A stretch of 32,307 bases of DNA from a virus. A program made the position numbers and the translations under genes. A model generated the notes under the pieces. The model searched no databases. It was given only the letters and a program-made list of their open reading frames with translations, and was not told where the DNA came from. The stretch spans positions 1 through 32,307 of the IMG/VR virus record IMGVR_UViG_3300042507_001439; one strand, given 5' to 3'. Of this stretch, positions 1 to 32,307 are shown piece by piece (the stretch's first letter is position 1; the number at the start of each line of letters is the position of its first letter).

Positions 1-27
1 GTGTCAGGCGCTCACGTCTTACAAAGA

Positions 28-60
28 AAGACCCCACCCCTGATGGTCACGCGGGGGCTT
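28..60 (-). terminator. Probable terminator at the end of the leftward early operon
   Basis: An imperfect inverted repeat (AAGACCCC at 28-35 against GGGGGCTT at 53-60, one internal mismatch) lies downstream of the last minus-strand gene. On the minus strand the hairpin is followed by a T-rich stretch (CTTTCTTTG). Placement and shape fit an intrinsic terminator, but the stem is not perfect. Confidence 0.45.
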
Positions 61-126
61 GTGTAACGTTTTGGCGGGTTTTCCTGCGTTTTGGGTATTC
101 AGACACGTTTGAGGCGTCTAATGCCC

Positions 127-459
127 CTAAAACGCGTCTAGCGGGCGATTACCCCTGCGGCTGTTGCAGGTTTTGTGGGCGGGTAGCAATGGGCTATCGG
201 CATCGCCCGCAATGATGTGGTCTGCCGTGATATCGGCACGTGATTCAAATGGCTGTTTGCAGATGTGGCAATGTGTCGCGGTTTCTTTTATCAATTTGGC
301 TGCTTTGCGGTAAGCGCTTGTGTAAAGGGCTTGCTTACGGATGCGCCGATTCGGATTGTTCTCAATACGCCGTTTGACTTCACGCCTACAAGCAGCACAA
401 TAATCCCCGTAATCGGTATGTAGCTTTTGGCATTCCAAACAAGGACGCTGAAACCTCAT
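127..459 (-). CDS. HNH endonuclease
   Basis: Product of 110 residues. The N-terminal half carries two CxxC-type pairs (CLEC near residue 7, CAAC near 21). The C-terminal half has the HNH core: CHIC near residue 64, then ADHII with the catalytic-type histidine near 80, and CNSRRGN near 97. This is a beta-beta-alpha metal HNH nuclease that nicks DNA. In many cos-type phages an HNH protein encoded next to the terminase genes takes part in DNA packaging. Here the gene is the last one on the left, so it would be close to terS if the two ends of the window join. Its start overlaps the stop of the upstream zinc-ribbon gene by four bases. The family call is firm; the packaging role is inference. Confidence 0.85.
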   Translation of the reverse strand: MRFQRPCLECQKLHTDYGDYCAACRREVKRRIENNPNRRIRKQALYTSAYRKAAKLIKETATHCHICKQPFESRADITADHIIAGDADSPLLPAHKTCNSRRGNRPLDAF

Positions 460-638
460 CGGTTCTTGCCTGATGAGTAGAAGTCTTTGCCGTTGAAGCG
501 TATGGGGGGAGCTGCGTATTGGCGAATCATTTCAATTTGGCAATTTACACAAATTGGGGTGTCTATCTCTTTTTTTATACTTGCAACCATCGTCACGCTG
601 TTATCGCAAGAACGGCATTTGAATTCATAACTGGGCAT
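456..638 (-). CDS. FmdB-like zinc-ribbon protein
   Basis: Product of 60 residues beginning MPSYEFKCRSCD. It has two CxxC knuckles, CRSC near residue 8 and CVNC near 30, about the spacing of the FmdB/CxxC-CxxC regulatory zinc ribbons, whose N terminus usually reads MP-Y-Y-C--C. The C-terminal tail (PPIRFNGKDFY) also resembles the conserved end of those proteins. It probably binds one zinc ion. The cellular role of this family is unknown; a nucleic-acid or protein contact is likely. It sits between the phosphoesterase and the HNH gene, sharing the base at its 5' end with the upstream stop codon. Confidence 0.7.
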   Translation of the reverse strand: MPSYEFKCRSCDNSVTMVASIKKEIDTPICVNCQIEMIRQYAAPPIRFNGKDFYSSGKNR

Positions 639-1783
639 TACAGCTTCTTCACTTCACCATTGAACGGCTTGTCCTTGTGTAGCTCAATTGTCAAGATGCC
701 CGTTGTGCTATCTTCGCCCGCGATACGGCGATACCAATCTGAACCATTGTCGCTTGTGGGGCATTGCACCCAAAACTTTGAGCCACGCCCATCGAAACGC
801 TGTCCCAATTCTTCAACACGTAAATGGTGAAAATGAGCCGTTATAAGCAAATCAACCGCTTGCACCCATTGATTACCAAATGTGGATTGTTGCCACCATT
901 TCTTGATGTTGTCGGGTCGTGATGCCTGATGTCCGTGTACCGCGCCAATGGTATTGACGCCGTATTGAAATGCAAACCCTTCATCGTGCGGTTGCGGTAT
1001 CAAATACTGAACATTCAATCCCAATTCGGTTGTGATGCGCCGTAATTGCTGAAGGATAACAATTCCCCAATCGTCTAACCCTGGGCGTCCGACCTGCTGA
1101 CCTTTGAATCTGTTTTGACAATGATTCGAAGCAACCGAACCATAAACAACGGGCGCGTATTTGGCAGCACGCTTGATGAGCTCAAGCATTACGGCAGCAG
1201 CGTAATCGGTCTGTTGCATCGGTGACAAATCATTTGATTCCAATTGGCTGTATTGAGCCGCATTGGATACGGATTCAATGATGTCCCCCATTTCTAAAAT
1301 GTAAATGATTTCGTATTTGCCCGTTTTCATTTGTTGTTCAATGCGGTCAAATGATTCGAACAAACGAGCAATCAATTCAGGTGTTCCGCCACGTGAGCCT
1401 GTTTTGCCTACCTGTAAATCTGCTGGCGCAATAATCAAAGCCTTTTCGGTAATCGCCGTTGATTTGTTTTGTTTTACTTTTTTTCTTGCTTGGGACAATA
1501 ATGCGGGCAAATCAATGATGGAAGATTTTTTCCTGAATGTGAAACGATAAGACGTCAGCCATTCGCCACCTTCCCGTTGTTGCCATCGCGATGTTTTTAT
1601 GGGCGCAATGACTTCAATTTCGGTCGGGTCAATACCTGCAGACAAAAGAAATTCATCAAAATTTTCTGGTTCCGTTGTATAACCCGGAGTTGTGGCTGTG
1701 CCTTCTGTGCCATCAAATTCAATCGCCGCTTTGAAATTGCTTTGTGAATTGATTTTTGGCGCTGGTTCTAAATTGTCAAGCAT
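638..1783 (-). CDS. Calcineurin-like metallophosphoesterase
   Basis: Product of 381 residues. The five metal-ligand blocks of a calcineurin-type phosphoesterase can be followed: ADLQVG (D-x-Q variant of D-x-H), MGDIIE (GD), SVASNHC (GNH-like), GAVHGHQ, and AHFHH (GHxH-like). The fold is shared by SbcD/Mre11 nucleases, cyclic-nucleotide phosphodiesterases and phosphatases, so the substrate cannot be read from sequence. The first 80-90 residues lie outside the domain. The ATG at 1783 is chosen because AAGGA lies seven bases upstream; a start at 1798 is less likely. The gene overlaps the upstream HTH gene by eight bases, and both proteins begin with the same ML-x-NLEP tag, which suggests coupled function. 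Confidence 0.78.
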   Translation of the reverse strand: MLDNLEPAPKINSQSNFKAAIEFDGTEGTATTPGYTTEPENFDEFLLSAGIDPTEIEVIAPIKTSRWQQREGGEWLTSYRFTFRKKSSIIDLPALLSQARKKVKQNKSTAITEKALIIAPADLQVGKTGSRGGTPELIARLFESFDRIEQQMKTGKYEIIYILEMGDIIESVSNAAQYSQLESNDLSPMQQTDYAAAVMLELIKRAAKYAPVVYGSVASNHCQNRFKGQQVGRPGLDDWGIVILQQLRRITTELGLNVQYLIPQPHDEGFAFQYGVNTIGAVHGHQASRPDNIKKWWQQSTFGNQWVQAVDLLITAHFHHLRVEELGQRFDGRGSKFWVQCPTSDNGSDWYRRIAGEDSTTGILTIELHKDKPFNGEVKKL

Positions 1784-2012
1784 TGTTTTCCTTTTCACAT
1801 TGGCATTGCTTGTTGCGATGGCGTTGAATTGTTGAATCTGACAATTTCAAGCCTCGTTGCATCAATGCGGTTGATAACGCCAATGCTGACCATTTGTCGC
1901 GGTCTGCAATTGCTTTCAGCAAAATGTCAGCGTCCTTTTTATCCAATGATTCGATAACAAATGCCACTTTGCAATTGATAATCGGTTTTGGTGGTTCAAG
2001 ATTCTCTAGCAT
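1776..2012 (-). CDS. Small helix-turn-helix-like protein
   Basis: Product of 78 residues. The second half (KWSALALSTAL, then MQRGLKLSDSTIQRHR) reads as a helix-turn-helix with a basic recognition helix. The first seven residues, MLENLEP, nearly repeat the start of the phosphoesterase encoded immediately downstream. DNA binding is therefore plausible, perhaps recruiting the phosphoesterase to DNA or sensing terminase-like or replication sites; this is inference. It overlaps both neighbours (17 bases upstream, 8 downstream), so translation is probably coupled. I do not recognise a named family. Confidence 0.6.
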   Translation of the reverse strand: MLENLEPPKPIINCKVAFVIESLDKKDADILLKAIADRDKWSALALSTALMQRGLKLSDSTIQRHRNKQCQCEKENNA

Positions 2013-2250
2013 CTTTCAAGCCCCTTATTGCTTCAATGCGTATTTCATTCTTTACTTTGTCAATAAGAATTAGCAGCTCATCGTGTCGGAGTGTTCGATT
2101 CCCGTTTTGTATTTGTGCAGCAAGAATCTCACGCGCTAAAGCGATGGCACCTAAATGAGCGCCTGATTCAACCAATATTGCAGCTGTATCGCGAAATTTA
2201 TCTTGAAATTGCCATTGTCTGAACAAGTCATCAGCAAATAAATCGCCCAT
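1996..2250 (-). CDS. Hypothetical protein, 84 residues
   Basis: Not recognised. The protein is mainly helical by eye, with a hydrophobic middle stretch (ILVESGAHLGAIALAREIL) that is amphipathic rather than membrane-spanning, and a basic and acidic C terminus. Its ATG overlaps the stop codon of the upstream gene as TAATG, and its 3' end overlaps the HTH gene. The ribosome-binding site is weak, so expression probably depends on coupling to the upstream gene. It belongs to the run of small early genes. Confidence 0.6.
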   Translation of the reverse strand: MGDLFADDLFRQWQFQDKFRDTAAILVESGAHLGAIALAREILAAQIQNGNRTLRHDELLILIDKVKNEIRIEAIRGLKDARES

Positions 2251-2468
2251 TAGATGCTCAAATCATTTTCATCAGCGATAAGTGCTTGCACAACTCTTTG
2301 CAATGCGCTGTTTCGCCATTGTTCGTTCAATACGGCAGTTTCTAAATACAAAGACAAATCTTCTCGTATTGAATCTAAATCGGCAGACCATACAAGATTT
2401 TTATCTCGTAACAATGCAGCTGCTTGTCTGAAGTCAGCGATTGTTCTGTTTGTCAAATTGTCCTTCAT
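2250..2468 (-). CDS. Hypothetical protein, 72 residues
   Basis: Not recognised. The start at 2468 (MKDNLTNRT) is preferred over an upstream alternative because GGAAG lies just before it and the ATG overlaps the stop codon of the metallopeptidase gene as ATGA. The product is helical and charged, without cysteines or membrane segments. Gene order (metallopeptidase, then this, then another small helical protein) suggests co-translation but gives no function. Confidence 0.6.
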   Translation of the reverse strand: MKDNLTNRTIADFRQAAALLRDKNLVWSADLDSIREDLSLYLETAVLNEQWRNSALQRVVQALIADENDLSI

Positions 2469-2842
2469 TTTTCTTCCAATAACCATTCCGTTAGTTTCGG
2501 GTTGTCGCGCAAAATCATCAACATTGAATTTTCCCAAATGCCAATGAAATGATGTTCCCAAGATTCATAATCGGCTTTTTTTGGGGCATCGGTAACAAAT
2601 GTCATTCTTGCAGCGTGCATTATTTCGTGGAACACGGTAATTTTCTTTTTTGATTCATTCAAATTGGCATCAATCACAATGATGTTTCTAAAATCTTGCG
2701 TGTAGCCGTAATTGCCTTCAGTCAGCAATGGGTCAGCTTTGGAATGATGTTGCACAATGTCCCACATTTGAGCGCCTATTCTGATTTGATTTGGGCAGAC
2801 AATCTTTCTTTTAGATTTTCCACCTTGGACTGAATCTCGCAT
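2465..2842 (-). CDS. Zinc metallopeptidase (ImmA/SprT-like zincin)
   Basis: Product of 125 residues. The core is ITVFHEIMHAAR near residues 69-80, an HExxH zinc motif in a helix, followed about 20 residues later by DYESWEHHFIG, where a glutamate is in position for the third ligand. Size and the leading beta-strand region (IRIGAQMWDIVQ) fit the small phage zincins often annotated ImmA/IrrE-like. ImmA proteases cleave phage repressors; no repressor is visible here, so its target may be a host regulator or defence protein. The ATG has AGGA six bases upstream but lies 67 bases inside the preceding gene; the internal ATG at 2767 would remove the overlap but also the conserved-looking first strand. 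Confidence 0.68.
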   Translation of the reverse strand: MRDSVQGGKSKRKIVCPNQIRIGAQMWDIVQHHSKADPLLTEGNYGYTQDFRNIIVIDANLNESKKKITVFHEIMHAARMTFVTDAPKKADYESWEHHFIGIWENSMLMILRDNPKLTEWLLEEK

Positions 2843-3021
2843 ATTGCTTCCTGTTGTGCTGGGTAACGATAATAATGTTCCCAGATGTCATTCAAAATCA
2901 GCTCTAAGGTTACAAACGTTTCGTGTATGGCTTCTTCCCGACCTTCCCTGAAGCCTCGTTTTAGCCCTTCTTGAAATGCTTGCATACTGATGCTGTGAAT
3001 TGCGTCATTCATTGTTGCCAT
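2776..3021 (-). CDS. Hypothetical protein, 81 residues
   Basis: Not recognised. The start at 3021 (MATMNDAIHS) follows AGAAGGGG at good spacing; a longer in-frame reading from 3072 lacks a ribosome site. The protein is strongly helical and rich in charged residues, with likely coiled-coil character in its second half (QQEAICEIQSKVENLKERL). It overlaps the preceding small gene by 17 bases and the metallopeptidase gene by 67 bases. Confidence 0.6.
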   Translation of the reverse strand: MATMNDAIHSISMQAFQEGLKRGFREGREEAIHETFVTLELILNDIWEHYYRYPAQQEAICEIQSKVENLKERLSAQIKSE

Positions 3022-3202
3022 TGTTTTCCCCTTCTGGTCTGTAAGTTTCCAAAACCGCCAATGCCAAGTCATTTTGTCCGATTTGAATCAATCGTCCAAT
3101 CGTTGCACAAGCAGCAATTGCCATTTCATCATCTTGTTCTGTTGCTTTTATCATTCGAAGAATTACATCCATTGCTTCTTCAAACGTTTTTACTTCATCC
3201 AT
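3005..3202 (-). CDS. Hypothetical protein, 65 residues
   Basis: Not recognised. A small acidic helical protein starting MDEVKTFEEAMDV, preceded by AAGGAAGACA, a good ribosome site. The C-terminal tail is asparagine and glutamate rich (GENNGNNE) and probably disordered. It overlaps the end of the NrdH-like gene by eight bases, so it is part of the same polycistron. Confidence 0.6.
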   Translation of the reverse strand: MDEVKTFEEAMDVILRMIKATEQDDEMAIAACATIGRLIQIGQNDLALAVLETYRPEGENNGNNE

Positions 3203-3506
3203 TGTCTTCCTTTATTTCATCGGCGATTTGTTTGATTGGTTCTAACGGCACGTTTTGCCCGTGTGCGCGTTCTGTTTTCAAATGCATTTCAAGCGATTTG
3301 ATTTTGTCCAAACGAAAACCTGACCATCGGCGGTCATCCGTTTCGACAATCGGCGCAGCTGTCAATCCCAATTCCAAAAATCGTTCAATTGCTTTTGGTG
3401 ATTTGTCCAAACGTCTTGTGCGATAAATAATGCCGCGTGAATCAAATTGGCGTTTGGTGGTTTCACATTGAACACAATTTGGCTTTGTCCATAGCGTGAT
3501 GGTCAT
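3195..3506 (-). CDS. nrdH: NrdH-like glutaredoxin
   Basis: Product of 103 residues. It starts MTITLWTKPNCVQCETTK, with the redox-active CVQC at residues 11-14, followed by the TAAPIV cis-proline segment and WSGFRLDKI near residue 62-70, which is the signature of NrdH redoxins of actinobacteria. NrdH supplies electrons to class Ib ribonucleotide reductase in the cytoplasm, so the phage protein would support dNTP supply using host reductase. No nrdE or nrdF is present. About 25 extra residues follow the usual NrdH end. The start at 3506 overlaps the upstream stop as TAATG; the longer reading to 3569 only adds an unrelated low-complexity leader. Confidence 0.88.
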   Translation of the reverse strand: MTITLWTKPNCVQCETTKRQFDSRGIIYRTRRLDKSPKAIERFLELGLTAAPIVETDDRRWSGFRLDKIKSLEMHLKTERAHGQNVPLEPIKQIADEIKEDNG

Positions 3507-3760
3507 TAGACGTCCGCCTTTGTTTGACGTTGAATTGTTTTCCGTGTGTCCTTCATTACCTGTTGGCATTTTTCGTAGCCCTTTCGCTCGACTTTTGTCA
3601 TTTTGATTTTTTCAATTTGAATGTCTGCATCAAATGAAAATTTATGGACAGCATACGCGACCCCAGCCCTAAATGCCCTATCGTGCGTTTCATCCAATTC
3701 GCGTGTAAATAATTTGTCCGCGATTTGAAACTTAATCTCTTTGATAAATCGGAACATCAT
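3506..3760 (-). CDS. Hypothetical protein, 84 residues
   Basis: Not recognised. It begins MMFRFIKEIKFQIADKL, an amphipathic basic helix, and ends in a lysine- and arginine-rich segment (KDTRKTIQRQTK). A GGGG stretch lies just upstream of the tandem ATG codons. It is translationally linked to nrdH by a TAATG overlap at its end and overlaps the preceding gene by 29 bases. Confidence 0.6.
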   Translation of the reverse strand: MMFRFIKEIKFQIADKLFTRELDETHDRAFRAGVAYAVHKFSFDADIQIEKIKMTKVERKGYEKCQQVMKDTRKTIQRQTKADV

Positions 3761-3947
3761 TTTCCCCGTTCAGTTCTTTTACTGCCCAACGAAGCAATTC
3801 GGCTTCATCGTGTAAATGGTCATTATTCAATTGATTTGATAATTCATCCAATGCGTTCAAACAAGATTCAAACCCATTATTGAAAGCCGTCATTTCGACT
3901 TGGTCAATCAAGCGTTCAATCCCTTCACGCAATCCGTTAGTTTGCAT
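3732..3947 (-). CDS. Hypothetical protein, 71 residues
   Basis: Not recognised. The start at 3947 (MQTNGLREG) is chosen because AAGGA lies five bases upstream; the adjacent ATG at 3950 is too close to it, and the reading back to 3998 lies inside the upstream gene. The protein is acidic and helical with one cysteine (FESCLNALDELS). It is one of a set of similar-sized small proteins in this early operon. Confidence 0.6.
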   Translation of the reverse strand: MQTNGLREGIERLIDQVEMTAFNNGFESCLNALDELSNQLNNDHLHDEAELLRWAVKELNGENDVPIYQRD

Positions 3948-4257
3948 CATCTTCCTTTTCTTTTTCGATTTCGTCCCAAATGTTGCGAGTTTGCTCAAGG
4001 TAATACAAAACCATATCCATTTGCATCAATGCAATGATTCCGCCTTCGTTGCGATTGGCATCGTAACCAAGTTCTTTCCAACGGTCTGAATGTTCGGATG
4101 GCAATTGAACCCAATCCTTGATAATGTCGTTGCTATAAACAGGCACGAATGAATCAGCAAATTCTGCCAAAGCATCGTCAATGTCACGGTATGAATTTGT
4201 GATTTCGTCATATTTGTTTGTTAGTTCATTTTTGATTTCTTCGCGTGTGAAATACAT
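3937..4257 (-). CDS. Hypothetical protein, 106 residues
   Basis: Not recognised. It begins MYFTREEIKNELTNKYDEI and is rich in acidic and aromatic residues, predicted by eye to be helical and soluble, with a methionine-rich helix (IIALMQMDMVLYYLEQ). The start shares a base with the stop codon of ssb, so it is probably translated by coupling. Nothing in it shows an enzymatic motif. It could bind the SSB protein, but only position suggests this. Confidence 0.62.
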   Translation of the reverse strand: MYFTREEIKNELTNKYDEITNSYRDIDDALAEFADSFVPVYSNDIIKDWVQLPSEHSDRWKELGYDANRNEGGIIALMQMDMVLYYLEQTRNIWDEIEKEKEDDAN

Positions 4258-4628
4258 TAGGCAACCTCGCTTACCAATGATGGGCGAATTGCACTGGTAT
4301 CCAAATCAATGAATTCACAAATCAATTCAGCGCTTGTTCCGCTTCGGTCGCCATTGTCCCAATCACGCAACCACAATTTGCCCGTGACAAAGATTCGGCT
4401 TCCTTTTCTAATTGAATTTTCGATAAATTCGGCATTTGAACCCGATGCGATTACGGTGAACCAATTGGTGTAACTTTGTGGCTCGCCAATCAATGAATAA
4501 TCTTCATTTGAATCAATCACGTTATTCACGCCTTCGGCTAATCTGAATGAAACAAACGTTTGCGCCATTTCATCTACTGTTGTCCTTGGGGTTGTCGCTA
4601 CCAATCCCTGAATTGTTACCATTGCCAT
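4257..4628 (-). CDS. ssb: Single-stranded DNA-binding protein
   Basis: Product of 123 residues with the SSB OB-fold layout: MAMVTIQGLVATTPR as first strand, then SFRLAEG, WFTVIASGSNAEFIENSIRK, and GSRIFVTGKLWLRDW. This matches bacterial and actinophage SSB proteins, which coat single-stranded DNA during replication and recombination. Unlike host SSB it has no long glycine-rich linker or DDDIPF-type acidic tip, ending SLVSEVA, so it may not recruit host SSB partners in the usual way. Translation starts behind AAAGGGACAAAA, the same leader used by several neighbours and by the cassette near 24.9 kb. Confidence 0.85.
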   Translation of the reverse strand: MAMVTIQGLVATTPRTTVDEMAQTFVSFRLAEGVNNVIDSNEDYSLIGEPQSYTNWFTVIASGSNAEFIENSIRKGSRIFVTGKLWLRDWDNGDRSGTSAELICEFIDLDTSAIRPSLVSEVA

Positions 4629-4646
4629 TTTTGTCCCTTTCGTTTT

Positions 4647-4835
4647 CTAATTGTCCATTGAATCTATGTTTTTGACTGTTTCTTTGGTTGCCCAAGCTTT
4701 TTCCAATTCAGCAGCGAATGAATCAATTGCTGATTGTAGGTTTTCTAATGCGAATTGTGCTTCGTTCAAATTGTTTTCCTTCAAATTTGTTTTGAAAGCA
4801 ACAACCTGCTGTGTTGTGTATCTGCGTGTTTTCAT
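4647..4835 (-). CDS. Hypothetical protein, 62 residues
   Basis: Not recognised. It begins MKTRRYTTQQVVAFKTNL and is mainly helical, with a likely amphipathic or coiled-coil segment (EAQFALENLQSAIDSFAAEL). A GAAAGGGAAAAAA ribosome site precedes it. It sits directly upstream of ssb with an 18-base gap, so both are probably made from the same message. Confidence 0.62.
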   Translation of the reverse strand: MKTRRYTTQQVVAFKTNLKENNLNEAQFALENLQSAIDSFAAELEKAWATKETVKNIDSMDN

Positions 4836-4857
4836 TTTTTTCCCTTTCTGTTTTTGT

Positions 4858-4986
4858 TTATTGTTCGAAAATAAAAACTAAAATTGGCCAAATAATCGCC
4901 GCAATGTGTCGGTGAATTTCTGTGATAGCAATCAATGCGCCCAGTGAAATTGCAACGGCGATTGAAGCGATTCCTTTTGCTGTCAT
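4858..4986 (-). CDS. Small membrane protein, 42 residues
   Basis: A short open frame beginning ATG at 4986 and ending TAA at 4858-4860, starting right after the TAA stop of the preceding gene, with GGAG ten bases upstream. The product is MTAKGIASIAVAISLGA followed by LIAITEIHRHIA and IIWPILVFIFEQ: two hydrophobic stretches separated by a short basic turn, so a likely inner-membrane hairpin. No function is recognised; small early membrane proteins of phages often act in exclusion or inhibition. It is supported by contiguity and composition rather than by family. Confidence 0.5.
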   Translation of the reverse strand: MTAKGIASIAVAISLGALIAITEIHRHIAAIIWPILVFIFEQ

Positions 4987-5295
4987 TTATGCCATCTCCA
5001 TATCAACGAAAATTGATTTTGCTTGTGAGCCGTCCCATTCCCATTTGATTTCGTTTTTGTTCAAAACGTGCATCACCTTGGCAGCAAGCGCTGTGTCACC
5101 CAAATTTTGGTGGCACAAGTATCCGCCATCGTTTGTGGAAAAACGCTTTGACAATTGATAAATTGCTGGCACGTCATCGGGGATTTTGACCCCGTTTTCT
5201 GGTTCGCAACCAAGACAGCAACCTTTGAGGCTGGTATTGACTACGATTCCCAATTCTTTTAGTTCTTTTTTGGTTGATTTCCAAGTTGCGTTCAT
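4987..5295 (-). CDS. Hypothetical protein, 102 residues
   Basis: Not recognised with certainty. The protein carries a CCLGC cluster near residues 26-30 and a further cysteine near 61 (GGYLCHQNLG), which could bind metal. The C terminus (WEWDGSQAKSIFVDMEMA) is acidic. The layout, with a short helical leader, cysteine cluster and W-DG segment, recalls small DUF-type proteins of unknown role found in actinobacterial genomes; I cannot name one. It starts behind GAAAGGGACAAATCAAA, the operon's usual leader. Confidence 0.6.
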   Translation of the reverse strand: MNATWKSTKKELKELGIVVNTSLKGCCLGCEPENGVKIPDDVPAIYQLSKRFSTNDGGYLCHQNLGDTALAAKVMHVLNKNEIKWEWDGSQAKSIFVDMEMA

Positions 5296-5317
5296 TTTGA
5301 TTTGTCCCTTTCTGTTT

Positions 5318-5482
5318 TTATTCTGCTAATAGGTATTTGATGAATTCTAGATTTTTGATGTCTTGCCCGAATCCGTATTGAATGATTTCGTCTTCGGTGT
5401 AATTTTCCATTGCCATTTCTGTTCTTTCAATTGCCCAAAGAATTGACAATGTTTGGCTGTTTGTGAGTTTTAGTGTTTTCAT
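5318..5482 (-). CDS. Hypothetical protein, 54 residues, first gene of the early operon
   Basis: Not recognised. The start at 5482 (MKTLKLTNSQTLSILW) is chosen because GAAAGGGACAACACAAA lies immediately upstream; an in-frame extension to 5551 would run through the promoter-like element and encodes a basic leader without a ribosome site. The protein is acidic with aromatic residues. Being first after the upstream element, it may be the earliest expressed gene of this unit. Confidence 0.62.
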   Translation of the reverse strand: MKTLKLTNSQTLSILWAIERTEMAMENYTEDEIIQYGFGQDIKNLEFIKYLLAE

Positions 5483-5522
5483 TTTGTGTTGTCCCTTTCG
5501 TTTTTTGTTACATCTACAGGCT

Positions 5523-5572
5523 AAGACGAGTTCTACACGAGGGGAAGCCAAAATAACGTGTTGTTATCAAAA
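5523..5572 (-). promoter_or_regulatory. Promoter-like regulatory element A upstream of the early small-gene operon
   Basis: Read on the minus strand, the 92-base gap between rusA and the next gene contains an inverted repeat (ATAAC-5-GTTAT), then TTGGCT, then CTCGTGTAGAACTCGT. The two last blocks recur almost exactly at 24976-25024, again just upstream of a run of small genes. TAGAAC could be a -10 hexamer preceded by an extended TG, but no convincing -35 is found at normal spacing. The element is real as a repeat; promoter or operator function is inferred. Confidence 0.55.
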
Positions 5573-5574
5573 CG

Positions 5575-5970
5575 TTATAAATGCGAGATTGCAATGGTGG
5601 CGCCTGTTTCCCGCCCGTCTGCGTAATGTTTGCGGGCGACAATTTCGACAATTTGCGAATCATCCCCCCAAATCACCCCTGATTGACCTACCCCATCGCC
5701 TACCGCCCGAATCAATTTGTCCAAATCGGGTGGCACGATTGGCAACGCACGTTTGCTTTGTGAAACTGATTTGGGGCGTTCTAAATAGAAATCCACCTCA
5801 AGTTTTATTGGACCGAGGTGGATGTTCTGATTTGCATACGCAAGACAAGCAATTTCAATTGCCTTGCGCCATTTTTTTAGATTCGCAGATTGTGCTTCGA
5901 CAATGCGACCATTGAAAACTCGCTTTGAGCCTTGTGGCGTAGGTCTGCCGATAACTTCAAGAACAATCAC
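5575..5970 (-). CDS. rusA: RusA-like Holliday junction resolvase
   Basis: Product of 131 residues. The start (MIVLEVIGRPTPQGSKR) matches the RusA opening strand and P-P-SK loop. The catalytic region PDLDKLIRAVGDGV near residues 82-95 and IWGDDSQIV near 101-109 carry the acidic residues that bind magnesium. RusA dimers cut four-way junctions symmetrically, here probably resolving recombination or replication intermediates before packaging. The gene lies ten bases after the SSB-like gene and is the last before regulatory element A, so it may close the replication and recombination transcription unit. Confidence 0.9.
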   Translation of the reverse strand: MIVLEVIGRPTPQGSKRVFNGRIVEAQSANLKKWRKAIEIACLAYANQNIHLGPIKLEVDFYLERPKSVSQSKRALPIVPPDLDKLIRAVGDGVGQSGVIWGDDSQIVEIVARKHYADGRETGATIAISHL

Positions 5971-5979
5971 ATACCAATC

Positions 5980-6252
5980 TTAGAACGGTGCGTCTGCTTT
6001 TTTGATTTGAGCATTGTTGATGTGAATCGCAGCAATTTGCTTTGGCTTGTTATCGCGCCCAGTAAATTCTTCCAATTTCACCGACAAATCGCCCGTGACT
6101 TCAACAATGTCACCTTCACGGACTGAATCTTTTGTCCATACGGTTACCCATACGTTGTAATCTTCTCCATCTTTAGTTTTTCTTTTTTCTACGCCTTTGA
6201 ATCCGTATCCCTGAATCAATCGAGAAACTTCTAATTCGGCTTTGATTTTCAT
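5980..6252 (-). CDS. SSB-like OB-fold protein, 90 residues
   Basis: The protein has five probable strands with an OB-fold rhythm: IKAELEVSRLIQGYGFKG, DYNVWVTVWTKDSV, GDIVEVTGDLSVKLEEFTG, KQIAAIHINNAQIKK. The phrase EGDIVEVTGDLSVK resembles the fourth strand of SSB proteins (G-xV-V-G-L). It is shorter than a normal SSB and lacks a C-terminal tail. It may bind single-stranded DNA with RusA and the replication protein next to it, separately from the true ssb at 4257-4628. A general OB-fold role is likely; exact function is open. The AAAGGCAACAAA leader supports the start. Confidence 0.62.
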   Translation of the reverse strand: MKIKAELEVSRLIQGYGFKGVEKRKTKDGEDYNVWVTVWTKDSVREGDIVEVTGDLSVKLEEFTGRDNKPKQIAAIHINNAQIKKADAPF

Positions 6253-6497
6253 TTTGTTGCCTTTCTATGTTCTGGGAGAACACAGTCCGAATGACCGCAA
6301 ATAGCGATTCCTTCGATGACTGGTTTTCCATTTTCTGTTATCGGGGTTACCAAATCTTCGGCATAATTTCCCTGCCAAATCAAGCAATCCCCAATCCTTG
6401 TTTGTTTGCGTGTCCGACAATCCGCGCAAACGTCTGGTGTTTTGCGCGTGGTATTGATTTCCCACACTATTCCACATCTCGGACATTGTTTTTCCAT
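6249..6497 (-). CDS. Zinc-binding protein with degenerate HNH-like end
   Basis: Product of 82 residues. It opens with CPRC (residue 5) and CADC (about 24), a zinc ribbon. Later, CLIWQG is followed by AICGHSDCVLPEHRK, which resembles the C-terminal half of HNH_3 nucleases (W-W-G then C-N--C-NPEH). The first catalytic histidine of a true HNH is not obvious, so it may bind DNA without cutting. The ATG lies just after AAGGA, closer than usual, and four bases after the replication gene ends. Confidence 0.6.
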   Translation of the reverse strand: MEKQCPRCGIVWEINTTRKTPDVCADCRTRKQTRIGDCLIWQGNYAEDLVTPITENGKPVIEGIAICGHSDCVLPEHRKATK

Positions 6498-6501
6498 TTC
6501 C

Positions 6502-7275
6502 TTAGCTTATACAAATTGGGCATAATGCAAGGTTTTTGCCGTGTTGGCATTTAGGCGCGGGCGCGGCTTTTTCTTCCAATGCACGCATTTCAGCCAAATA
6601 CGCATCAGTTCGGGCTTTTTCTTTTACCCTGCGTTCTTCGTTTGCTGCCTTGATTTCAGGCAAATTAGCCACATTTAGCCAAGAATCGGCATTTAGCCAA
6701 GAAGCGGGGTATTTTGTGAATTCGGGCTTACGTGTCGGGTCATTTATGTAACCCTGAAGCCCTGCCATTATGTCTTCAAATGATGCTCGTTTGAGGGCTG
6801 ATTTGAAAGCTTTTGATGCTTTGCCTTTGTCTAACTTGCGTGGGTATGCGTTCCAAAACTCATCAAACAAACTCGCTTCTTTATTATGGTTTTCTTTCTT
6901 AATAGTGTTCTTATATAGCGGATTTTCCGTCATCGGTTTATCCGTTGTCGGAAAACCCGACGGCGGTGAAATCGTTGAAAAATCAGGGTCTTGCGTAATC
7001 CAAACGACTTCTTGAAATTTGCCGTTAGACACGGGTTGCTCACGGCGTAGATAACCCAATGATTCCAATTCATTGATTGCCGTTCGAATGGCATCTCGAC
7101 CTTCAATATTCATTTGGGCAATGCTGTAGATGTTCAATTGCCACCCTTCAATGTGACTCAATAACATCGCCAAAATGCCTCTAGCTTTGAATGTAAGGCG
7201 GCTGTCACGCACCCAAGCGTTAGGTATTTGAGTGAATTGGTCATCAAATGAATGATGCCCTCTAATCAATGGCAT
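6502..7275 (-). CDS. Replication initiation or organiser protein (winged helix)
   Basis: Product of 257 residues. Residues about 5-90 (NAWVRDSRLTFKARGILAML, SIAQMNIEGRDAIRTAINEL, ESLGYLRREQ) form a winged-helix domain like that of phage replication initiators of the RepA/DnaD-organiser type. A second helical domain follows a linker: DEFWNAYPRKLDKGKASKAF, KYPASWLNADSW, a pattern found in phage replisome organisers and helicase loaders. The C terminus has CQHGKNLALCPIC, a small zinc knuckle. No helicase, primase or polymerase is encoded in the window, so this protein probably brings in host replication machinery. Its own gene could contain the origin, but I see no clear iteron array. Confidence 0.75.
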   Translation of the reverse strand: MPLIRGHHSFDDQFTQIPNAWVRDSRLTFKARGILAMLLSHIEGWQLNIYSIAQMNIEGRDAIRTAINELESLGYLRREQPVSNGKFQEVVWITQDPDFSTISPPSGFPTTDKPMTENPLYKNTIKKENHNKEASLFDEFWNAYPRKLDKGKASKAFKSALKRASFEDIMAGLQGYINDPTRKPEFTKYPASWLNADSWLNVANLPEIKAANEERRVKEKARTDAYLAEMRALEEKAAPAPKCQHGKNLALCPICIS

Positions 7276-7690
7276 TTTTCTCCCCTTTGTATAAATTGAT
7301 TTTGCCTAAAATGTGTTTGATTGGGATAATGCGCCCAATTGACGCGTTAGATTCTTGATTCGAAATGGGTTGCCGAACTTCGGGCGGGTCTGTATCTCGA
7401 ATTAGCTCTTTCAATGCGTTTGTTTCAATGCAAATGAAACCCCTTCCCGTTGGCGATGCGAAAACCCAATAATCCGCTTCTGTGGTATTTATACCAGACG
7501 GCTTTTTATCTATCGCACCAGCAAGCCGATATTGCCACGTTTCAACATAAACATTTCCCGTTTCCCAAACGCGATAATCCGTTTTGACTTCGATGCGACT
7601 GCCTTCAAGGGATTGTAGAAACGAACCCGTGAGCTTTTCACCTACTTGCCCGCGAGAAAAATCCAAATCAAACGCTGGTTCATACGTCAT
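7262..7690 (-). CDS. PD-(D/E)XK nuclease-like protein
   Basis: Product of 142 residues. GEKLTGSFLQSLEGSRIEVKTDYRV contains an E near residue 18 and the E-x-K pair (EVK near 33-35) expected for a PD-(D/E)XK nuclease core, followed by beta strands NVYVETWQ and ADYWVFASPTGRGF, similar to resolvase-like and VRR-type enzymes. The protein would cut or bind DNA together with the recombination genes around it. The catalytic aspartate before the E-x-K is not certain. Its 3' end overlaps the replication gene by 14 bases. Confidence 0.55.
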   Translation of the reverse strand: MTYEPAFDLDFSRGQVGEKLTGSFLQSLEGSRIEVKTDYRVWETGNVYVETWQYRLAGAIDKKPSGINTTEADYWVFASPTGRGFICIETNALKELIRDTDPPEVRQPISNQESNASIGRIIPIKHILGKINLYKGEKNAID

Positions 7691-7896
7691 CCGTGTAACC
7701 TCACGCGTTCAAATGCTTCACGTGCTTTTTTATCTCTTGCACCGCCAGCCCATCGCCCAGCGTTGTAATACAGCGATTTCAAATTTTCCAATTGTTGAAT
7801 TCGTTGCTTGCGTATTTCTTTTTCTTGTTGTGATTCAGCGCGTTCTACGTCAATTGCACGTTCGCGCATTTTGTATGCCAATGTTTCAATGTCCAT
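7687..7896 (-). CDS. Hypothetical charged helical protein, 69 residues
   Basis: Not recognised. The start at 7896 (MDIETLAYKMRER) follows AAAAAGGGGCAACGA; the longer reading to 7914 begins inside that ribosome site. The product is almost entirely charged helix (QQEKEIRKQRIQQLENLKS) with a C-terminal basic end (EAFERVRLHG), probably a coiled coil or a protein-binding helix. Its end overlaps the nuclease-like gene by four bases. Confidence 0.6.
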   Translation of the reverse strand: MDIETLAYKMRERAIDVERAESQQEKEIRKQRIQQLENLKSLYYNAGRWAGGARDKKAREAFERVRLHG

Positions 7897-7918
7897 TCGT
7901 TGCCCCTTTTTCATTTTG

Positions 7919-8245
7919 TCATTCTATGATTTTTTGTCCGTCTTGTGTCAATCTAACCCAAGTGCTAATCTGCGTGTCCCAATAAGGTTTAGAAAAATCG
8001 TCATACGAATTCAATTTCCAACCTTTTTGTTTTGCATCATTAGCAATCGCAGAATTAGATTCCATAGCAAAATTCAAATAGCCACATACACGCAACAAAT
8101 TATCAAATCGGTCTAATGAGCGTTTTGGCGTGCCACCCATTCCACGATTTTTCCTGTGATGCGTTTGCAATGTATCCGTATCGCCACAATGCGGGCAATA
8201 AGTATGCGTTGCAATTGCTAATTTGATTGCTTGGTTTGGTGTCAT
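7919..8245 (-). CDS. HNH-type endonuclease
   Basis: Product of 108 residues. The sequence CPHCGDTDTLQTHHRKNRGMGG followed by LDRFDNLLRVCGYLN has the zinc pair CPHC, the HH of the first beta-hairpin and the N of the HNH core. It matches the small phage HNH family that has HHR--RGMGG. The final metal histidine expected after the asparagine is not clear, so activity is uncertain. It could be a homing-type or DNA-processing nuclease. It lies in the recombination block and overlaps its upstream neighbour by four bases. Confidence 0.7.
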   Translation of the reverse strand: MTPNQAIKLAIATHTYCPHCGDTDTLQTHHRKNRGMGGTPKRSLDRFDNLLRVCGYLNFAMESNSAIANDAKQKGWKLNSYDDFSKPYWDTQISTWVRLTQDGQKIIE

Positions 8246-8565
8246 AAACGGCTTTCTTGATTCATCAATTTAGCTTGTGTTGCTAACACCATTGATGCTG
8301 TTTCGATTGATTTGATTTTTTGTTTTATTCTTGACAATTCAGCACGTCTAAGGTCGCGTTGCAAACGTGCATCAGCAGATTCTAATTTTGCTAATGCCGT
8401 TCGGTCTGCAACTGTGCCATTTGAGCGAATAAACGCTTTAGATTCAGCTGTGTCTAATTCGTATTCAGCTTCCGCTAAAGCGCGTTCGGCTTCGTATAAA
8501 GCGTTAGCACCCTTATTGTTTTCCTGTATCAGTTCCGCTAGTTGTTTCTGTATCTCCTGAATCAT
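8242..8565 (-). CDS. Coiled-coil hypothetical protein, 107 residues
   Basis: The protein is nearly all alpha-helix with heptad-like spacing (IQKQLAELIQEN, ALYEAERALAEAEYELD, LRRAELSRIKQKIKSIE). Similar helical proteins are common in the recombination and replication region of actinophages but their role is unknown. There are no cysteines or membrane segments. It overlaps the HNH gene downstream by four bases and the gene upstream by about 50 bases. Confidence 0.6.
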   Translation of the reverse strand: MIQEIQKQLAELIQENNKGANALYEAERALAEAEYELDTAESKAFIRSNGTVADRTALAKLESADARLQRDLRRAELSRIKQKIKSIETASMVLATQAKLMNQESRL

Positions 8566-8698
8566 CTAGCACCGCCAATAACAAATAAATAAGTTCTTGA
8601 TTCCAAAATCGCGCTTCAACATTGTTACCCTTCAATCGAGCCATCAGAAACGCTTCTTCCAGTTCCTGAAGCTTGGCTCTTTGCAAAGTGGTCAGCAT
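8513..8698 (-). CDS. Hypothetical protein, 61 residues
   Basis: Not recognised. An N-terminal helix (TTLQRAKLQELEEAFLMARL) leads to a hydrophobic helix (ELIYLLLAVLDDS) and a threonine- and serine-rich acidic tail. The gene overlaps the end of the annealing-protein gene by 74 bases and the next gene by about 50 bases, which is unusually large; an internal ATG at 8644 would shorten the first overlap, and neither start has a strong ribosome site. Existence is likely but not certain. Confidence 0.45.
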   Translation of the reverse strand: MLTTLQRAKLQELEEAFLMARLKGNNVEARFWNQELIYLLLAVLDDSGDTETTSGTDTGKQ

Positions 8699-9140
8699 AT
8701 TGTTTTAGCCTATCTAGCACTTCTTTTGGTGCATTGTTTGCTCTCGCTTGTGTGTAAAGTTCGCGCAATTGTTCAATTGATGAAACATTACCAGCTTGTT
8801 CCAACCATTCTTGCGCGGCTACCTTTGTCATTTCTTCGCGTGATGCTCGTTTTGACCCGCTGTAGATGTAATTGGCAAGGCATCGCCCAATGCTGGACGT
8901 TTCGCATCGTTCCAAAGCAAACGGGTCTGTATTGCGTTCAGACGCCCAACCAGTTGTTTTTGGTAAATTGTTTTTTTGGTCTTCGGCGTTCAAATACATA
9001 CGTGTTTCAATCACCCACAATTCAGTATCAATTGTGTGATTGATTGTGACGATTCGAGCGTCTTGGCTGTTTTCCGCAGCCCAAAATACCTTCAATCGTT
9101 CTTCAACTGTTGCGTATTGTGACAAATCAAATTTTGCCAT
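8625..9140 (-). CDS. Erf-like single-strand annealing protein
   Basis: Product of 171 residues. The central segment ALERCETSSIGRCLAN, near residues 75-90, matches the E-T--IGRALA pattern of the Erf/Sak group of phage annealing proteins, preceded by strands IVTINHTIDTELWVIETRMY. The C-terminal part (EQLRELYTQARAN, VLDRLKQYADHF) is a helical tail common in actinophage versions. These proteins pair complementary strands made by a 5' exonuclease, here the YqaJ-type nuclease encoded 12 bases upstream. An AAAGGAAAACAA ribosome site precedes the ATG. Confidence 0.72.
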   Translation of the reverse strand: MAKFDLSQYATVEERLKVFWAAENSQDARIVTINHTIDTELWVIETRMYLNAEDQKNNLPKTTGWASERNTDPFALERCETSSIGRCLANYIYSGSKRASREEMTKVAAQEWLEQAGNVSSIEQLRELYTQARANNAPKEVLDRLKQYADHFAKSQASGTGRSVSDGSIEG

Positions 9141-9152
9141 TTGTTTTCCTTT

Positions 9153-10040
9153 CTATTTTTTCTTGTGTACCACTAAATAAGGCATTCCATCGCGTTTGGC
9201 TTGACGTGAAACAATTTTGTATCGTTTCCCTTCAACTTCCATATACGCTGCTTTGGCTTTGCCCATTGCATCCATAACTTGTAATTTTATGTAACGCAAT
9301 TCTTCTGCCGCTTGGTCATACTTTTCTTGTGCTGTAACCAAAAAATGAAGATTGTCAATTTCAACCTCATCATCATTGATTAGCGGGTGTTCTTTTCTAA
9401 CGGCTTCGTATGTTGCTTCTGAACCATCCCACGCGGGCTTTTGGTCAGCGATTAGGCATTGATAAAACTGAGTTGCTTTTTGACGTTGCACCTCAATTTC
9501 AAATTCATCGCGGTCAATCCAAATGTCATACCAAGTCATTCCAGCAACCGCAACCAAAACGGCGCGATTCAATCCCAAAATGTCAAGGTAATGCTGAATT
9601 TGTGCAACGTATCCAGCGGGTGCTGTTTCCCAAGTTTGGCGTCCCGTTTTGACCTCAATCAAAATCAATTCGCCCGTTTCTTTGTGTCGCGCTAAAGCAT
9701 CTGGGTTAGCGTGTCGAAACGGCAACATTCCGCATTGATAAGTGCCAGTTGTAAAGACTTCGTATTCAGGATGTTCTTCTTGCCACAATTTCAAAATTGG
9801 TTCTTCAAATGCTTTTCCAAATCGCATTGCCCAATTTTCTTCTATAACGGCAGGAATTTTGCCCGTTTTCTTAGCCCAAAGTGAATAAGCGGATTCGAAC
9901 GGATTCAATCCGCAAATAGAGGAAATGTCCGAGCCACCGATAGAGTTTTGGCGATGTTTGTGCCATTCGTCTGACCCCGGTTCGAACACGCCCAATAGTT
10001 TCGCGTTGTTCATCGTTTCTGGTGCGTGTATTTTCAACAT
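9153..10040 (-). CDS. YqaJ-type alkaline exonuclease (recombination nuclease)
   Basis: Product of about 295 residues. The order of motifs is that of lambda-exonuclease/YqaJ nucleases: W--HR---IGGSDI, then FGKAFEEPIL, HANPDAL (catalytic D), and ELILIEVKTG (E-x-K), followed by YVAQIQHYLDIL. It degrades one strand from double-strand ends to give tails for the annealing protein downstream. The start is uncertain: ATG at 10040 or 10013, or TTG at 10076; none has a clear ribosome site, so a leaderless message is possible. It is the first gene of the leftward DNA-metabolism block and diverges from the whiB-like gene. Confidence 0.87.
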   Translation of the reverse strand: MLKIHAPETMNNAKLLGVFEPGSDEWHKHRQNSIGGSDISSICGLNPFESAYSLWAKKTGKIPAVIEENWAMRFGKAFEEPILKLWQEEHPEYEVFTTGTYQCGMLPFRHANPDALARHKETGELILIEVKTGRQTWETAPAGYVAQIQHYLDILGLNRAVLVAVAGMTWYDIWIDRDEFEIEVQRQKATQFYQCLIADQKPAWDGSEATYEAVRKEHPLINDDEVEIDNLHFLVTAQEKYDQAAEELRYIKLQVMDAMGKAKAAYMEVEGKRYKIVSRQAKRDGMPYLVVHKKK

Positions 10041-10086
10041 ACCGCTATTCTGAGACAGCCCTACGACATTTTGCAAGGAGGCTCAG

Positions 10087-10338
10087 ATGGCGCGTTTTGA
10101 CGAAAAACATTACAAACTATTAAGAGCAATCCACGCAAATGGGGGTAGCCCGTGCGAATCAATGCCTGAATTATTTTTCCCTGAAGACATTTCAGACCCT
10201 ACGCGAAAAAAGTTAGCTACTATTTTGGCTAAAAAAATCTGCAACACGTGTCCAATCAAAATGGAATGTTTTAGATATGCCGTTGAATCTGGACAAAAAT
10301 ATGGCATCTGGGGCGGAACGTCACCTAACGAACGCTAA
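10087..10338 (+). CDS. whiB: WhiB-like Fe-S transcription regulator
   Basis: Product of 83 residues. Four cysteines (C near residue 23 in GGSPCES, then CNTCPIKMEC at about 56-65) fit the WhiB pattern C-xn-C-x2-C-x5-C that binds a 4Fe-4S cluster, followed by the GIWGG turn near 77-81. WhiB proteins exist only in actinobacteria and their phages, and bind sigma factor A to alter promoter use. This is the only gene on the plus strand and it stands alone between the two leftward blocks. It has a strong AAGGAGG ribosome site. The basic tail after GIWGG is short, as in other phage versions. Phage TM4 WhiB is known to repress host whiB2; whether this one acts similarly is inference. Confidence 0.93.
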   Translation: MARFDEKHYKLLRAIHANGGSPCESMPELFFPEDISDPTRKKLATILAKKICNTCPIKMECFRYAVESGQKYGIWGGTSPNER

Positions 10339-10341
10339 ATG

Positions 10342-10376
10342 AAAAACCCCCTGTGATAGTGAGGAACCACAGGGGG
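10342..10376 (-). terminator. Strong terminator of the structural and lysis operon
   Basis: CCCCCTGTG (10347-10355) pairs perfectly with CACAGGGGG (10368-10376) around a 12-base loop. On the minus strand the stem is followed by TTTTTCATTT, so it ends leftward transcription after the holin gene. It also lies just past the whiB-like stop codon and may block convergent messages, though the plus side lacks a T run. Confidence 0.88.
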
Positions 10377-10412
10377 CTATGTTCAAGGGGACAAATGAAC
10401 AATCACATACTA

Positions 10413-10598
10413 CTACTTTTTGAACGCCACGCTAGTCAAAATGCTCAAAAATCCTGCACCCAATGAAACAGACGCCAAACTAGCCCAATCAATCATAAAT
10501 AGCCCAATTGAGCCAGACCCTATAAATGCCAATGCTGCTTGAGCTATTGTTTTGATAGCTCGCTCGCCCGCGTATGACCAAAATTCCAAACTAAACAT
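10413..10598 (-). CDS. r1t-type holin
   Basis: Product of 61 to 63 residues beginning FSLEFWSYAGERAIKTIAQA. This F-x-AERAIKT-AQ opening, then two membrane segments (ALAFIGSGSIGLFMI and LASVSLGAGFLSILTSVAF), is typical of the r1t holin family of actinophages, ending SVAFKK with a basic tail. Holins form membrane lesions that let the endolysin reach the wall. Two starts three codons apart are possible (10598 or 10604); AGGA is better spaced for 10598. It is the last gene of the late operon and overlaps the preceding membrane-protein gene. Confidence 0.83.
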   Translation of the reverse strand: MFSLEFWSYAGERAIKTIAQAALAFIGSGSIGLFMIDWASLASVSLGAGFLSILTSVAFKK

Positions 10599-10809
10599 CT
10601 TCATCCTGCTTTCTGATTTTTACATCTTCGTAAGTAGCAAAAGCAGTATAAGCGGTCAGAATGATAGAAATCAGCGCAACGCCACCAATAATCAATTCAC
10701 GGCTAACGGAACTGTCTGCTGCGTATGTGGCTGCGCCAAACATAATCATCAATGAAGCAAGGAAAAAAGACAAATAAATTAGCCTACGTCTATGTTTCCA
10801 ACTAGGCAT
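10591..10809 (-). CDS. Small two-segment membrane protein of the lysis cassette
   Basis: Product of 72 residues: a basic start (MPSWKHRRRL), a membrane helix (IYLSFFLASLMIMFGAATYA), a short linker, a second helix (LIIGGVALISIILTAYTAFA) and a charged tail (KIRKQDEDV). Phage lysis cassettes often carry such a second holin-like or antiholin-like protein. It overlaps the endolysin gene upstream by eight bases and the r1t holin downstream. The role in lysis is inferred from position only. Confidence 0.65.
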   Translation of the reverse strand: MPSWKHRRRLIYLSFFLASLMIMFGAATYAADSSVSRELIIGGVALISIILTAYTAFATYEDVKIRKQDEDV

Positions 10810-11221
10810 TTTGTTTGTTCATCCACGCAATTGGGTCTACTGGAATTTTGCCACGAACTTCCCAATGTAGATGTTTGCCAGTAGATGCGCCTGAATTGCC
10901 CATAATGCCCAATTGGTCTTTTTGCTTTACACGCTGACCTTTTTTCACTTCAATGCTGTTTTCTAGCAAATGAGCAAAAATGTGCGTAGCACCAGAAACA
11001 CCACGCATTTTGACGAACCATCCGTATCCGCCACCAACCGCAGTTGATTTGCGTGCTTCAATAATCAATCCATTTTCGGGCGCAATGATTGGGCTAACAA
11101 GCGGTTTTGTTATCAAATCAACGCCTGTGTGCAAACGTTTTTTTCCTGTAATTGGGTGAGTTCGCCATCCAAACGGAGAAGAAATTTTGTATTTGTGTGC
11201 TGTCGGGGCTACGATTTTCAT
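10802..11221 (-). CDS. M23-family peptidase endolysin
   Basis: Product of 139 residues, a single LytM/M23 domain. It shows SSPFGWRTHPITG, HTGVDL (zinc ligands H and D), VSGATHIFAHL, and GKHLHWEV (HxH, ligand and catalytic His), the full M23 metallopeptidase set. Such enzymes cut peptide bonds in peptidoglycan cross-bridges. No signal peptide or wall-binding domain is seen, so a holin is needed for release. A stand-alone M23 domain as the only visible lysin is less common than amidase or lysozyme types. The ATG at 11221 overlaps the upstream stop as ATGA, with GGAG nine bases before; the longer reading uses a GTG inside that site. Confidence 0.88.
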   Translation of the reverse strand: MKIVAPTAHKYKISSPFGWRTHPITGKKRLHTGVDLITKPLVSPIIAPENGLIIEARKSTAVGGGYGWFVKMRGVSGATHIFAHLLENSIEVKKGQRVKQKDQLGIMGNSGASTGKHLHWEVRGKIPVDPIAWMNKQNA

Positions 11222-11460
11222 CTTAATAAACTCCACATTGCAGCAATGAAACCAGTCAATCCAGCACCCAAAGCCGAAAACGCAAGCTTTTCAATCCATT
11301 CAAACCTTGCAAGCTTTTGCTCAACGCTATTCATTCGCTGTGGCAAATCTTTCAGGTTTTTTATGTCTGCGACAAGCTCAATTTGAACTGATTGAAGTTC
11401 TAAAAGCTTTTCGTAAATGTCTTTTTGAGTAATACGGACAGATTGTGTTTCGTCTGCCAT
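11218..11460 (-). CDS. XhlA-like membrane protein of the lysis cassette
   Basis: Product of 80 residues. A soluble N-terminal helical and coiled-coil part (IYEKLLELQSVQIELVADIK, MNSVEQKLARFEWIEK) ends in one C-terminal membrane helix (LAFSALGAGLTGFIAAMWSLL). This is the layout of XhlA/hemolysin-type and other small phage lysis proteins. It directly precedes the endolysin gene with a four-base ATGA overlap, so the pair is probably translated together. It may help the holin or anchor the lysin complex at the membrane. Confidence 0.68.
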   Translation of the reverse strand: MADETQSVRITQKDIYEKLLELQSVQIELVADIKNLKDLPQRMNSVEQKLARFEWIEKLAFSALGAGLTGFIAAMWSLLR

Positions 11461-11462
11461 TG

Positions 11463-11702
11463 TTATCCGATGATTGCTTTTGCTTCGTCTTCTGTAAGAC
11501 CAAGTGCTTCTAATTTTGCAATTGCAGACGCTTTGGCAGCAATTTTTGTTTGTTCGGCGGCTTCACGTTCTGCCTGTTCCTGAGCAGCCTGAGCAGCATC
11601 AGCTTCACGCTGAGCGATTTCCTCAGCGGTTAGGGGAACGATAGATTCCCTTTCGCCCTCTGGCTTTGAAAGGTCTACGATAATTTTCACTGGGGTTTCC
11701 AT
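11463..11702 (-). CDS. Small coiled-coil virion-associated protein, 79 residues
   Basis: The N-terminal third is beta-like (PVKIIVDLSKPEG). An alanine- and glutamate-rich helix follows (READAAQAAQEQAEREAAEQ), then KLEALGLTEDEAKAIIG, an end seen in many short phage proteins encoded after tail-fibre genes. It may be a small tail-fibre accessory or chaperone. I cannot assign a named family; the call rests on position between the tail and lysis genes and on the helix pattern. Confidence 0.55.
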   Translation of the reverse strand: METPVKIIVDLSKPEGERESIVPLTAEEIAQREADAAQAAQEQAEREAAEQTKIAAKASAIAKLEALGLTEDEAKAIIG

Positions 11703-11715
11703 TGTTCTATCCTAT

Positions 11716-12234
11716 CTAAGAGATGATGTAAAGGCTTGCGGTTGAGTTTTCGACTAAATTTAGAGAACTATCGCTAATAGTCAGCGAGGTAATGACATTG
11801 GTGTTATTCCATCGCCCTGCTGTAATTTGTTGCCAAATAGTATCGGCAGTAGAGGAATTATTTTCCACGACAGTATCTATTGAAATAGACTTAGCCGCAC
11901 TTGTGGCGTAATTGCTTATGTAAATTAGATTGTTAGAAAATGTGCTTGCTGTCGTAGATACGCCGTTTATTGGGAAAACGATTCTGTCCTGATTTGTCTC
12001 GTTATCAGAACCAGCCGTAGCTCCATTTCCATACAGGTTTCTTTGCGAGTAGTTGGTTCCACTTACTTCGCCGTTTATGTGCAACCTGACATTTCTTACG
12101 CTTCCGCTACCGGTTGGTAATCTGCCGCTAACCAAAACCAGAAGGTCCTTTCCTGTGCCAGCAATTCCAGTAAAACTTATTGAAGCAGCACCGCCCGAAC
12201 CGACTGTTACTGTGCTTACAAGTGTCATAGCCAT
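11716..12234 (-). CDS. Tail-tip protein, third copy of a tandem paralogue family
   Basis: Product of 172 residues, rich in Ser, Thr, Asn and Gly, all beta by appearance. It aligns with the two genes upstream: SISFTGIAGTGKDLLVLVSG, VSGTNYSQRNLYGNG, and NTNVITSLTISD near the C terminus match the same blocks in the other copies. It is the most diverged, and ends SLYIIS where the others end with IYGI or LYGIV. The position after the minor tail proteins suggests a receptor-binding or adhesion role on the tail tip, which remains inference. Confidence 0.62.
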   Translation of the reverse strand: MAMTLVSTVTVGSGGAASISFTGIAGTGKDLLVLVSGRLPTGSGSVRNVRLHINGEVSGTNYSQRNLYGNGATAGSDNETNQDRIVFPINGVSTTASTFSNNLIYISNYATSAAKSISIDTVVENNSSTADTIWQQITAGRWNNTNVITSLTISDSSLNLVENSTASLYIIS

Positions 12235-12236
12235 GA

Positions 12237-12731
12237 TTAGCTCACTATTCCGTATAGGTAAAAAGTTGTTCCACTGGCAAAGCTATTAGTTGTAGACCGA
12301 ACTTCAACACTTGTAATTGCACTTGTGTTAGCCCATATAGCAGCAGCAGCAATAACCCCATAAACACCATTACTATTTTCGGAAATCAAAACTGTTTTGT
12401 GTTTATCTGTAGCCGAATAATCCATTATCTGAAAAATTTGATGATTACGCTGTTCGGTATTTGAAAAAGCTAATTCAGTTGAAATAACTGTTTTTGATGT
12501 TCCAGTAGAAGAAGAAGCGGCTGTTCCGCTACCCCTCATTCTTACAAAAGAATAATTAGTTCCAGAATCAGAATTGAAACGCAAATCGGCGTTTATTTCT
12601 CCGCCATTTCCCAGACCGTTCACTACAACAATCAAATCTCGATAACTAGCGGTGATTGAGGTAAATGAAACAGAAGAACTGGCCGTTCCTAGAACATTAC
12701 TTGCTATCAAATCATAAGTCGGGGTTGGCAT
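12237..12731 (-). CDS. Tail-tip protein, second copy of a tandem paralogue family
   Basis: Product of 164 residues. Conserved blocks shared with its neighbours are YDLIASNVLGTASSSVSFTS, the NSDSGTNYSFVRMRGSGTA loop, an IMDY strand in the middle, and AITSVEVRSTTNSFASGTTF with LYGIV at the end. The pattern looks like a jelly-roll or beta-sandwich virion protein. No signal or membrane segment is present. It lies two bases upstream of the third copy and 18 bases after the first. Confidence 0.65.
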   Translation of the reverse strand: MPTPTYDLIASNVLGTASSSVSFTSITASYRDLIVVVNGLGNGGEINADLRFNSDSGTNYSFVRMRGSGTAASSSTGTSKTVISTELAFSNTEQRNHQIFQIMDYSATDKHKTVLISENSNGVYGVIAAAAIWANTSAITSVEVRSTTNSFASGTTFYLYGIVS

Positions 12732-12749
12732 AGTTTTTCCTTTCCCTGC

Positions 12750-13310
12750 CTACTTGATACCGTAAATCGAAAAGCGTGAGCCAGAAACAAAACTATCAGA
12801 ACCAAAAGGCTTGACTGTAATTGAAGTAACAGCAGCGGTATTATTCCATAAAGTGCTAAATAAAAAGATGCTGCTGTTTGGGGCACCAACCGCCCCGGTC
12901 AATGACCTAATTGTGGTGTTCTTATTTGTGTTTGTATAATCCAAAATGTCAATAATTCCAGCACCAAAAATGTTCGCACCAGCATTACCACCTGATGCTA
13001 AATAGAGCACACTTGCTTGAGTCGCATTCAAAGTGCTGCTAGAGGTCACATTTGAGCCATCGCCTCTGAGCCAATGTCTTGAGTAATTTGAACCAGAATC
13101 CCCATTTAGCCTAATTGCCATTGTTTGTTCTGTGCTGTTATCCCTACCAACGACACGAACCTGTAAGTGCTTATAGGTCTGGTCAATGTTGCTGAATGTA
13201 ACAGTTGCAGTAGTTGTGCTCAAAACAGTAGTTTCAAGCAGGTCAAAAGAACCACCCCCACCTGCTGCACCTGCTCCTGCAACAGCAAGAACTCCTAAAG
13301 GAATAGGCAT
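12750..13310 (-). CDS. Tail-tip protein, first copy of a tandem paralogue family
   Basis: Product of 186 residues. A hydrophobic glycine-rich leader (MPIPLGVLAVAGAGAAGGGG) precedes the shared domain, which starts FDLLETTVLSTTTATVTFSN and includes RLNGDSGSNYSRHWLRGDG, IIDILDYTNTNK, and AVTSITVKPFGSDSF with RFSIYGIK at the end. The leader may attach the protein to the tail or to other copies; it does not look like a classical signal peptide. Related copies follow immediately downstream. The start shares one base with the preceding fibre gene. Confidence 0.65.
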   Translation of the reverse strand: MPIPLGVLAVAGAGAAGGGGSFDLLETTVLSTTTATVTFSNIDQTYKHLQVRVVGRDNSTEQTMAIRLNGDSGSNYSRHWLRGDGSNVTSSSTLNATQASVLYLASGGNAGANIFGAGIIDILDYTNTNKNTTIRSLTGAVGAPNSSIFLFSTLWNNTAAVTSITVKPFGSDSFVSGSRFSIYGIK

Positions 13311-13966
13311 TAGACAGTTATCTTTCCAACTACTCGGTAAGTGTTAGCAGCAACCTTTTGAACAGTTGCAGCATTGTAGGTTTGGTCAATCTTGAAGGTC
13401 ACGCTTGTTCCCGCAGTACCGCCACCTGCCCAATCGGTCACGCCAGTTCCCGGTGCGATGGTGACAGTTCCGCCAGCGTTGCGCCAAACGGTGATTGTGT
13501 CCCACGTTTGCAACACGTCAGGAATTGTGATGGTTACAGCAGCAGTTCCATTGACCCAAATAGTTCCGTTTTCCAATGCAGCCGTTGCGGTCATTGATGT
13601 TGTCGTAGCAGTTCCGCCAAAAATTACTTGTGTTCCAGCAATTGAAAGCGATGGCACATTCACGTTTAGCGTTACGTCACCCGAAACACCGCCACCTGTC
13701 AAACCAGTTCCCGCGGTTACGGATGTTATGTCACCCGCTGAAAGCGGGTAAATAGTTCCCCATTGCGACCCGTCCCAAATTTCTACGCTATTGGAATCGG
13801 TGAGGTATGTATGCATCCCTTCAACCAATACAGACGTGCCTAAAGCTGACCCACGAGCCGCGGTGCCAGAAAATACCATCAATGTTTGGTCTTGCAAATA
13901 ACCTTGCACATTGGCTGCGGTAAGGACTTCTCCCGCTGTAAATACTTTTCTACCTAAAACTGGCAT
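13310..13966 (-). CDS. Tail fibre or minor tail protein
   Basis: Product of 218 residues. It starts MPVLGRKVFTAGEVLTAANV, where F--GEVLTAA-VN is a common N-terminal attachment motif of phage fibre proteins, followed by YLQDQTLMVF. The middle has glycine and threonine repeats typical of fibre shafts (SVTAGTGLTGGGVSGDVTLN), and the end is a beta domain (ENGTIWVNGTAAVTITIPD). This points to a baseplate-attached fibre or spacer. The fine details of receptor binding cannot be read from sequence. Confidence 0.75.
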   Translation of the reverse strand: MPVLGRKVFTAGEVLTAANVQGYLQDQTLMVFSGTAARGSALGTSVLVEGMHTYLTDSNSVEIWDGSQWGTIYPLSAGDITSVTAGTGLTGGGVSGDVTLNVNVPSLSIAGTQVIFGGTATTTSMTATAALENGTIWVNGTAAVTITIPDVLQTWDTITVWRNAGGTVTIAPGTGVTDWAGGGTAGTSVTFKIDQTYNAATVQKVAANTYRVVGKITV

Positions 13967-13973
13967 TTTTCTC

Positions 13974-15206
13974 CTAGAAGGCTAACGCGTTGCCTGAATC
14001 AAGCTTACCAAATTCAACGTCATTCAATACGAACAAAGCAAAGTCCAGCGTGGCGAATCCAAGTGTCAAAACGTGGTTGTTCAAATCAATGCCGTGAGCA
14101 ATGTTGATGATTTCGGCATATTTGGTTATTGAAGGTGGTATCAAATTCGGGGTAAATTTGATTTCAAGCACATCGCCCAATTCTAAATTCAGCAAATCAG
14201 CTTGTTGTTGAGTTGTCAATTCGTCAAGCAATATATCTACCGAATCAAATCGGTATTCGGGTTCGCCGTATTTTTGAGCATAAAAATCAGCTAATTCTTC
14301 CAAATCAGCGTTTGAATTTATAAGCAAACCAGTTCGGGTCAAGTTATAAATGCCGTATTCTTCAATTGAATCTAAATTAGTGACTGTCACTTGAGTGTTG
14401 GTAATTGCGCTTGCAATGACAATCTCATTTGCTAAAAATTCAGACCCGTATTGAACTTTGATTGATTGATAAGGAATACCAGTCCCGTCATCTGCCAAAA
14501 CAACACCATCTGACATTGGCGCTTCGATGCGGTCACGAAAAACTACTTGCCCAGCTTTACCGATGAAAAAAGAACCTGGTTCGCTTTGTTCAATCAAACG
14601 GAAATAAGACAATGCGTTTGTATTATCCGCAATTGTGTCAGCGCCCAATGTCATCAATCCCGTGTCAATTTGTCGTTCGGATGTCGGCCAATTGATTTCA
14701 GGTAAATCTAAAATGGCATTGATTCGTTCGCCTGATTTTTGAACTACGTTTGTTCTTTCAGCAATTGTTTGCAAAGCAAATGCAGCCGTAGCATCAGAAC
14801 AAGCAGCTGCCGCGATTGAATCCCCATTTGTTTCGTAAGTCAAATTCCAATCGTCAATCAATCCATAAAATTGCACAACGTTGCCAGATGAAATTCTGAT
14901 TTGACGTTTTGGAACAATCTGTCCCGCATAAGGACTTGCAACAAATTCAGGGTCAAAAGTTCTGTCATTGTTATTGAAAACAACATTTGCTAAACCTTGG
15001 TCGTATTGGTCTAATTCCCTGTTTTTACCTCGCTGAATAGCAACAGAAGTCACGTAATCGGTAACGTCATAAAACAATTCTCCACCCAATACAAATTCGG
15101 TGTTATTCAATACGCCTTCAACGGGGTCATCTAAACGAAAAAATGGACCCGTGCCAGATTCAGTAAGGTCAAACCCAATTTCTATTTTTTGTGTTGGCAT
15201 TGACAT
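13974..15206 (-). CDS. Minor tail protein (tail-tip hub type)
   Basis: Product of 410 residues encoded right after the tape measure, the normal place for the distal tail or tail-hub protein. It has blocks such as YDVTDYVTSVAIQRGKNREL, GLANVVFNNNDRTFDPE, PYAGQIVPKRQIRI and VVQFYGLIDDWNL, which are characteristic of actinophage minor tail proteins. It likely forms part of the tip that closes the tail tube and carries the receptor-binding proteins. Its ATG overlaps the tape-measure stop codon as TAATG. Confidence 0.78.
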   Translation of the reverse strand: MSMPTQKIEIGFDLTESGTGPFFRLDDPVEGVLNNTEFVLGGELFYDVTDYVTSVAIQRGKNRELDQYDQGLANVVFNNNDRTFDPEFVASPYAGQIVPKRQIRISSGNVVQFYGLIDDWNLTYETNGDSIAAAACSDATAAFALQTIAERTNVVQKSGERINAILDLPEINWPTSERQIDTGLMTLGADTIADNTNALSYFRLIEQSEPGSFFIGKAGQVVFRDRIEAPMSDGVVLADDGTGIPYQSIKVQYGSEFLANEIVIASAITNTQVTVTNLDSIEEYGIYNLTRTGLLINSNADLEELADFYAQKYGEPEYRFDSVDILLDELTTQQQADLLNLELGDVLEIKFTPNLIPPSITKYAEIINIAHGIDLNNHVLTLGFATLDFALFVLNDVEFGKLDSGNALAF

Positions 15207-17992
15207 TAGATAGCCGCAATTCCTCTATTCAAGCCACCGCCACCGCCGATGTATTTATTGATTGCAGCAGAAATAGCAGCACCAGTCATTGATACAGATT
15301 TCGTTGGGTCTGTTTTTACCGTGTTGTTGATAATAATTGTTGGTTTTTGTGTTTGCGTGGGTGTTGGCAATACTTGAATTGTCGGTGCAGTTGTGGAAGG
15401 AATTGTCGGTGTTCCAACGTTGAAACCAGCAATTTGTTGTTGTTTAGCCAAAATTTGGTCAAGCAATCCAATAAATTTTTTCACGGTTCCTTCCAAACCG
15501 CCCAAATTTCCTTCCAATTCAAGCAATGCTTCATTCATAGCGTCTTTTATTTCTTGAACTGTTTCAAGGTATTTTAGTTTTGCTTCTTTCATTGTTTCAT
15601 TCATACGAGTCAAAGCTTCGGCAAATGCTTCATCGCGTGTTTTTGCTGCTTGCGTCATTGCTTCGCTGAAAGAATCTTGAATTGTTTTTTGCGCTTCAAC
15701 ATAATCAATTTGTGCTTGTGCAAGCGCGGCAACTAAATCAGATTGTGTTTGTGAAAAAAGACGTTTCAATTCAGTTGTAGCCAAACCAGTCTTTTCATAC
15801 ATTGTTTTTGCCAATGAATCCATACCCGTTTCGGATTCTGTTTCCAAAGCGCCAAACAATGATTTGAGTTCATCTTGTGTTTCAGGGGTTGCCGTCAAAA
15901 TAGCCGTAGCAAGCTCATTGCCAGCTTCTAATCCCGCCCCCACGACTTGCTCTATAAAAGTCTGTGAAAACCCGCCAGAAGCCAAGCTAGCCGCATTGGC
16001 GACCAATTGGCGCGATGCCGTCAAGCGGTCACGAAGGTTTTTGACCAAATTATCTACTGATTTGGCAATGTCTTCTGAATCGAAAAGGCTTGCCACATTG
16101 ACGCGGACAGATGCCGCAAACGCATCACGCAAACGATTGATTGATGTAGCAATAATGTCTGCTTGACGTTTAGCAAAATCAGCTTGAATATTTGCCAAAT
16201 TGACATTGTGTTGCTTCAATGCATTAGCTAAAGATTTATCTCTGTCTGTTTCTGCTTTTACAACTGATTCAGAATAATTTTTTGTGGCTTTAGCGATTGT
16301 GTCGTCATAATCTTTTTTAGCACGCGATACGGCATCATTGTATGTTTTTTGTGCTTCACCAAGTTTTTTCTGAGCGTCTTTGATTATTTTTTGAACTTGT
16401 TCAAATGCGCTTGGTCCCGATGCGCCACCACCACCGCCACCGCCAAACGTGTCATCAACATTTGGCGTTGCGTTTGGTGCTACAAAACCTTTAGCGATGT
16501 TTCTGAAACGATTCATTTCACCAGCGGTTGCGTTTATTTCATTACGCAGTCCGTTTAGTTTGATGTTATTGAAACGATTGATTTCACCGCGTGTTCCAGC
16601 AGCTGAAATTCCCATTGCTTCTAATTGCGCTGTAACTCGAGCAATACCATCGCGCGCTAATTGCTTATTTGCCTCTGTGCCATTTTCTAATGCGTATTGA
16701 TACTGCTTCAAAAGTTTTTGCAAAGATTCAACCCTGCGAGCTTGTGCAGCTTGTGCTTCAGTCAATCCTTCGGTATTTACTTTTGAACCATAAACTTCAT
16801 TTGCGTAATCAGACATTGAACCGACAAATAAAGTCACACCAGCAGCAACAGCAAACCAAGGCAATGCTTTTAGCGCGGTAGCAAAAGCGGTTGTAGTTCC
16901 AGTTGCGGTGACAACCTGCGTTTGTAGCAATACCAAACCAGCTTGCCACAATGCGGTTGCGGTAGTAACAGCTTTGAATCCAATGTAAAGCGTTGCCACA
17001 ACGGCGGTAAATGCAGCAATTGCATCTTTGTTTTTGACAACCCAACCAACAAAATTGACTAGGTTCTTTATTGCATCAATAATTGCTTGCGCCAAATCAC
17101 GAACTGTTTGCGTTCCGTCTGGTGATGCTAACCATTTTGTGAAATCTTGAATAGCGGGCAAAACTTCAGTTCTAAAAATTTCTCCAACTTCAGCAGCAGC
17201 AGGTGCTAATGCTGCTTCCAATTGTGGAGTTATTTTTACAATTTCATCAGTAAATTCTTTGAATACTGGCAACAAAGCACCGCCAACAGCTTCGCTGACG
17301 TTATCAAATGCCAACTTCATCACATCAGATGCTTTGGCAGTTGCTTGTGCCGTGCCACCTACCTGCGTTTCAATTGCACCAAGGATTAGATTTTGTGCTT
17401 CAAGGATTTGTCCCGATTCGACCATTGCCTTGATTTTTTCTTTTTCGGCTTCGGTGAATGTGACACCCGCACGGCGTAATGCGGTTAGACCTTTGATTGG
17501 GTCTTGTAAAGCTTTTCCAAGCTGAATTGCATTTGATTCAGCTGAGCCAAAACCAGCAGCAGCCAAATCCAAAGCTGCCATCGTTGCGCGGTCAAATGCG
17601 CCACCTGCTTCATCAGCAGTTTGTCCCAATTCTTTGAATGTAAGAAGTTTGGCTTGTGTTGCCTTGATTACTTCGGCATCAACCGCAACTGTTAGCTCAT
17701 TTGCTTCAGCGAAAGCAATTAGCCTTTGAGTAACGCCAGCAGTTTGAGTTCCAAATAAGCCCATTGACTTATTGACTTGTTCAAGGCGATTGTTTGCCTG
17801 TTGCACATTTTCAGCAGCAGCAATTGCATCACTACCAAATCGAACTAAAGCAGCAGCACCCGCGACTGTGGCAGCACCAACGGCAGCAAAAGCAATACCA
17901 ATGTTTTTGCCAAAATCAGCAAATTCTTTTCTGGCGGCTTTTATTCCTTTATCGTCCCAAACGGATTTGAGGACTACGTTAGTTTTTGCCAT
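15206..17992 (-). CDS. Tape measure protein
   Basis: Product of 928 residues, the longest in the window. It has an N-terminal helical region with a hydrophobic stretch (IGIAFAAVGAATVAGAAALV, residues about 31-50), two further membrane-like stretches at about 330-390 (ALPWFAVAAGVTLFVGSM), a glycine-rich break, and long coiled coils at about 535-640 and 760-840 (KNYSESVVKAETDRDKS). It sets tail length and passes DNA across the membrane. By the usual rule of about 0.15 nm per residue the tail would be near 140 nm, fitting a siphovirus; that figure is an estimate. Its start directly follows the stop codon of the gp10-like gene. Confidence 0.93.
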   Translation of the reverse strand: MAKTNVVLKSVWDDKGIKAARKEFADFGKNIGIAFAAVGAATVAGAAALVRFGSDAIAAAENVQQANNRLEQVNKSMGLFGTQTAGVTQRLIAFAEANELTVAVDAEVIKATQAKLLTFKELGQTADEAGGAFDRATMAALDLAAAGFGSAESNAIQLGKALQDPIKGLTALRRAGVTFTEAEKEKIKAMVESGQILEAQNLILGAIETQVGGTAQATAKASDVMKLAFDNVSEAVGGALLPVFKEFTDEIVKITPQLEAALAPAAAEVGEIFRTEVLPAIQDFTKWLASPDGTQTVRDLAQAIIDAIKNLVNFVGWVVKNKDAIAAFTAVVATLYIGFKAVTTATALWQAGLVLLQTQVVTATGTTTAFATALKALPWFAVAAGVTLFVGSMSDYANEVYGSKVNTEGLTEAQAAQARRVESLQKLLKQYQYALENGTEANKQLARDGIARVTAQLEAMGISAAGTRGEINRFNNIKLNGLRNEINATAGEMNRFRNIAKGFVAPNATPNVDDTFGGGGGGGASGPSAFEQVQKIIKDAQKKLGEAQKTYNDAVSRAKKDYDDTIAKATKNYSESVVKAETDRDKSLANALKQHNVNLANIQADFAKRQADIIATSINRLRDAFAASVRVNVASLFDSEDIAKSVDNLVKNLRDRLTASRQLVANAASLASGGFSQTFIEQVVGAGLEAGNELATAILTATPETQDELKSLFGALETESETGMDSLAKTMYEKTGLATTELKRLFSQTQSDLVAALAQAQIDYVEAQKTIQDSFSEAMTQAAKTRDEAFAEALTRMNETMKEAKLKYLETVQEIKDAMNEALLELEGNLGGLEGTVKKFIGLLDQILAKQQQIAGFNVGTPTIPSTTAPTIQVLPTPTQTQKPTIIINNTVKTDPTKSVSMTGAAISAAINKYIGGGGGLNRGIAAI

Positions 17993-18643
17993 TTATTTCC
18001 AAGCCTTGTCTAGATATTCTTGAATGATTGCATCAATGTCGCGGGTCACTTGGTCAATTTTGCCTTCTAAAGCTCGCCAACCAAAACGTGATGCATCACC
18101 GTATCGTTGCCTCAGCACGTTTATCATATTTGTGCCTTGTCCGTTTATAGTGTGCTGTCTAGCGCCAATTTCGCCATTGCGTTTCCTGTAAGGGTATGCG
18201 CGTGTTTTTTTGCCGTTTCGACCACCTGGACCACGCCCCGCCATATCAGCAAGTGAAACAGCGGAACTGTCAAGAATGATTTTAGCAATTGATGTTGTCA
18301 AACTAAATCTGGATTCACGAATTCCAGTTGTGATGCGAGTGCTGTTTGGTCCTTTGACTTTGCTTCCGCCAGCGTGTTTTCCGTTACCCAACCAATTCAA
18401 ACGCCCTTCATTGATGCTGTAAGACGTTGCACCAGTTCGGCGGCTTTCGCGTTTGATAACGTAACCAAATCCAGACATAGGCGGTTGGTCAGGAATCAAT
18501 CGTTTTATTTCATCGTCAATCGGTTTAGCGATGTCGCGAACTCTGTCCCTAAATTTTCTTGATAACCCTTTTTCTAACGTGTCTAGCTTTTTCAACATTT
18601 CTTTGATGTCTTTAGAAGACAATTCATAAACTGGTTTTATCAT
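17993..18643 (-). CDS. Putative minor head-tail protein (gp10-like)
   Basis: Product of 216 residues. The start at 18643 (MIKPVYELSSKDIKEMLKKL) is selected by GAGGTG a few bases upstream; a longer reading to 18673 would begin inside the terminator. A helical N terminus (LEKGLSRKFRDRVRDIAKPID) leads to glycine-, arginine- and lysine-rich loops and a helical end (QVTRDIDAIIQEYLDKAWK), loosely like HK97 gp10-type neck proteins. The location between the tail chaperone and tape measure is unusual for that family, which normally precedes the major tail gene, so it may be a tail-specific protein instead. Confidence 0.55.
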   Translation of the reverse strand: MIKPVYELSSKDIKEMLKKLDTLEKGLSRKFRDRVRDIAKPIDDEIKRLIPDQPPMSGFGYVIKRESRRTGATSYSINEGRLNWLGNGKHAGGSKVKGPNSTRITTGIRESRFSLTTSIAKIILDSSAVSLADMAGRGPGGRNGKKTRAYPYRKRNGEIGARQHTINGQGTNMINVLRQRYGDASRFGWRALEGKIDQVTRDIDAIIQEYLDKAWK

Positions 18644-18671
18644 CAGACACCTCGTATCAATTCTAACTAAC

Positions 18672-18703
18672 AAAAAACCGCCCCAATTATGAGGCGGTTT
18701 TTA
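18672..18703 (-). terminator. Intrinsic terminator after the tail assembly chaperone
   Basis: AAAAACCGCC (673-682 of this kilobase) and GGCGGTTTTT (693-702) form a strong symmetric hairpin with T runs on both sides, so it can act in either direction. It starts at the chaperone extension stop codon. It probably lowers transcription of the tape-measure part relative to the major tail gene. TAGAAT on the minus strand at 18660-18665 could be a weak -10 for restart, but the leader would be very short. Confidence 0.8.
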
Positions 18704-19101
18704 TTTGTTTAGTTCTTGCGCTCGCCATACTAAATAGCGACCCATTGTCCAAAGCATACGCTCATCAAGTTCTAGTAATTCTTTTGGGCTTATTTTGTAT
18801 TCATAAGCCAAAGACACTAAATACCAATGCGCGGAACTATCGCCTAGACCTTTGATGCTTTTGGGTCAGCCGCACCAATCGAAACAACCGATTCAGTCCA
18901 AGTATCAAAATCAACTGTGACTTGTTTTTCTCTGGCTAGTGCTGACCAAGCAAGCCAGAGCAGGTGAGTTACTTTCATTTCCTGCCCTAGCTTGGCAATG
19001 CTGATGTTGAATTCAGATTCGAATTTCACCATATCGGACATAATTACTTTCACGTCTTTTTTGGTTCCGTCTTCGAATTCAACTTCCAATTGCATTCTCA
19101 T
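18701..19101 (-). CDS. Tail assembly chaperone, frameshifted long form (G-T analogue)
   Basis: The long form is read from 19101 to 18859, shifts back one base, and continues from 18859 to the TAA at 18701-18703, giving about 133 residues. The extension after the shift reads SIKGLGDSSAHWYLVSLA, YEYKISPKELLELDERMLW and TMGRYLVWRAQELNK. Such W-W-rich extensions with PK-LLELD resemble the T part of lambda gpGT and the second frame of actinophage chaperones. The extension has no start codon or ribosome site of its own in a suitable place. The long form would bind the major tail protein and bring it to the tape measure. Confidence 0.8.
18844..19101 (-). CDS. Tail assembly chaperone, short form (G analogue)
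   Basis: Product of 85 residues ending ADPKASKV. It lies between the major tail protein and the tape measure, the invariant site of tail assembly chaperones. It begins MRMQLEVEFEDGTKKDVKV, with a beta-hairpin start, and continues with helices (MVKFESEFNISIAKLGQEMK, HLLWLAWSALAREKQ) like those of the actinophage G proteins. The ATG follows AAAGGAAACCAAG. It keeps the tape measure soluble during tail growth. Most ribosomes should end at the TAG at 18844-18846. Confidence 0.85.
   Translation of the reverse strand: MRMQLEVEFEDGTKKDVKVIMSDMVKFESEFNISIAKLGQEMKVTHLLWLAWSALAREKQVTVDFDTWTESVVSIGAADPKASKV
18859..18865 (-). other. Slippery heptamer CCCAAAA for -1 ribosomal frameshifting
   Basis: On the minus strand the frame-zero codons GAC-CCA-AAA form C CCA AAA, an exact X-XXY-YYZ heptamer, 12 bases before the frame-zero stop. 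After a -1 slip, CCC and AAA are read and translation enters the open frame that ends at 18701. Position near the end of the chaperone gene is where this type of site is found in most siphoviruses. The strong hairpin further downstream is too far to be the usual stimulator. Confidence 0.85.
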
Positions 19102-19129
19102 CTTGGTTTCCTTTCGTCTATTGAGTTAT

Positions 19130-19543
19130 TTATGCAGAAGTGCCGCGTGATACAGCACCAGTGATTGTCCAAGTTAGGTTCTGCACGGCGAGGTCACCGA
19201 CTGCACCCGAAACTGGGGCAACGTTGTCAATCAAAGCAGTGAATTCGTATTTTGGCGTGTTGGTGCCAGCTGGTGTTCCAGCAGGAAATACGGTTACGGT
19301 TGCGATGGTGTTGAACAGGTTGTAAAGGATGCCATCAAGTGCGGTAGATGCATAGTCATTGTGCATAGACAAAGTAACGCTTCCGCTCTTTAGTCCGCCC
19401 TTGTAAGTCCGCCAGCCCGAATCTCCAAAGCTGGTGGTTTCAATTGCATCCGCAGTTGTGGTCAATTCAACTGAATTGACGTTCTGAGAAATTGCAGTTC
19501 CGTTTAGTTGAACAACAACATCCGTCAGGATTTGCTTTGCCAT
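19130..19543 (-). CDS. Major tail protein
   Basis: Product of 137 residues, mostly beta, starting MAKQILTDVVVQLNGTAIS and continuing NSVELTTTADAIETTSFGD and WRTYKGGLKSGSVTLSM, then KYEFTALIDNVAP and VQNLTWTITGAVSRGTS. This is the tail-tube fold pattern seen in many small actinophage and TP901-like tail proteins, whose rings build the tube. The ribosome site AGGAGA is among the best in the window, as expected for an abundant virion protein, and it uses several AAG and AAC codons like the major capsid gene. It lies just before the chaperone gene. Confidence 0.85.
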   Translation of the reverse strand: MAKQILTDVVVQLNGTAISQNVNSVELTTTADAIETTSFGDSGWRTYKGGLKSGSVTLSMHNDYASTALDGILYNLFNTIATVTVFPAGTPAGTNTPKYEFTALIDNVAPVSGAVGDLAVQNLTWTITGAVSRGTSA

Positions 19544-19561
19544 TTATTTTTCTCCTATGTG

Positions 19562-19969
19562 TTAGCTAGCTAAAACACGAACATTGAATTCGGCAGCTGC
19601 GTAATTTATGTCTGAAATTAGCACCGAACCATAGTTCGTCATTTCGGACACTATGCAGTCGAAGGCCTTGCCGCCTAATGTCCTATCTGATTCTACCGCA
19701 AGACTAATAGACGAACTTCCCGTGCTTGAACAATAAGCATCAAGGTTTGTTTGTGCGCTTCTTTCATCCACTTTTCCAACCAAAATTTGAACGCTGAAAT
19801 TGTATTCAGTCATTCCACGTTTGAAATCTTGATGATATTGAACGCGATTCAATTGAACAATGGCAATCGGTGGATTTGGGTTGTCTGGAATAATCGCTGA
19901 AGTCCTTAGTCCAGAAATTGTTGCAAGATTAGCAACTAAACCATTACGCAATTCTGTAATGGATGCCAT
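19562..19969 (-). CDS. Tail terminator protein
   Basis: Product of 135 residues beginning MASITELRNGLVANLATISG, a start typical of tail terminators that cap the tail tube and join it to the head. Blocks IPDNPNPPIAIVQLNRVQYH and YNFSVQILVGKVDERSAQ, then SDINYAAAEFNVRVLAS, match the alpha-beta pattern of the gpU-like family. The gene overlaps the head-tail connector stop as TAATG and is followed by the major tail gene, the usual order. Confidence 0.78.
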   Translation of the reverse strand: MASITELRNGLVANLATISGLRTSAIIPDNPNPPIAIVQLNRVQYHQDFKRGMTEYNFSVQILVGKVDERSAQTNLDAYCSSTGSSSISLAVESDRTLGGKAFDCIVSEMTNYGSVLISDINYAAAEFNVRVLAS

Positions 19970-20568
19970 TATGCCAGCCTAAATTTCCGATACGGCTCAA
20001 TAAGGTGTTGAACATCTGGGTCAAGACGATAACCAACACGGATGCTTCCCATTTCGCCTGAAATGATTCCCAATGGAGAATCCAAGCGTTTGAAAATTCT
20101 GCCAGCCAAAATGATGGTTGCTTGTGTTACGGCAATAGGCACGCTAGACCATCCCCAAACACCCGTTAGACGCACGGTGGCTTCGCCTTGACGATAAGGG
20201 AACAAATAGTCTTCAATCGCCCTTATTTGCGTGTAGGACGTCACCAAACCGCCCGCACGCCCGTTTAGGGGTTCTGCTTGCCAATCTGACGTGTCCCACG
20301 TGGTATCAAATGATTCGCCGTCTTCAGATGTTTCAACAAGACTTAGCGAAATAAAGTCTTCCGTAGGACAAACCCATTCATCAAGCGGGGCAAAAATTTT
20401 AGTTGCAGTCCCGCCGTTATAAAAATAGCGTTCGGTATAAGAATCAATTTGACGCGATGCAGATTCGACAGCCATTTCCAACAATGCGTCATCCACAGTA
20501 TCCGCGTTTGCAATACCGATAGCGGCTTTGATTTGTGCAAGGGTTGCGTAACCATTACTTATAGCCAT
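19969..20568 (-). CDS. Head-tail connector (gp6-like adaptor)
   Basis: Product of 199 residues. The helical start YATLAQIKAAIGIANADTVD and LLEMAVESASRQIDSYTERY is that of gp6/gp15-type adaptors, which bind beneath the portal ring. A beta middle (WQAEPLNGRAGGLV, TVRLTGVWGWSSVP) and helices (TQATIILAGRIFKRLDSPLG) follow, with IRVGYRLDPDVQHLIEPYRK at the end, which is very common in this family. It has a good AGGAAAAA ribosome site. The gene is the first of the connector-tail block after the sugar cluster. Confidence 0.83.
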   Translation of the reverse strand: MAISNGYATLAQIKAAIGIANADTVDDALLEMAVESASRQIDSYTERYFYNGGTATKIFAPLDEWVCPTEDFISLSLVETSEDGESFDTTWDTSDWQAEPLNGRAGGLVTSYTQIRAIEDYLFPYRQGEATVRLTGVWGWSSVPIAVTQATIILAGRIFKRLDSPLGIISGEMGSIRVGYRLDPDVQHLIEPYRKFRLA

Positions 20569-20590
20569 TTTTCCTCAATTTCTTCCACAA

Positions 20591-21016
20591 TTATTCTAGT
20601 CCTCGAATTCTGGCTTTCAGTTTGGTTGTGCTTATGCCTTGCGTATAAGGAATGTAAATCAATGATAGGGAATTTATGTCCAACCAATCTTGGTCAAATC
20701 CCATTTGTTTGTAATAATCACGCTTTGCCCAATCAGAACCAATTGCAATAATGTCAGGCATCGCTTTAGAAATAGCAATGGTACTGTTTTCGCCACCTTC
20801 ATTTGGGATTACTTTCCAAACATACTTACAAGCTTCCAAAACGGCTTTGCGTTCTGAATAATCCATAATTGGCGGCTTGCCTTTGTATTTAGTTATAAAT
20901 TCATCCGTGTTTAGCGACACAATCACAGAACCCAATTCGTTGCATTTGCGAAGAAAATTGACGTGACCTGAATGAAACAAATCAAACGTGCCACCTGTGT
21001 AAATAATTAGTCCCAT
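20591..21016 (-). CDS. Cytidylyltransferase-like nucleotidyltransferase (TagD/RfaE-type)
   Basis: Product of 141 residues. The start MGLIIYTGGTFDLFHSGHVN has the TGTFD-HxGH site of the glycerol-3-phosphate cytidylyltransferase and RfaE-type group, where HSGH binds the nucleotide phosphates. The C-terminal ISTTKLKARI matches the ISTT-(I/L)--RI motif of the same group. These enzymes join CTP (or ATP) to a phosphate group to give activated alcohols or sugars. The start at 21016 overlaps the GT2 stop region by ten bases; the longer reading to 21046 uses a TTG and adds a basic leader. The substrate is unknown. It is the last gene of the sugar cluster. Confidence 0.85.
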   Translation of the reverse strand: MGLIIYTGGTFDLFHSGHVNFLRKCNELGSVIVSLNTDEFITKYKGKPPIMDYSERKAVLEACKYVWKVIPNEGGENSTIAISKAMPDIIAIGSDWAKRDYYKQMGFDQDWLDINSLSLIYIPYTQGISTTKLKARIRGLE

Positions 21017-21654
21017 CGGTGTTCTCGTCTTCTTGTTAGCGACCAACCGTGGTCTGAATAATCATTGTTAGCAATCTTTTGTCTATACAAAGCGCCATTG
21101 CTTTGGTAAGTGTATTCGTTGCGAATTTCATTGTTGTCGTATTTAGTTGCTGAATTGATGTGATGCACTTTTGCTGGCAAATTTACTTTTTGAATTCCAG
21201 CATTATCAGCACGCCGTTCAAAATCATTGTCGCAATAGTAAAGCGGATAAAACGCTTCATCAAACAACCCAATGCGCTTCACCACTTCTTCGCCTAATAC
21301 AAATGCTGACCAAACAGGCGAACAATCAGTAAATGAAATGGCATTTGGTTTTGCTAATTCGTCAATTGTTTTCAACGCGCCCGCTTCAAAACGGCAATCA
21401 TCATTGACCAACAACCAACGCGATGCGTATGGCGTTGCTTTGATAATCAAATTCCAAGCAGCTTGCAATCCCAAACCGAATGGGACTTCAATGTGCCACG
21501 TATTTGTTACAAACGGCGATTCTTTAGGTTTCCAATTTTTTTTGCCTGAATTATTGACAACAATCAAATGTTCTACTGGATAATCAATTGAATCAATCAA
21601 AGCATCAGCTAAATCAAAACGACTTAGCGTTGGGAATCCTAAAACTTCAATCAT
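21007..21654 (-). CDS. Family 2-like glycosyltransferase
   Basis: Product of 215 residues. The start MIEVLGFPTLSRFDLADALI, then VEHLIVVNNSGKK and FGLGLQAAWNLIIKATPYAS, follow the GT-A fold. The probable metal-binding DxD is in WLLVNDDCRF near residue 108, and the acceptor-side block is FDEAFYPLYYCDNDFERRAD, close to the ED-D signature of GT2 enzymes. It would transfer a sugar from a nucleotide donor. There is no membrane segment. Its ATG overlaps the end of the GT4 gene as ATGA, and its own end overlaps the cytidylyltransferase, so the three are translated together. Confidence 0.85.
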   Translation of the reverse strand: MIEVLGFPTLSRFDLADALIDSIDYPVEHLIVVNNSGKKNWKPKESPFVTNTWHIEVPFGLGLQAAWNLIIKATPYASRWLLVNDDCRFEAGALKTIDELAKPNAISFTDCSPVWSAFVLGEEVVKRIGLFDEAFYPLYYCDNDFERRADNAGIQKVNLPAKVHHINSATKYDNNEIRNEYTYQSNGALYRQKIANNDYSDHGWSLTRRREHRWD

Positions 21655-22853
21655 TGCAATTCACGCAAAAATGGCATCCAATATTGATTCCAAACTTTTT
21701 GAGAATCAAATTGTTGAGCAAATTTTCTTGCTTTTTCTGAATGACGCCCTTCTGATTTGCTGACTTCGTAAGCGTTTTCCAATTGCGAAACGATTGAAGC
21801 AATTGATGGTGTTTTCCACCACGCCAATTGAGCTTCATCCCAAAACAATTGACCCGATACACGGAAGCCATCTTCTGCAATCAAATCTTTTGGTCCAGTC
21901 CAATCGGTAGCAATCACGCGTGTGCCACAAGCTTGCGCTTCAATGATTGGGATTTCGAAGCCACCGCCCAAAGACAATTGCAAGCAAACATCTGCTGTTG
22001 AATAGAAACCAGCCAAATCTTTGGCATCAATTCCAACCCTGTAATCAACTGGGTCTGGGAAAATGATTGAATTCATATCCAATCCGCACGCTTCAGCCAA
22101 ACGCGGTAAATGAAACCCGCCATAAATGCCTTTTGGCTCTGTGTGAATGTATAAATAAGCGTTTGGCACTTTTTGTTTGAATACGGCAAACGCCATCAAT
22201 GCTTCAGCAAAAGCTTTGCGATGAATTGATTTGTTTGCTTTATTTGCTGAATTCATTACAACCAAAAAATCATCTTCGCCCACGCCTAAAAATTCGCGTG
22301 CATTTTGTTTGCCGATTTTGTCGGTTGGTTTGAATGTTGAAACGGTATCAATTGAATGTGGAATGTAATGTCCCGCAATGCCGTTTTCTTCCAATTGTTC
22401 TTTGCCGAACGGTGACATTGCAACGGGTATCACGTTGTCTTTTTCTAACCATCGTTTGACCGCTGGTGGCATTGAAATGTGGTCTAACGGCACCCACGAA
22501 ATGATTCGAGGAAATTCTTCTTTTTGCCAAATTTCTGGTTTCAAAGTCCAAACATCGCCCAATGTCAAAATGTAATCTTTAGCATTTGATTTGGCTGATT
22601 CGATTTTGTGAGCAACAGCTAATGAATCTTGCGACATCGGTTCGTAACCGCGTGCGTAATGCGGTATTTCACCAAACGCTGTTTTGTGTGTTGAATTGTT
22701 TCCTTCTAATCCCCAATTGGATGCGTGTGCAGCATTGACGCCGTGCTTGACAAGAAAATCCAAAAGGATTCCGATTTGCATTCCGTAACCCGTTGGTTGA
22801 TACGGCGAATTTGACCACGTGGTGATTGTCAAATCTAATTTTTCTGGCTTCAT
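21651..22853 (-). CDS. Family 4-like glycosyltransferase
   Basis: Product of 400 residues, GT-B type. The N-terminal half includes PYQPTGYGMQIGILLDFLVK, as in GT4 enzymes that begin with a glycine-rich loop. The C-terminal half has VVMNSANKANKSIHRKAFAE, PDPVDYRVGIDAKDLAGFYS, and GGGFEIPIIEAQACGTRVIA with the E-x7-E-type donor site (FEIPIIEAQACG). This enzyme probably uses a nucleotide sugar to glycosylate a phage or host acceptor. It follows a terminator after the major capsid gene, with a good AAAGGAAATT ribosome site. Its codons favour AAA for lysine, unlike the capsid gene beside it. Confidence 0.88.
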   Translation of the reverse strand: MKPEKLDLTITTWSNSPYQPTGYGMQIGILLDFLVKHGVNAAHASNWGLEGNNSTHKTAFGEIPHYARGYEPMSQDSLAVAHKIESAKSNAKDYILTLGDVWTLKPEIWQKEEFPRIISWVPLDHISMPPAVKRWLEKDNVIPVAMSPFGKEQLEENGIAGHYIPHSIDTVSTFKPTDKIGKQNAREFLGVGEDDFLVVMNSANKANKSIHRKAFAEALMAFAVFKQKVPNAYLYIHTEPKGIYGGFHLPRLAEACGLDMNSIIFPDPVDYRVGIDAKDLAGFYSTADVCLQLSLGGGFEIPIIEAQACGTRVIATDWTGPKDLIAEDGFRVSGQLFWDEAQLAWWKTPSIASIVSQLENAYEVSKSEGRHSEKARKFAQQFDSQKVWNQYWMPFLRELQ

Positions 22854-22877
22854 AATTTCCTTTCTACCTACACAATA

Positions 22878-22911
22878 GCAAAAACCCCCACTTTTTGAGT
22901 GAGGGTTTTGC
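22878..22911 (-). terminator. Terminator after the major capsid gene
   Basis: A near-perfect hairpin (GCAAAAACCCCCACT against AGTGAGGGTTTTGC) stands between the capsid stop codon and the GT4 start. A T run lies inside the 3' arm on the minus strand. It would reduce read-through from the highly expressed capsid gene into the sugar cluster. Confidence 0.8.
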
Positions 22912-22929
22912 CAGAGTTTCTAAAGGTGA

Positions 22930-24105
22930 CTATGCAGCCGAGCCTCGGAAAATCTTGAAGTGGTCTTGGTGCGAGAGGTTTCCGTCTACGCGAATCAAGA
23001 AACGGAAAACAGCAAGGTCATTTGCGAACTTGTAGTCATCGCTTCTATCTACTCTTAGACCGCCAGCAACGCGAACCTTGTAGCTTGGTAGGTAACCAAA
23101 ACCAACAGATGCAGCAGCTGAACCAACAGCAGCCATTCCTGGGTTTTCATTTACCCTGAAGCCAAGTAGGGTGTCTGGCTGTCCAGCCTGAAGTGAAGGC
23201 TGGAATAGGTACTGACCATCGTTGTCCTTCAGCTTACGAGCGTTGCGGATAGCAGATGGTGACATTAGCCAACCAGTTCCCTGCAATCTGCGAACAGCGC
23301 CATCTACTGAATAGACAAGGTCAATCAGCTGGTCTGCGGTGAATAGACCACCAGCAATTGTTCCAGCTACACCAGTTCCAGCTGCGGTTACGATACCAGT
23401 TGGGGCATTGCTGCCACCTGCACCAGTTGTAAGAGCAGCATTGATGGCAACACCGATTGAGTTACCAGCTGCACGAGCTAGAACCTCAGCGATATCTACG
23501 CCACCATCTTCGATTAGCTCTCGAGCTACTGGAACTAGGAAGCCGTACTTCTTTGCGCCAAGAGTGATTGAGCTGAAGGTTGGCTCTGACTCGTCAATCT
23601 CAGCACCTGGTGCTTCGTAACCAGCGGTTCCGTAAGCGGTCAGGGTTGGAATCTTTAGGTCTTCACCAGACTGGGTGTTGAATACCTCAGAAACATCTAG
23701 CATTGGTCCAACCTCACGAGCAAGGTCATAAACTCTTGCAACGAAAGACTGTGGTACTACACCAGATGAGTTTGATGGGGTTAGTGTTCCACGAGTTTCG
23801 AAGTTGTGAGAACGAATCTCACCTCTTGCAAGGGAACGAACGTAGTCGTAGTCAGACTTGTTTGTCTCGGCTACGGCAAAGTCGGAAGAAGCAGCGGCGG
23901 CTTTTGCCTCGCGCTCTTCTGCTCTGCGAATTGTCTCAATTGCAGCTGCACGCTCGTCAAGCTCAGAATTGATGCGGTCAAACTTCTCTTGTTCCTCAGA
24001 AGTTAGGTCGCGCTTCTCTGTAGCGGCGGTGTCAAGAAGTGCCTTCGCTTCTTCCCACGCCTTTGAGCGAGCTTCTGCCTGTGCCTTGATAAAGGACTGT
24101 GACAT
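22930..24105 (-). CDS. Major capsid protein (HK97 fold)
   Basis: Product of 391 residues. A charged helical N terminus (residues 1-90; EEQEKFDRINSELDERAAAI) corresponds to the delta scaffold domain that is cut off during maturation. The HK97 body starts near residue 100 with GTLTPSNSSGVVPQSFVAR, and continues with TAYGTAGYEAPGAEI, FSSITLGAKKYGFLVPVARE and AINAALTTGAGGSNAPTGI. The 3' end VRVAGGLRVDRSDDYKFA and LAVFRFLIRVDGN is typical. It forms the icosahedral shell. The ribosome site TTAGGAGA is strong, and 14 of 15 lysines are AAG, consistent with high expression. Confidence 0.95.
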   Translation of the reverse strand: MSQSFIKAQAEARSKAWEEAKALLDTAATEKRDLTSEEQEKFDRINSELDERAAAIETIRRAEEREAKAAAASSDFAVAETNKSDYDYVRSLARGEIRSHNFETRGTLTPSNSSGVVPQSFVARVYDLAREVGPMLDVSEVFNTQSGEDLKIPTLTAYGTAGYEAPGAEIDESEPTFSSITLGAKKYGFLVPVARELIEDGGVDIAEVLARAAGNSIGVAINAALTTGAGGSNAPTGIVTAAGTGVAGTIAGGLFTADQLIDLVYSVDGAVRRLQGTGWLMSPSAIRNARKLKDNDGQYLFQPSLQAGQPDTLLGFRVNENPGMAAVGSAAASVGFGYLPSYKVRVAGGLRVDRSDDYKFANDLAVFRFLIRVDGNLSHQDHFKIFRGSAA

Positions 24106-24200
24106 TAGCTTTTCTCCTAATTTGTTGAATGAAATCCAGCCGCGCTAACGCTGAACTAGAAACAGGCGGTGCTGACACTCTGCCATTGTTTTATCTTAGC

Positions 24201-24235
24201 AAAACAAAATGCCCCCGCCGTATTAGCGAGGGCAT
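24201..24235 (-). terminator. Terminator closing the inserted small-gene cassette
   Basis: ATGCCC-c-CGC pairs with GCG-a-GGGCAT (24209-24235) around seven bases. On the minus strand the stem runs into TTTTGTTTT. It ends the three small genes at 24255-24928 and isolates them from the capsid gene. I see no convincing promoter between it and the capsid ribosome site. Confidence 0.85.
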
Positions 24236-24254
24236 CGTGTTCAATCAATTGAAT

Positions 24255-24419
24255 TTAGTTTGTTTTTGCCTCATTTCTGATTTTGTCCAGTTCGTCTTGC
24301 AATTCGTTGATTTGATTATTGATTCGGTCAAGGGCGGCATATTGTCCTTTTCGGATGAAGCTTTTTGCCATCCTTTCCGCTTCGTGGATTTGGAATTCAA
24401 TCATTTCGACCTTATTCAT
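24255..24419 (-). CDS. Small coiled-coil protein, 54 residues (cassette gene 3)
   Basis: A short frame from ATG at 24417-24419 to TAA at 24255-24257. The product reads MNKVEMIEFQIHEAERMAKS, FIRKGQYAALDRINNQINEL, QDELDKIRNEAKTN: almost entirely helix, charged, with heptad-like repeats, so a coiled coil or oligomer. GAGGAC lies a few bases upstream, inside the end of the preceding gene, which it overlaps by eight bases. Function is unknown. It is the last gene before the terminator at 24201. Confidence 0.62.
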   Translation of the reverse strand: MNKVEMIEFQIHEAERMAKSFIRKGQYAALDRINNQINELQDELDKIRNEAKTN

Positions 24420-24612
24420 TTGTCCTCATTTCAATAACTGTTTGGCGATACTTTTCAGCCCATCGAGCCGCGGTTGATAAATAACCAGACCAAGCTTTTA
24501 GATTGCCCATAATTTTTTCGTTTTCCGCGTTTCGCAAACATTCAGCAATTTTGTCTGACATTCCGCGTAGAAGCATTTCTTCCATTTCTGATTGTGTGAT
24601 TACTTTGTCCAT
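24412..24612 (-). CDS. Small helical protein, 66 residues (cassette gene 2)
   Basis: Not recognised. The start at 24612 (MDKVITQSEMEEMLLRGM) is chosen because GGGACAAAA lies just upstream, matching the leader of other early genes; longer readings up to 24711 overlap the preceding gene. The product is helical and charged (KIAECLRNAENEKIMGNLKA, YLSTAARWAEKYRQTVIEM). It has a single cysteine and no membrane segment. It could interact with the small helical protein encoded next. Confidence 0.6.
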   Translation of the reverse strand: MDKVITQSEMEEMLLRGMSDKIAECLRNAENEKIMGNLKAWSGYLSTAARWAEKYRQTVIEMRTNE

Positions 24613-24631
24613 TTTTGTCCCATTGCCTTTC

Positions 24632-24928
24632 TTAGTTGTAGTGCTTTTTTCCATAGACGATGAATTGCTCGAAATGAATTCCGTCAATCGGGCTGACGTA
24701 TTTGCCGACAAATTCGGTTCCGTATCCGCGTGACATCAATTCCGCTTGTGCCATTCCTTCTGAATACGTGTAATTGGTAACAAGCACGTCTGTTTGCCAT
24801 CCGTTTGCAGGTGTGCCCGCGATTGTTGCGACTTTGATTCCCACCTCGCCGTTGAATTTGATGAAACCAGCATTTGTCAAAACGCGTTCAATTCCGTTTG
24901 CTGAGGTTGCGGTGATTGTGTAACCCAT
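24632..24928 (-). CDS. Hypothetical protein, 98 residues (cassette gene 1)
   Basis: Not recognised. The start at 24928 (MGYTITATSANGIERVLTNA) follows GAAAGGGACAAAA, a leader almost identical to that of ssb; the reading to 24943 begins inside this leader. The product is mixed alpha-beta, with TDVLVTNYTYSEGMAQAEL and GTEFVGKYVSPIDGIHFEQ. It has no cysteine cluster or membrane segment. As first gene of the cassette it lies directly after regulatory element B. Confidence 0.6.
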   Translation of the reverse strand: MGYTITATSANGIERVLTNAGFIKFNGEVGIKVATIAGTPANGWQTDVLVTNYTYSEGMAQAELMSRGYGTEFVGKYVSPIDGIHFEQFIVYGKKHYN

Positions 24929-24975
24929 TTTTGTCCCTTTCAATTGATTGATTATTGAATTGTCTAATCAATCTA

Positions 24976-25024
24976 ACGAGGTTCTACACGAGCCTCAAGC
25001 CAGCCAAGGTAACGAATTTGTAAC
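24976..25024 (-). promoter_or_regulatory. Promoter-like regulatory element B upstream of the inserted cassette
   Basis: Read on the minus strand: GTTAC-6-GTTAC repeats, CTTGGCT, then CTCGTGTAGAACCTCGT. This is the same layout as element A at 5523-5572, but with five more bases between TTGGCT and CTCGTG. It lies in the widest gene-free gap of the window, between a strong terminator (25088-25120) and a new set of genes, which is where a promoter must be if those genes are expressed. Further upstream are GTCGCG and CGCGAC arms (25031-25071 region) of unknown use. Confidence 0.55.
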
Positions 25025-25087
25025 AAAAAAAGTCGCGCCAAATAACGGCAAGCCGACAGGTCAAACGCGACACGCCGAAAAGGGAAA

Positions 25088-25120
25088 CCCCACAGGTAGA
25101 AAGGAAAAGACCCTGTGGGG
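25088..25120 (-). terminator. Terminator after the protease and 72-residue genes
   Basis: CCCCACAGG (25088-25096) and CCTGTGGGG (25112-25120) form a perfect nine-pair stem around a 15-base purine-rich loop. On the minus strand it is followed by TTTCCCTTTTC. It ends the terminase-portal-protease unit and separates it from the inserted cassette. Confidence 0.8.
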
Positions 25121-25153
25121 CGGAACTCGCTAAATGGCTGTTGCGTAAAGGGG

Positions 25154-25372
25154 CTAACGCTTTTCTGCCGAATTGATTATGCGAGTTTCCCTTGTGGCAG
25201 CACTCGCCGATTGGCTGCCGATTGATTCGCCATCTTCATTGACGGCGAAACTTGGATTGTCTAATTTCCAAATTGCATCAGCCCATTTGTCTGCCAATGA
25301 ATAAATTTCACCTACGGACGGGTCGCCTGCAATTTTGAGGATTGTTGCTTTGATTTGTTCTTTGTTTGCCAT
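25154..25372 (-). CDS. Hypothetical protein, 72 residues
   Basis: Not recognised. The N-terminal helix (MANKEQIKATILKIAGDPSV) leads to YSLADKWADAIWKLDNPS, followed by a serine- and alanine-rich tail (IGSQSASAATRETRIINSAE). Its ATG overlaps the protease stop as TAATG behind AAAGAGG. Position after the maturation protease and before capsid, where scaffold or minor head proteins often lie, suggests a head-related role, but a scaffold is normally longer. The delta domain of the capsid protein probably already serves as scaffold. Confidence 0.6.
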   Translation of the reverse strand: MANKEQIKATILKIAGDPSVGEIYSLADKWADAIWKLDNPSFAVNEDGESIGSQSASAATRETRIINSAEKR

Positions 25373-26880
25373 TAGTTCCTCTTTAGAAGCAAATCTAGCT
25401 GCTTGCGCTTTAGGTCAAGCAAAGTTGCTTCATCTTCTGTTTTTACTTCTTCTTGCTTCGGTGCAAGAGAATTTACTACCGTTTTGATTAGGTCAGCTTC
25501 TTGGTCAGACAAATCAGCGCCTTCTTCTAATTTCATTACGGCGTCTGCTAATTCATCAGCATCAACTTGAGCGCGTTTTGCAACTTTGTCCAATGAGCGA
25601 ACCATCGCTTCTGTTTCTGCATAAGCTGGAAATGCCACAATGCTGACTTCGAACAAACGAACTGATTTGAGCGTGCGCTCTGTCATTTCATTGTTCCAAG
25701 AATCTTTTTGAACGCTGAATCCAAAACTCATTTTGTTCAAATCGCCACGGCGTAGCAATTCAGCCATATCCCTGCCATCGGTGGTGTTTGGCAAATCGGC
25801 TTCAACTTTCAAACCAGTTTCGTCTTCATACAAACGCAAAGTCTTAGCGCGTGAAGATGCCAACACTCGACCTGAATCGTGATTGACCAGCAACTTCACA
25901 TCGTTACGAGAACGAAGGGAACGGCTAAAAGCACCTTGCTGAATTGTTTCAACGAATCCACCCAAATCTTCAGAACGTGAATTGAATTTAGCGGCATAGC
26001 CCACAAAAGTCATTCCATCGCCTTCTTGACGAATTTCAAAATCCGCTTCGAAGTTTCTTGTTTCTTGTTTCATTATTCCTCGTTCTTCTTCCGCTTTTAT
26101 TCTAGCGACAACGCCTTGCGCGTATTCCATTGCCCGACGTGCAGAACGTTTGGTTGTTCCACCGCCCCACAATGCCATCGCGACAACACCCGCTGATGGG
26201 TAATTATCCGATTCAGGGTTTGCATCAAGTGAATCTAAATCAGACAAGTGACGTGCAATCCAAGCAGCGATGCGAACCCATTTGTCGGCTGATACTTGAC
26301 CATCTGCCATTTGACGTGCTTCGCGAATTGTCCTATCAACCAATCCATCGCCACCTAAACCATCGGAATACCATTGCAACCCGCGTCTGGCGGATGCACG
26401 CATATACGTTGGCGGTGTCAAATTGATTTGACGCGTTTCATCTTCATCATCATCGTCTGGTGCTTCTGGCAATGAGTCAATTTTGGTTAGCGTAGAAAAT
26501 TTGTGTGCAACAAATACATCCGTATCTTCCCAACCACCTACAACGCGCTTATAAATTTGAATCAGCGCAGCAGGGTCATCTGGTGTTCCTGTAACGGTGA
26601 CATCTGCGTTTGGCACATTTATAGTTCCATCGCGTTCAATTTCAACGATTTCGCCACGTGCGCGTCCGCCTGACGAATTCCAAGAAACGTAATCACCGAT
26701 TTCTAAATCTTCAGGCTTTGCGCGTTCGCCAGCTGGTTCGATGCCTTCGGCGATTGACACGGCAACCATTTGGTCAATTGCGCTTTGTTTGTCATTGTGA
26801 CAACCGATAACTTCGCCGTCTTCTTTTTCGACAGCCCAACCGTCACAATCAGGGTTTGTGTTTGTTATGTAATAAGGCAA
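25372..26880 (-). CDS. Capsid maturation protease with N-terminal extra domains
   Basis: Product of 502 residues. Residues about 275-440 are an HK97-type prohead protease (S78): FVGYAAKFNSRSEDLGGF, VKLLVNHDSGRVLASSR (catalytic His in NHD), MSFGFSVQKDSWNN (catalytic Ser in SFGF) and LFEVSIVAFPAYAETEAM. In front is a domain (about 58-110) like the DUF2945/Tudor-type fold (LEIGDYVSWNSSGGRARGEI), and another (about 155-265) rich in W and R (GLQWYSDGLGGDGLVDRTIR, ADKWVRIAAWIARHL). The start is a TTG, chosen for GAGG six bases upstream. An internal ATG at 26073 with GAGGAATA upstream could give a shorter protease. It cleaves the capsid delta domain. Confidence 0.88.
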   Translation of the reverse strand: MPYYITNTNPDCDGWAVEKEDGEVIGCHNDKQSAIDQMVAVSIAEGIEPAGERAKPEDLEIGDYVSWNSSGGRARGEIVEIERDGTINVPNADVTVTGTPDDPAALIQIYKRVVGGWEDTDVFVAHKFSTLTKIDSLPEAPDDDDEDETRQINLTPPTYMRASARRGLQWYSDGLGGDGLVDRTIREARQMADGQVSADKWVRIAAWIARHLSDLDSLDANPESDNYPSAGVVAMALWGGGTTKRSARRAMEYAQGVVARIKAEEERGIMKQETRNFEADFEIRQEGDGMTFVGYAAKFNSRSEDLGGFVETIQQGAFSRSLRSRNDVKLLVNHDSGRVLASSRAKTLRLYEDETGLKVEADLPNTTDGRDMAELLRRGDLNKMSFGFSVQKDSWNNEMTERTLKSVRLFEVSIVAFPAYAETEAMVRSLDKVAKRAQVDADELADAVMKLEEGADLSDQEADLIKTVVNSLAPKQEEVKTEDEATLLDLKRKQLDLLLKRN

Positions 26881-27150
26881 TTACAACCTCGTAACCAAAA
26901 CGTGCAATTCATTGTCTGTGGTATTTGAAATTGCCCAAACAGCATCGCCAGCAGCAATGTTCATTTGAATTGTTTCGGTATCTGGAACGTGCATTCCATT
27001 GGAAACGGTAACACCAGGGCCATTCACATAAATTTGTGAATTTGAATTGTGTTCGTGATTATGCAAAATGACTTGTTGAATTCGGTCTGATGCTGGAACG
27101 ACCAATGTGGCAACTGTGCCAATTTGATAATGCGCGGCTATAAGTGACAT
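26881..27150 (-). CDS. Small beta-rich protein next to the portal, 89 residues
   Basis: Not recognised at family level. The sequence alternates hydrophobic residues (TVATLVVPASDRIQQVILHN, SQIYVNGPGVTVSNGMHV, TIQMNIAAGDAVWAISNT) in a pattern like small beta-barrel or jelly-roll head proteins, and ends NELHVLVTRL. A GGAGAACTAA ribosome site precedes its ATG, which follows the portal stop. A minor head or decoration-like role is possible from position, without further evidence. Confidence 0.6.
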   Translation of the reverse strand: MSLIAAHYQIGTVATLVVPASDRIQQVILHNHEHNSNSQIYVNGPGVTVSNGMHVPDTETIQMNIAAGDAVWAISNTTDNELHVLVTRL

Positions 27151-28506
27151 TTAGTTCTCCAAATAAACTGATGATGGGTCTTCAGGGTTGATTTGTGCAA
27201 CACCTTGAAGCTGGACGCTTGGGACACCTGTGTGAGCGATTGGTGGCAATCCCATTGCTTCAAGCGATTCTGCTGGGTCAAATCCTGCAACAATCAAACG
27301 TTGTGCCATCAATACGCGCCTATCAGTTGCAGACAAATCAGCAGCATCAATATTGACGTTTGCCAATGGCACGCGCAATACATCTCCGCCTTCGATTTTG
27401 GATAATCCTTCAGCAACGCGAGCATCATTTGAAGTCAAAATTCCAGCTTGAATACCTTGCGAATACGCGCTGAATCTTGATTGAACGTCACCGCGTAGCA
27501 ACGAATTCATATTGAACTCGATAAATGCGCCCTGTCCATTTGGATAAATCTGCAATAGTGAAGACAAAGCGTTTTCAATGATTGCCACGTATGGGCGAAG
27601 CGTGTGAGTTACGAATTCAATTTGTGTTGCTTCAACCGAACTGTAAGTGTTTGTTCCGGGCAAATTCATCATATGACTTGGAATGTTCCAAATTCGGCAC
27701 AAATCTTCAATGAACATTCTGCGCGAATCAAGCAACTGAGTTTGTTCTGGATTTACGCCAATGTCTTTGATGTCAAGCCCTGAATGTAACACCAAAGTCT
27801 TGTGTGCTTTTCTCCAACCGCCGTGGCGTGCATCAACCGATTTAGCCAAAACTTTTGCTTGGTCTTCTGTCAATGATTGTGGCGTTACCAATGCGTAATT
27901 GCCTGATGTGCCTTGTCCAAAGAATCGCTGTGCGTATGAATCAAGTGCTAAACCTAATCCCAAAGCATCTTTCATTGCTTCGACACGTGAAACACCGCGA
28001 ACTTGCCCTGGGCGCATAACAGATTCCACAATGTGCAAAATTTGGTCTGACGTGTATTTCTTTTGTTCTGGTTCGTATTCGAACATTACACGTCCGACTT
28101 TGTTGCGATGCACTTTGACTTGTGTTGGATTCAGCACGGTCAAATTGATTGGAAAACCTTCTTCGTCACGGAAGATTCTTACGAAAGCATTTCCATCGAG
28201 CATCAAACTGGCAATGATTGAACTGATGAATGGCGTTCTATCTACGAATGAAATGTCTGGACGATTTACCCAATCTGGCTTTGGGCGCATCAAATTCTTT
28301 TGACCTTCGCGCTTTACCCAAGCGTCCATTGGCAATGTTGAAATTGTTCCAGCGATTAGCGAAATGGCAGAAGATACGCCAGCAAGTTTATAAACATTGT
28401 CTTCATCAATAAAAGTTCCAGAATTATTTTGAAGCTCAAAATCTAGCCCAGCGCCCCACAATGAATTGGGGGTTACCGCCCTACGTTCAAAAAGATTATT
28501 TAGCAT
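27151..28506 (-). CDS. Portal protein (HK97 type)
   Basis: Product of 451 residues. The N terminus has VSSAISLIAGTISTLPMDAW, the opening of HK97-family portals, then PFISSIIASLMLDGNAFVRI, LNPTQVKVHRNKVG, ILHIVESVMRPGQVRGVSRV, FFGQGTSGNYALVTP, EDLCRIWNIPSHMMNLPGTN and YSSVEATQIEFVTHTLRPYV. The portal ring is the DNA entry vertex and binds terminase and the connector. It shares a base with the stop of a small membrane-protein gene upstream. The long acidic C terminus seen in some portals is short here. Confidence 0.94.
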   Translation of the reverse strand: MLNNLFERRAVTPNSLWGAGLDFELQNNSGTFIDEDNVYKLAGVSSAISLIAGTISTLPMDAWVKREGQKNLMRPKPDWVNRPDISFVDRTPFISSIIASLMLDGNAFVRIFRDEEGFPINLTVLNPTQVKVHRNKVGRVMFEYEPEQKKYTSDQILHIVESVMRPGQVRGVSRVEAMKDALGLGLALDSYAQRFFGQGTSGNYALVTPQSLTEDQAKVLAKSVDARHGGWRKAHKTLVLHSGLDIKDIGVNPEQTQLLDSRRMFIEDLCRIWNIPSHMMNLPGTNTYSSVEATQIEFVTHTLRPYVAIIENALSSLLQIYPNGQGAFIEFNMNSLLRGDVQSRFSAYSQGIQAGILTSNDARVAEGLSKIEGGDVLRVPLANVNIDAADLSATDRRVLMAQRLIVAGFDPAESLEAMGLPPIAHTGVPSVQLQGVAQINPEDPSSVYLEN

Positions 28507-28649
28507 TAGCGTCTTTCAATTGCAATCCCAAACAGGATAAAAAAAATGCCACCGATAATGATGCCCGCAGGAATAAAGATAAGCCCAACCCCAACGCTGG
28601 TGAGAATTGCACCAACTATTTGAGCGACACTTGCAACTTTAGAAGACAT
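28506..28649 (-). CDS. Small membrane protein between terminase and portal, 47 residues
   Basis: A short frame from ATG at 28647-28649 to TAA at 28506-28508. The product is MSSKVASVAQIVGAILTSVG, VGLIFIPAGIIIGGIFFILF, GIAIERR: two hydrophobic helices separated by a proline turn, with basic ends, so a membrane hairpin. It overlaps the terminase stop by eleven bases and the portal start by one, so it is coupled to both. Small membrane proteins occur at this place in other actinophages. Its role could be exclusion or holin-like; this is not shown here. Confidence 0.6.
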   Translation of the reverse strand: MSSKVASVAQIVGAILTSVGVGLIFIPAGIIIGGIFFILFGIAIERR

Positions 28650-30144
28650 ATACACCCGGCACTTGTTGTTCGGGTTCTATTCTAACTTGTAACGCTCTAT
28701 CAACCGCGATAACAGCGGCAACGGCGGCGTCAATTCGCCTTGCTGAATTTCTGTTTTCTTTCACTATTCGGATTCCTAAATTGTCGGCTTTGATTACTGC
28801 ATTGGACAAATGGCGTGCCAATAAAGGGTTGCCATCGTGTTTCAATCTTTTTTCTACCACAGCGTCAAAGAATTTGGCGCAAGCGGTAACCATTCTTTTG
28901 GCGTTTGTGGAAGGGTATTCAACAATTGGGTAACCTTCTTCTGCCAGCACTTGCATTGACCTTTGCCAGCGATACGGGTCACAAACGATTTCTTTTACTT
29001 TGGGATTAGCTGCCACAAATTCTCTGATTTTGTTTTCGACTTGCAAGATATCAACTCGCCAAGTGTCATCGTGGATGTTGGCTTCTTTTTCCCAAGCCTG
29101 AATCATAAACACTTGCGGTTCAGGTTCAATTGTCGCGCCAATCAAAACGGTGCTATCGCCAGAAAAAGAGCCATCAAATCCGATTATGTATTCTTTGTCT
29201 GATACGTCTAATTCTGATTCACAAGCTTCCCACGAGCCAGTTGGCAACCACGAAACGGCAGACGATACCCATTGCCCGCATCGTTTGGTTCTAAATTCTG
29301 GTTCTGGTGTTCTTTTCACCGATGATTCAAAATCTTCAGCAGAACAAATGTCACCAAATCCTGGATTTGCTATGCGCCACGTTTCTGGTTTGCGATGGTC
29401 AGCTTCAATCGGTGCTTCCCAAGATGCCATAAAAAATGTTGGGTCTTCAATTTCACCACGTGCAACTTTTTGTCCGTATTGATACAGCGAAAAAGCAATT
29501 GAATCTTGTCCAGTTGAATCGGTTCTAACTCCGGGTGTGGTGATGGCAATCAATGTTGCCAATCGCCCACGCGCACCCATAGCCAAAGACATAACATCAA
29601 ACAATTCGCGATTTGGCTGTGCGTGTAACTCATCGAAAATGACGGCGGATGGATTCAAACCTTCTTTTGAATACGCTTCGGCTGATAGCACGCGATAAAC
29701 AGAACCTTCAGACGGCAATTCAATTGCATCGCGGTAAAGTCTGGTTATTTTGCTAAGTTCTTCATTTGCTTCAACCATTCGCTTTGCGTCTTGAAATACG
29801 ATTCGCGCCTGTTCTTTTTCAGCAGCAACGGAATAAACTTCCGCACCGCGAACGCCAAGAATTAGCGAATACAATCCGAAAATAGAACCAAGTGCCGATT
29901 TGCCATTTTTTCGTGGCATCAAAATCAGATTTATGGCGTGACGATACAAACCTTCTTCGCCAGCGAAAACGTGACGAATCAAATCTTTTTGCCATTCGCG
30001 CAAATGTAATTTGTCACCGACAAGCCCAGCAACCGAATCTTTTGTGACTACGCCAAAGTTTTCAGCGAAATCAATTACAAGGTCACCTTGACCTGATTCA
30101 AGCAGATTCGGCGGAACTGGTGTCAGCCATTGTGGTGGCCACAA
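28639..30144 (-). CDS. terL: Terminase large subunit
   Basis: Product of 501 residues. The ATPase part has LILMPRKNGKSALGSIFGLY (Walker A-like, near residue 80), VIFDELHAQPN (Walker B near 170) and LIAITTPGVRTDSTGQDSI (coupling motif). The nuclease part includes IGFDGSFSGDSTVLIGAT with the first acidic residue, VKEIVCDPYRWQRSMQVLAE and RIDAAVAAVIAVDRAL with the last aspartate. It belongs to the HK97-like terminase type. It packages DNA into the prohead and cuts it. The start is TTG with AAAGG six bases upstream, inside the end of terS; the following PQWLTPVPP is conserved in this family and supports it. Confidence 0.95.
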   Translation of the reverse strand: MWPPQWLTPVPPNLLESGQGDLVIDFAENFGVVTKDSVAGLVGDKLHLREWQKDLIRHVFAGEEGLYRHAINLILMPRKNGKSALGSIFGLYSLILGVRGAEVYSVAAEKEQARIVFQDAKRMVEANEELSKITRLYRDAIELPSEGSVYRVLSAEAYSKEGLNPSAVIFDELHAQPNRELFDVMSLAMGARGRLATLIAITTPGVRTDSTGQDSIAFSLYQYGQKVARGEIEDPTFFMASWEAPIEADHRKPETWRIANPGFGDICSAEDFESSVKRTPEPEFRTKRCGQWVSSAVSWLPTGSWEACESELDVSDKEYIIGFDGSFSGDSTVLIGATIEPEPQVFMIQAWEKEANIHDDTWRVDILQVENKIREFVAANPKVKEIVCDPYRWQRSMQVLAEEGYPIVEYPSTNAKRMVTACAKFFDAVVEKRLKHDGNPLLARHLSNAVIKADNLGIRIVKENRNSARRIDAAVAAVIAVDRALQVRIEPEQQVPGVYVF

Positions 30145-30586
30145 TTTGAGCCTTTCTTAGCTTTAGTTCTTCCAATTTGGATACTGCTTTTACTTCGGCG
30201 ATACCTAAGCGACTTCTATCGCTGGGGGTGAAGCCTAGCAAAGACAAATTAGAAACAATTTGCCTATCTAATTCTCTCAAACCTCGCCTCAAACGTGGTT
30301 CATCTGTTTGCATTACCTTGACTCGAAGATTCCAACGCTCATCAATCATTTCGCACGTCATCAATAACAATTCGGAATCTGATTTAGCTGAAATCCAAGT
30401 GCTTCCCATTGACCAAATCTTGTCCCAAAATTCACGTCCGTATTTCAACAATGGACGCGCTGGTTCGGGAATCTGAGCAACGCCGTCAAGCAATACAACT
30501 TCGTTTTGATTTGGCAATGGACGTTTTCCGGGATTGCCGAGCATACGCTTTTGCTCAATTGGCTTTGATGGTCTTCCTGCGGGCAT
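30098..30586 (-). CDS. terS: Terminase small subunit (P27 family)
   Basis: Product of 162 residues. It opens MPAGRPSKPIEQKRMLGNPG, the common GRP--P---K---GNPGKR start of P27-type small terminases, then WDKIWSMGSTWISAKSDSEL and LLGFTPSDRSRLGIAEVK, the best-conserved part of the family. It recognises packaging sites and passes DNA to the large subunit. The C-terminal 15 residues overlap the terL frame, a rather long overlap of 47 bases. Confidence 0.88.
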   Translation of the reverse strand: MPAGRPSKPIEQKRMLGNPGKRPLPNQNEVVLLDGVAQIPEPARPLLKYGREFWDKIWSMGSTWISAKSDSELLLMTCEMIDERWNLRVKVMQTDEPRLRRGLRELDRQIVSNLSLLGFTPSDRSRLGIAEVKAVSKLEELKLRKAQIVATTMADTSSAESA

Positions 30587-30588
30587 AA

Positions 30589-31713
30589 TTATTTTCTCGG
30601 TGACAGTATTGGCAACAATGTTGCATCGGGTTTTCCAGCGAATTTGAAACCAACAGTTACGCGCCCGCGAGATGAAACCAAACCTTTTTGGCTGTTTGGT
30701 CCAACTTTGGCAACGCGTGACGGCTTACGAACCATTGTCCAATCTGGCGATGAATTCAACGCCCTGATTCTTGCTGGGTGTGATGTGGTTGTGTATGTAT
30801 CGAAACCTTGAGCTTTCAACGCAGCACAAATTTGATTGACAAATTTGTTAGCGATGCCAACGCCTTGAAAATCAGGTAACACAACCGTTCGGCTAATTCG
30901 TTTTGCGTTTTGAATTTTGCCGTGGACTAATGGAAGAATTGCTGTCATAGCGGCTGGTTGTCCTTCGATACAAGCAACATAAATTTGGGCTGATTTATTT
31001 AGGTCACCTGTCAAATAGTGATGGCGACTGAATGTGTTCCACGCTTCATAGTTTGCTCGAAAAATTGAGAGCTGAATTGGTGGTCGTTGCCGAAGACCCT
31101 CCCATCGAAACGTGCCAGTATGTGGCTCGTAAGTCCAATCTGGTTGCAGCCATTCTTGGACGTCATAATGACAACCGACAGCAACGAATTTTTGCCCGCG
31201 TCTGCGAATGGTTTTTGCTATTGCGTGTGACCCGATTTTCGCCACAGTTCGGTCAATCACAGATGTGAATTCATCCACAACGGCAATTGAATCGGGACCT
31301 GTTTCAGCAAGAACACGTGCCATTGTCACGCGAAATTGCTCACCATTGGACAACGTGTGAAACGGACGCAACCAAGCTGGTGGCGAACTAAATCCCACAG
31401 ATGACAGCAATTCTGTGACTTCGCGAATTGACATTGATTTGGGAAAATCGTCAATCACGGCTTTGTTTTTTGACCAAACGAAATTATCTAAATGCTGCAA
31501 TTCATTTGGAAACATTTCTTTGGCGATTGTGGATTTACCTGCGCCCGAAGGTCCGACAATTAGCCCGATGTTCCAATCTCGCGAATTCAAATCGGGGATG
31601 TTCAAAGCAATTTCTGTTAGCGATTTTTCTGAAGGTTGCAAATCGAACATACCTTCAAGCTGCATTACACGGGCAGAACGCTCAATCGCAGATTCTAATT
31701 TGATTGTTTTCAT
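30589..31713 (-). CDS. ABC-type ATPase fused to a GNAT (possibly Mom-like) domain
   Basis: Product of 374 residues. Residues 1-210 are an ABC-type ATPase: IGLIVGPSGAGKSTIAKEMF (Walker A about 53-61), HTLSNGEQFRVTMARVLAE (ABC signature about 122), DSIAVVDEFTSVIDRTVAKI (Walker B and D-loop), VAVGCHYDVQEWL (H-loop). Residues about 218-350 are a GNAT fold: YEAWNTFSRHHYLTGDL, then ARIYVACIEGQPAAM-like strand, and SRTVVLPDFQGVGIANKFVN, whose Q-G-x-G-I-A is the acyl-CoA loop. No membrane or transporter subunit accompanies it. The HHYL motif and fold recall phage Mom-type DNA-modifying enzymes, but this is a hypothesis. It lies between ParB-like and terS genes with ATGA overlaps. Confidence 0.78.
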   Translation of the reverse strand: MKTIKLESAIERSARVMQLEGMFDLQPSEKSLTEIALNIPDLNSRDWNIGLIVGPSGAGKSTIAKEMFPNELQHLDNFVWSKNKAVIDDFPKSMSIREVTELLSSVGFSSPPAWLRPFHTLSNGEQFRVTMARVLAETGPDSIAVVDEFTSVIDRTVAKIGSHAIAKTIRRRGQKFVAVGCHYDVQEWLQPDWTYEPHTGTFRWEGLRQRPPIQLSIFRANYEAWNTFSRHHYLTGDLNKSAQIYVACIEGQPAAMTAILPLVHGKIQNAKRISRTVVLPDFQGVGIANKFVNQICAALKAQGFDTYTTTSHPARIRALNSSPDWTMVRKPSRVAKVGPNSQKGLVSSRGRVTVGFKFAGKPDATLLPILSPRK

Positions 31714-32234
31714 ATGACAATTGCCCTGACCTTAAATCCTTCTTTGCTGAATCTGTCCAAAAGTTCTTGCTGTTGAACTTCATTGGCACATTCAATGACA
31801 ACTTCCCAACGCTCATCCCATTGCATTTCTTGAGTGTCGGCGATTTTGTCGGTGTTTTCTTTTTGTGCAAAGCCAAATTTTTCAATTGGGAAATCAGCTT
31901 CGTTTAGTTCTAACAATTGAACGCCAAGAATTTCTTCGTCCCATTTTGCTAATTCAGCGGTGCGATTGTCTGCCAAAGCGTAAGCTTTGATTTGGTCATC
32001 TGACCAATCGGCAGGAATTCGAACACAAGCAATTTTTTTCCAATCAAGCAATTTAGCTGCTTGCACGGTGCCATTTCCAGCAACAACCAGATTGTTGGCG
32101 TCAATCACAATGGGCTTACGTTGCCCGAAAATTTCCAAACTGCCCGCGATTGCGCTTAGGTTCTTCGCATCGTGGGTTCTGGCATTATTCGGGTCTAACG
32201 TCAGGCTGTCAAGAGGTAATTCTTCGATTTTCAT
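31710..32234 (-). CDS. ParB/Srx-like N-terminal domain protein
   Basis: Product of 174 residues. The order LDSLTLDPNNARTHDAKNLS, SLEIFGQRKPIVIDANNLVV, AGNGTVQAAKLLDWKKIACV, ALADNRTAELAKWDEEIL is that of the ParB N-terminal (ParB/sulfiredoxin) fold; the G-x-R and AGNG-R-AA type nucleotide site is seen as GQRKP and AGNGTVQAA. It lacks the HTH centre-binding domain and the C-terminal dimer domain of partition ParB, so it is not a partition protein. Such proteins bind or cut nucleotides or DNA and occur beside phage DNA-modifying enzymes. AAAGGAAAAA precedes the ATG. It is the first gene of the late operon. Confidence 0.8.
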   Translation of the reverse strand: MKIEELPLDSLTLDPNNARTHDAKNLSAIAGSLEIFGQRKPIVIDANNLVVAGNGTVQAAKLLDWKKIACVRIPADWSDDQIKAYALADNRTAELAKWDEEILGVQLLELNEADFPIEKFGFAQKENTDKIADTQEMQWDERWEVVIECANEVQQQELLDRFSKEGFKVRAIVI

Positions 32235-32251
32235 TTTTTCCTTTCGAAATC

Positions 32252-32257
32252 ATTGTA
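32252..32257 (-). promoter_or_regulatory. Possible -10 hexamer of the late-operon promoter
   Basis: TACAAT on the minus strand (five of six matches to TATAAT) lies 18 bases before the first gene's start codon, in the only gap upstream of it. No good -35 hexamer is found at 16-18 bases; a run of T residues lies near that place. It could be a weak or activated promoter. Confidence 0.35.
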
Positions 32258-32307
32258 GTTAGGGCAGCCTAAAAAAACGAATAATTTCGCGAATGTGTGC
32301 GCTAAGG

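Follow-up and report, generated by a model that had tools for sequence, protein, structure and literature searches.

Few phage isolates are known whose particles are glycosylated. Virion glycosylation has been reported for the mycobacteriophages Che8, Corndog and Myrna (Freeman et al. 2023, as cited in PMC12363180 and PMC11256854). Glycosyltransferases are required for capsid glycosylation in mycobacteriophages (PMC12363180; PMC11256854), and in some of them the tail-tube proteins are glycosylated (PMC12363180). In the mycobacteriophage Maravista, the glycosyltransferase genes lie near the genome end and not beside the capsid gene (PMC11256854).

The DNA analysed here (the window, positions 1-32,307) is the whole of the virus record IMGVR_UViG_3300042507_001439. 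Its structural genes are of siphophage type and lie on the minus strand. A WhiB-like regulator gene (10087-10338, plus strand) stands amid minus-strand genes; such a gene is a sign of an actinobacterial host (PMC10202952). Three tandem paralogues in the tail region (11716-12234, 12237-12731 and 12750-13310, minus strand; 164-186 aa, 31-33% mutual identity) are likely repeated tail or decoration proteins. A 374-aa protein (30589-31713, minus strand; phrog_11143, unknown function) combines an ABC-type ATPase half with a GNAT acetyltransferase half and is adjoined by a ParB-like protein (31710-32234, minus strand).

Enzymes encoded between capsid and connector

The locus has two fixed neighbours, both on the minus strand: on the left the major capsid protein with HK97 fold (22930-24105; PF05065 E=2.5e-54, phrog_10), on the right a gp6-like head-tail connector (19969-20568; PF05135 4e-6, phrog_442). 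Between them lie, on the same strand, the genes for a GT4-family glycosyltransferase (21651-22853; PF13692 E=2.1e-10, phrog_2170 3.9e-32), a small GT2-like glycosyltransferase of 215 residues with GT-A fold (21007-21654; phrog_29879 1.2e-30) and a 141-residue cytidylyltransferase of the TagD/Fom1/RfaE superfamily (20591-21016; PF01467 9e-18). GT4 is the constant gene of this module, and the other two are the first and second gene of the cassette. An earlier note on this DNA had described the trio as translationally coupled and predicted a glycan-modifying module with an activated donor, directed at the virion or the host surface. Both readings are supported. The genes are intact and adjacent; GT4 overlaps GT2 by 4 bp (ATGA), and the overlap of GT2 with the cytidylyltransferase is 10 bp. 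The most probable start codon of the cytidylyltransferase is the ATG at 21016 rather than the TTG at 21046. Where synonymous change is unsaturated, dN/dS is 0.05-0.19 for the three genes; they are under purifying selection.

The catalytic residues, whose loss the earlier note would have counted against its prediction, are retained in GT2 (D86, D142/D144) and in the cytidylyltransferase (HxGH, G[ST]DW, IS[ST]T). For GT4, which scores 41.5 bits against PF13692 (cutoff 27) and 30.7 against PF00534 (cutoff 26.4), this is only partly so. The second Glu of its EX7E motif (E305) is kept in 71/72 sequences. The first has moved by three positions throughout a clade: the window and 31 relatives have Gly at residue 297 and a Glu at 300 instead. 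Within residues 295-306, 39 loci have a GEGFGIP-like and 32 loci, the window among them, a GGGFEIP-like sequence, and this two-state split tracks the capsid clade, not the cassette. The shift may alter donor use by the GT4 of the window's clade.

GT2 has no match in Pfam. Its AlphaFold model (pLDDT 83) retrieved GT-A transferases from the PDB with Foldseek (best E=2.7e-9, TMq about 0.6), and the acidic donor-site residues D86, D142 and D144 are invariant in our alignment (A3), so that both the GT-A fold and an acidic donor-site motif are present.

The cytidylyltransferase belongs to its superfamily by a wide score (65.2 bits against PF01467, cutoff 21), and its HxGH and IS[ST]T motifs are conserved in the 67 viral members examined. 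It was rejected as a plain TagD or heptose enzyme, as it stays below the curated cutoffs of both the TagD equivalog (TIGR01518, 88.6 bits vs 165.4) and the RfaE/HldE heptose-1-phosphate adenylyltransferase (TIGR02199, 66.3 bits vs 181.5). The nearest structures to its model are the Fom1 CyTase (5x3d, TMq 0.81) and TagD (1coz, TMq 0.77); the phosphonate enzyme Fom1 and TagD are about equally near to it, which makes CDP-glycerol, a product considered in the earlier note, no more than a candidate. With TagD/TarD and the Fom1 domain it shares the fold and the HxGH and GIS[ST]T motifs. The longer motif PYTxGIS[ST]T is common to the viral enzyme and Fom1, whereas TagD has Arg in place of the viral Tyr (RTxGISTT), and an invariant extra stretch after G[ST]DW is the viral family's own and distinguishes it from TagD and Fom1 alike. 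Scores below both cutoffs, the Fom1/TagD-like model and these motifs together suggest that a small phospho-alcohol or phosphonate is a likelier substrate than a sugar-1-phosphate. Of 67 distinct copies of the gene, 66 abut an upstream ORF. To judge by length and motifs, this ORF is usually GT2-like, and in a few copies it is a GT4 or an unrelated gene. The search for a cellular context of the cytidylyltransferase gave only seven genome contigs; in all but one of them the neighbours, read from ORF starts, carry no weight. The exception, L258 (JAIXXV010000018.1), was binned in a pond bacterial MAG and is itself a phage of the window's clade; judged by its ORFs, it has the order capsid, GT4, GT2, cytidylyltransferase, connector.

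No membrane segment was found in the trio or in the main cassette enzymes of the relatives (maximum 19-residue hydropathy 0.75-1.43). The hallmarks of Gtr-type seroconversion, i.e. a membrane flippase and a membrane-bound transferase, are likewise absent from the trio and the main cassette enzymes.

A constant GT4 gene and an exchangeable cassette

The trio had been read as an insertion, set apart by a terminator and by its codons. The terminator is real, and so is the codon contrast; what they had been taken to mean does not stand. The intrinsic-terminator-like hairpin at about 22878-22911 (minus strand), at the 3' end of the capsid gene, emerged from ViennaRNA folding and is absent from the consensus scan listing. 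A stable hairpin occurs at the same place in 71/71 relatives folded, with U-runs in those examples that were inspected. The hairpin thus belongs to the 3' end of the capsid gene, where it has the appearance of an ordinary end to the capsid transcription unit, and does not mark an island. As for the codons, it is the capsid gene that stands out (AAA:AAG 1:14, GAA:GAG 10:17), whereas AAA makes up 75-93% of the Lys codons in the trio, like in most other genes of the phage. Codon use as a sign of foreign DNA is therefore ruled out for the trio.

The capsid gene (22930-24105, minus strand) is alone in using AAG/GAG codons, and it lies between two terminator-like hairpins (24236-24208 and about 22911-22878). 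Codons and hairpins are as for a highly expressed separate transcript.

The word "inserted" is misleading, since a GT4 stands behind the capsid gene in the whole clade. Scanning viral contigs by the capsid protein alone yielded 40 loci at a capsid identity of at least 43%, and GT4 lies directly after the capsid gene in all 39 that extend past it. At capsid identities of 36% or less, GT4 was not found by profile search in loci of which some are on contigs ending soon after the capsid. When the distinct alleles of all scans are pooled, among them scans with a bias toward GT4, GT2 and the cytidylyltransferase, 88/88 capsid-connector intervals begin with GT4. Within the clade, neither the capsid-only nor the connector-only scan turned up a capsid gene lacking GT4 in the slot behind it; one locus (L097), which shares no more than 30 residues of capsid at the edge of its contig, is uninformative. 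In L184, L185 and L205 the gap between capsid gene and GT4 measures 382-1009 bases, compared to about 80 elsewhere. These wider gaps indicate that additional DNA can be accommodated immediately ahead of GT4.

In contrast to GT4 itself, the interval between its stop codon and the start of the connector is exchangeable. It occurs in at least ten layouts. Besides GT2 plus cytidylyltransferase, as in the window, there are a divergent GT2 paired with a GalE-like epimerase, a further GT2 paired with an RmlD-like reductase, and one of several SAM methyltransferases. Mixed cassettes also occur, e.g. the RmlD set plus an extra GT2 and cytidylyltransferase. Every cassette enzyme is of a type involved in making, attaching or methylating sugars. 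Within each of the common layouts the interval hardly varies in length (1068-1096, 1476-1491 and 1665-1686 bases). In the connector-only scan, 76 of the 80 loci have cassette genes directly upstream, and in the other 4 the contig starts too near the connector. The statement of the earlier note that no sugar-synthesis genes are present beyond the cytidylyltransferase is hence correct for the window itself and does not extend to its relatives, which hold an epimerase or an RmlD-like reductase in the same slot.

How precise the exchange is can be seen in a pair of loci from different metagenomes, L030 and L031. Their DNA is 96.1% identical in the capsid gene, 94.8% in GT4 and 94.6% in the connector, yet L030 carries GT2 plus cytidylyltransferase and L031 GT2 plus epimerase, and the cassettes are wholly different. 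Similarity stops at the GT4 stop codon and returns at the connector start. On a capsid tree of 72 rows, the label GT2 plus cytidylyltransferase takes 13 changes, 10 of which are forced by well-supported branches; the cassette labels are more clustered than in shuffles. GT4 itself is sometimes exchanged along with the cassette, as L236 and L205 share 92.6% of their capsid residues but only 52% of their GT4 residues. The contigs are metagenomic and partial and an assembly error is possible at single joins, yet the pattern recurs in many contigs. A trio moving as one unit, a possibility that the earlier note wished to check by a survey of gene order, is thus rejected: GT4 stays beside the capsid gene, and the part behind it is swapped for other enzyme sets.

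Possible targets of the module

GT4 always behind the capsid gene, followed by exchangeable sets of sugar genes, suggests that this group of aquatic actinobacterial viruses coats its shells with glycans and changes the chemistry of the coat by swapping gene cassettes. Glycosylation of the virion head in the cytosol, with GT4 performing the constant step and the cassette supplying a variable cap, is the interpretation we lean towards, with some reserve. The order capsid gene, terminator, constant GT4, exchangeable cassette and connector would then represent a head-linked glycan module, whose enzymes would modify a protein of the phage head, with the capsid protein as the most probable acceptor, in the cytosol and at the time of late expression. 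Drawing on a nucleotide-sugar of the host, GT4 would attach a first sugar or core common to all. In the window, the cytidylyltransferase would produce a small phospho-alcohol or phosphonate in CDP-activated form (an NDP-sugar being less likely), and GT2 would extend or cap the glycan; relatives would reach another cap via an epimerase, an RmlD-like reductase or a methyltransferase. A cassette swap would change the outer chemistry of the virion and leave capsid gene and GT4 untouched.

Head-protein glycosylation is favoured because of the fixed linkage to the capsid gene, the lack of membrane parts and the precedent in mycobacteriophages (PMC12363180, PMC11256854). Against it counts that the Maravista glycosyltransferase genes lie away from the capsid gene, so that position is not a rule, and that GT4 is sometimes exchanged together with the cassette. 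GT2-type enzymes, moreover, are not the usual transferases for CDP-alcohols, which makes the partnership of cytidylyltransferase and GT2 hard to account for. Finally, the position in the late operon equally suits a modification of the host surface. Possibly, the module alters surface glycopolymers of the host (wall teichoic acid-like or other) late in infection and thereby blocks superinfection or releases progeny, with a cassette diversity that follows the wall types of host strains. TagD-like enzymes take part in making teichoic acids, wall glycosyltransferases are numerous and horizontally exchanged in streamlined aquatic Microbacteriaceae and could drive a matching diversity of cassettes (PMC6106888), and superinfection exclusion was named as one option for the glycosyltransferases of Nanopelagicales phages (PMC10202952). 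Yet the trio and the main cassette enzymes come without a flippase, a membrane-bound transferase or a membrane segment, and GT4 is strictly linked to the capsid gene. Hence we regard this main rival as unlikely, while taking it seriously.

The acceptor could also be another virion protein, i.e. the tail tube, a tail fibre or the receptor-binding protein, in which case the cassette would tune adsorption. The tail-tube glycosylation of some mycobacteriophages (PMC12363180) and the location of the cassette at the border of head and tail genes speak for such a target; it nevertheless seems improbable to us, as GT4 abuts the capsid gene and was never beside tail genes in the loci seen. Glycosylation of DNA bases is known from T4-type phages. 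Protection of phage DNA against host nucleases by this means has been proposed for the Nanopelagicales phage glycosyltransferases (PMC10202952), but would fit the present locus poorly: the genes sit in the structural block, no enzyme for modified-base precursors was recognised among the window genes searched (several small ORFs lay outside this search), and cassettes with a reductase or methyltransferase as well as an activated alcohol do not match a scheme of base glucosylation. We therefore hold a DNA target to be very improbable, and the layout questions the default view of such genes as DNA-protecting or metabolic.

Head glycosylation could be part of a more specific picture, which we put forward tentatively and which may well turn out to be wrong. 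The locus would be a virion glycotype locus of an aquatic actinophage clade, in which a capsid-linked priming transferase is kept and outer-glycan cassettes are swapped under selection for diversity, like in bacterial O-antigen and capsule loci, with one cassette using a CDP-activated phospho-alcohol or phosphonate, and not a plain sugar, to cap the glycan of the capsid. The fixed GT4 and the clean exchange of cassettes between near-identical genomes amount to natural swap experiments. In this clade, direct tests thus become possible of the acceptor, of the glycan and of its selective value, be it in adsorption, decay, grazing or host defence.

Comparison with known systems

Che8, Corndog and Myrna resemble the window phage in being actinobacterial siphophages with glycosyltransferases of their own, and head or tail-tube proteins are the acceptors there and the proposed ones here. 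They differ in that a fixed capsid-side site with exchangeable tailoring enzymes is not described for them in the texts cited above, and the tblastn matches of the window's GT4 and GT2 include no mycobacteriophage record. The Streptomyces phages Jay2Jay and Jada have a related cytidylyltransferase (55-59% identical) right after two short glycosyltransferase genes, but this cluster is not beside the capsid gene within the regions read. The glycosyltransferase adjoining the Streptomyces phage enzyme was rejected as a relative of GT2, having no BLASTP similarity to it.

In the cyanophage S-CBS4 and the Microcystis phage Mae-JY09, a GT4 homologue (25-30% identical) heads a small cluster in the head-gene region. 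It is followed by a GT2 homologue and a methyltransferase in S-CBS4 and by a nucleotide-sugar epimerase in Mae-JY09; a 210-aa protein of Mae-JY09 was dismissed as a GT2 for want of hhalign support. Unlike the window phage, both have other capsid families and cyanobacterial hosts, and the S-CBS4 cluster lies after the portal and an unknown gene, before the capsid gene. The same slot is occupied in the Pontimonas phage phiPsal1 (MG835450), with capsid, GT4 (44% identical), GT2 (37%) and neck protein, although the phage is left without discussion in its own paper; there a methyltransferase on the opposite strand takes the place of the cytidylyltransferase.

The literature searched, which covered openly accessible papers, contained no account of a fixed GT4 combined with an exchangeable cassette. 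Glycan modules of phages are known as such; what appears to be new, relative to this literature, is the capsid-linked and cassette-exchanging architecture.
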